DNA of 64,000 nucleotides from Dermacentor variabilis (taxonomy: Eukaryota; Arthropoda; Arachnida; Ixodida; Ixodidae), in contig NW_027460335.1 of assembly GCF_050947875.1 (NCBI RefSeq), forward strand, positions 8,695,928-8,759,927, read 5' to 3'. The notes below the pieces were generated by a model, which was not told the origin of the DNA, did not search any database, and worked only from the letters and a program-made list of their open reading frames with translations. The position numbers were made by a program, and so were the translations under genes. Shown here piece by piece: positions 1 through 64,000 of this stretch (positions are counted from its first letter, which is position 1; each line of letters starts with the position of its first letter).

Positions 1-324
1 TTTTGAACTAGTTACCTTACTGCCGAAGTTGCAATTTACAAATTCTAGCCGTGTTGTTCGCAAAGCGGGTTCACTTGGAACGAATTCTCAAGATGACAAC
101 CTTTTCGAGAGGTTGTCGTGAAGATACTTTTGTGCTTGAATGCAAATAAACTAGGTTTTGATAAGAAAGTAACTGGAACGCCAATGCATTTCTACTCAAA
201 GTTTGAGAATGAATATCTCGAAACTGGTGTCGTCCTGAGAATTCGTTCCAAGTGGATCCGCCTTGCAAACTCCCCGGCTATAATCTGTAAATTGCAATAT
301 GGACAAGGACGTAATTAGTTAAAA
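1..324. repeat. Long inverted-repeat (MITE-like) element, left end probably outside window
   Basis: The stretch 1-118 is the reverse complement of about 208-324 with modest divergence. The GAATTC at 82-87 pairs with the GAATTC at 239-244, and the ATTGCAATTTA-type segments near 30-40 and 290-300 pair in register. The arms are about 115 bp and the spacer about 90 bp. Short ORFs run on both strands because the arms mirror each other, and I do not believe they are genes. Arms still match at position 1, so the true end may lie upstream. Confidence 0.65.
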
Positions 325-2309
325 CTTAATTAGCTAACTTCGGTTAATTAGTCGATTGTGCATCTCAATTTCTTGTGCAAGTAGTGTCTGCCATTTCGAA
401 TAGACTAACTAATGAACAAGAATTGTATTTTCTGGCACAGAAAACCTTTAGGAATTTCTGAAAGTGCTCGCTGAAACACCGTGTTTGTTCAACGGAATTG
501 GTACCAAGGAAAAGAAAACGCAACCGTAGACGGCAGAGGACGACATTTCTATGAAGTTCATCCCATGGATGACAAAGCGTATAAAGACATACACACAGTA
601 TCTACATAACGTCACCTATCGTATACATTACTGTAACGGCGTATAAGCTCAGCATATTTAGCAATAATGCGAGCGTCCACGTCAGAAAAAAAGGAAGAAA
701 AGGAAGTTTGTGTCCACTGATTCCCAGGTTGCGTTTTATCCGCACAACGTTTTCCCCACATTTCTGCGATAGGAGTATAATTATTACTGCCGCCGAACAT
801 GGCAGACTGCACACGAGTAGCCTCAAAACAACCCAGAATAAATATAAAATACCGAATCAACCCTAATGGGGTTCGCAGAGTGCCCTTTGCCTCCTTGACC
901 TTGAGTGACCTGCGCAAAAAACATAACCTATTGCGGCGCCTTCAGGATAGGCCCAGTGTACTGTTCGCATGCGCTAGTGCGCGCCAACTATGTGATAGCT
1001 TAGTTCATATAACAGACTTGCGCTCCCTGCGAAAACCATCGCTAGAGCTACTGCGCCTTTCCCTGCTTAAAGTATTAGTAGAGAATTTCCGACATGGTGC
1101 GAGAAGGAAGGCAGAGCAGCAACTGCGGCTTACTATAACCAACCTTGATATTAATTAGCGTCTACAAATTGAGCAATAACATTTGTTTTCGGCGTTAATA
1201 ATCAATCGTGTAGCAATCAATAGCATGTAGTGCAAATTTGCATCTGCTTAAGAGAGGCAGCGTGCTTCCAAGATGAGTTTCATTGACTTTATATAGTGGC
1301 ATGTTCTCTGAAGGTCACGGTAAATTTCTGCATGTAACTTTACACGTGTAGTCTGCGTGCTGATACAGGCAATGACTGTAGACAGTTGCACCGTCCGAGT
1401 ATCTCTCTTTTTCCAGTGCGGGGATAAAGGTGACGCAGAATAAGACGCTGTGCGAGCTCGCCTAAAATAAATCTGAAGTTTTCAGCCCCAGCGTTAAAAA
1501 GCCAAACCAAGTCAGTCATTAACGCTTGATAAGACAGGACGGATGCCGTAACGTAATGGCGCCACCACATTGAAGTTCTTGCAACGGATCCATTTGACAT
1601 CTTGGGTTTTGAAAGCGTCCGATGGGTCCGTATTAACTGCCAGTCGATAAAGAATAACAATCCCTACTCTGTATTTTCAATGTAAGCGTGGATAACTGAA
1701 TCTGGCGGCCTCTTGGGAACCCTTACCTTGTACAGTTATCCAAGTACGTGGAAATAAATTGAATTTCCAGATGTTGCGAAGGTGTCATCCGCGTGGCGGA
1801 TTTTAAAAACTGAGAGTTTATTCATTTTCTCAACGGATAATCAGCCTCATTAAGCCGTAGAGATGCAAAAGATGTCCCAATCACACGGTGATAGTCCATA
1901 TCAAGTAGTGCTTCTTTTAACGGAATACTTGAAGAAAAATTATTTATCCCCCTTTTCTTAAAGCTAGAGTTCAACCTTAAAATAAAGCTATCGAACCTGC
2001 ATTGGTCGAGTGCCACGAACAATTATTATTTTTTATTCGCTTGAGTTTCCACGGGGTATATAGCGCTAAAATGAAATTACGTGTAAACATTCAAGCCTGC
2101 TTTATGCGGACAAACTACAACGACGACTAACTAAATCAATTGCATCAAGTTTTATGCGACCACTTCAAAGCGTGCGCAAAGTACTGCGCTGTTGTGCTGA
2201 AAACATCTACATCGGCCCTTCCTATTGTACGCCCATACACTAGAGGTTACTTTCCTATTCTAAAGTTTATGCGAATCTCACACTCGCAAATTGGCCCTTC
2301 TCGTTGCTG
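325..2309. other. No gene recognised
   Basis: AT-rich intergenic-type sequence. Two open stretches, 799-1158 (+) and 1340-1660 (-), show no domain, signal peptide or splice structure that I recognise, and are best taken as chance ORFs. Confidence 0.5.
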
Positions 2310-2480
2310 TGCAGCTTTCCAGCTGTGGCATTGCGCTGGTGAGCTCCATGTCGCAGGTTCGAACCCCATCGCAGGGACCGCAGATGAACGGGGGCGAAGC
2401 AAAAACGCTCGTTAGGTGCAGGTTAAGGAACCTTATGTGGTCAAAATCATTCGGTAGTCAAGTATTTTAAGCCGCGCTTC
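2310..2480 (+). repeat. Decayed tRNA-derived SINE
   Basis: The order of landmarks matches the better copy at 41196: a box B-like GGTTCGAACCCC near 2358, a GGGGGCGAAGC block near 2390, an AAAACGCTCGT block and a GGTGCAGGTTAAGGAACCT block. Box A is poorly preserved. Divergence is high, so this is an old copy. Confidence 0.55.
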
Positions 2481-2689
2481 GGTAATGAAATCGGGGTTTT
2501 GGGGCGTAATACGGCAACATTTCGTCATATTATATGTCGCTGCACTGGAGACGCATTTTGACGGTCTCGCAGTAGCGAGGAACACGGTTAATTGTCGGTT
2601 GTACTCACAATGAATTCAAGCTTGAAAGCATAATTATTTACTCGATCGTTTCTTCTTTGGGTTATAAAAAGATAAAAAAGATATAGAGG

Positions 2690-2900
2690 ACTCGTAACCT
2701 TCGCCTTCAGGACAGGAACGCAACAGCGAAGTTCCCTGACTGGTTTCCACACTTCCCCGCAATTGCAGCTTACGTAACCATAATATTTACTGGGAAACGC
2801 TGGCGCCGAACGCTAAGGATTAAGGCGACCTTGCTGGTAGAAACACGGCTTCTTGCGTGGGCCGATCCCGGAGGTAGTGCACAGCCACGCGAAATCTCAA
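2690..2900 (+). repeat. Dispersed repeat, copy 1 (copy 2 at 42395)
   Basis: Shares a run of landmarks in the same order with 42395-42605: ACCTTCGCCTT, GTAACCATAATRTTTACT, GGGAAACGCTGG, GCGTGGGCC and ATCCCGGAG. I see no coding potential. It may be part of a larger unclassified transposable element. Confidence 0.6.
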
Positions 2901-3159
2901 GCGGCAGCAGGAAAACGGGTTTGTGTTTGAGCTTCCGCCTAACATAATTATGTTATCTCGTATATTCAAATAAATATCCGACGATATCATGTCTGTAGGT
3001 TGTGTGTAAGTCGCACTTTACGAGTATCCTGCCGCATTTTATTTTGAGAAATCCGATCAGTTCAGTAACGGCTCTGCGCCACGCGGAGGGCCTGCGTGGT
3101 TCGGGATGATTTTTCCCTCACGGATAACGCCACCGAGGCCGACACTGAATTTTCTGCGA

Positions 3160-3352
3160 CGCGCACGCATGCGCACACGCACACACGCATACACACACAT
3201 GCACATACACGCACACACACACACGCCCACACACGCGCGCGCACGCACATACACACGTACAGACACATACACACACAGAAAGGCACACGCTGGTACATAC
3301 GCACATACACACAGACACAGAAATACGCGCACACGCGCGCGCGCACGCTTCC
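3160..3352. repeat. CA-rich microsatellite
   Basis: Imperfect (CA)n with CGCA and CACG variants. It creates overlapping His/Thr-rich and Cys/Val-rich ORFs on both strands, which are artefacts. Confidence 0.9.
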
Positions 3353-3489
3353 GTTGTTTGTGGTCTCTACTTTTCTGCCACCAAACATCCAATCCCCGAA
3401 CTCAAGGACTTCGAGGAGGTCTAAACCTACAGAGCCTAAACCGACAGCTGGGTAGATATCTGCACATTCTAAGACACGTTCCATCGTTT

Positions 3490-3760
3490 TACTAGCTTTT
3501 CCGCAGCAAGCACATGCTTCTTCTTCCTTGGTGTACCTCGCTTTATAACCACGCGGTCTAAGGCATCCCGATCTCGCTACGAAAAGTAATACGCTTCCCT
3601 TTGAGTTATCGTAAAATGATTCTATTCTGATTTCTTTTTTCTTTTTTGGTAATTATTCACTGCAGGTTTCTTTTCCATTGCCGCCACCCATGAGATTATC
3701 TCAGCCTCTATGACTTCCCGCTTGACGTTTTTTGTCGCCATGATGCACAACATACCGGTC
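3490..3760 (-). mobile_element. LINE 3'-end fragment (ORF2 C-terminus), copy a
   Basis: Reading the minus strand, the block around 3540-3650 (a TTATCGTA-type stretch followed by AATGATTCT and TTTCTTTT) aligns with 62590-62680, which encodes the Cys-rich C-terminus of a LINE ORF2. Only the segment just upstream of the CysCys motif survives. No long ORF remains. It sits just upstream of a second, longer copy of the same LINE at 3960-4500, in the same orientation. Confidence 0.5.
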
Positions 3761-3959
3761 GCTTAGCTGGGGTAAGCTTCCTAGTTCTTTTCCTCTGCTT
3801 GATATCAATGTTTTTCCTCTACAAACACCTGAACACTCTGATGATTATGACGTATCAGGATCCCCTTTGAAACGCGGTATTGACAAATATTTAGGTAGCC
3901 TAATTGAATTATTCAAGTATGCTGTACATGCTTTTCATTGGAGCATTTTTGTGTAATCT

Positions 3960-4500
3960 CTTCAATCTTAGTCCATTTCTCGAAAGTTCTCTGTCTACCT
4001 TGTACCACTACCTATGCCTGCAACGGATCTGGTCGTATCAATCTCTTCCCTGATTTTTTGCCACCAATACTCCTAACGATCGACGCTTGCTTATCTCGAC
4101 TGTTGACCGGTTGATGCTTCCGTCCACATTAAATCCATGCGCTTCTGGAAAGTGCAAGTTACCAGCGAGTATCGTTGGGTGAATTCTTTCGCATTCCATT
4201 AGCATGTCCTGAGTGGTCTCTCTAGTTTTGCTGTGCAGCCTACACATGCCTCATCTAGTTGCGAAAATTTGCTCCTGCGTGTTTTTGTCCTTAGGAAATC
4301 ACCTCAAGCTTCAAATCGGGAGGGAATTCCCTTGGTGTTATCGCGCGGATTTTCCCTTCTGATTTATTTCTTCGCATGCTTGTAAATCTCCATGGTCCTT
4401 GTTGTTTCTATCTTTTTTTCATCCAATCCATTGTTTCTGTTTCTCTCGCTTTTTTTTTTTGGTGGCTCCTGGTTGTCTATTTACGCTTTCAATTTCAATT
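3960..4500 (-). mobile_element. LINE 3'-end fragment (ORF2 C-terminus), copy b
   Basis: The minus-strand ORF 4038-4247 carries ETTQDMLMECERIHP, the counterpart of ETTQHILIECEGIHP in the 62281-62679 fragment, followed by the same Val-Asp-Gly-Ser block. The upstream part, to about 4500, aligns at DNA level with 62560-62800, including TTTCTGTTTCTCTCGCTTT. The first Cys pair is lost to frameshift. This is the terminal zinc-finger-like region of a LINE polyprotein and is dead. The family is certain from three copies in the window; the clade is not. Confidence 0.65.
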
Positions 4501-5774
4501 TGGTTGCCAGGTCGGTAGGTAGGTAAAACTAATCGACAAAAGTGTCGTTCAAGGGGGGAGGGTAGCCTGTCAGGTCTTGCCTGCCAGCCACCACCCCGGC
4601 TCTGTTCACGCCCTGTAGCTGATCCTCCTGGCTTGTCCCGGCGAGGAGGGAGCGGCCATGAGAGAGTAGGGGGGGGGGGGCCTTCCTGCAGCCCCAGATA
4701 ATATGGTTTAGAGTGGCGATCTCTCCACATAGCTTATAGTGACGGTCGATGTTCCTTCTACCGTTCAGCTAGAAGAGCAGTGGGCTTTAGAGCTTGCACC
4801 CAGAGGTCACATTCATACATCGCTAGTTCGAATACGGCTGGACAATCAACAGTTATTTTAAAGTGAAGGTTTCTTTGGAGCACACGCCCGCCTTCCCTGC
4901 GCCTCTCTTGCGGACCGTGGCTGTGTGCTGCTACTGCTGTTGCTGCTCGTGCGTTCTCGCCGTATAGCTCACAGTCGGCGGCGTGATCTAGGAGCGATGG
5001 GTCACGCTACTTTCCCGCAGCTGTGTCAAGTAAAGGTGTAAATCGGGACTGCGCGAGCGGAACGCTGGCCGCTGGCGGAGAGGCTAGGATGCCGTGATGA
5101 GACTGGAGAGAAGCCTCTACTCCTGTGGAGGTGGTATATGGCACGGCTGAGCGTGGCCGCGTGGTCCCTACCTTGAAAGCCATCTGAGGTGGGCAAAGTG
5201 CCTAGGCGTTCCGAGGGTTGGCGGCTTTGTGCATATGTGATGTGTTCTCGCCGCTTAGCTCGCGTTGAAGCGAGATGCAGAAGGAAAGGCAACTCGGTCG
5301 CGGCTGCTGCCGCGATTCCTCACGCCAGTGTGTTGACAGCGAGTGTCCGCGGTCATCGAAGCGATTTGTGTTCACGTTTGCCTGTGTGCGAGTGTCACCA
5401 TGCTTGTTAATTTAATTACAAAGAATGCTCACATATTTATGTGGCCGATAGAACAACTATGCAAACTTCATATAGACGTCTCGACCTTTCGTCTTTCGGG
5501 GGGAACTGCGGCATTTATTTCTGCACCCTTTGGAAATGAGCTTCGCGCCTTCTTCATTGCATCTCATTGCATGAGAAGCAAGCACTGCATCGCATTGAGA
5601 GCGTTGCATTGTATTGCACAATGAGAGCACGCTGTAAGAAGCCGTCGACGCGATCGAAAACCAGCTAAACGGTTCCGGTTTGATCTGCTCACCGAGCAAG
5701 TGAGAACTGCTGGAGTTACCAAGTGCGAACTTAACAAGAGCGAACCAAGAAGACTTACCAAGAAGACTTAACAA
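4501..5774. other. No gene; possible SINE and short duplications
   Basis: A stretch at 4775-4855 has a TTCGAATACGG box B-like core and may be a tRNA-derived SINE. A G-run lies at 4670-4680. The motif GTTCTCGCCGYWTAGCTC occurs near 4955 and again near 5240 with diverging flanks, hinting at a duplicated repeat. A TGCAT/ATTGCA-rich patch lies at 5555-5625. Short ORFs here have no recognisable domain. Confidence 0.4.
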
Positions 5775-5777
5775 GAG

Positions 5778-7110
5778 CGAACCGAGGGATTACGAGGCTA
5801 TCAAGATCGTGACGAGGAACGGCCAAGTGATCCCGGAGGTCGACAAATTCCGGGTGCTCGGCATGATTATAAACAAGCGATGGGGCAACGGCGAGACCAT
5901 TTGCCGCCTTACAGCCAAGATTACCAACGCAATACGTCTCATCAGACGGGTCGCAAACTACAAGGCCGGGATGAAGGAGCAAAGCATGATTCGGCTTGTG
6001 CACTCATTCGTAATCAGCCACGTCCCCTACGTTGCAGCCTTCCACAACTGGTTGCAGTGTGAAAAGAATAAGATCAATGCCCTTATACGACGAGCTTACA
6101 AGGCGGCGCTCGGACTATTCAAGTGTATGAACACCAACAAGCTCCTGAGCCTGGGGTTACACAATACCCTCGAGGAAATTGCGGAAGCGCAACGGACCGC
6201 CCAGCTGGAGCGGCTCTCTATGACCCAAGCTGGCAGGCGCGTACTTCAGTACTTCGGCTTCACGCCTGGGGCGAAAAAGGCGAGTAGCGACGTTCCTGTC
6301 CCGGACGGGACCCGGCACCGGATTCGGGTAGACCTCATCCCGAGAAGCATGAACCCGGAGTTTAACAAGGAGACAAGAGCGGCGAGGGCCAAGGCCCTCT
6401 TTGACGTTCACGCCAAGGACGAGCACGCAAAGTTCGCGGATGCAGCAGAATATCAGCGAGACAGCTCGGCGTACGTAGCTGCGGTCATCGACGCGTGGTC
6501 CGGCGCGCGACGAGGGCAGCGGCGAGCTTACGAGTCCATTGCCCTGGCCATTGCCGACCCCGAGTGCCAGACGGTGTTGTGTGATTCGCGAAGTGTAGTG
6601 TGGAATCATGCCAAAGGCAAAGTTTGTGGCGAGGCTGTGTGCGTTCTGTGCTCGACTGACCTGCAACGAGAGAATAGGTATGTTAAAATCAAGTGGTTCC
6701 CGGCGCACGCGGGCAACGATGCGTCGGAGAAGCACGATAACCACAACGAGACGACACACGCAGTGGCGCGAGCGCTAACCAACCGCGCCGCTGCAACCGA
6801 CCGTCCAACATGGTGTAGTGCCAAGGACCTCATGACGACATTCAACGAACTTAAACAGTTTCACCGTCTGGCTCGAAGGACTTTCCAACCCCCGCACCCG
6901 GGGCTTAACCGAGCGGAGGCGGTGCTGTTCAGACAATTACAAACTGGTTCCTTACCCACCCCAGTGTTAATGAATCATTTGTACCCGAAAGTATATGTGA
7001 GTGATGTGTGCTGCGTGTGCCAGCGGGAGAGGGCCACCCTGACGCACATCTTATGTGATTGCACCAAGTTCCCCGACGAAGCTTCGACAAGTTCAACGAT
7101 TCCGCCGTGA
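5778..7110 (+). CDS. LINE ORF2 C-terminal half: RT thumb region plus RNase H
   Basis: A 5'-truncated non-LTR retrotransposon polyprotein. The frame opens near 5778 and stops at 7110. The segment after the palm domain is recognisable from FRVLGMIINKRWG, which corresponds to the post-palm FLGV-type motif. An RNase H-like domain follows (about residues 235-320 from Met 5809), with LCDSRSV for a catalytic Asp and WFPAHAGNDASEKHDN for the conserved Pro-His and Asp region. A Cys-rich tail, CCVCQRERATLTHILCDC, lies near residue 400. In a live element this protein reverse-transcribes its own RNA at a nicked target. The first two RT motifs, the endonuclease and ORF1 are absent, so this copy cannot be autonomous. 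RNase H places it among I/R1-like clades, which is an inference. The frame is unusually intact for over 1.3 kb, suggesting a fairly recent insertion. Confidence 0.85.
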
Positions 7111-7360
7111 CTCGCGGCTGCGGCGGAATGCTACGACCTCGAAATCTAAACCGGAGCCGTCCAGCAGGTCTCGGCGGCCCTTGCAAGACAAAGACCGAAC
7201 GAAACCGACGAGACTGTCCCCCTGAGTGCGACCGACCGCGGTAGTATAACAAGCGCTGGAGTTGAGTAGAGACCACCCGCTGAGAAGACGTCCGGGGCCC
7301 GCGTCGCGGCGCCATTTAGTCATGGTGCTGTTCTGCAGGCGACTAAATAAAGTTCTTTCT
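7111..7360 (+). mobile_element. LINE 3' untranslated region with polyadenylation signal
   Basis: GC-rich sequence after the stop ends in AATAAA at 7346-7351, then a short pyrimidine-rich run. The element probably ends near 7360. No poly-A tail is preserved. Confidence 0.6.
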
Positions 7361-7972
7361 CTCATTGAATGGCTCGGTGCACATTAGTTCTATATTTACC
7401 TTACTAGGGGAACTTCGGCGCGGTGGTAGTCCGACCATTGTCGAAATCAGTTCGGACTGTAGTCTTCAATTTGAAGTTAGTTACATTCGTAGGCCGAGGA
7501 ACAAAGTCGCCTTTATCGGGGAATCCCTAATCCACGTAATTTTGGTCAAGGTAGTACGCATATATATGTGCGCGTGGTCATATCATGTGTGCATGCGTTG
7601 ACGTGCAAATTCGCAATGCAAAAAACCATGCTTTTTCCATTCCCAACGTGCAGCCTGTAATTCTGAAGTAAGTTTCAGTAGTCTCGTGGTCAAACACACA
7701 CAACAACTTTGAGAGGGCCAATGCTTTAGCTGTCGAAAGGATAAAATTATATTTGCCAGATATGGAAAACGCTCACGAAGCACACAAAAATACTCTGTGC
7801 CGTCAAAACAGATAGGAATTAAGTTAGAACTCAAGTTCGTGAGTTTCATTGTTACGAGTGCGAAAGAACATTTAAAAGCATAATTACAGCAGACCAAAAC
7901 ACAAGAAGCGACTTTTTGATGTAGCCAACAGGACATCGCGCCCAGTAATTTCATACAAATATTCCTGTGGCT
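7361..7972. other. 3' flank of the transporter gene; nothing recognised
   Basis: AT-rich sequence. It would hold the 3' UTR of the minus-strand transporter gene, but I find no clear AATAAA on the minus strand. Confidence 0.5.
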
Positions 7973-9877
7973 TCATTCCAGCATTGGCCAGGTTTGGAAT
8001 CGACGTGACACTTTAAAACTGTCAGGACTTTTGCTGCCACCAGTCCTCCCACTCTTCCTGCTGGATGACTTGGAGCTCTCGCTTCCTGTCTTGGACTTCT
8101 TGCGTAATATCCTCTGTACGAGGGTTCGTTTCATGTGATGCATGGACATCCTGGAGAAGTCTGAAGCGCGCCTGGCCACGATTCGTGCTTCTTCCACCAC
8201 TGTCGTGCGTGGCAGGACGCGGATGACGAGAAGGGAGAGGAAGAGGAAAAGTCCCGCTACGGCGAACACGAGGTCTTCGTGTCCGGCTGGCTTCAGGACG
8301 AGGGTCATTGCCGCGCACATGGCCGCGACACGCCCGAAGGCAAACGCCCAGCAGAAGACACCGGCTCGCACTGCCGATGGAAAGAGTTCGAGGACGTAGG
8401 TGTAACAGTGTACAAGGATTACGTTAGAGACACCCTTGGACAGGACGAGTAAAGTCTTTGTGATCATGATGTATCCACCGCCCACAGCCACACTCAGCGC
8501 GCATTGTATGGTGCCCGTCAACAGGAAGCACACGCTGAGAACTCTGACGAGTGCGACGCCGGTCATAAGGAAGTGCATCCCCGCGTACGTCGCCAGTGTG
8601 ATGACAACCGTGAAGCACGGGATCCAAAATTCGTTATACGACGCCGTCGAAAAGGCGCCGAGGTGAAATATAAAAGACATGGAGAAGCAAACGGCAAACA
8701 TGGCCAACGCTCGACGCCGGAGGGAGCGATAGTCGACCAAGTCTTCCGTATCCGCACCTTCGCGACTTGCGTGGTTCGTGATCTGTTCTCTCAGCTTCTC
8801 CACGAGACAGGCCGTGACAGGAAGTGGGAAATTGTTGGTTTCAGCAGCCTCCATCATGAGTGCTTCGGCCGCGTCCAGTCTTCCTTTCGCGACGAGCCAT
8901 CGGGGCGACTCTCGAGCGGTAGACAAAGCGGGGAGCAGGAGAGACATCGGGGCCAGGAACATCACCTGCTTCAGACGCCAGTCGATGACCACCGGTTTGA
9001 GAATGACACTCCAGACCTCACATAACGTGATGCCCAGAACCGCCAGGAGGAGCAATTGCTGCGGCCTGTGCGCGTGCGTCATCACCTCGAACGGGATGAG
9101 GCAGGTAAAAATCATGTGTACCGCGACGCTGGCCCCGGTAAGGAACCGCACCACAGCGTAGCGCACGTAATTTGTGGGCGCGATGGTGCACACCGTGCAG
9201 GTCACTAATGCTGCGGCGGAGGACAGGAGCATGGCTCTCCTTCCGACGTAGTCAACGAAGACTCCGGCCAGGATGAGCGAAACAACGGCGCCGGCGTTCT
9301 GCAGCGCGAGAAGGGTGGCCGGAAGCAAGCGTCGGTCGCACACCATGTTCCAAGAGCTCACCGCACTGGCCTCGGCCGATCTAACGTCGTAGTCCCACTC
9401 TTCACAGGGCACGTCGCGTGGGTCGCTGGTGTTTTGGAAACATCGGCTGTGCCACTCGTCGGCCCCGGTTAGAACAGCGCCGGTCTTGTGAGGCTCAGCG
9501 GAATCGCCGTGTTCAGCGGGTGGCTTGCAGCGTTCGTAAATGCGGCAGCGGCTGAAGCGCCCATCGGCCTCGATTGGTATGGCAATATTCTTCCAATCGG
9601 CTGCAGAGATGTTGAATCCGGCGAGCGGCTTGCACCAATGGTCGATGTCACCTGTGACAAGGGAGATCACCACGGTTTGGCAATTAACCGAGAAAAGTCC
9701 CAGAAGAATGAGAACGAGCATCCTCGTCTGGAAAGGGCCGTGACCAAAGGCTTCCTCGCAGTCAAAAGATTCGCTTGTCCGGAGATCGGCGCTGGCCAGT
9801 CGCTGGGGGAGGACGACGTCCATCGCCTGGTTCTCAGATGTCGCTCTTCGGGGTTTGTAGTGTGTTGCGGTATCCAA
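7973..9877 (-). CDS. SLC22-like organic ion transporter (major facilitator superfamily), single exon
   Basis: An intact 634-residue reading frame with no stop or frameshift. It has the SLC22 layout: a short cytoplasmic N-terminus, TM1 at about residues 52-74, and a large extracellular loop (about 75-183) with several cysteines and two N-glycosylation sequons (NIS 89-91, NTS 149-151). The family signatures CEEWDYD (158-164) and SWNMVCDRR (175-183) precede TM2. The MFS motif GVFVDYVGRR lies at 205-214, ESPRWL at 323-328 after TM6, and ELFPSAVR at 497-504. About twelve membrane segments fit. The basic, Ser-rich tail (560-634) is likely cytoplasmic. Family members move organic cations, anions, carnitine or zwitterions across the plasma membrane; the substrate here cannot be told. 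The start is the first Met of the frame, with a TATA box about 130 bp upstream. No introns are visible. The gene is flanked by transposons but is not itself damaged. Confidence 0.9.
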   Translation of the reverse strand: MDTATHYKPRRATSENQAMDVVLPQRLASADLRTSESFDCEEAFGHGPFQTRMLVLILLGLFSVNCQTVVISLVTGDIDHWCKPLAGFNISAADWKNIAIPIEADGRFSRCRIYERCKPPAEHGDSAEPHKTGAVLTGADEWHSRCFQNTSDPRDVPCEEWDYDVRSAEASAVSSWNMVCDRRLLPATLLALQNAGAVVSLILAGVFVDYVGRRAMLLSSAAALVTCTVCTIAPTNYVRYAVVRFLTGASVAVHMIFTCLIPFEVMTHAHRPQQLLLLAVLGITLCEVWSVILKPVVIDWRLKQVMFLAPMSLLLPALSTARESPRWLVAKGRLDAAEALMMEAAETNNFPLPVTACLVEKLREQITNHASREGADTEDLVDYRSLRRRALAMFAVCFSMSFIFHLGAFSTASYNEFWIPCFTVVITLATYAGMHFLMTGVALVRVLSVCFLLTGTIQCALSVAVGGGYIMITKTLLVLSKGVSNVILVHCYTYVLELFPSAVRAGVFCWAFAFGRVAAMCAAMTLVLKPAGHEDLVFAVAGLFLFLSLLVIRVLPRTTVVEEARIVARRASDFSRMSMHHMKRTLVQRILRKKSKTGSESSKSSSRKSGRTGGSKSPDSFKVSRRFQTWPMLE

Positions 9878-10004
9878 AGAGACGATTCCAGACGAGAGCT
9901 AGCGATGCGGAGGGACCGAAACAAACACTTCTTCTTCTTCATCAGCTCGCGCACTTCACAGTCTATCACAGTGTCGCGTGCCTTTGTACGGCGTTTGCAT
10001 CTCC

Positions 10005-10013
10005 GCTTTATAC
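10005..10013 (-). promoter_or_regulatory. TATA box of the transporter gene
   Basis: The minus strand reads GTATAAAGC here, 128-136 bp upstream of the ATG at 9877. This would place initiation near 9975-9985 with a 5' leader of about 100 bases. A good match to TATAWAW in a suitable position, but without expression evidence. Confidence 0.5.
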
Positions 10014-10059
10014 TTGGCGAACGAAAAATAGTTTATTTCGCTTCATCCTTTAATAAGGC

Positions 10060-10465
10060 GATTACCATAATTATCCTAGGAACCTGTCTCACTAGTCTGG
10101 TGTGCTCTTACCTTAATGTTATTCCATGATTTTCTTTAAAAACAATATTCGGTGGAGCTCCTGTCATGATCAATGCAGGCGTTCTTTCGAATAACACTGA
10201 AGCAAAGTAGGGACACACTGTCTTGTTGCATTCTTCCCTTCTATGTAGTCGATTTCGCTCAATTTTCTGGTACGGACATCTTCACTCTTTTGTTGCTCAA
10301 CCATCCACGTTCAATGCGCGCTATTCGGTTCATTTCATCAATTTCTTCACGCTCGGCTGTTCATTATGCTGGCTTTTCCACTTCTCTGTAGTTGACTTCT
10401 AAAATTTTATGATGCCGATATGTAGCACTTTGGTTCTTCTTTTGCTTGTCTATCGGGGCGCCTAC
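10060..10465. other. No gene recognised
   Basis: AT-rich region upstream of the transporter gene. Open stretches are short and lack domains. Confidence 0.5.
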
Positions 10466-11020
10466 TCAGAGGCACATACCCATTGTGGAGGACATTCACA
10501 TACTTAGTTTCACATTTGCATTTGCACATACCGAATGGACAAAGCGGAATATTCGGGCACACACCCAGTGACAGATGCCCACTTGCACATATTCAGTGAC
10601 CCAAGTTGTTTATTCTTGCACATAACTATTGGCTCATACCCAATTGGCAAAGTGGTCTACTCCAAAATTACCTATTCAGAGAAAGAACAAAATGGCGCAC
10701 ATACCTAGGGGCCAAGAGGGATGAGGGAACATTCCTAATGTGAGAAAGCAGAGAGGCCGGCAGGAAAAGCTTTGTGTGTGGCCTGCTACTCTGCGAAGGG
10801 AAAGGTAAGAAGAGTAAAGACCAAGTTGACGCAAAGGATGTTCGATCCAGGCCGACTTACTGAATAGTGCCTATAGTTCTGAAAGAATGATAATTGCACT
10901 GAGATTCCACTTTGCAGTGGCCTATGTTGTCTATTTTTTTAGATACCCAGTGCTACATACCCAGTACACATACCGAATGGGCCAACTTGTCTTTTCGGAT
11001 ACACACTCAGTGGGTACAAT
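10466..11020. repeat. Degenerate CACATACCCAGTGG-type minisatellite
   Basis: Variants of CACATACCCA(G/A)TG followed by GC-poor filler recur about ten times (e.g. near 10476, 10525, 10560, 10620, 10690, 10950, 10965), with two longer interruptions around 10720-10900. Units are of uneven length (roughly 30-50 bp). Not coding. Confidence 0.6.
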
Positions 11021-11341
11021 CGCTGGTGCCTTGCGTACCTTCCAGAATCCGCAAACCTATTCGTATCGCGAATACAGTGTGAATACACAAGGGTCGGCGA
11101 TAACATTGACAACATATAAGATCAACGATAACACTCGAGAAAGTTGCTATGCATGCATCTTCGCGCGTCTTGCGCTGAGCAGTAACTTCAATTTTACAGC
11201 GGGTCAAATGCGGTCCCCCGAAAAATCACAGCCAGGTACGCGTGTCAATATCCAAAGGCGCAAGCTTGCCTCAAGGAGTGGAAATACGGAGCGACATGCC
11301 TTCAATTGCTAGCCATAAACTGATAGAAATTCCGAAAGAGT

Positions 11342-11465
11342 GTTAATCATGCTGGTAATGGGTCCGCGACAGTTCGTGTCGAACCCACATCCTCCAGCAC
11401 AGCACCCCCACGCTCAACCTATTACACCAAGCGCAACGACATAGCCGCTAAGCTACGGCAGCAGG
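11342..11465 (-). repeat. tRNA-derived SINE fragment
   Basis: On the minus strand a box A-like TAGCTTAGCGGCTATG precedes a box B-like GGGTTCGACAC at tRNA-like spacing. Only the tRNA-like head is clear. It is a different family from the 41196 copy. Confidence 0.45.
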
Positions 11466-11486
11466 TAACGTACTGTTGGGAGCGTA

Positions 11487-11530
11487 AAGAGAGAGAGAGA
11501 AAGAGAGAGAGAGGAAAAGAGAGAGAGATT
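11487..11530. repeat. GA microsatellite
   Basis: (GA)n with AAAG interruptions. Confidence 0.9.
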
Positions 11531-11639
11531 AGTGGATGCTGATGATGTTAGGCCTGCTGTACTGCACTGTAATTTACCTTAAAGATGAGTTATTCCTACG
11601 TCCACCTGACATTTCATCTCGCACTGACCACCAATTGAA

Positions 11640-11885
11640 GGTCCGGTACTGGTAAGGCCATGCAACATCAGCGCTTACTTTCACGCATTAGTACCAGCGA
11701 TCGATGACGACTGGAACCACCTTCCTGCCTTAGTCGCTGTCATCTGCGACGCCGAAAAATTTCAAGGTGGTTGCCAATGACTACGTACATACTCACCAGT
11801 TCTCTCCATCCTGCCTCCGGGCTCTTAGACTATCCAGATAAATAGATACATGAATGACGAAAATAAAATAAATAATAGATGAATT
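11640..11885 (+). mobile_element. LINE 3' end (CR1/L2-like)
   Basis: The plus strand encodes DDWNHLPALVAVICDA just before a stop, which resembles the final ORF2 residues (DWNHLP) of CR1/L2-like LINEs. After that come an A/T-rich tail with GATAAATAGATA and AAAATAAAATAAATAA, as expected of the 3' terminus. The fragment is under 250 bp and dead. Confidence 0.55.
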
Positions 11886-12311
11886 TTATTGATTCCGGTT
11901 TTAATAAGTAAAGAATGAAGACAGTGTGGTATTTTGTGCAACTTCAACGGGTATTTGAATCATTTAATTTCCTCGACCTCACTATTGCGTAATGCCGCAG
12001 AGTTTCCTGAATTGTTTAAGTGGTCCTGTGCTCGTATTCCACGGCAAAATCATGATAAGAACGAGTCAGGCAGTGGGGGAGGGGCTGCAACTGACGTGCG
12101 TGAGCGTCCGCGAACTTTAACGCTGACCTGCCTCCTGCTTACCCAGAGATTAGATTGCCACGTGAGTCTAAGATGTCACACAGGGCGAGAAAGATGCTTT
12201 GAGGTGTCCACTGGCGAAGACTGGCAAGAACACACACATTTGCAATGCGCCTGCAGCAAATGATATGTTTTGGGTGATAAGGCGTTTCAAAGGGTCACTC
12301 GGTGACCGGTT

Positions 12312-12455
12312 CGGCGGCTTAGTGGCTACGATGTCGTCGTTATGCTGTTGAGAAAGAGGTCGCGAGTTCTATTTGGGACTGCGATGGCACCGCTTTGTGA
12401 TTGGGGCTGAATGCGAAAACGCTCGTGTGCTAAAATTTAGCTGCACGAAAACCCA
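12312..12455 (+). repeat. Decayed tRNA-derived SINE
   Basis: Landmarks match the 41196 SINE in order: GGCTTAGTGGCTACGATG (box A region), GAGGTCGCGAGTTC, GGGGCTGAATGCGAAAACGCTCGTGTGCTAAAATTTA. Box B is mutated. It abuts the 5' end of the surviving gypsy gag fragment. Confidence 0.6.
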
Positions 12456-12559
12456 ACAAGTGAATATTATTCTCGTCTCCACCGCGAGTCCACCGCTCAG
12501 AGTATGCAACGCGTAGAAAGCTGAACGCCGACGACGGAAATTGGTATGGTTGAAATGGA

Positions 12560-12806
12560 CAGCGCAGACCATTTCCGTTCAAAGAGGGTTCGCAGACTAG
12601 ACGACCGGAGCCTGTAGAAGTGGAGGAAAAGCCCTCACAAATGAGCGAGAAGTCAAACGGGGAAACTGTACAAAAAGAGCAGAAAAGAAAAGTCTAATCT
12701 TCAGACCGATGCGTTGTTATAAGTGCCACAAACTTGGACATATCGCTGAAAACTGCGTGAAGCCTAGCGTAGTTTTTTCCTACGTGGATGAAAAAGGCGA
12801 GAATAT
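12560..12806 (+). pseudogene. gag fragment with zinc knuckle, Gmr1-type gypsy element
   Basis: A CX2CX4HX4C zinc knuckle, CYKCHKLGHIAENC, is encoded at 12715-12756, the RNA-packaging motif of retrotransposon Gag. The preceding Glu/Lys-rich stretch is compatible with the Gag tail. The frame is cut at 12806 by a solo LTR and resumes at 13110 as protease. The capsid part is missing. Confidence 0.7.
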
Positions 12807-13109
12807 TGTAACGGACAGTTAAGGGAATCCAGATACAACTATTTATTGTGGGCGAACTTGTGCCCTGGGGTAAATAAAAAGCACTGCCGCGTTCTAAACG
12901 GGAGATCAGGAAGGCCTTCTTCTTCTCTCTCGAGCGTCGCTTCACCTCGTATTCTTCTTGTAGACGCCGACAACGGCCACCTGCGATGCGATTGCGTGCG
13001 GTGAAAACACGTGCCATTATTTCGTCGTCTTTTCCTTCAATACGCCTTTGTCGTCTTGAGGGGGCGCACGAACCTGCGCACGTTGTTTAAATGTTTCTGT
13101 CTTGTATCA
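12807..13109 (-). mobile_element. Solo LTR inserted in the gypsy gag-protease junction
   Basis: A 303-bp insert that begins TGTAACGG and ends GTATCA on the plus strand, so it has TG...CA ends in minus orientation. It is flanked by ATAT on both sides (12803-12806 and 13110-13113), a plausible 4-bp target duplication. In minus orientation an AATAAA lies at 12847-12842, about 35 bp from the 3' end. The gag/protease frame reads through if the insert is ignored. It is the scar of LTR-LTR recombination of another gypsy element. Confidence 0.65.
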
Positions 13110-13430
13110 ATATTGAACTTTGAAGCCCATATATTCACGACCTGCAAGTTAATGGGAAACCATGCCGGGTGCTGCGAGACAGTGCCGCCACTATGGACAT
13201 TGTCCATCCATCACAGATGACATCACGGGAGAAGTAGCATGGTTAAAACTGGTTGTAGAAGAACACAGCGTGTGTCTACCCATAGCCAAAGTCCAAATCA
13301 GTAGACCGTTCGGGGAGCTCGTGAACGAGGCTGCAGTTTCGAAATTCTTGTCGCTTCAGCAACTTTACATATTATTCGAGTCGGTCGGATCAGTTACTGC
13401 GGGACAAGGTGCTTAAACTGGGAGAGGGCG
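13110..13430 (+). pseudogene. Aspartic protease fragment of the Gmr1-type gypsy element
   Basis: Just after the solo LTR the frame encodes VNGKPCRVLRDSAATMDIVH, matching a retroviral-type protease active-site region in which the usual DTG/DSG is DSA. The cut is followed by VAWLKLVVEEHSV and ISRPFGELVNEAAVSKFL, with at least one in-frame stop and shifts. The protease would process Gag-Pol inside the particle. Inactive here. Confidence 0.6.
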
Positions 13431-13834
13431 TGTACAGGCGTTGACGCGAGGCCAAACTCATAAAATTGGGTCGCTTTCGGCTGAAAATGCAAAAGCTGCT
13501 CCAGCGGAAGTAGCAAAAGAGGTAAATTCAGTAACCGAATCTGAGCTAGGCTCGAGGGACAAAAAACGGTCGAGGAAAGCCTGCTAGCTGTCCAGCTCAA
13601 TGAGAGCGTATCACTCGGATGTCAAAGTTCACCCCTGCAGAAACAGCCAGCTGACGCACTCGCAAGCAAGACAGCGTCCTTACTGTCACCGGTCTGAAAG
13701 AACTTTGATTGGCTCTTACATGTGGCCAGAGGGCCACTGGCAGTGGAGCAAAAGAATGATGACAGCGTAGCTAAATTGCATCGCGCAGGTAAAGAAGGCA
13801 TTGCTAGGCGCAACGTGACGATACAAGAGGAGGA
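13431..13834 (+). pseudogene. Protease-integrase spacer of the gypsy element
   Basis: Broken reading frames, Ser/Ala-rich, without a recognisable domain. They join the protease fragment to the integrase fragment in the same orientation. Stops and frameshifts are present. Confidence 0.45.
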
Positions 13835-14995
13835 TTGTTGTATCGGCCCTACAGAGACCGAAAGGGCAGGATTCTAGATCAGTCAGTCGTACCTACAAAG
13901 TACAGGGAGGACCTTTTGAGTCTCTGTCATGAAAATGGGTGGTCTGGCCACCTAGGCATGAACAAATCAAATGAAAGGGTGTTTATGGAATACTACTGGC
14001 TTGGCTGTTTAACCGATGTAGAAAACATTGTAAGATCATGGGATGCCTGCCAGCGCTTGCGTAAACCAGGAGAAACCTGGAAAACTCCACTAAAGGTAGT
14101 GCCCTTAATTACAGAACCTTTAAGACGGCTTGTGATAGACACGGTAGGGCCTCTACCAAAGGCAGAGTCGAGTTAGATGTACTTGTTTACCATGCTGTGT
14201 CCGGCTACAATGTTTCCGGAATCAATCTCTCTGAAAGAGCTCAGCTCCACCGAAGTAGTAGATACGCTTTTGTCAGTATACGCACGAGTTGGGTTTCAGG
14301 CGGATCAAGGGATTCACCAGCTCACTGACTTCAAATTCTTACAAAACTGCGGGGTAAAGTTGATGCACACTTCCGTCTATCACCCTCAGTCAAACAGTGC
14401 AGAGAGGTGGCATTCAGTGCTTAAGCGAGTTTTGCGGGTGCTCTGTTACGAGGACAATTAAGACTGGGCGAATTGTCTTCCGGCCACTTTGTTTGCTTTG
14501 CGAACGGTTCCTCATGAGGCTATGGGGTTCTCGCTAGCAGAACTAGTGTATGGGAGGACACTCCGTTCTCCACTGAGAATGTTAGGAGAGATGTGGGAGG
14601 AAAGAGGAGAGATTCCAACAGTGGTAGAACACGTGCTGAATCTGCTGGAACAGCTAAGTGCAACCCAGGAACTAGCCGAACAGAACAAAAGACTAGCTCA
14701 AAAGAACGCCAAGTTCTATTACGAGAAGTATGCGAGGCTTGGCACGTTTAACCCCTGACACCAGGTAATGATCCTCAAACCTTCAAGAAAGAACAAACTT
14801 GAAGTTCACTGGGACGGACCTGTTACAGTGTTGCACAAACTTTCAGATACTAAATATGGTCTGAAAATGCCCGATCGCAGGAAGGAGGTGAGGATAGACC
14901 ATTGTAATTTGATGAAGCCGTACGTGGAGTGGAGCGGAGCCGTTAACTGTACCATCAAGGAAGAGGATGAGACTAGTACCGAGTTTAATGAGTAA
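13835..14995 (+). pseudogene. Integrase of a Ty3/gypsy element located upstream of RT
   Basis: An H2C2 zinc-binding domain comes first: HENGWSGHLG (His pair) followed by SWDACQRL, in which the first Cys of the usual CXXC pair is Ser. A catalytic Asp is at VIDTVGPLPK. The core continues in a new frame after a stop at 14174 with FQADQGIHQLTDF (second Asp) and HPQSNSAERWHS (catalytic Glu). After a further stop comes LRTVPHEAMGFSLAELVYGR. The tail, WDGPVTVLHKLSDTKYGL, is a GPY/F-type module. Several stops break the frame into four pieces. Only about 50 bp after the end of this tail the RT N-terminus begins. Integrase inserts the cDNA copy into the genome. In ordinary gypsy elements it lies downstream of RNase H; here it lies upstream of RT. 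Confidence 0.85.
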
Positions 14996-15048
14996 AAGGC
15001 GACCTCCAACTCTAAAATCAGCCTGGAAGAAGCGGTAAAACATTCGGT

Positions 15049-15277
15049 ATGCTTGGGAAATCCCGACAGCTAGATGAGCTAAGAGGGCTGTTAGGGGAAT
15101 ATCTCGACAGGTTCAGCGATTGGCCAGGTAAAACCGAACTAATAACGCATGATATAGAGCTGACATCAACTGAACCCACAAGATCAAAGTCTTACAGAGT
15201 GTCTCCACGACAGAGACAAATTATGGGAGCAAAGATGCAGCGCATGCTATAGAGTTTGGAGTTATTGAGCCTGCTGA
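15049..15277 (+). pseudogene. Reverse transcriptase, N-terminal part (Gmr1-type element)
   Basis: Encodes LRGLLGEYLDRFSDWPGK, ITHDIELTSTEP, YRVSPRQRQIMGAKMQRML, the standard approach to RT motif 1 in gypsy elements. After a stop the remnant continues to a Glu-Pro-Ala-Glu at 15267-15278, where a MITE begins. RT makes cDNA from the element RNA. Inactive. Confidence 0.8.
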
Positions 15278-15575
15278 GGGTGGCGGCCGGAGGATAAAAA
15301 AAAAGGTGCGGCCTGCAACGTCAGGTGGGCTGCAATGGGAGAGAATGTCTCAGCCGTAGTTGCATTCTCGGTCGCTTGGTTGGGCCGAATGGCGCTAGCT
15401 ATCGGGGACGGGACATGTCGGTTTCCACGGGCGACGGCGTTCGAAGCGCGTTCCTCGCGCATTTTCTACGCCGATCCCGGACAACAGACCCGCACTGGTG
15501 GCGCCGCGGAGAATGACAGCGATTTCGATGCACGGCGCAGCCGCGCGTTTCTTTTTTATCCTGCGGCCGTGCCCC
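15278..15575. mobile_element. MITE with about 38-bp terminal inverted repeats, inserted in RT
   Basis: The left terminus (15278-15315: GGGTGGCGGCCGGAGGATAA...) is the imperfect reverse complement of the right terminus (15535-15575: ...TTATCCTGCGGCCGTGCCCC). The interior has no coding content I can recognise. RT sequence (PNKDRRPC) resumes immediately after its right end. A short piece of RT appears to be missing at the site. No clean target duplication; exact ends are uncertain by a few bases. Confidence 0.6.
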
Positions 15576-15653
15576 TAATAAGGACCGTCGTCCGTGTGAT
15601 GACTACAGTAGGTAAAATGCCATCACTAGCGATCAGCTGTGCCCGATACCGAA
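15576..15653 (+). pseudogene. Reverse transcriptase fragment between two insertions
   Basis: Encodes PNKDRRPCDDY then an in-frame stop and NAITSDQLCPIP, corresponding to the gypsy RT block that contains the CVDYRxLN motif. It is bounded on the left by the MITE and on the right by the hairpin element, whose 11-bp duplication CCGATACCGAA is the last piece of this fragment (15643-15653). Confidence 0.75.
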
Positions 15654-15815
15654 GCAGCAGAAGCTTGATGGGGGCGAGTTGGTTTTGCATACTTGATGAA
15701 AAGAGCGCTACGAAGACGCGGACTAAAAGAAAAACTTGTACGACGGACAAGCGCCTTGTCTGTCGTACATGTTGTTCTTTTAGTCCGCGTCTTCGTAGCG
15801 CTCTTTTCATCAAGT
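15654..15815 (+). mobile_element. Hairpin element A (new-type foldback), 162 bp, 11-bp TSD
   Basis: Flanked by perfect CCGATACCGAA repeats (15643-15653 and 15816-15826). The first 37 nt form an unpaired head with GGGCGAGTTGG (15672-15682). The rest (15691-15815) folds end to end: 62 pairs centred on 15753 with three mismatches and one G.T, and virtually no loop. It splits an RT reading frame that is continuous on either side once the insert and one duplication are ignored. No coding capacity, no poly-A tail, no pol III boxes seen. See copies at 23475, 49841 and 61594. Confidence 0.85.
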
Positions 15816-16188
15816 CCGATACCGAACATTGAGGAACGAATCGAAAGAGCGCTGCTAAATACATTTCAACTATAGACCTCGTGCGGGAATACTGGCAAGC
15901 TCCCTTTTCAGAAAGTGCCAGCCACTATGCCCCGTTTACCTCACCTGTAGGCACTTTTCGCCCTCAGCTTCGGGCTGTTGAACGCGTCGTTTAGCTTCTC
16001 TAAGTTAATGGATATTGTCTTAAAATAATTGCAGGAGTTCGCCTTGCCATGTCTTGATGATGTAGCAATTTTTGCGGACAACTGGGAACAGCACGTATCG
16101 CACCTCAAACAGGTGTTCTCATGGTTGAGGTAAGCTGGCTACTTATCTGGGCCATGTTGTCAGTCAGGGCACAATACGGCTGGCGAAG
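15816..16188 (+). pseudogene. Reverse transcriptase palm region (Gmr1-type element)
   Basis: Resumes with PIPNIEERIERAL and TIDLVREYWQAPFSESASHYAPF, the RT block containing the first catalytic Asp region (usually TLDL.RGYWQ). Frameshifts follow, with QEFALPCLDDVAIFADNWEQH near 16030-16090 for the usual YLDD box, here with Cys in place of Tyr. Broken by stops. Confidence 0.75.
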
Positions 16189-16800
16189 ATGAAAATAGCT
16201 ATGATTGGAGATTTTTTACATCCGCGCACGAAAACAGACATTCGTTCGTTTTTGGGACTTGTGGGGTACTATCAACGGTACATTCGGAATAACTCAAGAA
16301 TAGTAAGTCCTTTAACGGACACCCTCCGAAAGGGAGCACCGAATAGCATGCACTGTGATAAGGACAAAGAGAACGCTTTCCATGATATAAAAACGCTATT
16401 GGTTTCTAGTCCTGTGCTTCGTGCGCCAGACTACACAAACAGTGCGACGCAAGTGACAGAGGTATGGGCGTGGTACTTAGGTCGGCGACGATAATGAGGA
16501 ACATCCTATGTTCTATGCCAGCCGTAAACTAAAGGTAAGATAGGAAACCTGCAGCGCTTCAGAGAAGGAATGTGCTTGTTTCGTTTGCGCAGCCCCGAAG
16601 TTGTCGTGGTACTTGAACGAAGGGAGGTTCATCTTCGAGACCGACCACTAACCACTGACATGGCTCAAGCAAATGTCACACAAAACTGGCCGCTTTCTCC
16701 GATGGAGCCTCACTCTCCAACAGTAGAACTTCTCCGTTAGATTTAAGAACGGGAAGTTGCAGAGCAATGCGGATAGCTTGAGCAGGCTAATTTGAATCCT
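16189..16800 (+). pseudogene. RNase H region of the Gmr1-type gypsy element
   Basis: The open piece 16189-16494 encodes TKTDIRSFLGLVGYYQRYIRN and LLVSSPVLRAPDYT, the RT-RNase H connection. Later broken frames give SEKECACF, FIFETDH and, near 16770, NADSLSRLI, the hallmarks of gypsy RNase H (Glu, Asp-His). RNase H removes the RNA template during cDNA synthesis. Domain order in the whole element is therefore gag-PR-INT-RT-RH. Confidence 0.75.
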
Positions 16801-17300
16801 GCGTTTAGGTATCCCGCCTAAATTTTGGGGTTGTTATTCTTAATTTTGTTAAGCCAAGAAGATCCCCTCTCGTTTACCAGGACTCCTAACATGATTTCTG
16901 AATTCGTCAGCACGAAATTCCTTCAAAAATTGGCGTAGCGAAATGCAGCATTTGTTGCTGACCAACTCTGGGTGGTCCAGCAGATCCACGATGCGGCAGA
17001 GAGGCTTGGCCTTCCAGTTCTCACGTGGGGGCGGCCCGCATCATGAAGACTCACGATCTGCAGGACTTCAATAAAGTTTTACCGTGCTATACCATACCTG
17101 CAATTTTTTACCGTGCACCTGCTGCACGGTATACGAGCGTTTTTGGATTTCGTGAACAACTAGATGTCGCCGTCGTGACTGGCATGAGATACCCTGACCT
17201 AGGCCTTAGCAACGCATCGCCATGGCTGCTGATATGCCATGGCGGGTGTAGGACACCCCGCAGAGTATAAAAGTTGGAAGGCGTTATAAGCTCTAATGGA
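16801..17300 (+). mobile_element. 3' untranslated/LTR-like region of the gypsy element
   Basis: Contains TTCAATAAAGTTTT near 17070, with AATAAA as a polyadenylation signal, and a separate TATAAAAG at 17266-17273 like an LTR promoter. The order (AATAAA before TATA) does not fit one intact LTR, so the region may join two LTR pieces. No matching 5' LTR is visible upstream of 12560. Confidence 0.4.
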
Positions 17301-17885
17301 CGTCACACAATGGTTATGCCTTATAGAGCGAGTAGGGAGTGAGAGTGTGGCGGCGTGACTGCGCGCGACACACGATAGCATCACACTTCTCGTCAGGGTA
17401 GTAGGAGCAGTGCGAGGTTATGTATGTCTTTTTTTAGTAATTCATCCTCATGATCTGGCGAAGTTTTACGCTGCAGACCGCGAGGGAACTTACCCCATTC
17501 TTACATGGCACTTATTTTAGCAATGGCGTATATTTATGTTCTGCGCATACACAGCGGAATGCTTATGATTGCACCCATACCCCACACGGTAAACTGGGGG
17601 TAATTTGCTAAACAGATATTGACTTGGCAGAAAGTTTTGACAGAACTGATCTCAAGATCACCAGAGGCGGTAATGCTAATTGCATTTAACCTATATACAG
17701 ATGAATCGCATTTTAGAAGTCATGCTTATTTGCCTCCTCCAGTGGTCATCGTTCGGCTGTATGTTACACACACCTGTATCGCCCCTTTTTTGACCTATTG
17801 CAGTTACTTGCGAAGTTGGCCGACAAGCATAGCGGGATAACGAATTTGAGAACGACGCATTCGCTGAGATGAAATCGGGACGAAG
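17301..17885. other. No gene recognised
   Basis: AT-rich sequence with no domain, repeat or RNA structure that I can support. Confidence 0.5.
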
Positions 17886-18560
17886 GAATAACTCCAATTG
17901 AACTTCTAAGCCGGTATGGCGACGACAACCACGTGACGACAATGAGACAACAGTTCCTCATTGATAACAGTGGTGTGACAACGACAATTGTGACAACGAT
18001 GTCATGAGGGAAATGTGGAGAGGACGAATGTATGACGACGATGGCCTGACGGCAACGGTATGACGACGCACGGATGAGAGAGGCAGTCTGACCACGACGC
18101 AATGAAGAAGTCATGACAGCGACGGCATATAGACGACTGCATTACCTCAGAATGAGAACAATAAACCGAGAACAAAGGAATAAGCCAATGTTTCGATGAA
18201 GGCCGTATGATGAAGACGGCATGCACACACTGGCATAACATTACTGATGTGATGATGATAGTAGAAAGACAACGTCGCAACTGCGGCCTGATGACGCTTG
18301 TATCACGACAACTGTGTGAGCACAAGGAAGTGATGATGATGACATGACTAGAGCGGGACGTAAATGTTACAATCAACTATACAGGCACTGGGTCGGCATC
18401 ACGGCGACCATATGAAAACGGATATATGATGAGGATATACCGATAGTGGGATGACAGCCGCGGCATAATCCCCATTGAATGCCGACAACTTGCTTGGGAT
18501 ATAATAACGAGAGACGAATAACCTCGATGGAACTACAAAGTGGTATGGCCATGACATCAT
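17886..18560. repeat. Degenerate (GACGATGRCATGAC)-type satellite, copy 1
   Basis: Irregular repeats of GACGACGATGGCATGA and close variants (TGACGACAATG, ATGATGAAGACGG). A second, longer block is at 54310-55560. Ser/His-rich minus-strand ORFs here follow from the trinucleotide bias and are not genes. Confidence 0.75.
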
Positions 18561-18579
18561 GTCGACTTTTTGAGGAGAT

Positions 18580-18765
18580 TTGCGGCAGCGTAGCGGAATG
18601 GGCGCCCCCCTTCCATTCCAATTTCATTCCGGGGAATTTGAACTTGCCGCAATTCCATCCCTTTAAATTCCTCGGAATGAAAAATCTGCCCATTCCGACT
18701 GCGGGAATGGTCGGGCAGTTCGTTTCCATTGCTGTAATTCCTAGGCGTATGAAAGGAATATTGGT
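18580..18765. repeat. ATTCC-rich simple repeat
   Basis: Clusters of ATTCC/GGAAT in both orientations (ATTCCAATTTCATTCCGG, GGAATGGTCGG). Several could pair with one another. No coding signal. Confidence 0.55.
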
Positions 18766-19542
18766 AGTTTTATCGAGTTACCTATGAACACACCCTAACG
18801 CTGATGTCATCAGACCCGTGAAAAACTTGAAAAATACGCAAAACACGTTACCAAGGTCGAGGAATATTACCTTGGTGACTTATCTCATGCAGTACAACCA
18901 CCCCACTAATTCCCATAGGGATAGTTCTCCCGCCATCTATAGTATATGCATGGTCAGCATGCTTCAACGGCTTGTGATGTTTTAGTATTGTTCAATCTTA
19001 AATGTGTTAATGCTAAAATTACGACATAGCGTATGTTTGCTTAGGTGTCCTCGTGATTTATAAATGCAGCAAAAAAAGTTTGCAAGCAGTGCAACGTGTA
19101 AAACGAAGCTTTATTTTGATTTTTTTCATGGAAATCTCGCAACAAAATGTCATGAGCTAACTGGGCAGTTCGCCGTTTAGTTTTAAAACCCGAAGTGTAA
19201 TTGACGGCTGCTTCAACGGTTAGTTCTAAAAACAAAGAAAGCAAAGAAAGCGAGATGAAACATTTGGCTTCCACCTATGTATTGCGCTTCACAAACATGG
19301 GCTGCTCGAAAGAGGTGTTGGAATCCTGATATCGCTTCGCTGTCATTATCAAGGATGCCGTAGAAACCACGTGTTCCACGTCCCCCCCCCCCCCCCCAGC
19401 TCACGTCGCATTTACAATAAAAACTGCCCTTGCGAGGCGGGAAAGCAAGAGAAAACGGCTAGCGTACTCTTTCCATTTCGTCAGGGCTTTAACCCTGTCT
19501 GCGCAACCTCCCCCTGTAAGGCAAAGAAAAATTTCCCCTGCA
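18766..19542. other. No gene recognised; C-run at 19382-19398
   Basis: Contains a homopolymer of about 17 C near 19382. A minus-strand ORF at 19041-19274 begins with a hydrophobic, signal peptide-like stretch but has no recognisable continuation. Confidence 0.45.
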
Positions 19543-19991
19543 ATGAATCTGAGTTTTTTTATTGAAATTAATATTCGGAGATGTTGGCGCCTTTATTGCG
19601 GCACTGGCTACTCCTCCTGGCTTATCAAAGGATACAAATATATGCAAAAAGGGAGAGCGGCTTGCGAATCGCTTAAAATAACCAATTATTGCGCATTCTT
19701 TTCTGATGTTATGAAACGCGAAGGACACAGGATTGCAAATAGTGCTGCCGCGGCAGAAAATGTCTCTCGGAATAATTTAAATGTTTGCTGGAGCGCCAAA
19801 TGTGGAATGACGAATGCTGATGTCGAAGAATTTTTATTAGACGAATCGTCTGTATACACGAGGATGTACGGGGGACATGAGTACATTTGGAATAGCGTCA
19901 GTTGCCCTGCAGCTACCATGAACATGTCTCTCTTGGATATAATCGCGTCGCCCGAGAATTCTATTTTCGGACTTGTTAACAGCAACAGAGG
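19543..19991 (+). CDS. Exon-like ORF, possible N-terminal exon of a lipocalin-like secreted protein
   Basis: The plus-strand frame is open for about 450 bp and ends one base before a GTAACT donor-like site at 19992. The last 60 residues contain ADVEEFLLDESSVYTRMY followed by a Cys about 13 residues on. That resembles the mature N-terminus of tick lipocalins (an Asp-[IV]-x2-[AF]-Leu helix, then a strand with Tyr and a Cys). Lipocalins are secreted into saliva and bind small ligands such as histamine or leukotrienes in the host. The 5' limit is unclear: no convincing acceptor is seen, and Met 19543 is merely the first Met of the frame. The match is by pattern only. It lies 18 kb upstream, on the same strand, of a lipocalin-like C-terminal exon at 38230. 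It could also be a chance ORF. Confidence 0.3.
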
Positions 19992-20094
19992 GTAACTAAC
20001 AGCCACTTTGCATAATTCAAATCTTGTTAATAATGCTTTATGTTCTTGAACAACATCACATTTTTTTTTTCATTTGTTGCTTTTGTTTGGCTCG

Positions 20095-20345
20095 GTATGG
20101 CACTATGTATGGGCAATGCTTAACGCCTGCTTGACCTCCGCCGCGTGTCGGCCCGGCATTGCACTATCTTTGGGAGCGGCGCACGTATGGTGAGTGCTTA
20201 GCGCCTGCTTCGCCTCCACCGTTACTGGGCCCGGTATTGCACTATCTTCGGAATCGGCCCACGTATGGGCAGTGCTTAACGCCTGCTTCACCTCCGCCGC
20301 GGGTCGGTTCAGAATTTCACAATCTTCTGGATCGGCCCAAGCATG
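20095..20345. repeat. 78-bp tandem repeat, just over three copies
   Basis: CGCCTGCTTSRCCTCC recurs at 20124, 20202 and 20280, exactly 78 bp apart, with GCACTATCTT and CGTATGG at fixed offsets. Since 78 is a multiple of three, the minus-strand frame stays open and gives a 26-residue repeat containing AEVKQALS.AHT. I regard the frame as a by-product, although coding cannot be excluded. Confidence 0.85.
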
Positions 20346-21399
20346 AAGAATTGTTGGTCTACGCGTCTCGCCATAGACAGCTTCGCTGTAAAAACATTCG
20401 AGTGCCAAATCGAATACCGAGTATTCCGTATTTCTGGAAAAGTAAGATAAATTGGTTTACGGAGTCTGTTCAGCAGCAAAGGCTTCTTTTCTATATGTGA
20501 CGCAATGTAGGGTTTAGGGATACGAGTTCTACAGTCTGGCATCAGACAAAGAGCCGCGCTCTATAGCCTAGGGCACCGGCGTGTCTATGAAATGAATAGA
20601 TCGCCTAGGCTACCGGGGCGTCACACAAATGTTAAGTGCCCCCATGCCGTTGTCAGTACCGTCCTGATGAGAGGTGCCTGCTGGGGGGCGAGTGCGGAGG
20701 GACACAAGATTGGTGCTGAGGAATTACATATAAATTTATTTGCAGATAAAGGCATGCTCTTACCGGCACAAGTAGAGAGCAAAGTAAATAGTAACACCGT
20801 AGCCTCAGCTACATCGTTCCTACAGCCCTTCTGCATTCTGTCTGATCGCGTGTCTCCATTCTGGCACAGCATGCCTGTTAGCGCGCAAGATAGCTCCTGA
20901 AATCTCATTCGTATTCCCTAGAACACTTGCAGCGGACTGAGGCAAACCAATGGTGTCAGAATCGACGAATCCAGCAGTATTTCGCCTCCATGGAGGAGAA
21001 GGTTCGCACAAAGATTACGCGTTGTGCCTGAGATGATCACACAAAGGGGGAAGCAAGTGCACCAGTTGCATTGCTCCAGCAAAGACAAGGCAGAGGTGAG
21101 CGACATAATTTCACGCACTGGAAATACACTATCCAAAATTCCCAAGCACTCCTTCACTAGATGAATGTGTTGGCGGGAACGCAAACACGGTTGCGGCGAC
21201 AAATAGCACACACTTTAAACAGTATGCAGCCTCAGAAGACGGCTTCACATTGACGTCACGGGCAAGTAGCTTGGGTGGAACTAAAGCGCCTAAGGTGAAC
21301 TAAGGTGTGGTTTGGACACCCTAGGCAGAACAGGAAGGCGCTCCTTTTTTAAAAGTACCGACGATTGTCAGCATCTTAGTGTCAACGTTCACTTAGTGG
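20346..21399. other. No gene recognised
   Basis: Open stretches at 20592-20900 (+) and 20621-20908 (-) overlap on opposite strands without a domain. Nothing else is supported. Confidence 0.5.
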
Positions 21400-22920
21400 A
21401 ATTTCGATTGACGTAGATACCAGCATGACCCCTGTCTCCACGTAATGGTCCAACCACATTTGAACGTATGGTGGACTCACTCCTTCACGGTTTCAAATTG
21501 TCCTAATGCATATTTTGCCTGTACAACGTTATATTATTCTCCCCAACGGTCGCTAAGCATCTGGAGCGTCTCGGAGCAGTCCTGTACGTTTATCGTGGAG
21601 CCGATCTACAACTCAACAAAGCATCAAAGTGCCACTCTCGTCGTCGCCAGATTACCATGCTTGGACATCCCATTGATGTGAACGTTGTGCAACCGGACCC
21701 AGGCAAAATTCATGGTGTTACGCACTTCACTGTTCCGAAGTGTGTGAGGAAAGTGCGCAGCTCCATCGACTTTTTCTCGTACTTCCACCCCTTCGTCAAA
21801 ACTTTCGCAGTCATAGCAGACCCACTAACCGAGCTTTTGAAGAAAGACGCTCTTTGCAAGTGGTGCGCTAACGAGGCATCTGCAATGTTCTATTTCATTA
21901 ACCTTCTCACAAATAACACCACCTGTTCTGGCTCATTTTGATTGTTTTGCACCTACCTAAGTCTGTACTGATGCAGCGGCCATGGAATCGGCGCACTACA
22001 AGCAAAACGACAGCGGGACAACGACCGTGTTATTGTTTACACCAGCAGACTTCCCGCAGCCTCTGAGAGCAACTAGTTCATCACTGAGCATGAGTGTCTT
22101 GCGCTAGCTGGGGCGGTTGTGAAGTTCCACCGATTCACATATGGCCGAATATTTTCCCTCGACACACACCGACTTTCTCAAGGACCATCCAGCGATTCAC
22201 TGGTTGTGCTTACTGAAAGATCCTACAGGACTACTTGGTCGCAGGGCGTTACGCCTACAAGATTATTCTTATTCTATCATCTACAACCTGGCCATCTCCA
22301 CAAGGACGCCTAATACCTGTCTCACTATCCGGTCGACAAGCCTGACGACGCCTACTGCAGCACAGCCAACGGCATTTTCGCTCTGTCTACAATCTCTAAC
22401 AACGCCGAAGACCAGTACAGGGACCTATCGCTGCGAACACTCATCGATTATCTCCACTCATTACCTACCGATGCCTCTCATCGCCGATATGTCCTCCAGG
22501 ACGACATTATATGCCGAAGGAACTTGCTGCTTGTAGGTCTGATCTTCTTATCTTCCTCAAACTTCTACGACGAAATGTGCTTTTTGAGCTCCATGACGTA
22601 CCCATTCTGGGCACCATGAGTTATCTCGCACGTACAACCGCGTCGACGGCCACTTCTACAGCCCCGGTCTCGCTCGCTCCGTCCAATGCTATATTGCTGC
22701 GTGTGATTCCTGCCAGCATCGGAAATCATTTCAGGTATTACCTGGCGGTCATCTCCTGCCGATAACCGTCCCTGCGCAATCGTTCTTCCGTGTTGGATTA
22801 GATCCCTTTCCTACGTCATCTTCGTGGAACAAATAGGTAGCCGTTGTACCTATTTACGCCACTCGATACGCCATCACACTGGCTCTCCTAACCAGGTGCG
22901 CCACTGACGTAGCAGACTTT
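21400..22920 (+). pseudogene. Ty3/gypsy pol remnant: RT end, RNase H, integrase start
   Basis: In order: LQLNKASKCHSRR and GHPIDVN (end of RT); GVTHFTVPKCVRKVRSSIDFFSYF and LTELLKK (RT-RNase H connection); a decayed RNase H core near 21950-22100 with ITEHECLA; GLLGRRALRLQDYSY near 22225; and GHFYSPGLARSVQCYIAACDSCQHRK near 22650, the integrase zinc-binding domain. Frameshifts and stops interrupt it throughout. The RT tail resembles that of the element at 33640-36895, so both probably belong to one gypsy family. Gag, protease and the RT palm are missing, as is the integrase core. Confidence 0.75.
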
Positions 22921-23474
22921 GCCTGTCTATTTTGCCTGTCTTTCACGCCGCGTCGTAAAACCGCTGAAACTCAGCACATGAAAGTGACTTGTACGCATTA
23001 AGTATATACGCGTTAACTGTTTCATTTCCTGGAGAGAATGGTCGTTTTTATAGATCTCAGGAATAATCTTTTTTAGACTACAAATCATATTCCAATGCAC
23101 ATTGCAGCATAACAAATTGTATATAATGATGTGCTTTTTCTTTTCAAAAAACATACTTTGCAAAACAAAAACAACAGATATTTGTTAACTGAATTCTAGA
23201 AATTGCCATTTTTGTAGCAAGTTGATAAGTACAACAATATAAACATCATATCAACAGAAACCTTAATATGAAAGCAAATTCAGAATATATATTTTAAAGA
23301 TAAATAACCCAGGAATAGTGGCTGAAAAGAATTCGAGGGCACCTAAGCACTTATGAGTTGTGAGTACGAAGCAATTAATGTCCAACTGAAGGCCGCTAAG
23401 CGGCCCTTCGTGTTTTGCACTGCCAGTAATGCACCATAGAGGTACGTGCCGCTCGAGCCAACAAGAAGCAGCAG
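22921..23474. other. No gene recognised
   Basis: AT-rich in the first half. An open stretch on the minus strand at 23263-23682 runs through the hairpin element and is not a gene. Confidence 0.5.
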
Positions 23475-23644
23475 TAAGGGGAAACAGCGCGTGAGACGAG
23501 GCGAAAGAAACATCGATAACACATGCGCTGTGTTCTCGATGTGGTGTGTTGTCAGCGCATGTGTTGTCGATCTTTATTTTTCCTCGCCTTGCGCGCTGTT
23601 TCCCCTTCCAAATGGAACACCAACTATCCCAGCGTCGATGCCTT
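23475..23644 (-). mobile_element. Hairpin element D, about 170 bp
   Basis: The left arm starting AAGGGGAAACAGCGCG (23476) pairs with the right arm ending CGCTGTTTCCCCTT (23607). About 55 pairs close on a 22-nt loop (23531-23552), with roughly ten mismatches or G.T pairs. Reading the minus strand, an unpaired head with GGGATAGTTGG (23620-23630) precedes the hairpin. The flanks AGAAGCAGCAG (23465-23475) and AGGCACCAGCAG (about 23645-23656) are an imperfect direct repeat that may be the target duplication. The most diverged of the four copies. Confidence 0.7.
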
Positions 23645-25785
23645 AGGCACCAGCAGCCTGCGGGGCATATACCGCATGCCACCAGCGTCCTGGGTGACGA
23701 CAGACTGAAGAAGCAGCAGCGCGGTCACCTAGGCCGGCAGGCGCGCGCACCAGCTAAGGATAGCGGGGGCGAGAGATATGGACCGCGTGCCGGCTTCAGA
23801 GAGCGAGAGCGAGGATGATGTGGCGTCGCGATGTCCTCTACCTTCAAGCAACACATTGCACGCTACATGGAGCAGCAGGCGTTCCCTTTCGCCCACTAGC
23901 CCCCCTCGAGGGGCGCTGGCGACGTTGTCTTCCCAGCCAACGGATACTTAGGTGCTGTTTCGCTGCTACATACGCCGGCTTCTTTCGTTAAATGGTACAT
24001 TTGATGCTTTCGCATCAATACATCATGAGTACATCGCCGTTATTCCCATGCAAAAAAAAGGAAAAGAAACAAAAACAATGGAACTGCTTCATCGCTCGTG
24101 CCATGCGGTGAGGTAGTTGCTGGTTTTTGTGAAGCATACGTGCATTTCGCGCTCTTCCCACTACAAGCCTGTCTTTTACCCAACGTCGCGGTCCTCGTAG
24201 CACATTTCGAAGTTACGACTTTTTTGGCATCTTCTGACGATGGTCCGATCAGAAGTATAATGAACTTCACCGGTTCGTGAGGAGTCACCTCTTTCCAAGA
24301 GCGATCACTCTCAGTGTAGCTGGGAAACATCACAATTATGCCTCCAAGCATAATTGAATGTATTTTTACAGATAATGGTCTTCATTAAGTATGCCGTAAA
24401 GAGGAGCAAAAATAAATCTCGCCCCATTGTAAACTGCTTTGCACTAGCTGCTTCATACTGCAAGCCGAGATGGGCTCCGGGCGGCCTTCTTGGACTGAAC
24501 GAAAGTTTATTTTCTGCCGATGGCCGCACACCATGACCAAGCGAAGTATTCACGCTGAAGAATATAAGTATAGCTCTGAGGTCGTACAAGAAGATCGGCA
24601 AATAAGCGCACGAAGAAAGAGACCACTCAACACCGTAAACGAAACTCGCATATGAACAGCTGAGGATGTCATGGATTGGCTGAAAACATCGTCACTGTCA
24701 GGGTTTGAATCTGATTAGTCGTCATTTTCGGACTAGTAGCTCGAGTCCCGATCGATAAATTCAAGTGCGGGTGCAGCAGATTTCCGATCTGGCCGCTTTT
24801 CTCGCGGCGCAGCCACGAGCGACCGCACCATGGTAGCGACTTTCGATAAACGCGTAGTAAAATTTGGGATTTTGTAGAGAAGCAAATACCGAAACTTTTC
24901 GAGACTGGCTGAAAATGTCAGGTACACATGTGGAACATCCAGCTGACTTTCAGAAATGCACTTTGGTGGAATAAAACTACTAGTACTCCGAACAAAAGCT
25001 CGCTAACGTCATTTTCAGGTGGGTATCGATGCTCAGCTTTGTAAGAAGGCAAATCCTACGATAAAAAATTAATTCTTGACTTGCTGGGAGTCTCTTGATA
25101 AAAAAAAATATGTTACTGCACCGTAATCAAGAGTGCCATGCTTTTTATCTTGAGTGCGGCAGAGAATGAAAGCCACGCTCCTTTTCGCTGCAATACACAC
25201 GCATTAGTTCACAAAAAGGACTGTCAAAATTCACTACGTCTCAGGAGCCGTACTTATTTAAACTGATCCTAAATGTCCAATGTTTCGGCTAAATCCTGGA
25301 TGACGCTCAGTGCATTAGAAACGGCTCCACCATCTCAAAACAGCCCATTTAATGCATTGATCACCGGTGATCGATCTGAATTGGCGTGGTAACTAAAACA
25401 GTAATATGCAGAACGAAAATGAATATTTTTCGGAATAGCCCAAATCTACCCATTCTGTAAAAATATGAAATGACAACCCGCGGATCTCTCTCGCATTAGA
25501 TACTCATAGTTGACAAGAAAAATGAATTTATTTGCATATGATAAACATTTTTTACATAACAGTATAACGTGCTCGAACCCTTTCGGCCACGTATGCGGCC
25601 TCGCTCTGCCAACTTTTCTTCACTGAGGATCCGTTAGCGGCATTTTTTTTACCTTCCGTCGCACGCCACCGCGATTTTCGACCAGCCACCACAAGCTAAG
25701 CGAGCGAAAGCAGACCATTCGCAAACGTACGCGCCGCCCTCCTCAACCGGTTATCTATTTTCACTGCACTAGCTCGGACCCACCA
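23645..25785. other. No gene recognised
   Basis: About 2.1 kb of mixed composition. I see no domain, SINE promoter, long inverted repeat or exon with good splice sites. An ORF at 24040-24351 (-) ends in a Phe-rich run caused by an A-rich patch. Confidence 0.45.
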
Positions 25786-25789
25786 TAGG

Positions 25790-26860
25790 TAGATACATAG
25801 ATAGATTTTTATTTATCTCAAAACAAAGTACCGAAATGAGAGAGGACGGAAGGGAAAAAGCTGCCGAATGCAGCTTGAGGACCCCCTACGCCCTACAGAG
25901 CAGAAGTGCAGTGAAGAACAAAGGCAATGCGACAGTTTGCAAAGTATACACAGAAACAGAATTCGAAATCACAATACCCGTAATCTATTACATTGTCATG
26001 ATTTTACACAATTAACGCGATTACACAATTTCTTCGCCAATTCCCATTACACAATTCTAATGCCAACATAGACAAAGATACAGATAAATAGAATTCATTC
26101 AAGTCCCCTACAATGTATTGTCATACAGTTACACAGGTGAGCTATTCGTTCGAAGGCTCGAAAAGATTTATCAATTCCATGAGAGTTTGTGTAAAAAGCA
26201 ACCTAAGATAAAAACGATTATCTTCTAGAACATTTAGGTACCTAGGCAGATTGTACGATAAAGATTGTGTGCGGTATTTCGTGCGACTTAATGGTAGGGT
26301 CCATGATATAGAGCGACGTACATCATATATAGGTTCCTGACCTACTAGCTGAAACGTTGTTAGCATAAAGTTATTGTTCGTTGCTACAGCAGTTTTGTAA
26401 ATGCAAAGCAATTTGAACACATAAAAGGCAGTTATTCTGAAAATATTGAACTGCCTGAAATATTCTCTGGTGTGAGCATTCCGCGGTATATTAGCTATCA
26501 GTCTTATCGCACGCTTTTGTGCAATAAGAAGGCGCTGTTTATTGTGTTCTGTCGTCGTACCCCAAACTGTGTGGCAATAAGTAATCACTGGCGCTATATA
26601 TGAATTACAAATGAGGAGTTTAACCTGTGTGGGAAGCGTTAACATGTGTTTACATAAAACGCCATTTTACCTGCTCATTTTAGCACGAATATTTTATATT
26701 TGTAAGTCCCAATTGGGAGTGTCTCAGAGAATATAACGCCAAGAGATTTTATACTGGATACAATATCAATATTGTCATTACCTAATAATAGTTCGATATT
26801 ATTAATATAGTTCGCATCTCCACTGCTGCATGCTGCCTGCATCTTCTCAGCCAATTAGAT
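25790..26860 (-). mobile_element. LINE 3' portion: ORF2 C-terminus and 3' UTR (CR1/L2/Jockey-like)
   Basis: The minus-strand ORF 26645-26142 encodes LLICNSYIAPVITYCHTVWG and LLIAQKRAIRLIANIPRNAH, the conserved post-palm region of LINE reverse transcriptases. A decayed upstream part extends to about 26860. The 3' UTR runs to about 25790, with AATAAA on the minus strand near 25815 and a terminal (CTAT/GATA) microsatellite tail, as is usual for this LINE type. No RNase H domain. 5'-truncated and inactive. Confidence 0.8.
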
Positions 26861-27209
26861 AAGAAAAACGAGTGAAGGTCGGCAAGGCTATTCGCTTCGA
26901 AAGCAAACAAAAGTGTCCTCCTATACACGAGGAAAACGTTCGATTGGACTGCTCAAACAACGCTACGGGTCACTTCCCAATGGTTGCGAATGTGGTGATG
27001 TATATTCACATCAGGCATTTGGGATAAGCGCAGATTGAAATAGTTTTACATTATAGGGCACCAGGCTATTGACGAAGATGTGTTGAGAGACCGGGTTGTG
27101 GCCGGTGAATCAGTACCGTGTTCATTACTCTGCACAAAGCCGCGCACGCTCTTCCACGCGTGCTGTGCCTAACTCGACCTTTTCATCACCGCTGGAGCTG
27201 TGGCGCTAC
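26861..27209. other. No gene recognised
   Basis: Nothing beyond unremarkable AT-rich sequence. Confidence 0.5.
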
Positions 27210-27790
27210 GCATTAGATACATTTAGCAAAGCGTAGCTTATGCTCCGCTGCACTCAGATTTCTCTCGGCGAGATGGCTGCAGAGAAGTGCATTGCCATCG
27301 TTTTTAGAGCGCAGATCATACGTGCCCGTTCCTAAGGCAACTGTCTGCGTCGGCGTTGTCCCTCGTAACCGAGCGAACGAGCACAGTGAAGGATGAAGCC
27401 AAACGCAGAGGGAAGCGGGAGGTGAAAGATAGCGACAGCGAAGAGAGCGCGAAGAGGAAATTCGAGGATGAGGGTTCAATGAAACAATGAGGTGGTAAGC
27501 TCAGAAGGCGGGCGTGGCGAAAGCGTGAGAAGAAAAGCAGAGTGCCGCGCAAGAAGGGCTTTGCGGTGATGATGGCTACGAGATGGCACCAGAGTAGGGT
27601 GCGTTGTTTCTATGGCAACAAAACGCTGCATGAGCGGAGGTCCGCCTGTGGCGGCTGCTGTAAATCCAGATCACACGTCACCCACGCACTTATTTTCGTG
27701 ATCTCCCGATTAGCGAAGCGTCAGTGAATTCTATCCAGAAGCGCGTCTCCCGGAGATGCAAGCGACGCGTGGTCAGATTCAGTGCAAAAC
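27210..27790 (+). repeat. LTR-like dispersed repeat, copy 1 (copy 2 at 37490)
   Basis: Shares with 37490-37830 the series GCCCGTTCCT, GTAACC(G/A)AGCGA, CGAGCACAG, GGATGAARCC-type, AGCGGGAG(G/A)TGAAAGA, AGAGCGCGAAGAGGAAA, ATGAGGTGG and GCAGAGTGYCGC in the same order. The downstream promoter-like part of copy 2 is not preserved here. Purine-rich; not coding. Confidence 0.6.
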
Positions 27791-28083
27791 GTCGAAAGCG
27801 CAAGTGAATGCACATTTTCGCTCCAGTTAATCAGCTTTGTAATGGAGAGAGTGCAACATTCTATATTCCGCTGCCGGCATGAACGTTGTGCGCCCGCGCA
27901 CTGCCGTTCCAGCTGGGCAGCTGCGTGGAAATACTTAGGACGCACTAGTCTAAGCATAGTGGACCATAACATCTCTGCTAGAACTTCCTACTCAAGCCTT
28001 ATACCCACTGGGTCCCAGTGGTACACGCATTCTGAGGGATTGGCCAAATATGGACCCATAACCACTGGCACAGTGTCTGCAAT

Positions 28084-28377
<294 letters not shown>

Positions 28378-28415
28378 GTTAGCTCCCTCGCGGAAAAGGA
28401 AGCCGTCCCGTCGAC

Positions 28416-29254
28416 CTATGGGTAGGATAACACAGACGAGTCACAGTACGGCTTTTGACGCTGGACATGCACAATTTCACGTCCTCGACGGCGACGTTCC
28501 AAAGGTAGCTCGAGGGGTTCCACGATATACTTGACTAGAGACGTTTGGTTTATCACGCAGTATGGGCCATGGTACTTCGACGCGTGTTTCGGTGACAGTC
28601 CAGGGGTAGGGGCTGGAACCCAAAGCCACACCAGTGAGCCAGGAGCATAGGATACAGAGGCATGGGAAGTTTCTCGATGGTGCTTCTGGCGTTGCTGGTC
28701 TTCTGCCGTAAATGTACGGGATAGCTTGCGACACTGTTCTGCGTGTGCAGCAGCTCCGGATACGGTAGTGGTTTCCGTGGTGTCAGGGCGGTACGGAAGG
28801 ATAGTATCCATTGTGGAAGGTTCGCGTCAGTACAGGAGATAGAAGGGCGAAAATCCTGTGGTAGTCTGCCTGGCAGTAATATAAGCGTTGGCCAGAAATG
28901 TAGAACATGGTCCCATTTGCTTTGATCCGTTGCAACGTACATGGCCAGCATGTCACCAAGAGTGTGATTAAAGCGCTCGGTCATGCCATTAGTCTGCGGA
29001 GGATATGCAGTTGTGGTGCGATGAATGATGCAGTATTCTTTGAGGCGAGCCTCGATGACGTCAGAGAGCAAGACGCGGCCTCTGTCACTAAGTAATTGCC
29101 TGGGAGCTCCGTGGCGAAGGATGATGTGGCGTAGGAGAAACCAGGCGACGTAACGCGCAGAAGCGCTGGACAAATGGGAAGTTTCCGCATAGCGCGTAAG
29201 ATGTTCGACGGCCACGATTACCCAGCCATTGCCGTCTGATGTGGTCGGCGGAGG
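28416..29254 (-). pseudogene. Integrase core and C-terminus (minus-strand gypsy element)
   Basis: The catalytic core reads LTRYAETSHL, LLSDRGRVLLSD (second Asp) and AYPPQTNGMTERFNHTLG (catalytic Glu). At the position of the first catalytic Asp the frame has VAIEIY followed by a stop, so Asp appears as Glu and the frame is cut. The C-terminal part, YAPGSLVWLWVPAPTPG and SKYHGPYCVI, is a GPY-type module. A frameshift near 28800 separates the two. It would insert the cDNA; it is inactive here. Confidence 0.85.
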
Positions 29255-30290
29255 TCAATAAATTTCGATGGCTACTCGATCAAAAGCACGTGCTGGGCAA
29301 GGAAACGGCTGCAATGGGACTGTTGAACGACGAGGGGTACCTTTGCGACGTTGGCAAACGAGGCAGGAGCGGACATAATGGCGGATGAATCGATACATTC
29401 CCCGCCAGTAGTAACGAAGGCGTAGACGCGCGTACGTCTTTAGTACACCTGCATGCGCGCACTGGGGGTCGTCGCGGAATGCTGCACAAATATGCGAACG
29501 CAGATTCCGAGGGATGACAAGCAACCATTTGCGGCCATCCAGGAGGTAGTTACGACGGTACAAGAGCCCGTCGCGGATGGAAACGTGATGTGCTTGGCGA
29601 CGTAATGCGCGATTAGTAGTGGGTGTCGATGGGGTGGACAAGAAATTCAGCATGGACACGATCCATGGGTCTTTCTTCTGCGCCAGAAGAATGTCCGTGG
29701 CAGCAAGGGAAGGCTCGGACAATGAGGCCTTCGGGGAGCTAACCTCACCTGTTTGTGGCGAACGAGACAAGGCATCCGCATCCGAGTGTTTTCGGCCAGA
29801 ACGGTACAGCACTCGGATGTCGTACTCCTGCAGTCGAAGGGCCCATCGAGCAAGACGACCGGATCGTTCTTTTAGGGACGACAGCAAGCACAGCGAGGGG
29901 TGATCAGTTATCACGTCAAATGGGCGTCTATAGAGATCCGGAGGGAATTTGGTTACGGCCGCAATTATAGCCAGGCATTCTTTTTCTGTTACCGAATAGT
30001 TTGATTCGGGTTTAGTGGGTGCACGACTGGCAAAGGCGACGACATACTCATCGAAGCCAACCTTTCTCTGAGCGAGAACGGCACCAAGGCCGACGCCACT
30101 GGCATCCGTGTGTATTTCAGTTGGAGCGCTTGGGTCTAAATGGCGCAGGATTGGTGGTGACGTCAAGAGACGACGCAGCTTTCTGAATGCGGCATCACGA
30201 CCCGGTGACCAGGTCGAAAGGTTGTGGCCACCACTAAGAAGCTGCAGTAAAGGTGCTAAATGGTGGCAAAGTTGCGGATGAAACGGCGGA
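29255..30290 (-). pseudogene. RNase H and integrase zinc domain (minus-strand gypsy element)
   Basis: One open frame. The RNase H region has [15 protein letters not shown] (catalytic Asp), [10 protein letters not shown] (Glu), VITDHPSLC (Asp-His) and [12 protein letters not shown] (last Asp). Next comes the integrase H2C2 finger with [11 protein letters not shown] and [11 protein letters not shown]-side sequence joins through a frameshift near 30260-30290. All RNase H catalytic residues are kept, so decay is recent. Confidence 0.87.
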
Positions 30291-31245
30291 AGTATAACGC
30301 TAACCCAATGAAGCTGCGCAGTTCTTTGAAGGTCGTTGGTAGCGGAAACTGGGAAACAGCTTGTAGTTTTGCCGGACCAGACAGTACCGCTTCTTTCGAC
30401 ACAATATGGCCGAGGATGACCAGGTGCCGGGCAGTTACGCGACACTTCTTGAAGTTAAGCTGGGGGCCAGCATCGGCGATGCACTTGAGGACGCGTTCAT
30501 GTCGAAGTAAATGGGAAGGAAAGTCTGGTGAAAAGATGACGATGTCGTCCATATAACACTGGCATATCTGCGATTGGAGGCCACGCAAGATGTTGTCCTA
30601 CAGTTTTTCAAATGTGGCAGACGCGTTACACAGGCCAAATGGCATCGCGGTGAATTCAAATAAACCGTCAGGTGTGATGAAGGCCGTTCTTGGACGGTAT
30701 GACTCGGCCACTGGCAGTTGCCAGTTCCCGGATCGTACGTCTAGAGATGAGAAGAATTCGGCGCCTTGGAGGCATTCTAGTGCGTCGTCAATACGGGGTA
30801 GTGGATAAACATCCTTGCGGGTGATCTTATTGAGTCGCCGGTAGTCCACGCAAAAGCGAATTGTGCCATATTTCTTTTTGACCGGCACTACGGGAGAAGC
30901 CCAGGGACTGTGCGAAGGTTGTATGACGCCGCGTAGGAGCATGTCTCCAACTTGCTCAGCGCTGACGCTACGCTCAATGGCGGATACACGATACAGCCTG
31001 TGGCGTAAAGGCGCATGGTTGCCGGCGTCGATGTGGAGGACGACAGTGGAAGTACGGCCTAAGCGAGATTGTTGTAGGTGGAATGACGTGCGAAAGCGCT
31101 CAAGGAGATCGACGATCTGGGCGTCCTGACTTGGAGCGAGGTTGGGATCAATACACCGGGAAAATGGTTGGTCACACGGCGGCGTGTGAGGAGAAACTTG
31201 AAGGGCCAGATCGTCAACCGGAGGAGAAGCCGAGTCGTCAGGCAC
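30256..31245 (-). pseudogene. Reverse transcriptase (minus-strand gypsy element)
   Basis: The RT motifs are in order: PLRHRLYRVS, VIQPSHSPWASPVVPVKKK, IRFCVDYRRLNKITRKD, FFSSLDVRSGNWQLPV (first catalytic Asp), AFITPDGLFEFTAMPFGLCNA, and after one in-frame TAG at 30598-30600 the box CYMDDIVIFS. Then come NFKKCRV, LGHIVS and [16 protein letters not shown]. Apart from that stop codon and one downstream shift the domain is complete, with both catalytic motifs present. Residues around YMDD are Cys-Tyr-Met where gypsy usually has Tyr-Leu. Confidence 0.9.
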
Positions 31246-31860
31246 TCCGTAAAGGAAGCTTGTTTCAATTTCGTCAGCATAACCAAGACACTCATCGCGA
31301 AGCAGGCGAGCAGGGCAAGTAAATAGGCTCTATACATAAAGTGCGCTGGAACCTTGACGAATCGCGAGAAGGGCAAAGGAAGCAAGAAGGGATGACGGCG
31401 AGCAACAAGCTTAGACGGTGTGAAAAGAACTGTGGAGTCGGAAGACACAACGAAGGAAACGGGCACAAGTGCGGCAGAGTATAGAGGAATCTCGATGTCG
31501 GACGTGATGAGCACACGACCGGAAGCGTCATCATTATCTTCAAAAACGGTGTGGCCGAATGGCGACAGCGCGAGTTCAGCACGGGCACAATCTATAACGG
31601 CATGATTAGGGGACAGAAAGTCCCATCCTAAAATCATGGCATGGGACCAGTGAGGAAGAACAACGAACTCAACGTGGTATAAAGTGCCGCTTATAACACG
31701 CACGGTACACTTCCCGAAGTGTTCAATCGGCACTGAACTTGCTGTACGTAATGAAATGGCAGAATATGGCGTCGCGACTTCTGTAAGGTTAAGACGAAGC
31801 TGGTCCGAAATCACTGATATTGCTGCTCCCGTGTCTACAAGCGAATGAGCGGCAAAGTCT
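31059..31860 (-). pseudogene. Aspartic protease and linker (minus-strand gypsy element)
   Basis: LVDTGAAISVIS, with the catalytic DTGA encoded at 31835-31824, is followed by the flap region and MILGWDFL, the ILG motif of retrotransposon proteases. A linker with no domain leads to RT and overlaps it in another frame (31059-31245), so one frameshift is needed. Processes Gag-Pol in the particle. No stop within the protease core itself. Confidence 0.85.
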
Positions 31861-33282
31861 TCTGCATAAACTTCAAGGACGTTCGCAGGAAATAAATGAG
31901 GTCTTGAGGAGTTCGTTGAGATCGCAGTTCTTGCCTCCGGAACTGCGGTCCTTAGTTTTCATCTCGGATAGCTTCAGAGTGACGGATAAGCGGCGAAAGA
32001 GAATGCCGATGGGGAGACTGAGATCGGCGGGTATTGAAGGTTCGGCAAGCAGGAGGCGAGGCTTCGAAGTACTAAGCGGCAGAAGTGGAACGGGTCGGAG
32101 AGACGAAACCGTTGCCTTGTGCCCTCAGAGAATCCGAAGGATACCATCCGCGCCGGCGGCAAAGCCGTGCTACATGTCCAGGAAGGCCGCACGAATAACA
32201 GATAGGCCGGTTGTCAAGGTTGCGCCATGTATTGAGAACAGCGGGTGGAGACTGATGGAAACATTGGCGAGGTGGTTGCATGGGCTGCTGTGGCGGCCAG
32301 TAGCTGCTTGTACGTGCACATGTTGCCGCCGCTTGCGGAAGTGAGGGAAAGGCGCTGGTAAGTCTGGGTTGAATAGCTGCAGACGGAGGCCTTGGATTCG
32401 CGACAACGGCACCGCACGTAAGTGGAACAGGCGGTTGATCAGCAAGTGTTACGGCGTTAGCGACTTGTTGTTGTATCACCTGACGGAGATCGGTAGACAA
32501 GGGCGACTCTTACGCTGGACTGACTGACAGAAGAGCCACTTCTCGTACAAATTGCTTGATTTGGTCGAACGTTGCTGAACTACAAGGAGTAGCACTGACA
32601 CCATCACTCAGAGCTGAAGGCGCGACGTCCGGAGCGAGAGCGCGGCGCGTAGAAAGCCTTTGTTTGCGCAGCTCCTCATAGCTCTGGCAAAGCGTTGTGA
32701 GGTCGTTGACCGTCTGAGTAGTCTTTTCCAAGAGCATTTGGAAGGCGTCATCTTCTATGCCTTTCAAGACGTTGTTGAGCTTGTCATCTTCGGTCATATC
32801 TGGGTTGATACGCCGGCAAATGTCAACTACATGCTCAATATAGCTCGTAAATGTTTCGCCCTTTTGTTGGGCACGATAGCGAAGCTGTTGTTCAGCCCGA
32901 AGTTTCCGCACACCAGGGTGACCGAAGAGTTCATGAAGTCTCGTTCTGAATGCTGTCCAGCAGGAAAAGTCAGCCTCATGTTTGCGGAACCAAAGATGGG
33001 CGACTCCGGAAAGGTATAATGGTACGTAACCAAGCTTGAAAGCTTCAGTCTATTTGTTGTGGGCACTCACTCGGTTGTACGATGACAGCCAGTTCTCTAC
33101 GTCATGATCGTCAGTGCATTGAATATGGGAGGATCCCGTTGGCGTGGCGCACCAGGACAGACTACCGGAGGTGGTGCCTGGGGTGGATCGGTAGGACTAG
33201 TTTCCTGAGGCATGGGAGATGCAACAGGGACCGTCCGGCTTCGGAGTTCCATGTTTGCAAAAGGTCCAGCACCTTCCACCAA
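31861..33282 (-). pseudogene. gag (minus-strand gypsy element)
   Basis: Gag begins with [15 protein letters not shown] at 33251, shortly after the 5' LTR. Pieces at 32911-32510 contain RYRAQQKGETFTSYIEHVVD and INPDMTEDDKLNNVLKGI, the capsid-like part. The zinc knuckle CYSCGLPGHVARLC (CX2CX4HX4C) lies near 32200-32160. Frameshifts near 33050 and 32510 interrupt the frame. Gag packages the element RNA. Confidence 0.8.
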
Positions 33283-33283
33283 A

Positions 33284-33344
33284 TGTTGTGAAACACTCTG
33301 GGCAGTAGGCGTTAGCGGCTAGAACGATAGAGCAGCGAGAGGTA
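33284..33344 (-). mobile_element. 5' LTR remnant of the minus-strand gypsy element
   Basis: About 60 bp match the inner 60 bp of the 3' LTR (28222-28281), ending in CACAACA at 33284. A TGGTGGAAGGTGC stretch two bases inside is a candidate tRNA primer binding site. The rest of the LTR has been replaced by AT repeat. Confidence 0.65.
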
Positions 33345-33345
33345 G

Positions 33346-33435
<90 letters not shown>

Positions 33436-33454
33436 CATATATATATATATTGCT
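33345..33454. repeat. (AT)n microsatellite between two back-to-back gypsy elements
   Basis: About 55 AT units with a self-complementary ATGTATATATATACAT segment near 33421-33440. Directly continues the truncated LTR. Confidence 0.95.
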
Positions 33455-34893
33455 ACGGAACAATTATGTCATTCACGAAGAGCAGGCTGATCATGATTGA
33501 TCATGAATAGACGATGAGAACGACGACGCTATAACATGGTACAGATCGTTCGTTCCAATTGGCAAGGCTACATAGATATGCACTTGCAAATATACCTGAA
33601 TTGCAAATTTAGACGAAACATATTCGGAGGAGGTTTGCTGTTCCTATCCTCGCGACGGAGCTACGCAGTGGACGCTCACTAAAGGTTTTCACCATGCCTC
33701 CGACCGATTAACCTCGACAACCGGCTGCTCTACCACAACGACTTTCGTCACACTTTCCGCCTCCAGAGATCCTCGCGTCTTCTAAGAGCTGGACAGTTCC
33801 GACGTGGTTGACTGGCAGAACCTCTACGAACGCATCAGGACTAACAGGTGAGGCCTTACTACTGTGTTCTCAAATGTTATATTTTACCTCGGCGGAACGC
33901 CTCGAGTATCATTTCAAACCAATGAACACGAGGACAGCGTCGAGAAGAATATTCGCGACCTCTTTGGGAGCCTCTTAGGTCGACAGCTCACTGCCAAGAA
34001 GGAAACATCTACTCGCGTGCAGGCGTCAACGGAGCCATATGTACCTATATACAACACCTCTTTGCTCTATGCCACAAAGCCGACAAAAACATGACCGAAG
34101 TGGAAAAGGTTGCGAACGTCCTTGAAGGTGTTGCCTTCGATGCCTTTAACTTTCTTGTGTTTATTAGTTTTAAGAGTGCTGATGCCATCATTAAAGATTG
34201 CTGCCACGTAGAACCAGCCAAAAGCCGACGCAACGCACATCGTTTCCAGCGCCTGCCTAATACCGCAGCGACATCATCGTGTGATGCACTTATTCACCCA
34301 GCAAGCAGCTGGGCGAATACCGTTCATCGTGAACTCGAAGTGGCCTCTCCAAGTGCCCTGGAACCTAGTTCTTCGGCCCGCCTTCGGTTCCTGTACCCTT
34401 TATTCAAGTCGTAGTCCGACAGGAGATCGCCAAAGGGGTATGTAGTCTGTTTCTTCGGCTCCTCGCTCCGATGTCCAGCCACATTCGCCTCTACGTCGAC
34501 CTGCATCAGAATTTTCCCCACGGTTTCGGAATCCGTCCCATGGCGAACTACTGACGACAAGCATATTGTTTTCTTTGTCACTGCGTTGGCCACATCTCTC
34601 TCTACTGCAGGAATTGCTGTTCTGCATTACAGAAAAATTTTCCCGGTTACTGTAATGCGCCTGGTCGCCATCGATTGTATGTGCCCAGTTCTGAACAAGT
34701 TGTCCCTCAAGAACATGTGGCTCAGCCTCGCTACTGACGCTGGCGTTCACCCCGACGTCGCCTGTCCGCTCTGCCCAGCCCCGCCAACCATCTTCCCCGA
34801 CCTTTCTACGACGGCCCGAGGCGGAAAACTAAGGAATGCAACTCCAATAGGTGGCGCTGCATTGTTTGAACAAACCGAAAAACTCTGTTGACG
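33455..34893 (+). pseudogene. gag of a second gypsy element (plus strand)
   Basis: Starts after a non-coding leader. Broken frames encode VDWQNLYERIRTN near 33800-33840, VIFYLGGTPRVSFQTNE near 33870-33930 and DLFGSLLGRQLTAKK near 33960-34005, typical capsid sequence. The zinc knuckle CFLCHCVGHISLYC (CX2CX4HX4C) is encoded around 34563-34606. Stops and frameshifts are frequent. It lies back to back with the minus-strand element. Confidence 0.7.
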
Positions 34894-35130
34894 ATATCTA
34901 CACTCTTTAAAAAATGTAACCCTTTAGGGCTTGTCTTGTCCTACAAAAATAATCGATATCCGTTTTGCCCGCATTTTGTTTCATTAACACTGCGAGCCCG
35001 ACACTTCCAAGTAACGAACGACTTGCGCATTATAAGCAAGACGCAGCATTCTCGAGAAGAAAGTAGCGAGCGCGGAGTTTTCAAGAACGCAAACGCAAGC
35101 AAGGCAGATTACGATTATTGTTCTGTAACA
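34894..35130. mobile_element. Possible non-autonomous insert between gag and protease
   Basis: About 240 bp with no similarity to gypsy proteins separates the gag remnant from the protease remnant, and the DTG part of the protease is missing. The insert begins near ACACTCTTTAAAAAATG. I see only weak complementarity between its ends, so its class is open. Confidence 0.35.
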
Positions 35131-35201
35131 AGATAAGTACCAAAGGGTGCGACCCTGGGCACACCTTTCTATGATGATCGAGTGCTCATTGTCAGCGAAA
35201 G

Positions 35202-35800
35202 TTGAAGAAAATTAGGACCCCTGTGATGACTCAAGTCATCCGTGTCACGGATTGCGCAACAGCTTCTGTCGTTGGAATGTGCATCGCTCGTATTTGCATA
35301 GCTGATCGCCAGAAAGTTGTTCTACTCGCCGTACTTACCAAATGTTCACATGATTTCATCCTGGGCTTCGAGTTTTGTGTGGTGCACTCTGCCCTCATTG
35401 ACTGTTCAGCCAGCACCCTCCGTATTGATTTTCCCCTTCTGGACCCCGCAAACCCACCTCCGAGCCACCTTTGTTCTATCGAGTACGCGAGCTTGCAACC
35501 GCACACGTTGACTTACCTCGAATCCATGTCGTCATCACCAGTTCCTGACATTGAATGTTTGCACGCCCATCAATGACATCTTCACCCACGCTATTCTCAG
35601 CTATTATGTCTATAGTGGCGAACTACATCTGGCTTCCTAATGTAAATTTCAGCTTGACACCACGAGTGCTGCCATAAGGCATGTCACTCGCCCTCATTTC
35701 CGTCTTGCATGGACGAAAAGTGTTAGCTCTCCCGATGGCCATTTTTCCTGGTTCCCCGGTTCATCAGTAGTTATATTCTTGCCCTGACAGCGCCATTAAA
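35202..35800 (+). pseudogene. Protease C-terminal half and linker (plus-strand gypsy element)
   Basis: VGMCIARICIADRQKVVLLAVLTK, HDFILGFEF and ALIDCSAS match the flap-to-ILG part of a gypsy protease. The active-site DTG that should precede it is gone. Open to 35576, then decayed linker to RT. Confidence 0.65.
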
Positions 35801-36535
35801 TTGATAATCGCTTCTGACTGGACACCTGAGCAGATGGAAGAACTCCACCACGTTCTACTTTCCTGCCAAGACATTTCTCACATTAGGAGCGTTGCCTTTG
35901 GTCAAGCCATAGCCGCAACTTATCGCTTAATTACCAGCGATGCGCTTCCTCTTCATCGGCGCCCATATCGGTTTCCCGACCGTGAACGTCAAGTTAATCA
36001 AAGTGAAGTTGACAAGAAGCTCGCCAAGAACATCATCGAGCGATCTTGCAGTCCCTGGTCATCGCCTGTCGCGTTAAGGAAAAATAAAGATGGCACACAA
36101 CGATTATGTGCGGATTATGAGCACCTTAACAGAATTACGAAACAGAACTTGTACCCTCTGCGACGAATTGATGATGCTCTTGATTGCCTGCATGGTGCCC
36201 ACTATTTCTCTTCCATCGATTTATGCTCGGGGTACTGGAGGGTTGCGGTGGACAATATGGACGCTGAAAAGACGGCATTTGTAACACCTGATGGCCTTCA
36301 CCAATTCAAGGTAATACCTTACGGACTTTGTAACGCACCGGCCACCTTTGAGTGCCTCATAAGCTCTCTGCTCAGATGCTTCAAATGCTCCACATGTTCA
36401 CGTTGCTTGGACGACGTCATCGTTTTTTCACCAAGTTTCGGGACTTATATAGAGCGTCTCTCAGCCGTCCTCTACGTTTTTCGTCGGGTCAGACTGCAGT
36501 TGAACTCATGCAAGTGTCACTTTGGCCACCGATAA
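35801..36535 (+). pseudogene. Reverse transcriptase (plus-strand gypsy element)
   Basis: A 244-residue open piece with the full series: RPYRFPDRER, IIERSCSPWSSPVALRKNKDG, RLCADYEHLNRITKQN, YFSSIDLCSGYWRVAV (first catalytic Asp), TAFVTPDGLHQFKVIPYGLCNAPATFE and CLDDVIVFSPS (YLDD box with Cys for Tyr), ending LQLNSCKCHF. No stops inside. Reverse-transcribes element RNA; the surrounding pieces are broken, so it is not functional as a unit. Confidence 0.88.
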
Positions 36536-36895
36536 ATCACAGTGTTGGACCATCTCGCAGATGATAGTGGAGCACAACCAGACGCAGAAAAAGTCTACGC
36601 AGTCAAGAACTTCCGTATTCCTCGATCTACAAAGCATGTCCACAGCTTTCTAGGGCTCTGCTCATGCTTCCGCCGCTTCTTGAGGAAATTTGCGGACAGA
36701 TTGAAGCCACTTACTGAGCTTCGGAGGCAAGACTTGCTCTTTTCATGGAGCCCTTAAGAGACGTTTGCCTTCTCGCACCTTATCAACATGCTCAGTACTC
36801 ATCCGATATTTGCCAACTTTTACCCGGCTGCACCTACCTTGGTCTATACCGACGCAAGTGGTCATAGAGTCGGTGCAGTGCTAGCCTAACGCCAA
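36536..36895 (+). pseudogene. RT-RNase H connection, truncated (plus-strand gypsy element)
   Basis: VKNFRIPRSTKHVHSFLGLCSCFRRFLRKFAD and LKPLTEL, then after a stop at 36755-36757 VYTDASGHRVGAVLA (RNase H first Asp). The element ends abruptly near 36895, where a SINE lies. Integrase and the 3' LTR are missing. Confidence 0.75.
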
Positions 36896-37022
36896 CTTGG
36901 CCAAAGAAAAGAAAAATGAAATTGTACGAAAAAAACAACGTGACACTGGTGGGAGCCGAAACCACAACCTCGGCATTACACGTGCATTGCACTAACAGTT
37001 GTGCTACGGTGATTTTTTAATT
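36896..37022 (-). repeat. tRNA-derived SINE
   Basis: The minus strand reads CCGTAGCACAACTGTTAGTGC (box A region), GCACGTGTAATGC (anticodon arm-like), TTGTGGTTTCGGCTCCC (box B region), then a CACCAG...TTGTTTTTTTCGT tail. It sits at the exact break of the gypsy element. A different family from the 41196 SINE. Confidence 0.55.
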
Positions 37023-37489
37023 GTTGTGCTACGGCGATGACTCTCAGTCCATGCACTAACTTCGGTATTTATGTTTACCAAATCTAGCCTAAGGAGTGTT
37101 AGCCAGCACCACTCAGAGCCCTGGCGGATGTGGAATTTTCTTTTTTTTTTTTTTGCTTGATGGCGTCGCGTAACACGTGATCTTAGGCATCGCCGCGTCG
37201 GTGGCATGCAGAATTCGTACCACAGGCTGCTACTGCTTGCTGGCTCGGGCAGCGCGTACTGCTGGGGTGCATTATTCGCAGCGCAAAACTTGAAAGACCG
37301 CTCCGCGCCGTTCAATCGGACGTTAATCTGTAAGTGAAAAATTAGTCATTCTTCACGAGAAACAATTGCACTATTTATGTCAGTCCTGACAATTACATCA
37401 TCGAACCGTCTCATGTGTCCTGTGCATGTCTGGGTTTTTGTACATCGATTTCTATATATGTGTGTGAACTTCCTCAACAAAATATCAAT
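37023..37489. other. No gene recognised
   Basis: T-run at 37139-37154. Nothing else. Confidence 0.5.
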
Positions 37490-38055
37490 TGCGAGTCGAT
37501 GCCGTGTTGTCGTGTTTTAGAGTGCAGCTCTTAGGCGCCCGTTCCTGCATTGAGCGTCGCCGCGCTTCGACGTCGTTCCTCGGCGTAACCAAGCGAGCGA
37601 GCACAGCGAAAGATAAAAGCGAACGCAGAGCGCAGCGGGAGATGAAAGAGAGCGCGAAGAGGAAAGTGAACGAGAAGGCTACAGTGAAAGCATGAGGTGG
37701 AAAGTGGAAGAGGAGATTAGGACGAAAGAGTGAGGAGGAAAGCAGAGTGTCGCACGAGACTACAAGATGGCGCCATTGTGTTTATAATCTGATTCTATAA
37801 GCGACGCGAATTGTGAGTACATTCTGGAAGCAACACGATTACACTGGAGCTATCGACGAGTCACGTATAAAAGCCGGCGCGCTTCACCCGCCGACCAGAT
37901 TTTCGATGATCGCTGACTCTGCTCGCCGCTATCGTTGTGCTTGAGCATTATTTGTTTTACAACGCTTCGCTCCGCTTGCAACGTACCGCACGAGACAAAT
38001 TGTGCGCGCCAGCCAATATATCGCGAAATAAAAACGCATGTAGAGCTGCACTCAA
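37490..38055 (+). mobile_element. LTR-like repeat with promoter and polyadenylation signal, copy 2
   Basis: The 5' part matches 27210-27790. Downstream, TATAAAAG (37866-37873) is a TATA box, followed by a GC-rich leader, and GAAATAAAAAC near 38030 supplies an AATAAA. The U3 (TATA)-R-AATAAA order fits a solo LTR in plus orientation. Ends and target duplication could not be fixed. Confidence 0.55.
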
Positions 38056-38229
38056 ATTTCGCATTAGGGAGTGCCGTAACCGTTGGTCAATTTTTTCTTC
38101 CTTTTTTCCATGTTTATTTAGCGCTCGTTCTTACCAAAGGTACAAGGTTAAGAAGTTCCATCCATAAAATATAGGTTTTTAAAATTCACTTTGATGTTTT
38201 TATTATGTTTTGTCCTGATCGTTTTCCAG

Positions 38230-38365
38230 GAAAAGCTGACTGTACGATGTGGACCACAGAAGGCGCTGTGGGAAATCTTCCACACACCTATACTTTCTCG
38301 TTCCAACAACACTGCAACAATCGATCCCAACATATATTTAACAACAGTAGACAACGCGTGCTTTA
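38230..38365 (+). CDS. Lipocalin-like C-terminal exon, copy 1
   Basis: A 136-bp open exon between an acceptor (pyrimidine-rich tract ending TTTTCCAG at 38229) and a donor (GTAAGT at 38366). In phase 2 it encodes KADCTMWTTEGAVGNLPHTY followed by TFSFQQHCNN. The C-x2-W-x9-P-x6-F-x4-C spacing resembles the C-terminal part of tick histamine-binding-type lipocalins (C-x-L-W-V ... P ... F ... C). It aligns without gaps over about 120 bp with 53533-53664 and both are bounded by matching splice sites. Such proteins are secreted in saliva and sequester host mediators. Assignment is by pattern, so moderate. Confidence 0.45.
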
Positions 38366-38465
38366 GTAAGTCGAGCTTTGCGTGACGAAAACGTATATAT
38401 ATAGATGCTACGTGCGTTCGTCTTCCATTGTGTTAAAAATTTGTTTTCCCTGTCACATTTCAGAG

Positions 38466-38490
38466 CGATCTCGATGATTCTTGCTTATGA
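38466..38490 (+). CDS. Terminal coding exon of the lipocalin-like gene
   Basis: After an acceptor (TTGTTTTCCCTGTCACATTTCAGAG, second AG at 38465) the frame continues in phase to Y-DLDDSCL and TGA at 38488-38490. A Cys next to the C-terminus after a Tyr and acidic residues is what tick lipocalins end with. Using the first AG would give a stop at once. A polyadenylation signal follows at 38512. Confidence 0.4.
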
Positions 38491-38511
38491 GATAACCAGC
38501 CAAGAAAGCAC

Positions 38512-38517
38512 AATAAA
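38512..38517 (+). terminator. Polyadenylation signal AATAAA
   Basis: AATAAA lies 22 bp after the putative lipocalin stop codon, a typical position for a short tick 3' UTR. Confidence 0.4.
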
Positions 38518-38529
38518 TCTGTTTTCGAC

Positions 38530-41195
38530 TGAAGATATATTTGTATAGAGTGATTTCCACTCCCACCCAAAAACAGAGGCAAACCTCATTCGCCCTGTGA
38601 AATGGAACTTTCTACCATGACTGTTACACTTTTACTCTTTCTTGCTTTCCTGCACTCGAAGATATTCGCGACTGCAGTTTCTTGAGTAGAGTTTCGAAGA
38701 GTTCATTCGGTCCACTGCACGCCGTCCTTGCTGTCCCTCCGGCTTCGAGATTATTCGCCAGTGCGAGACAACCCCCAACGCCGGTCCCTCGGCCCCAGCT
38801 GTTGTCCCGAGCGCCGCGGCTGCGTCCCGAGACGTCGAGCTAGGTGGCCCTCCGGTTGGGTCGGGCCTAGGGGAGAAGCGTTGACTGGCGAGCGTGGTCG
38901 CAACGTACGGTTTATCTAGTAACGGGAAGGACGAGTGCAAGTCACGAGAGGCAAGCGACAAGGTACGTGAGTGACCATCTATTTGATTCTGCATCTCTAT
39001 GGCCTTGGGATATTCACATGTTTTGACGTCTTGCCTCAGTTTGGCTTTCTGTGTGGTTTTGCATTCGATTCTTGCGGTAGTCGCACGCGCTTGGTGTGTC
39101 ACATTATGTGTGTGCGAACTGTCGCTGACCAGAGTCGGCGGCGGAAAGCGCTAAGCAGTGCCTGCGAACACATCTCGGGTGGCGTCTGCGTACCTTTGTT
39201 CAACGTGGCGTGGCACCTGCCTTCCTCCGCCATCGGCAGCAGCGAACAGTGAGTGAGCTCCGCGCGTCTAAATAGTGCTGTATTGTCTTGTTTAGTGTTC
39301 TACCCAAGAAATGTATCCTGTCCTGCATGGGCTTTGTTTCTGGAAGACAGAGAGAGCTCGATGTGTATGGTGAGAGCCCGCCAGGCCTCTCCGCTTGGTG
39401 CTTGAGCCCGCGGTATCTCGGTCGCCGCACGTCGTTGGGTCGTCTCATTTGGGAAGCCCCCTTTTGGCGCGATTTAGCGACACTACCCAGAGTCATGTAG
39501 AGTGATTCTATATTTTGACGCCCAACTTTGAACAGTAACTACCTTCTATTGGTGACGTGCGTAACGAACCGAGGGCTCATGTGTTCGGCTTGCCGTGCGA
39601 TGTTTCCCAGCTTCAAGGAGTCGCCATTATTCACTCCTGAGACGGTGACTCTGCTAAACCACTTAGCCGATGCTGGTCTCTAGCGAAGCACAGCTCCACT
39701 CCCAGAACACGAAGCGTGGAGTGCACACAGAACTAGCGCAGATCTGTTAGGTACGCGCATGCTATGTCCGCGCTGCTCCGGGACGGCTGTGGATGACTCT
39801 ATGAGCTGTAAGATACGACGAGCTTCCCGCAAAGAAACAGCGAAAACTGCCGCGCAGCCCACGCACATTCACCGCCCACATTCATGGCAACGGCAGACGT
39901 GATGGGAGCACGAAGATGCCGCCTGCCGCGAGTGCCGTTGTGTGAGATAGAATGGTAGCCTCGGGTGAATTTGAGCTCAGTATCGCTAACCGAACTGCGA
40001 GAAGCGCCGCAGAGCTCCAGTGCGTTCAAAGGCCACCGGCAGACTCTTCCAGTTGGTCTCCAGTGCACTCAAGCGCAACCTTGAGACCCTTCCAGTGGGT
40101 CTCAAGGTCGATTCAAGTAGGTCGCGAAGCTACGGGTAAAAAGCGGTTCAGAAGCAATTGTCACCGACATCAGAAAGGGTCATTATGGAAGCAGTGAATG
40201 AAGTGCGAATATGTGAGCAGGAACAAACACTGAAACAGAAAAAAGCGTCCTTTTTCCTTTTAAGGAGATGCAGTTTGAATAACTTAACGAAAATAATATT
40301 CCTAATCAAATTTATATACACGTGGCGAGGCAAGAGAATTGCTCTAGTTTACTCTATCATTAACAATAAATAGATCTTTGTGAGGACCCGCAACAAGATG
40401 GGGCATTGACGCTGCTCTCACTCAGTTTCACTGCAATACAGCTCTTGGGGTGCGCAGAAAGGCACGGTCGCAAAGTTCACCTGTTACAATACACCCCCCT
40501 CACTCGTAGCGCTGTTTTGCTTGTTAACGAATGTCAGAATTGTTGTGGCACTCTGGTTTCATCGTTTCTTAACATCCTCCGTCAACAGTAGTGACTTACG
40601 ACAGCTAGATAATTGTTTTCATTAGCTGTTTTCGTGCGGCGGTACTGACCGACAGGCTTGGCGTCTGACGATGAGACCAGCAGCACCCTACACACGAAGC
40701 TTTCGTCGTCTTGCAAAGAAAGCATGTTCGTGCAGGCGTGCTATTTCGACATCCATGCGGCTGACCTTCTTGCTATATCGCTTTCCGCGCTGAAAGCTCC
40801 TAGCGGCCACCTATAGTAGACTGGTAGGGCATTTGAGTATACAGCTCTAATGGCAGGCCACCAAAACAAATTTGTCGCGGATGCGAACAAAAATGACGTC
40901 ACTCCTGTTTTGAACGGTTATGCCGTAACATTATTTTTCCTTCCGTTGGAAGTGTTCTCTCGTCACATAAACGGAGCTAAGCCCCATGAAGTACCAATGA
41001 ACCGCCATGTTTTCGACGTGTGGGTTTCTGCATGGAAGATTCGCTGCCAGATGCATTTACCTTGCTGTTTAGTGCTGTTTAGCGAAGCCTCGCGAATAAT
41101 TCAGTCGTTTTTGTTGCGATAGCAATCCTGTGGACATTCCAAACAAATTTTGGGCTTCGTCGCCGCCGTCTCCGTCGGCACTACGGTATATGTAA
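38530..41195. other. No gene recognised
   Basis: Includes a GC-rich block at 38740-39270 that looks like LTR or 5' leader sequence but without a partner. A small hairpin (CCTTGAGACCC / GGGTCTCAAGG) lies near 40078-40106. ORF 40850-41122 (+) has no domain. Confidence 0.4.
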
Positions 41196-41412
41196 CCCGC
41201 CGTAATTGCTCAGTGGCTATGATGTTGGGCTGCTGAGCACGAGGTCGCGGGATCGAATCCCAGCCATGGCGGCCGCATTTCGATGGGGGCGAAATGCGAA
41301 AACACCCGTGTGCTTAGATTTAGGTGCACGTTAAAGATCCCCATTTCGGGAGCCCTCCACTACGGTGTGCCTCATATTCAGAAATTGGTTTTGGCACGTA
41401 AAACTCTATATT
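41196..41412 (+). repeat. tRNA-derived SINE (Ruka-like), best full-length copy
   Basis: The head has box A at TTGCTCAGTGGCTATGATG and box B at GGGATCGAATCCC (41249-41261). The body continues with GGGGGCGAAATGCGAAAACA, CCCGTGTGCTTAGATTTAGG, TGCACGTTAAAGA, and the 3' end with TTGGTTTTGGCACGTAAAAC. Transcribed by RNA polymerase III from the internal boxes and moved by a LINE. Other copies: 2310, 12312, 47274 and 48212. The name is from memory of tick SINEs. Confidence 0.85.
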
Positions 41413-42394
41413 TTAATTTTAATTTTAATGGTATATGTATGCAAATACCATGTCCATGCTACGTGACTCGCTGCATTGGTGATTTATGTTGCCACACTAT
41501 TCAACCACGAAAGTTGCTCATACAAGGTTTTACAATCTTGACAAAATTATTCCTCTGAATTTTCAGAATGGCTGCCCACAAACAAATGTCATAAAACATA
41601 ATACTGACAGCGCACGTCTTTCTTCTTAAGCCGCTCAGACTATTGAATATGAAAGTCCGAAATAATATAAAAGTTTAAACCTGAAAGTAATGTAATCTTA
41701 TTGGTGCGGCCGGTGGCACTCTATCCGCGATTGGCCGATAAAAGAGGTTTGAAAGATACCCGATATAGAAACTTGGTGATAAGCCACTAAGAAAGACTTC
41801 GTAATATGTAAACATAAATAAATTTACCCAATGGCAGGATTCCAAAAAGAGGGCCCTAAGCACAACAGCTCGACCCTCTAACTTTTGAGCCCCGGGAGCA
41901 TGCCTGGGTAACTTGAATAAAACATCCTTAAAAATTTCCCACGTGCAAACAACGCATTGAGACGCTTGGCGAGTTTACGTTGTCACAATGTTTCGTCATT
42001 ATCAATAATTGCGTTTAAACATACTGATTCCTTTGTTTTAATATGTTTTCTGAATAACATTACTCACATTACCGCTATGATTTCCCTTTGCGTTAGAATT
42101 TGAACGCCAGGCGGCGAGAGTTGTCTATGTGCGTTCATGTTCCCATCGCAGAGACTGGTGCACAGAAGAAACTGTATTCTAGCACCTCAGGTAAGGCCAC
42201 GTTGCTTACTGGCGCGAATTGTACAACAGCCTATGCAGACTATGCAGACCTTACAGATCCTGTCGTGGAGTGCCATCGTTTCGCCACACGTTAGTAGCCA
42301 AGGCAGGTGGCTAGAACATTATGCACCTGCCGGTGTATGGTTGGCGCAGCGAGGTACCGCGTATCTAACATAGCGCCGAAAAATTCGGAGAACA
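41413..42394. other. No gene recognised
   Basis: AT-rich, with TTTTAATTTTAATTTTAAT directly after the SINE, probably its tail or target. Confidence 0.5.
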
Positions 42395-42605
42395 CTGAAC
42401 CTTCGCCTTTAAGAGTGGAACGTAATATCACTCAAAGATCCCTGACAGCATCTCAAGCTTCTCGGCAACTTCAGCTTTTGTAACCGTAATGTTTACTTGG
42501 AAAACGCTGGTGGCGAACTCTATGCACCAACGCGAGCTTTCAGTTAGAAACGCGGCCTCTTCGTGGGCCAATCCCGGAGATTGTGCACAGCCACTCCAAA
42601 ATATT
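42395..42605 (+). repeat. Dispersed repeat, copy 2
   Basis: Homologous to 2690-2900 (see there). This copy has GTAACCGTAATGTTTACTTGG and CGTGGGCCAATCCCGGAG. Confidence 0.6.
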
Positions 42606-43383
42606 TGCATTGTTTTCAGGTTGCTGTTTTTGTTTGACACCTTCAATATTTCAGCCTGAGATTACTAACATAAACCGCGTGCGCTGTCGGTGTTTGGTTT
42701 CATGACATTTGTTTGGGGGATGTCATTCTCAACATTTCCAGTAATAACTTTGTCAAGAATATAAGAGAGAGCATGAACAACTTTAGCGATAAAAATGTGA
42801 TCCAATAAAACCCGAATATGCCGGAATGACATACAGCAAGACGTGAAAAATACATATACCTAAATATAGACGGAAATTTTCCCTTACGCAACGCCTGGCG
42901 CTGAACGCCGACACCGGATTTTCTGCGACTCGGGGCCCTTAATGCTATCGCGTTAAAATGCATCCGTGTGTTGTGAGAATGCTGGCTGAGAAGCTCCAGT
43001 GAAACGCTAATTGCAATGAAGCAAGCCGGGCCCACACATGCGCACAGACAAAATCGCCAGTGTAGATGTAGGAACAATATGCCACTGTCTGTGTGGTGTA
43101 TGCTGTACCTCAACGCCCGAGGCACCCTGACGTGGCGCTGATTGAAGAAGAGGCCTCGGTTAAGCAACAGCGTCGACAAAAGACTGCAGTTGAAATGCAC
43201 GAAGTGGACGCACACATCGTGCCCGGCGTGAGCGTGCCACCGTACGCGAGGTCAACACAAGGCGACCACGCCGACAAGACCCTGTAGTTATAGCCAATAA
43301 TGCTCGCGGTCATCGAGGTTTCTCTGTTTATTTACCTACAGATACCCAACCACGGGCGTTTGCTAAGTCAATTTACGTTTACC
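42606..43383. other. No gene recognised
   Basis: The minus-strand ORF 42700-43215 is hydrophobic but lacks a start context or domain. Confidence 0.45.
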
Positions 43384-44003
43384 AATTTGCCACTACAGCT
43401 ACGAGCCTTGCAGTTCGTGTAGAGTGCACGCAGTCAGTTCTCCGACACGGATGCCATGACCAATTGACAAACGAAATCGTGAAACTTTCCCATCACGTCC
43501 AACAAAAAGGTCATGAGATCGTTTTTCAATGGGTACCTGGCCATTGTGGAATCAGTGGCAATGATTCCGCCGATAACGCTGCTCGCACAGCGCATCAAGA
43601 AGAGCACAGCGTTCCGATTCCGCTTTCGAGAACAGATGCCGCAAGGCAGCTTCGACACCTGGCACGCAGTCTCACACTGACCGAGTGGAACTCGCCAAAC
43701 TTACGACTTACACGACTGCATCAACTAGACTCCTCCCTGCAACTCCGACCTCCACTCGCACTTCCTCGACGTGAAGCTACGCTTCTCTGTCGCCTATGGC
43801 AAGGAGCTGCCTTCACAAAGGCATACAGTACATTAATTGGAGTGACTGACAGTGCAGCATGCGAGGTTTGTGGCACCGAAAAAAACATCCACCAGCTGCT
43901 GTGCCACTGTCCACGATACATCCCAGAGAGACATGAACTTGCCAAAGCTTTCCAAAAACTGGAAAATCGGCCGCTTTCTGACCGCTTCTCTAAGTTACTG
44001 TAA
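43384..44003 (+). pseudogene. LINE RNase H domain and C-terminus (I/R1-like)
   Basis: The open frame from about 43440 encodes RHGCHDQLTNEI, then FQWVPGHCGISGNDSADNAAR, the conserved His/Asp block of LINE RNase H. The tail ends with CEVCGTEKNIHQLLCHCPRY, the zinc-like C-X2-C...H...C module, and stops at 44003. The upstream catalytic Asp region is decayed. The frame, though 5'-truncated, is intact over about 560 bp. Confidence 0.85.
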
Positions 44004-44007
44004 CGAA

Positions 44008-44727
44008 TTATTTAAGGCAGTTGGAAGCGTGGCTAAATGAAAACAAACTTGCATTAAACGCACGTAAAACAGAATATGTTATTTTTAGGCCTACGAACAA
44101 ACCATGTATTAATCTTCAATTCTCCTTTCAAGGTACAACGTTAGCAATAATTTCTAGGTGTTTGGTTCGAGGAAAACATGTCGTGGAATACCCATGTGTC
44201 AAGGCTTGCTTCTGATTTGGGCAAAACTGTAGGCTGTCTGTACAGGTTATCAAACCTAGTTCCATTATGGCTAAAAAAAGCTATATATTACGGCCACTTC
44301 TACTCTCGCTTATCTTACTGCACGCTAGTATGGGCAAAAACGTCTGTTCAGAACCTAAACAGACTCGAGATGTTGCAGAAAAAGGTTCTCAGAATATTTT
44401 AAAACATTTATAGGCACCGTCGCGAACTACGTACTCATCAGCTGTTCATAAAGCACGATATTACTAGAGCAAGTGATCTTTATACATGTAAACTGCTACT
44501 TTATACAAAGAAAAACAAGCTTTATGAACTTTCATTTGGTAGCTCCCCCCGATACTCTTTCCGAAATCAATCCATACCAGTTCTCTTTTCCCGTACAAGC
44601 TACGGAGAATGTCTTCTTCAATACCAGATACCAGCAATACTGAACAAATTCTTAACTTGCACCAAATTCGAACTGCCAGAATGTAAATTCAAGAAACATG
44701 TGCGAAATATGCTTTTACACATGTAAG
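44008..44727 (+). pseudogene. LINE ORF2 C-terminal part (CR1/L2-like)
   Basis: Encodes WLNENKLALNARKTEYVIF (after a one-base insertion near 44028), MSWNTHVSRLAS, then IYYGHFYSRLSYCTLVWA and LEMLQKKVLRIF, the classical post-palm LINE block. A stop at 44400 is followed by HRRELRTHQLF to the end at 44727. It lies directly after the RNase H fragment, so it is a second, unrelated LINE inserted in the same orientation. Confidence 0.8.
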
Positions 44728-45049
44728 AACCACTCCAACAACATCTTTCTATTGCTATCTGGATATATATTTCATTTGATGTATAAAATTATTTTTGTTG
44801 CCTTTGCACAAGTGTTTACAAGGATTGTGTGACATCTGTATTATATGAAATTGTTTTTGTGCACTAAAAGTGTTGCGTTGCGTGAATTATATTTCATGCC
44901 TACTTTCTTGTACAGCGCTTCAGATGATTATTTTTGCAATCTGCCTGCTGCTATTTAATGGCTCCTTGGGCACTTTCAAGATGTCTGCGACATCTTTTCG
45001 CCCAAGGACCTCCGACTCGGTGTTGGAAATAAACTTGACTTGACTTGAC
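44728..45049 (+). mobile_element. LINE 3' UTR with AATAAA and ACTTG-repeat tail
   Basis: Ends AATAAACTTGACTTGACTTGACC: a polyadenylation signal merged with a (ACTTG)n microsatellite tail, a known mode of LINE 3' ends. A short self-complementary AAGATGTCTGCGACATCTT lies at 44979-44997. Confidence 0.75.
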
Positions 45050-45299
45050 CACGAAGGGCAAGGCCACTGAGTCACCAAAACGAGAGCTATCACCAACAAA
45101 ATCACAGCAAACTTTTGATGGGCAATCCCCGGCGTCTAGTGTCGGTGATTTGTGCGACCAGGCCAGGCAAGTGGCTGTGATACTGCAATCGCTGATAAAT
45201 ACAGTCCGCATGAGACTGAACAAGCTGTAAAAACCAGCAGCTCGAAGTGCATTGCAAATACTGGATGCACTAAACGCAGTACTTACTAGCATCGTTTAA
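45050..45299 (+). pseudogene. LINE ORF1 C-terminal end
   Basis: KATESPKRELSPTKSQQTFD then LINTVRMRLNKL, a stop, and ARSALQILDALNAVL ending at 45299. Its position directly before the endonuclease start and the low-complexity character fit the ORF1 protein tail of an I/R1-like LINE. No CCHC knuckle is seen in this piece. Confidence 0.55.
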
Positions 45300-45304
45300 G
45301 CACC

Positions 45305-45960
45305 GTGGCTCAACCAATTGTCCCATTCTGCACTGAACTTCAATGTGCGTCTATTTTCCAATGGAATGCCATAGGTCTCCGGACCCGCATAGCAGACTTT
45401 CGCCAATACGTTTCTACAAATCGTTTCCCCATACTGGTTATTTGCGAACTAAATACATGCACTCCACTCGGACTGCCTCGCTACGAAGGCTTAAGGAAGT
45501 ATTGCTAATGACCAATGGTTCCTGTGTTTCACAGGTTACTTTAACGAGCATCACCAGCAAAGGGGAAGCACTAAACTTGACTCCAGAGGCAGGAGTCCTG
45601 ACTTCCTTGCTGCCTACCGTGATATCTATTCTGTTAACGATGGCAATTCTGGAGCGCCCAATCGTTTATGGACGTTAGAGACCATATTGCAACATACATA
45701 AATATTAGTGGAGTTGAGCAATGCTCCTCTACTGTCTTGCGTAAAGTTGATTGGTCAAGGTTTAAGGAGCATATCGATGACGCATGTCGGTAAGGGCTTT
45801 CACATAATATGGAAGATTGAATCGCAGAAGCGATAAACGCATTCATCTGCTCCGTTACAAGGTCAGTAAGGTGAAGAGACGTCGATAAAGAACTGGAGAG
45901 GCTGCGTGCGGCGCACCAACAGGTGGAAAGAAAGCACTGGCACACGAAGCCCCTTCTAGA
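45305..45960 (+). pseudogene. LINE ORF2 N-terminus: apurinic-type endonuclease, decayed
   Basis: SIFQWNAIGLRTRIADFRQYV and FPILVICELNT at the start correspond to the first two motifs of the APE endonuclease (QWN, E). Broken downstream pieces include NDGNSGAPNRLWTLE and VDWSRFKEHIDDACR (about 45635-45790). It nicks target DNA to prime reverse transcription. Many stops. Confidence 0.7.
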
Positions 45961-46660
45961 TCTGAGGGCTTCACGACGCATGTGGCTGTGGTAGTTGGTG
46001 GGCATATGTATCAACGGATTCGGGACTATTTGACTGAGAGGCGCTTTTTCTTGCAGACCAAAGCGGCCCAACTTCGAAACATTACATTTCCCGTGGCGTG
46101 CCACAGGGTGGAGTGTAGAGCCCCGTATTGTTCAACCTGCTCCTCGTAGGACTTGCGGAGTACTTACTACGAATGGTTCATGTTTCGATATATGCCGACG
46201 ACATTTCCATCTGCGCTTCTGCGCTAACTCGCCCACAGGTGCCGGCCAGGCTTCAGCAGGCAGCAACCTTGACAGCCTCTTATCTCGGAGAACAAGGCCT
46301 CAGTGTGTCTACCGAAAAGTTTGAATTGGTTGGCTTTACGCGCAAACAAATGTCATTTAATCCCATTTCAATCGACGGTCAAGCTCTCTCCTATATTAAG
46401 ACGCATCGCTTTCTGGGTGTCATTGATCGCAACCTTTCGTGGAGATACCTCACAGCGTCTATCTGAAGAAGTTCATTTCAATGCTGAAGTCCTCAAATTC
46501 CTCTGCGGGAAAAACAGGGGTACACCAGTCAATTCTATGCTGCGTCTGTACAGGGTACTTTTCCTGGGACTACTGCATTACAGTGTACCAGTATTGTCAA
46601 GTACAGGCACGTCGAACATTCGCGCTCTGTAGAGCACACAAGGTCGAGCCCTACGCACAG
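45961..46660 (+). pseudogene. LINE reverse transcriptase palm (same element)
   Basis: GHMYQRIRDYLTERRFFLQT, then the GVPQGG-type box near 46095 with a stop, SPVLFNLLLVGLAEYL, and the intact catalytic box VSIYADDISICAS near 46180-46220. KTHRFLGVIDRNLSW follows, then shifted frames to NSMLRLYRVLFLGLLHYSVP. The N-terminal RT motifs are deleted between about 45950 and 45965. Confidence 0.82.
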
Positions 46661-47240
46661 GTTTAGGGCTGCCTCTGTGCACCTGAACCACAGCTACAAT
46701 TCACATCATGAGAGATGATATGGTTCAGACACACTCTCTCACTGCGCACATTTTCGATCTGTCAACCGAGAGACCTCAACCGAGAACCGTACCAACCGAG
46801 AGACCTCAAGCAACCTTTTCAAGAGTGATCAGTGCTAATCAATAGTGCATATACACCGGTGGTGAAGTCTCGCCTCCCCTGTGGTGCCTGCCTCAGCCTC
46901 AAGTGAAGTTTGCTATTCCCGAAATTACCAAGGAGGCCAATCAACCGTCGCGGCTCTGAAGCAGCTCACGCTACTCTTGCTGCACCAGACATATCATGAC
47001 CGCGTACAACGTGGACACCAGTGGGCACAGGGGCAGATGGTAAACGACAGTCGTGGAAACGAACGTCGTGGGAACTAGCATCGGCACGTTTATGTACCTG
47101 TTGTTCTTCTACCTTCGCTCCGCCGTCGTCAGGCATTACGATCATTTCTTCGTACGCAAAGATGGAGTGTGCGTAGGCCCACGCGTTCCCCCGAACTTAA
47201 GTGTCCTTACTTTAGCTCACTAAGATAGTCACCTTCGCGA
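46661..47240 (+). pseudogene. LINE RT-RNase H linker, truncated
   Basis: Broken frames with LSTERPQPRTVP, PQPQVKFAIPEITKEANQPS and LKQLTLLLLHQTYHDRV, the linker before an RNase H domain. The RNase H domain itself is absent here; a matching one lies upstream at 43384. Confidence 0.55.
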
Positions 47241-47273
47241 TCACTTTGGGCCAGAAGGTGAATCAGCATTTAA

Positions 47274-47414
47274 TGCGAAAACACCCGTGTGCTTAGATTT
47301 AGGTGCACGTTAAAGAACCTCACGTGGTCAAAATTTCCGGAGTCCTCCACTACGGCGTGCCTCATAATCAGAAAGTGGTTTTGGCACGTAAAACCCCAAA
47401 TATTATTATTATTC
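47274..47414 (+). repeat. 5'-truncated tRNA-derived SINE with 11-bp target duplication
   Basis: Carries only the body and 3' end of the 41196 SINE (ATGCGAAAACACCCGTGTGC... to GGTTTTGGCACGTAAAACC) and a (ATT)n tail. The flanks AATCAGCATTT (47261-47271) and AATCAGCATTT (47415-47425) are identical: a perfect 11-bp duplication. Confidence 0.85.
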
Positions 47415-47425
47415 AATCAGCATTT

Positions 47426-47720
47426 TACACTATGTCGACGACTACTTTGTGCTCTTTGTTGCCAAGCCTGATGCACTCACCGGTAAATTCGACCAGATCT
47501 TTCGCGGGTTCCGGATCAAATTGGCAAGACTCGCTCTCATCAGGTTAGTCCTGACTATGAGAACTACCGGTTATCACCACTGTCAAAACAATTACTGTCG
47601 GCCGTCATCTCGTAGAAAAAGGAGCCAGCTTCGTCATTTCTGGGCCAGCTGGTGGAGTAGTATCGGACTTCGGAAACACAGGATGGCCAGTAAAAAGTCA
47701 TAGATTTATGGGCATGAGCC
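47426..47720 (+). pseudogene. Possible Penelope-like reverse transcriptase fragment
   Basis: HYVDDYFVLFVAKPDALT is encoded at about 47430-47485 and may be the YVDD box of a Penelope-like RT. The continuation, FDQIFRGFRIKLARLAL, is compatible, after which frames break. Only one motif supports this. Confidence 0.35.
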
Positions 47721-48180
47721 GCGAACGCGCAGCCAATTCTGAAAATTCATTTTCAGAAAAACGAAATGAATGCACTCGTATTGTTTGGCACATATAATCG
47801 AGTGCAAAAGAGAACATAAATTCGAAATTTTATTAGGTCAGTGTACACGGAAAAGTTAGTGGAGTTGACCTTTAATTATGACACTTTACAATATTTATAT
47901 GGAAGTTCTACTGGTTTCCTCAAAGAATGCCTTTTGAGTAACATTCAATTTCTGCGAAATAGTGTCCGTGCAATGAGTCATGTGCGGGCAAGGTTTGAAA
48001 GTACTTGCTTTAATTAGAGGTATTTCAAATCATTACTGCAACTTTCAGAACCAAAGAGCTTAGCTAAAGATATGGCTCCGATTCTGCGAGGTCACACCAA
48101 CCTGAGAGCATCCGTAGTTTAATGGGAGACCTGCAGCCTGCCACGCTCAGGCCTCTGTGTCAAAACCCACCATTAGACAC
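47721..48180. other. No gene recognised
   Basis: AT-rich; nothing supported. Confidence 0.5.
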
Positions 48181-48485
48181 ATACTTTATTATTATTAGTA
48201 GTAGTAGTAATAATATTTGGGGTTTTACGTGCCAAAACAACTTTCTGATTATGAGGCACGCCGTAGTGGAGGACGCCGGAAATTTTGACCACCTGGGTTC
48301 TTTAACGCGCACCTAAATCTAAGCACACGGGTGTTTTCGCATATCGCCCCCATCGAAATGCGGCCGCTATGGCCGGGATTCGATCCCGCGACCTCGTGCT
48401 CAGCAGCCCAACACCATAGCCACTGAGCAACCACGGCGGGTAGTAGTAGTATTAGTAGTAGCAGTAGTAGTAGTATTATATATTG
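48181..48485 (-). repeat. tRNA-derived SINE (48212-48440) inside a TAG/TTA microsatellite
   Basis: A full-length minus-strand copy of the 41196 family, including box B (GGGATTCGATCCC on the plus strand) and box A. Trinucleotide repeats (AGT/ATT) flank both sides (48185-48211 and 48441-48478). The SINE therefore landed in, or seeded, the microsatellite. Confidence 0.88.
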
Positions 48486-49019
48486 CAGAATCAGCAAGAA
48501 TACGGGACAGTAAAAGATAGGAGAAAAGGCGAGTGTTGTATGCAGGTTCTACCAAACTGTTCGTTGCTTACGAAAGAGACTGTAGTTTGCAAATGTTGCT
48601 GCTTCGTCACATATTAGGATAGTTCTACCGAAAACATGGCCACTGTACTTAAATAAAATGTACAGGATGTTTTGCTCCGTACCACAGCATTTTTCATAGG
48701 GATCATCAATATTTCTCCTGGAAGCATAAGGGTGCTATCGCCCTTATCGCCGTTGATAGTTTGATAGAATGTGCCCGTCTCTATGACTTAGAATGTCATC
48801 ATGAGGCAGTTTGCAAAGACCTGTGCGGTTCAGGTGCTGCATTCTATTTAGCACCGGGCGTAGCGTCTGCAGCACTTGGTCTGATCCTAGCGTCATTTGA
48901 TATCATTACAATTTCTCATATTAACCAAAGAATGTGAAATATCGGTGACTTTAATGCTCCCCGGATTTGCTGGATTACCTATATTGTTTGCCACAATTCA
49001 TAAAACGTACACTACTTGT
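48486..49019. other. No gene recognised
   Basis: AT-rich; nothing supported. Confidence 0.5.
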
Positions 49020-49465
49020 GCCGTTGCGGTTACTGTAAACCCTTATAATGAGCCATAACCAGCACTTACAAAATCAAGGCGCAACAACTCGCACATTATC
49101 GTCGTGTAAAACGTTCTTCGTTATACTAGACATTTGCCAAATTTTTTTTGATCATGTACAATTTTGCGTACCGCAAGAAATACAAGGCAGCATTGCGCGG
49201 TTTCAGCGTGACCTTGTAGCGGTAGTCACTGTCCTATGGTTTGGTTACAGGAAACATATCTTCTGCCTGTATTAACATATCTCCCAATTGATTTTCCGTG
49301 TTCTGCACAAGAATACATAATGATTCTGTGTGATTAACTTGCTTTTGTGCCAGCCTCCGTACCACATTTATTTTTTCTGCACATCTTGTCTGCACTCTGT
49401 GTGTACGCCTCTACAAAGGCTTAGCTCTTCCTGGGCACTACAATAAGCGTTTGATTGATTAGTAA
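49020..49465 (+). mobile_element. Possible LINE 3' UTR
   Basis: Ends with CTGGGCACTACAATAAGCG and TTTGATTGATTAG, i.e. a near-AATAAA signal and a (TTGA)n tail like those of CR1/L2-like LINEs. No ORF2 sequence precedes it. Confidence 0.35.
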
Positions 49466-49749
49466 TAATATAAGACACGGTTACGCCCCAGGCAACGTCC
49501 TTAGTCCAGCCAGCATTGCACTGACTACTACGGCACAGTGGTCATGATGAATATGATGTAGAGATCAGGAAGATAAAAAGCACGCGCAGCGCTCTCACAA
49601 AATTTCCCCGCGCGCGCAAGTAGCCAGCCTGGCCGCAACTTACACTGCTAAGAAACCGCACACGAATGGCTGAGGCGCGAAACGTGAATGATATTAGAAC
49701 TGCACCAAGGATGGTCACGAGGCACTTCAATGGGAGTGACGCATTTGTT
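49466..49749. other. No gene recognised
   Basis: Nothing supported. Confidence 0.4.
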
Positions 49750-49840
49750 CACAGGCGAAGTTTGTTTTGTGATGACGTAGGGGTCTAGAAAACACGAGGA
49801 ACTTCCCAAACGAGGCATAAATACGGACGGGTGTCTAGAG
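49750..49840 (-). pseudogene. Gypsy integrase C-terminus, distal piece
   Basis: On the minus strand TPVRIYASFGKFL continues the integrase tail that is interrupted at 49841-50007. Decayed below about 49750. Confidence 0.45.
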
Positions 49841-50007
49841 TAGCAAGAGTAGCGATATGGGCTTGTTGGGGAATCAACAGGAACGCTTTTGATGCATCAC
49901 GAAACGTAACACGGACTCAAGCAAGCACATATAAAAAGACAAGCACTGTGTGCTGTCTTTTTATATGTACCTTCTTGTGTCCGTGTTACGTTTAGCGCTG
50001 CACCAAA
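49841..50007 (+). mobile_element. Hairpin element C, about 167 bp
   Basis: The head, with GGGCTTGTTGG at 49859-49869, is followed by a hairpin: 49902-49941 pairs with 49954-49993 (ACGTAACACGG / CCGTGTTACGT; ACATATAAAAAGAC / GTCTTTTTATATGT), about 40 pairs with five mismatches. Weaker pairing continues outward for about 8 bp. Imperfect flanking repeats GGTGTCTAGAG (49830-49840) and GGTATTCTAGAG (50008-50019). It splits a gypsy integrase tail on the minus strand at the motif VLLWTP (the Trp codon is now a stop). Confidence 0.78.
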
Positions 50008-50650
50008 GGTATTCTAGAGCAGGACCTCATCTCCTGGACGAAAGGAAAGACCACGGCAAGAGCGTTCGTAACATTGCTTGCTGTAATGTTTGGCTGGCCG
50101 CTGTATTGAGTTGAGCACGTTGACGATGTGGGTCAAGTCTGGGGCACACAGTTCTGATAGAGCAGTTCTTAGGCACATTCAAGAAAGTGGCCTGGATAGT
50201 AAATGTAGGCGGATGGCCGTAAACGAGGCAGGTAATTGAGTAATTGGTACTTCGCTGGGCAGCGGGGTTTGAGCAAACATCACAAATGGTAGAGTTATGT
50301 ACCAGTTCTTGAAGTCTGGTCCAACAAAAATCGATATCGTGTCAGTTAATACACGATGAAATCACTCTGTCAAGCAATTTGTTTGCTGGTGGTAGGTTGT
50401 CGTAGTCGTATACCTTGTGCGACAGGTTCTTGGTACTTTCTCGAGGATTGCGGATAGAAAAAATTGGCCCCGTTCTCTTAAAATGGCGCGAGGCGCTCCA
50501 TGGCGTAACACGATAGCTTCTAGAAAGAAGGTGTGAAGGTCTGACGCAGGGCCAGGGCGTAGAGGAGAGACCTCCGCGTAACGTGTGACATGTTCGACAG
50601 CAGTCACAATCCATCGATGACTTTCTGGTGTAATATGAAAAGGTCAAAAA
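50008..50650 (-). pseudogene. Gypsy integrase core and C-terminus
   Basis: The minus strand encodes VEHVTRYAEVSPL, LRHGAPRAILRERGQFFLSAI (second catalytic Asp replaced by Glu: RERG for the usual SDRG) and TYHQQTNCLTE (catalytic Glu kept). Nearer 50050 it has RGLSFRPGDEVLL. Stops and frameshifts are many. Related to, but distinct from, the element at 28222-33284. Confidence 0.75.
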
Positions 50651-51290
50651 AAGTGTACGGCAATGATGGCAAAAGCGTCTCGCAATGCGGTATGGGTTGA
50701 AGCAGTACAGCTGGAGATTTGGTCATTTGCTTCGCTGACAAAGCATGCAAGAAACGACATATTTCGCTACAATGATGGAAAGGCCATTCCAGAAGAAACG
50801 ACTAGTGTGCGCAGCGAATGAGAAAGGACTTGAACCTAGCAATGTTCACCAGTGTGGTAGATGTAGTGCTGCAACGCACTGTTCTAGATCTTAATTTGCT
50901 TCATTTGGCGACAAAGCTTGGCTATAGGTGAACGAGATGCTCCACGTAGACTATCGATATTGCGGTGGCACTAGGAGCCAGCACGTTTGGAAGAGACATA
51001 CTGAGTGTAGTGATTTGAAGGCAGCCTCTCGATAACGGCTATCAGTGACACAGCTAGTGAAGACCTATCTTTACGGTCACCTGAAGCGCAATGGAAGGGT
51101 GTGCTCATAGGTGATATCAGCAGGGCCCAGCACACTAGAGCCTTAGCGCCATGTTTCCTGCCAGAATTATAGATCACATGAAATTGATGCTCCTTCAACC
51201 GGAGTACCGAGCGCCCGAGGCGTCCAAACAAGTTTTGAGCGATGACAACTAGCAGAGTGTAATGGCCAACAACCACGCAGCCTAGCACAC
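50651..51290 (-). pseudogene. Gypsy RNase H end and integrase zinc domain, decayed
   Basis: The minus-strand piece 51288-50971 contains NLFGRLGRSVLRLKEHQFHV and NSGRKHGAKALVC, corresponding to the RNase H end (R(L)xRW.L.L.E..., GRKH.DADALSR, with the Asp lost). The integrase finger between 50970 and 50650 is not clearly preserved. Confidence 0.6.
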
Positions 51291-51409
51291 TAGGTGACTA
51301 CTTGCGACCGCCCCGTTTCAATAAGGATGCCAATAAATTATCATCAAGACGTAATAGTTCTGCGGAAGCCCGCAAGGTGGAGAGAAGGAATTAATAATGG
51401 CAACATGAG

Positions 51410-51575
51410 ACATCCACCCAAACGTAGCAAATTGCTACAAAGGAAACCCATATGGGTTCCTCGAAAGAAAAGGCTCGCAGTTGAAGAAAAATCCGTCCTG
51501 GTCGGGGTCTTGAACCCGGGACCACCGCTTTCACAAGGCAGCCGCTCTACCATTGGAGCTAACCAGGCGGCTAGC
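51410..51575 (-). repeat. tRNA-derived SINE, second family
   Basis: The minus strand from 51571 to 51492 looks like a tRNA: GTTAGCTCCAATGGTAGAGC (D arm/box A), GGTCCCGGGTTCAAGACCC (T arm/box B), acceptor-like ends. The SINE body continues with CTTTTCTTTCGAGGAACCC and a palindromic ACCCATATGGGT (51447-51458). It could be mistaken for a tRNA gene. Confidence 0.75.
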
Positions 51576-51959
51576 AGCTGAGTTTAAGTTGGTCAGACCG
51601 GACGCTATAATAATTTTGTTTTAAAGGAACATTTTAAAAATCGGTCATCTGATGAGCATTCTCACTTTGCAAAATATCGCAACGCTTGTGAAAAAGAGGC
51701 CAGGAAGGTGTGCCTTCCTCTACTAGAAAGAAAAAACTGAAATTTTATACACTCATAAGGACCGTCGCACACTGGAGCTCTTCGAGGCGTATGTTGTAAA
51801 GAAGAAAACACGTGTGTGTATTAGCGATCCTTCCGTTGTACTTGCTGATTGTCAGCTGCAATTTCTGGATGCGAGACTGTTACGGCGGCGCTCTTGGATG
51901 GTGTATTGGCATGATGAAGCCTTTTTTATCATTGTAAATATTGTAACCCCCTTATTACA
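51576..51959. other. No gene recognised
   Basis: Nothing supported. Confidence 0.45.
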
Positions 51960-52175
51960 AGACGAACTTCCACCAACTAGCCGAACTTGCCGCTCTACTC
52001 GTCTGTTCCTTTCAAAACGTCGATAAGAGAACACTATCTACGAGCTTTCTTGGCCTAACGCAAACAGCGCTGCCTTGATTAGAAACTCCGTTATAGCCTT
52101 CCTCCAAGCCACTGGGCTAGACGCATGGCTTAAGAGAAACTACGACGCTGTGAACTTGTGTACGCGCCTCCTCCT

Positions 52176-52207
<32 letters not shown>

Positions 52208-52210
52208 TCA
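51960..52210 (+). mobile_element. LINE ORF2 C-terminal tail with (ATC)n end
   Basis: In one frame YELSWPNANSAALIRNSVIA and FLQATGLDAWLKR resemble the last residues of RNase H-bearing tick LINEs. Next comes an (ATC)n array at 52169-52207, a common terminal repeat of these LINEs. Little else survives. Confidence 0.4.
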
Positions 52211-53532
52211 GCAGCCCTTTTCCGCCCCGTTGCTTTTCTCAGGGTACATCAGCAGGCCAAAGCCTGCTATAGCTCAGGCCAATCTCTCTGCTTTGTTGCA
52301 ACTAAATTTTTTACCTCTCCTTACACAACAAAATGTCACTAACATGAAGCTTACGAAAAATGGGTGGGCCAGTATGGCAAGTCTCTGTGGTGGATAATTT
52401 CGTGTGCATCAAAAAATGCTCTTATGAAAACATTATTTATCAAGTGCTAGAAATTTAACTGTTAACTGCCGCAATCAGCGTCACTTGCCCATGTCCCGAA
52501 AAAACTATGGATTACACAAACAGTTATTTAGTACAAGCTGCTGCCTTCGTAACTTCGATACGCCGAGAAAGTTCAACGTTTCTGTTTAATCCTGAGCTTT
52601 ACAAATTATTATTGCAATCTCGTTTTTTTCGATATTTGCATGCGCTATACACGGTCGACGCTGTGCTCTCGAAAAACTAACTAAGGCACCTTCTTTATGT
52701 TTAGTGCAAGTAAGGGCCATCTAATGGCTGGTGTGTAGGAATAGTTAGTTCTAAGTGGGTGGGTGAATTGCCGTTCTGCAATATATTTCGTATGCAAGCA
52801 CTCCGGACAGTTATGAGTGTTTCAAGAGAGCGCAGTTTAGCTTGCATGACACCACATTGTACCAAATTTATATTTCGTGAAAATTCGGAACATATTATGT
52901 GTAATCTGTAGCGAAATTGTGAGGGTCTTGGTTTATACAAACCGGATCAAATAATTACTGAACCCTGGTAACTTTCTCCTCATTTTATGCATTATACGAA
53001 ATATGTATTAAGTTTCCCGGGTGTTTTCGGTGAAATAAACAGGTTACCCTGTTTATATTCTCTCACAATTAGGTGGAGGGCATGTGAAATCTCCAGGCCA
53101 AGTAGAAAGCGTGTAGAATATTTAGGGCTATCGCAGTAAATAACTTAAACAAGCGATCCTGAACGCTGTAAGCAACAACGCCGAATTTATCCCGCTGCCC
53201 AGGGAAAACTGTGAACGCGACGAGGAATAGATTAACGGAAACGGGGAAAGGGAAACTGTCGCCAGTGTTCTGGAGAAGTAAATTGTTCGCAGAACTTGCT
53301 GATTTTTAAAAAATTTTCTAAAAGGTTGGTCAGAAGCGTTGTATGCGAGAAAGGTTTCAAACGGACCAGTCATAGGCGACTAACGTTTAAAATATGTGAT
53401 TTCTTTAGATGCAACGAAACGTCTTATTACAACTTCTCAAAAGAAACACCTTCGTTGAAACCGGGGTACGATTTCGTAATGTCGCACAAGCCTGTTCCCA
53501 TTTTTACATGACATCTTGCAATTCTTTCCTAG
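52211..53532. other. No gene recognised
   Basis: AT-rich; no domain. Possible intron sequence of the lipocalin-like exon that follows. Confidence 0.45.
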
Positions 53533-53664
53533 ACAAAATGAACTGCACGTTGTGCGCGAAAAGAAGAGCTGTGGGAAAATTTCGAGCTGATTATCAATCT
53601 TTATTCAAACAGTACTGCAATAACTGCTACAATAATTTATCGGAACTACAGAGCACGTATCACA
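53533..53664 (+). CDS. Lipocalin-like C-terminal exon, copy 2
   Basis: A 132-bp open exon after an acceptor (GCAATTCTTTCCTAG at 53532) and before a donor (GTAAGTCG at 53665). It encodes KMNCTLCAKRRAVGKF and YQSLFKQYCNNCYNN. Ungapped alignment with 38230-38365 keeps K-x2-C-T, A-V-G, Y, F-x-Q-x-C-N-N. The Trp of copy 1 is Cys here and the Pro is lost. The exon is 4 bp shorter than copy 1, so the next exon would be out of phase. Probably a decaying paralogue. Confidence 0.4.
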
Positions 53665-53750
53665 GTAAGTCGAATTTTTCGTAAAGAAAAGTTGTGTTTC
53701 ATCCAGACATTTGTTTCAGTTGTATTGTGAGTTTCCGTTTTGTTTTTCAG

Positions 53751-53884
53751 TCTCGTAGTGACGATTCCTGTCGCATAATATTGCAAGCATTGCGCAGAAC
53801 AAACAGTAGTAAATCTGAAACCCAAACAAAAAATATCTCTCTCACCTTAACTTCCACAATACCTCTCTTGCAGGAGCAACCTTG
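53751..53884 (+). pseudogene. Downstream exon-like piece of lipocalin copy 2
   Basis: After a strong acceptor (CCGTTTTGTTTTTCAG, ending 53750) the sequence SRSDDSCRII aligns with the terminal DLDDSCL of copy 1. Here the frame runs on without the expected stop for another 37 codons and is out of phase with the upstream exon. Confidence 0.3.
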
Positions 53885-54309
53885 AGATACACTGCAAATA
53901 TTTCCTATTTTTTGCGTGCTGAATCTTTCGAGTTTTATTGCTATTTTTCTTTCCCATTCTAACATTCAAAATTTTCCGATTCGTCGCTGATTACTACCGA
54001 TGCATTGTGTTTTAATACAGAAAAATAATGCTGCAGAAAGCAATAATGACACTAAGCAATTGCTCAATATATGAATATACAAAGCTTTGTTCAGCTAAGA
54101 ATTTGTTTGAACATGCAAAAAATTATGGCAATACTCATCTCGCGATGACTGCCGACAATAATGCGAATAGCATTCGAGCAGTATAACGAGAGACCGCATT
54201 CCTGAAGTCACGCGTATTTAACACGTGTAGTGGTAACTGTGAGAGTTCTGTTCATTAGGCTATATGCCACATACTCCGACGTTGTCCCACTTTGCTCTGG
54301 CACTCGCTT
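53885..54309. other. No gene recognised
   Basis: AT-rich; nothing supported. Confidence 0.5.
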
Positions 54310-55560
54310 AGCAAGATCACCCATGAGCATGGCGGCATGACGATGACTGTATGATGCCGGCGCAGTGACGATGGAATGAAGAAGAAATAATTACATCGAT
54401 GGAACGACAAAGGAAGTGTAATGACGACGCCATGATGACAATGAGATTAAATTACGCGATTGTGCAACGACAACAGCATGACAGCGATATAAGGACAAGA
54501 TGATGATGTCTGTGTGGTGACGATGGCCTGACGATGACGGCATAACGAGAAGCCGAGGAAGAAGCTGGAATGACGACGATGGCATGACGACGGCGGCATG
54601 AAGAGAATGGCATGGCATGACAATGGGTGCATGATAGCGTCCGCGTAACGACAATGCAATGAAGTTGATGGCATGACAAAGGTGGCATAATTGCGTTTCA
54701 ATATCGACAGCGTGATTACAATATGATGAAGAACCAGGAACGATGTCGATGAATCGAGGAGGTCGGTATAGTGACAATGGAAGGACTACAATGGGACGAC
54801 GGAACTGAAGTAATGATGGTGTAGGAACAGCGAGATGACGATGGCATGATGGAAACCGTATACCGAAGACATTATGAAGACGGTGGCTCACGACGATGGC
54901 ATGACGAAAATCGGATGTCGAAGTTCCAATGACGATGATGATTATAATAGAATATACTACTACTCGGCGAACATGGGATGATGTTACGGAAGAGATGACC
55001 ATTATAAAACGACAGCGCGGCGGCAATGGCCCGACGACGGCTGTGTGACAACCATAGCGCGACGGTGAGGGCATGAGAAAGCCAAACAGCAAATCTGGAA
55101 TTAAGATGAGGCAACAACCACAATGGCACTACAACTACGAGCCCATGCTTAGTGGCTCAAGCTATTAGACAACTTCGGTGACTGGGGTCGTGGAAGGAGT
55201 GACGACGATGAAATGACAAAAGTAAGATCACGAAACTGGAATGACGACGGTTGCAATACTACGACGGCATCACGATGGTGATCTGACGAGGAATGCATTA
55301 CGACTGTGTGACGACAATGGTGTAACGACGAAGGTATGAGCATGGTCGGATGATAAAGCTGTAATCAAGACGATGCAACGACCACGACGTCATCATGGCC
55401 ACGAGCCCATACTTAATGGTCCAAACTATTATACAACTTGCGCCATTCGGTCTTGGCAGATGGTGTGACGACGAAGTGAAAACAAGAGTAAGGTCACGAA
55501 CGTGGGATGAAGATAGGCAATGGAAACGACCACGACGGTATCACGACCAGGAGCACATGT
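54310..55560. repeat. Degenerate (GACGATGGCATGAC)-type satellite, copy 2
   Basis: Irregular GACGATGRCATGAC-like units throughout. The longer motif ACGAGCCCATRCTTARTGG occurs at about 55137 and again near 55400, about 263 bp apart, with a truncated third match near 55550, suggesting higher-order units. The long minus-strand ORF 54391-55092 results from the base bias. Confidence 0.75.
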
Positions 55561-55600
55561 GTAGTGGCCCAAGAAAGTCGATAACTTGGTCCTGACGCGC

Positions 55601-55904
<304 letters not shown>

Positions 55905-55909
55905 GCAAG

Positions 55910-57528
55910 CAGGCATGGAGGCAGGCAGACCCAAAATGGCTGAAGTAGGCAAATTTTGCTACTCGCATTAAAACACTATTATGACTACAGTATTATACAA
56001 TATATTCACTAGAATGATATTAGCAGAAATAACTCTGTTATTATCTTCCAGTTATCCAGCCAATCATTTAAGATCAGTGTAGATTATTTTTCTAACCGTT
56101 CGTGGAGCTGCTATTGCGATTAAGAGCGGCCACTATTGGCCCCTAAAATCGTCAATTATTATCATTAAGACTCTGACATTAGCAATGCTAAATATGCCTT
56201 AGCCGTTGGCCGCGCCACGGGTGATGTCTGAACAAAGTTAAACATGTGCGCGGTAATTAAGGAGGTGCTCAAATTTTACAAAACTCTCGACTGACCTTTC
56301 AAGTGCGATGCGATAGACATTTAAACACCGTATAAGTACCTAGCGTATCAAGTTACAACTTGAAAATGATGAAAAGTGACTCAGCAGGAGCGCTGTGGGC
56401 AAATGTTTAAGTAACGGTGTTGAAAACTTCCGAGCCATGTAAAATACGACATCTTTTCTCTGATTGAAGTTTTTTCCGATTCTTACAGAGAGACTGTAGC
56501 GTTTCCTTTTGCTTAATTATCTAGATGTGTCAAAAAAGAAAGGTATACGCTTTACACACACTTCGGGGATCGGTTAACGTGAAGCTTCATTTGAATTTAT
56601 TGGACTCTTTCTTCTTGCTTAATTACTGTTTCTAATTATTCAAAGCAAACTATAAAATTGGCCATACTTTCACTCTGAAAAGCCTCGCTCAATAACGTAT
56701 GCTTGTCGCTCTCTTACTCTGTGGACAGATCCGACAGAAACAAGAGTCGATCACACCCGTGGTGCAGCGGCTGTTTCATTAATGCCTAGCGAGGCTGCCC
56801 AAGTTACCGTTTACGAGAAGTCTGCACTTCTCCGCTTCGGGTTTTCCGGCGAAATCTTCGCCATGCTCTACGTTTTTCACGCAGCCACGTGAATCTGCTG
56901 TACTCCGCGCTTGAGCATCCACTCTTCTTAATTCTCCAGCCAGCATTTTTATTCATCAGACTTAGTTTCATTACCATTATGTTTGTGTTTAGCCTTCCGT
57001 AGCGCTTACATCACATGGCCGCTCCTGGCCGCCAATGTTTCCAATACTCCTTGAACCAGCCCGTTCCGCTATACTGTAGCAAGTGCCCATAATGCTGGGG
57101 CACAGGCCAAGAAAGCTCCGCTTTAACATTTGGGAAACCATCAGCCAGCAGCGGAAACCGCCAGCTGCCCTGATTTCATTGCCGAGCCGATTCAGTGGAG
57201 CTCGACTGTGCGTCTTCTGTGCTTCGTCATTTTGAGAGGTATAGCCTCCTTTGGCACTTTCTCCCCTCTTCATGCTCTGGGGACTCTCACCGCTGAGGTC
57301 ATGTGCTCTCGCGCAACGAATCTGCAGGGTACGTTCGTCGCCGGACTCCAAGAAGCTCTTCCATAAGCACGTGCTGTCGCTCAAAAAGTTTGTGTGATCT
57401 TACGGTTCAGATGCTGTGGATGTCGTGGCACTGTGTTGCATATCTCTATAGATCCGTAAAATAATTCGTATCCGCACAAATTGCAGGGCACATGCTTCAC
57501 TGACGTCGACTCTGCGGCCTTAGTCGAG
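55910..57528. other. No gene recognised
   Basis: AT-rich at first, more GC after 56750. Overlapping ORFs at 57130-57366 (+) and 56989-57384 (-) lack domains. Confidence 0.45.
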
Positions 57529-57641
57529 ATTCAGCGTTTCCTATTGCCTGCTCGGCAATAGAAAACGCTAAATTAGCGTCAGTCGCTGCCGTAAATGCCA
57601 CCTCGGTTTCGCTGAGGTGGTATTAATGGCAGCGACTGACG
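57529..57641 (+). other. Two adjacent perfect-looking hairpins
   Basis: H1: 57529-57548 pairs with 57554-57573 (about 18 of 20 pairs, 5-nt loop TGCTC). H2: 57577-57606 pairs with 57612-57641 (30 pairs, one mismatch, 5-nt loop). In H2 the three other non-Watson-Crick pairs are all G.T when read on the plus strand (G.U in plus-strand RNA). Neither carries the GGGCTAGTTGG head of the hairpin elements. Could be a small transposon, or a pre-miRNA-like RNA. Confidence 0.6.
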
Positions 57642-57649
57642 GAGGTCGA

Positions 57650-59615
57650 CCGACTCATCGCGCCTAGCGAACAAGGAATCAATTATGGCGACCGATATTT
57701 ACATTGGCAAGTGCGACCTGCCCTTCCTCACGCTAAAATGTCTAGCGTTTAATCCTATTTGCATATTCTCGCACCTAAATCACAAAGTAAAATGCGCGTC
57801 AGCGTGTACCGTTGTGCTGTTCCTGCACCACTTGCTGTGCCAGCGGCTGGCGACTGCATTCGCAGATCAGGTATATGTATCAATTAGCCTCTTGACTAAT
57901 TCGTTGATTTTGGACAAACGCCACCAATTTCGTGGGAACATTTCTGACCATAGTTTTAGAACATCGTCGCGCAGTCTCTGTGATTCGCTGTTCATAGCTC
58001 CACATAGAGCGAGAATCACAGTGGTAAAGATCTCAATAATTTAGACTGAATGATGGGAGTATTGGCGGCGAGGAGTTACGGAGTCGCCACTTAAAGGAAG
58101 CGCCTCGCTGGCGTAGTATGAGGGATCACGCGGCGCGCTCCTCATAAGTTTTGCAGTCAGCGCTCACTCAAAACACCATGCGCGAGCTCTCCCGGACATT
58201 TCTGTAAGTACTTTCGAAACGAGAGAAGTTGTTTACTGTATAAATAATAATCTTGGGCAAACTGAAAGCACACAATCGTTTACAGACGCTATCTCTTTAC
58301 CGAATACGTACAGTGAACGCCACTGCGCGCGGTCGCCGCGATGGAGACTCCCGAACCGGCTTCTTGCGCGAAAGGTAGGTAAACGCTGAGAGCAAATGAT
58401 CTGAAATATGTTCTTACAGTGTCTGTATAACTAAGTGGAGCGTAATAGAAAGAAGCCTCAATGCAGCGATCGCGCTGATTCGCAGCGACCGACTGCGCGT
58501 CTGCATGCTTGTCCGCGCACTGCTTTGCTTTCTCAGCGCGCGTGTTCTCGCACCGTGCCATGAGCTTTAGGCCGCAGAATATGAGCATTTGACAGTATAC
58601 AAGCAACCATTGTTGCGTGGGAGCTATCAGAGCTGTTCAAAAATAACTTCATTGTAGAGACTTCGACGCCTACAGGGACTATGATGTGCCGTCGCGACGA
58701 TTCAATCTTTTTTTTTCTTCTAAGTTCTTTGACTTTTCAATATTATTTTTCGAGTTGCGTCGCACTTTATGTTTATCGGTGTTCTCAGCGTGCAATTTCC
58801 CGCTGCTCCTTTTTTGTAATCCAGTGCATTAATTCATAATACAAACATGACCATATGCCACGCTTTATTTAAATATGCTTCTTACCGCTGCCTTTCCACT
58901 CCACTGAACTTTCCAGTATCTATAGTATCGACAAGTTGATAGACCAAACCGTCATAATATTAGTCGTGCAGCAGACTCGGGCGAGCGTCTCAGTGCGCGT
59001 TTTCAGAACATCGCATACCGGGCGCTGTAGCAGCAATCTTCCTCGCGTCTGTGCTTCCTGCATACCCGAGTTGTAGCCGATGACTGTTTGCCGGTTTTAT
59101 GTTTCGCGAGCCAAGCTTCACGCAGCTTCTTGTCCTGCGGCTACGTGTGAATAAGGCTGACACCGGCCTCCGTTACGTGCGTCCGGCCCTGCGGCACCGA
59201 GCAGTAGCCTACCATGTTGCGCGCCTTCAAAGGCAGTCACTACCTATTGTAGTGCTTTCAAGCGTTGTAAAGGCGACACTCGAAGCGGGAAAATATCGCC
59301 ACTAAATGAGGACCGCAGCGTACGAGGGAATTCAAACTCGTTTTCAGCTCGCTTCGGCGCTCCCGAAGCAGCCGACGCGGCCGCTATGTCCACGTGATCC
59401 CTAATAGCACGTCACGCCGACGGTGGCGCCAGCTTTTCCAGTGGTGGTGCTCGAGGCCAATATAGCCAGAATCATGTTAATGAGCGGAGAAGTATGTGCC
59501 GGTGCGGAGACATTGTCCATTCATCGTCATCACGCTGCCGTCATTCCGTTTTGGTGATGCCGCTGTCTTTACGCTGTCTGGACTGTTTTCATCGTACTGT
59601 GTTGGTCATTAGAGT
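57650..59615. other. No gene recognised
   Basis: ORFs 57685-58044 (+), 58289-58606 (-) and 59099-59305 (+) have no recognisable domains or splice context. Confidence 0.45.
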
Positions 59616-60260
59616 GTTCTAGCAGAACGTTTTTGACGGTCCACTCCGCTCTCGCGTACCCGCTCACAGTTAGCGGAGCGGCGGACGAAGAATCAGCTTT
59701 AGCAGAGCGCCCAGCTTCGTCCGAAAGGTATGTGCTCGCCTGGCGCGCCACCTTGCCGCAGAAGGTAAAGCCGCTATGAACATAATACTCAAGTTGTAGT
59801 AATTGCCGCAATAAAATAATATATTTGGAATTACTCAAATGTCTGAAGGCATTTCACGCAATACATTGCATTTGCATTTCTTATATATACAGTCCTTAGA
59901 TTAACAAAGCCGTTACGCTGTGTTGTAGCCAAGGCAAGGTTTTTTGCTCTTTCAGTACACCTAAAACGTGATCCGCATAAACAAACGTGTACACATGGCA
60001 GGCTTCTGAAACGGGTTCATGGCTACAACCTCCCGAAGTAGACGATCTTCGTGTCTCCTAAAGTGTACTCTAGGTTGGCGCTTTACAAATCCCGATTCAA
60101 ACAAACTCGTTGACGGGCCAGCAGCACTGGGGGCAGCCATCTTGCTTCGCTAGACCCGCTTGACGCGCTCGCCGCGCTCCGCTTAGAAAGCTTCCTAGCG
60201 GAAAGGGGGCTCCCGTCCGCTCGCCCGCGGAGCGGACCATCAAAAACGTTCTGCTAAAAC
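59616..60260. mobile_element. MITE with about 33-bp terminal inverted repeats
   Basis: The left end GTTCTAGCAGAACGTTTTTG (59616) is the reverse complement of the right end CAAAAACGTTCTGCTAAAAC (60260); matching continues through GGTCCRCTCCGC, with three mismatches in about 33. The length is 645 bp. The interior has no transposase. No target duplication is evident. Part of its GC-rich right interior (60120-60230) could be captured host sequence. Confidence 0.75.
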
Positions 60261-60449
60261 GGCCTATTATGTTATTTTCGTCGCGACGTTATCGCCTTCA
60301 TAGACATGTTACCCTGCTCGTCACACTGTCCTCGTCATCATTCTGTATGACATCTATCAAACATGTTGATGATAATTTGGGCCTTCATCCTCACACACTA
60401 TCACCAACATCATCAATCGCTTTGGAAGTACTTCTAATGTCGACAAGGA
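60261..60449. other. No feature
   Basis: Nothing supported. Confidence 0.4.
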
Positions 60450-60970
60450 ATTTCAGCAGTCTGCATGCGTACTTTTGTCTCCGATGCTTACATAGGTCCC
60501 TCAAAATGTATGGAAGGGTTCTATTGTGCAAGTAATAACATGTAAGCGAGCAGCCACTTATGAAACAGCTCTTGGGCGGACAGATGCAGTTTAATTTCAT
60601 TGGGAGCAGTGGTCTACGGCAGAGGCGATTCACCGGTCCCGCCTCCTCGTGTGACACGTAAGCGGACGTACAGGTCACTGCCGACCAAAACGAAGGGTTT
60701 TGTTGGACAAAGATTAGGTTGTAGAGTCCCAGCTAGAACTGTTAAAAGTTCGCTTTCGGCAATGGCGGAGTGAACGAGGCTGCACTTTGAGCTGTGCTGA
60801 TGGTACCACAGGGCAATGATATTCGGCTGTCTATTGTGCGGAGCCTGCAGGACATCAGCCCGAATAGAACATGAAAAGATGAAAACCCATCAGTGGACTT
60901 CCGTGGTAAATATGTAGCATTAGTACATCGTGTCATTATTTTTAAGTAGCACAGATCGGTGTCCAATTGC
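60450..60970 (-). pseudogene. Possible gypsy integrase C-terminal fragment
   Basis: The minus-strand ORF 60966-60742 contains TRCTNATYLPRKSTDGFSSF and HVLFG, resembling the gypsy integrase block N-x-A...TTGFSPF-x-LLYG. Downstream sequence shows no further motif, so support is a single block. Confidence 0.4.
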
Positions 60971-61439
60971 TTTTCCCGAAGCTAAACTCAGATTAACCCT
61001 CGACACCAACGGTAGCTCTAGTAAAAAAAATTGAATTTTGTACTGCAGGGCTCACCACTTATTTTATCACACTGTTTAAAAATCGCTGGTTAGAGAAAAT
61101 TACTGTTTGACTCGAAATTTGCAAATACACACATACAAGCTTGTGAATCTACAGGCTTATTTCTCTCACTTATGTTTGCTGCAAGACACTGAACTGAGGC
61201 TTGAAAAAAGATCTTAAGGACGATCTCTCTTTCTTCGCTTCTAATTAGCATGGTTTTTGCTCCCACTTACGTCTACGACGCAATTAGCAGAATAATTTCA
61301 TGATAATGCGCTTGGAATCAGCCAACGTCTGCAGATTGATACGTTTTCCTTGACATCATAAAGACGTTTGCTGTTGTGAGGCACAATTTGCTGTTCTACA
61401 AATGTCAGGCCTTGTCATTTCAAGCTCACGTCTTGGCTT
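60971..61439. other. No gene recognised
   Basis: AT-rich; may include the decayed 5' part of the LINE fragment that follows. Confidence 0.45.
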
Positions 61440-61990
61440 GTTATAATATTACCTCCACGCGCACGGCCAGCGTGTGTTGATAAACGGCTTTTCGTTATTG
61501 CCGGTGAGTGTTCCGTCTTTCATACCACAAGGATCCGTACTCGGGTCAATATTATTCTTGCTTTTGTCAATAATTCCCCAATTGTATCCAGTCTCAATCG
61601 TCACTTACAGCGCATACATAGACGAGGGACAAAAAGGACGACGAAAATCAGCGCTTGTCTTCGTCGTCTTTTTTTTTCCCCTCGTCTATGTATGCGCTGT
61701 AAGTGACAATTGATACCAATGAACACCAACTAGCCCGTACCCCGACCTTGCTTCTGTATCCAGTCGACCACCAAGTCCTATGCCGGAGTCTGTGCATTGT
61801 ATTGCTAAGTCACATGCAGTAATGATGCACATGTTCTGCAGTGTGATACTGATGAAATTCTTTCTTGGTGTGATAAAGGAATGATGAGCCGAAATCCCTC
61901 AAAGTGTTACGATGTTAAATTCACGAACAAAAAGTTACAGTGACGTTTCACTTCGTGAATGCGGGTGACGCGCTAGCGTATACTGCACAC
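61440..61990 (+). pseudogene. LINE reverse transcriptase palm fragment split by a hairpin element
   Basis: VPSFIPQGSVLGSILFLLLS (motif PQGSVLGP) is read at 61500-61575. After the hairpin insert the frame resumes with SYAGVCALYC, where the catalytic FADD/YADD box has become YAGV, and then LQCDTDEILSWCDKGMM, RNPSKCYDVKFTNKKLQ. L2/CR1/Jockey-like. Dead, both by loss of the catalytic Asp pair and by the insertion. Confidence 0.8.
61594..61754 (-). mobile_element. Hairpin element B, 161 bp, 11-bp TSD
   Basis: Flanked by perfect TGTATCCAGTC repeats (61583-61593 and 61755-61765). The hairpin occupies 61594-61713 (the fold extends to 61591-61716), with near-perfect outer pairing (GTCACTTACAGCGCATACA / TGTATGCGCTGTAAGTGAC) and a small bulge near the tip. 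On the minus strand the head, with GGGCTAGTTGG (61736-61726), precedes the hairpin. Size, flank length and architecture match element A. Confidence 0.85.
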
Positions 61991-62086
61991 GAAGCTATTG
62001 GCCCTCGGTGCGCCTAGACGCCTACACTATCCGCATCGCAGATCGTATTCAAGACAAGGCTCGCGTGGCCGCGCCATGCACACCAA

Positions 62087-62950
62087 AATGATGATGATGA
62101 GTTAATGGCATTCACTTTGAAACAGGGGCGTAGAAAGTACGTGTTTTACAACTAATGTTGCGAGAACGGCAATGATAAAATTGATAGCCACTTAGCCTAC
62201 TTGATTAATCAGGTATTCTATATATGTTTTATATAGCATATTTGTATACATCTCCTTAGTCTTTTTCTTTCCTTCAAAATCTACCTTGTACTGCTAGCTA
62301 TGACTAAGGGATCCGGTCGTATCAATCTCTTCCCTCCTTTTTCTCCAGAAATATTCGAACGTCTCGTCCTTATCTCGACTGCTGACGAACTGACGAACTG
62401 ACTGACGATAGCGCTGACGCTTCCGTCCACTTTAAACTCAAGCGCTTCTGGAAGGTGTACGTTACATACGGTTCTCACTGGGTGAATCCCTTCGCATTCA
62501 ATTAGGATGTGCTGAGTGGTTTCCGGATCTTCGCTGCAGCATACACATGCCTCATATAGTTCTGCGTATTTTCTCTGGTACTTTTTTGCCCTTAGGCAAC
62601 CGGCTCTAGCCGCAAAAAGCAAGGCCCTGCCCTTTGTGTTATCGTACAGAATTTCCCCTTCTAATTTCTTTCTTCTCATTCTTGTAAATCTGTATGATCC
62701 TTCTTGTTTTCATTCCTTACGTCCAATTAACTGTCTCTGTTTCTCTCGCTTTCTTTTGATGACTCCTGGTTGTCGACTTACATTTGCGATGACCCTGTAC
62801 TTCGTTACTAATTTTGTTGACCTCTTGCTCCTTTCTGTGTCCACGCTTTCCAAGTACAGATACTTGTGCACTTTAGTTACCCATTTATTTTCATCTATGT
62901 TCCTTAGTCTTTCCTCAAAAGTACTTTTGCTCTGTACTTCTCTAACTTAA
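62087..62950 (-). mobile_element. LINE 3' end (ORF2 C-terminus and 3' UTR), best copy
   Basis: The minus-strand ORF 62679-62281 reads ILYDNTKGRALLFAARAGC, then YELYEACVCCSEDPETTQH-like sequence with ACVCC...H...EC (terminal zinc-like module) and VDGSVSAIV. It ends at 62281. The 3' UTR reaches a (ATG)n run at 62087-62100, which on the minus strand is a (CAT)n tail. The upstream part to 62950 is decayed. Same family as 3490 and 3960. Confidence 0.75.
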
Positions 62951-64000
62951 AAACAGGCCCAACCCGTCACTCTACTCCAACAACCACCCGAGTGGAACGC
63001 CCCATTTGTAAACATTCACTTTCTAACTGAATTAACAGGCATGGCGTCAGCGCGCACAGGCAAACATGAGCACATCACATTCGATGGCCGCAGACATGTG
63101 CTGTTGTTGTGACTCGGGGTCCGAAGACGTGGGATCCTCTTTCCTCGTGGAGGAGTGAGATAGACGTGAGGCTGCGTCCGATATTTAGGACGTTGTACAA
63201 ACACGTATATATTTACATAATTACAAGCAAATGCAAAGAAATACAGAAAAGTTGGTGATAGAGTGGTAGTCGCTCATCACCCTCGCCGTCCGTAGCTCCT
63301 TTTATGCCGTGTGTGATCTTTGTTTAGTCACTTCCCCCAATCCGGTGTCAGGCGCTCGATGACATCAGGTCCCACCAACCCGGAGGTAGGTCGCCCCTTT
63401 CGCCGACGCTGCTCGTACATTGATAGGTTCATACTGAGCGGGCCGGGTCATACTGAGCGCGTCTCAGGCTTGGACAGGTCATACTCTGAGGGGTGGTGGC
63501 CGGGTGGCACTGAGCACATCTCTGGTTTGCACACGTCAGTTTCCGCTGCTGAGAGGTGATAGCGGTAACATTGCTAATCGCTGAAACCTCTCATGAACGA
63601 GGTACTCACGCGTTGGCCATAAATCATCTGGGTCGAGAACCATCCCGACGACCGTCGGCCCTTTCACTAAAATCGTGCGAGCCGTGACCGAGGGGTGTCG
63701 CGGGATGAACGGCCGATCACAACACTCTCAAAACGCTGGCGTGAGGAATCTCGGCAGCAGCAGCGACCGAAGTGACCTTCGTGGTGTCTATCGCTTCAAC
63801 GCAAACTCATCGGCGACAACGCAGCCCACACAAAGCTACCAACCATCGGCCCACCTAGACTTTGACCCAAAAGGAAATTGCTTGCCAGATAAAGCCTGCC
63901 ACATCTCGCGGCCGAAGTACAACGCCAACTTCCCTCCCCTGGTGCCATTTTTTACAATTCCTTGAAGGTACAGCGGGGCGGGACGTTTCTCGCGGCGCTC
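62951..64000. other. No gene recognised; possible LTR sequence
   Basis: CATACTGAGCG-type motifs recur at 63429, 63450 and 63480, and a CCCGACGACCGTCGGCC palindrome lies near 63643. It could be an LTR or leader in minus orientation. ORF 63675-63965 (+) has no domain. Confidence 0.35.

Follow-up and report, generated by a model that had tools for sequence, protein, structure and literature searches.

The hairpins described in this work, four of which (copies A–D) lie in a 64,000-nucleotide stretch of Dermacentor variabilis DNA (the window), are almost certainly, each of them, minimal insertions of Penelope-like elements (PLEs), that is, PLE insertions reduced to two ends and the junction between them. 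Their parts would follow one another in the order target-site duplication, tail (antisense of codons 1 to about 12), antisense 5′ leader, sense leader up to the start codon, and second duplication. The explanation as a whole appears to us highly probable, its step of two cDNAs much less firmly so.

In a scan of the window for hairpins by paired 7-mers, with low-complexity stretches excluded, copies A–D took ranks 1–4, and the sequence GGGNNNGTTGG occurs in the window at four sites, on both strands, each of which is the head of one of them; by the patterns used, the head is absent from the other 21 hairpins of the scan list. The four loci of common plan that an earlier, sequence-only reading had picked out are therefore real. 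From head to hairpin centre, the four copies measure 79, 86, 89 and 89 nt. Copy A is preceded by its left target-site duplication, CCGATACCGAA (15643..15653), which is matched at 11 of 11 positions by the right one (15816..15826). Between the two lie, all on the forward strand, the head (15654..15690), assigned from its reading frame as the antisense PLE 'tail'; the left arm (15691..15751), which is the PLE 5′ leader in antisense; and the right arm (15755..15815), the leader in sense, which ends directly before the ATG position, as judged from the arm alignment and the end positions. These two arms agree at 58 of 61 positions. Copy D (61594..61754, reverse strand; arms alike at 51 of 57 positions) is flanked by the duplication GACTGGATACA, also perfect at 11 of 11, with TGTATCCAGTC at 61583..61593 and its partner at 61755–61765; the arm end at 61594 is flush with it, the head motif (61726–61736) reads EHQLARTPTLLL in antisense, and the nearest ATG is out of frame. 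In both A and D, the distance from the duplication to the start of the head motif is exactly 18 nt, and the other arm is flush with, or at most 3 nt from, the second duplication.

The remaining two window copies fall short of the PLE pattern, each in its own way. Copy C (49844..50014, forward strand), with arms at 49881–49941 and 49954–50014 that agree at 50 of 59 positions, has an imperfect duplication, TCTAGAGTAG (49834..49843) against TCTAGAGCAG (50013–50022, with a 2-nt overlap with the arm), alike at 9 of 10 positions; its head motif (49859–49869) has decayed, reads QQA and has no in-frame start codon. Copy B (23475..23650, reverse strand, outer limits approximate) has a head motif at 23620–23630, antisense to MEHQLSQRRC, and arms at 23476–23530 and 23553–23607 (47 of 55), and no convincing duplication was found for it, the best being 7 of 8. 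The earlier count of two perfect 11-bp flanking repeats and an imperfect one thus stands. Across the window copies, arms are only weakly alike: z is 2.7–3.8 in three of the four A–C arm pairs and about 3 in the pairs A5–D5 and A3–D5, and most other pairs score lower, many of them at the level of shuffled sequence. The arms of the window copies look like the leaders of different PLE families.

The head that the sequence-only reading had described as unpaired is indeed present, but it is protein-coding sequence in antisense, complementary to the opening ~12 codons of PLE frames (M..[HNY]QLA). In copy A, its reverse complement is ATG CAA AAC CAA CTC GCC CCC ATC AAG CTT CTG CTG (MQNQLAPIKLLL). In 36 of 47 non-redundant loci, to which 60 fetched loci had been collapsed, an in-frame ATG sought within six codons before QLA stands 2–4 codons ahead of CAA CTA GCC, as against 2 and 0 loci for the other frames; the presence of QLA on the other strand is true by construction in the fetched loci, and it was the surroundings that this frame test examined. 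The profile of the head frame over the 47 loci is M-x-x-[HNY]-Q-L-A-[QR]-Q-[RS]-[VI]-L-L. Freedom from stop codons further downstream, seen in 44, 25 and 41 of the 47 loci by frame, hardly separates the frames. Among 72 proteins, M..QLA stands near the start of two long PLE proteins that have a reverse transcriptase and are related to tick proteins; the 797-residue protein P0033 starts with MNQLACIATL, and the 816-residue P0049 has MIYQLAQRSVLL from residue 18. A protein search with translated copy A returned no match.

A coding copy, L063, ties these ends to a PLE protein. It runs in the order duplication CGGATAGCGGAA (12 bp, by eye), tail, 22-nt inverted arm, 296-residue sense frame, 3′ UTR, matching arm and duplication, and its ends are the same as those of the hairpins. 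This frame covers the C-terminal portion of a PLE protein and shares 94% identity with a section of P0002, a Dermacentor andersoni protein that contains RVT_1 (E 2.7e-11); a Pfam search with the frame itself found no family. RVT_1 was seen at E ≤0.1 in 21 of 21 relatives, with P0033 and P0006 under the Pfam cut-off. Partial models of P0002 and P0021 had a mean pLDDT of 74.9 and 83.0, respectively; the former matches the reverse transcriptases of retrons, group II introns and telomerase with low TM scores. For the C-terminal model of P0021, the top match is the catalytic GIY-YIG domain of I-TevI (probability 1.00, TM 0.73 by target, E 0.022), and a GIY-YIG endonuclease at the C-terminus of this relative is accordingly predicted by fold; the Pfam GIY-YIG model remained under its cut-off, with 3 of 21 relatives at E ≤0.1 and a best value of 0.01.

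PLE anatomy, as given in the portions of PMC3846280 and PMC11167929 available, comprises an inverted leader or pLTR, a tail that extends into the frame on one side, and short duplications. Of the features of endonuclease-bearing PLEs, the reverse transcriptase, the GIY-YIG domain (by fold), the inverted leader in head-to-head arrangement, the tail of 30–40 nt into the frame and the short duplications were all found and the hammerhead ribozyme was not: Rfam gave no hit of any kind in the window at the gathering score, and no hammerhead was detected in 14 loci at E ≤5. Hammerheads have been reported in several PLEs and do not define the group. The earlier remark that no named family with this structure is known finds no support, as the anatomy is that of PLEs and L063 combines the same ends with part of a PLE frame.

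That the family is dispersed, as had been surmised from the window, is supported by the 2.477-Gb D. variabilis assembly, which holds 19,736 exact GGGCTAGTTGGT heads (10,931 + 8,805) as against 66 for the reversed pattern. Sixty loci were fetched out of the first 75 head places listed, with 15 skipped; all 60 come from the 1.3–12.2 Mb part of contig C1 and form a non-random sample. Hairpins, defined by an arm alignment over the threshold, were present in 19 of the 60 (20 by an earlier criterion), and copies with long loops, such as L082 (73 nt), L087 (38 nt) and L075 (29 nt), were counted under both. Extrapolated from this non-random sample, hairpins with the exact motif would number about 6,000 genome-wide. 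A 200-kb sample drawn at regular places of the assembly contained, by the patterns used, a single element, L019, with the duplication GGAAAATATAT. The hairpin table comprises 67 loci, namely the 60 fetched ones, the four window copies, L019, L002 and L006 (L003–L005, L007–L009 and L030–L042 are absent from it), and 25 of the 67 have an arm alignment over the threshold. Fourteen of these 25 hairpins have a duplication score of at least 9, whereas random re-pairing of left and right flanks, repeated 200 times, yielded 0.04 such hairpins on average and never more than 1; the flanking repeats thus exceed chance. Called duplications are 8–13 bp long, most commonly 11 bp (6 of 18 calls).

Insertion ends cluster at two places near the start codon, each within a narrow range and some 36 nt from the other. 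Fifteen rows have an in-frame ATG together with a called duplication, two of them (L045 and L078) being a single insertion. Their right ends range from 5 nt upstream of the ATG to 6 nt inside the frame, and their left ends lie 25–47 nt into it (mean 36), which resembles the published PLE tail. Measured from the head motif, the hairpin tips have positions of +63 to +129 (median 86). Longer copies contain CAACTG or a near form in 19 of 41 cases, mostly at +80 to +106 from the head motif, and in 14 of the 41 this motif is followed by TTTATT within 35 nt, as compared with 11 of 2,000 control windows; the 41 copies were kept with their redundancy, and six of the 14 are one repeat. Read in sense, this is the polyadenylation signal AATAAA followed by an initiator-like CAGTTG. 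Because this region lies at about the same distance in the longer copies, the hairpin tip is probably the 5′ end of the mRNA, as far as sequence can tell.

The arms are formed anew at each insertion and are not inherited as a hairpin. The mean identity of arms is 0.91 within copies (25 rows) and 0.61 between them (300 pairs), in line with the earlier remark that arms are alike within a copy and share little between copies, and in the best cases the arms are perfect (89 of 89 positions in L056, 63 of 63 in L071, 66 of 66 in L084). Hairpins that are copied as hairpins would pass on the differences between their arms. Yet six pairs, each of two copies from one family that differ in their flanks, have 34 copy-specific sites, at which both arms agree and the copies differ, and only 1 arm-specific or crossed site, along with 35 single-arm changes. 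In the control pair L045/L078, which is one insertion duplicated together with its flanks (both are among the 25 hairpins and excluded from the 34-to-1 count), copy-specific sites number 0, arm-specific sites 3 and single-arm changes 4. These counts argue that the template of each hairpin had a single arm, and the proposal that one arm is remade at each insertion holds; the snap-back copying suggested as its route is less favoured, given the 5 of 25 hairpins that are loop-less.

How two arms might arise from one template can be pictured as follows. The PLE protein would make a staggered cut of about 11 nt in the target, and the 3′ ends freed on both strands would each prime reverse transcription at an internal site of a PLE mRNA. 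Synthesis would begin around codon 12 for one cDNA and at the ATG for its partner, and would run in either case as far as the 5′ end of the mRNA; the resulting antisense strands, identical in sequence, would then be joined at their 3′ ends, sometimes after annealing at a short palindrome such as GGCGCC. We lean slightly towards such a two-cDNA step, and the fuller proposal, by which the hairpins are the end products of two-sided target-primed reverse transcription from different start sites, joined near the mRNA 5′ end, is in our estimate evenly balanced. Support for it comes from the five loop-less palindromes among the 25 hairpins, centred on CTGCAG, ACATGT, GGCGCC (twice) and GCGC, because a single self-folding strand needs a loop and loop-less junctions therefore favour two annealing strands. 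Against it stand the loops of at least 14 nt in 10 of the 25 hairpins; the GCGC at the tips of 18 of the 25 (control 0.14), which may reflect shared ancestry; and L044, which has head sequence at both ends (MNQLAQARVL on the left; ATGGACCAACTAGGCC, MDQLG, on the right), in which no duplication was found and which looks as if both cDNAs had begun at the distal site. The start site of PAc, moreover, shows no strand difference in the portions of PMC11167929 available.

The two-cDNA joining is preferred to snap-back copying, the possible though clearly less probable route in which a PLE-derived strand folds at its 3′ end, primes the second arm on itself and halts some 40 nt short of the opposite end. 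A similar route, self-priming on an antisense template, has been proposed for rotifer PLEs, and the palindromes at inverted junctions are so read in the available part of PMC3846280. Snap-back accounts for the identity of arms within a copy and for the near absence of inherited arm differences, and a loop of at least 1 nt is present in 20 of the 25 hairpins. The loop-less palindromes, however, are better suited to two annealing strands, and a stop near the start codon, which self-priming does not explain by itself, is explained by two start sites of reverse transcription; snap-back as the sole cause was dropped. Inverted copies, palindromic junctions and an optional tail have been described for PLEs, while the steps of integration that follow first-strand synthesis await demonstration according to the authors of the in vitro work, in the portions of PMC11167929 available. 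From a well-kept hairpin one can read off the two start sites, the stagger of the cuts and the joining point, and rival models can be scored on such hairpins by counting. If the two-sided target-primed reading is true, a large set of footprints of different ages records PLE integration end by end.

It is improbable that the hairpins arose from longer inverted PLE copies by decay, with loss of the middle through recombination. Longer inverted copies do exist, as in L064, a longer version of the hairpin in which a PLE 3′ end is present as two halves of 345 nt, placed head to head with 85.5% identity, and L003, L033 and L039 look rearranged; yet the tips cluster about where the longer copies have their antisense CAGTTG/AATAAA region, and the best copies are perfect across 63–89 nt, and this reading was dropped. 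Still less probable is a MITE or foldback DNA transposon, which would make the hairpin the unit that moves, with a transposase acting in trans to copy it. The elements are short, palindromic and of high copy number, with duplications commonest at 11 bp, and foldback/MULE elements such as Tm1 are likewise palindromic, with duplications near this length. The inverted repeats of the latter, however, are terminal and inherited, whereas one end of the tick hairpins is a coding tail, unpaired and with no terminal inverted repeat, the heads are in frame with PLE N-termini, and the arms are made anew, with 1 arm-specific site for 34 copy-specific ones and inheritance seen in the duplicated L045/L078 (3 and 0); this reading, too, was dropped. 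A tRNA-like SINE, with the head as the A box of a pol III promoter, is scarcely credible and was dropped: the head motif lies near the 5′ end, duplications are present, and TGGGCTAGTTGG resembles the A box (TRGYNNARNNGG), but conservation tracks the codons of the antisense frame and pol III would be likely to terminate at the T-runs inside the arms; ARAGORN found no tRNA genes in the window. Helitrons are not known to make a target-site duplication, and a Helitron was rejected since duplications are present.

Several known systems resemble the tick hairpins in part. In the twin priming of L1, two primed cDNAs can yield an inverted insertion, with the second priming on an internal L1 site, so that different parts of the RNA are joined, whereas both arms of the tick hairpins copy the same leader. 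The Penelope elements of the rotifer Adineta vaga, such as Pen2a_Av, are a second case: as far as the available part of PMC3846280 goes, they have inverted pLTRs, one of which carries a 31-bp extension, a tail into the frame, duplications of 8–10 bp in the cases quoted, palindromes at inverted junctions, and solo pLTRs. The pLTRs quoted there are, however, about 180–220 bp long and mostly accompanied by a reading frame, whereas the tick hairpins have arms of about 40–90 nt with nothing between them and are present in many copies. PAc, a Poseidon element of Anolis carolinensis, is also alike in the portions of PMC11167929 available, with internal initiation of reverse transcription near the start of the frame, a tail that is the stretch between two reverse-transcription start sites, and a protein that cuts and extends both target strands in vitro. 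It differs in that its commonest start lies 111–118 nt into the frame and in that it carries a hammerhead ribozyme, whereas the tick hairpins end at the ATG and at about codon 12 and none was found with them.

Among tick proteins, LOC129387829 of D. andersoni, listed as uncharacterised, contains RVT_1 and is 94% identical to the L063 frame, and the 'putative tick transposon ovary overexpressed' of Rhipicephalus microplus is of PLE type, also with RVT_1; no description of hairpin insertions was seen with either of the two. PLEs with inverted ends are thus already known, and it is the many frameless leader hairpins and the test of arm inheritance that appear to be new: neither frameless leader hairpins at this copy number nor a test of PLE arm inheritance was found in the open-access literature searched.

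A literature search for the head motif led to one paper, a small-RNA study of R. microplus (searches with arm motifs gave only unrelated-looking papers). In Table 3 of that study (PMC9611014, as available in part), the 'novel miRNA' m0027 from eggs, TGGGCTAGTTGGTATGGCAT, equals the antisense of the PLE frame start MPYQLA, as in L053–L055, and m0027 is named among the miRNAs for which RT-qPCR and sequencing did not agree. It probably represents a small RNA from a PLE, not a miRNA. Perfect PLE hairpins can pass as miRNA precursors: the stems of L056 and L057 match miRNA families under the Rfam cut-offs, and L056 (121–236), a perfect 89-bp PLE hairpin, resembles several unrelated miRNA precursor families of Rfam, likewise under their cut-offs. 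Copies like L056 could be a source of double-stranded RNA.

Several further observations concern the repeats around these elements. In viral contigs, there was one match, lacking a hairpin by eye, and no match to a word of a tick repeat; in genome contigs, no relative of a LINE fragment of the window was found. L002, L005, L007–L009 and nine of L030–L040, in which the duplication is the same or nearly the same, contain a PLE hairpin insertion inside a larger multiplied repeat. In L003 (1471–1783), the hairpin between AATGAACAAGA flanks contains what looks like the 3′ end of a LINE as well as a poly-G run; we read this as a chimeric insertion, a template jump or a later insertion. In the window itself, positions 2–110 and 216–324 form a 109-nt inverted repeat, 78% complementary and with a 105-nt spacer, which is probably a different transposon, and 28416–33049 (reverse strand) contains frames that by eye resemble an LTR-type (gypsy-like) retroelement. 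Ruka, according to the available part of PMC3160391, is a tick SINE; three repeat copies that start with AATGCGAAAAC, at 12410, 41293 and 47272 of the window, are SINE-like.
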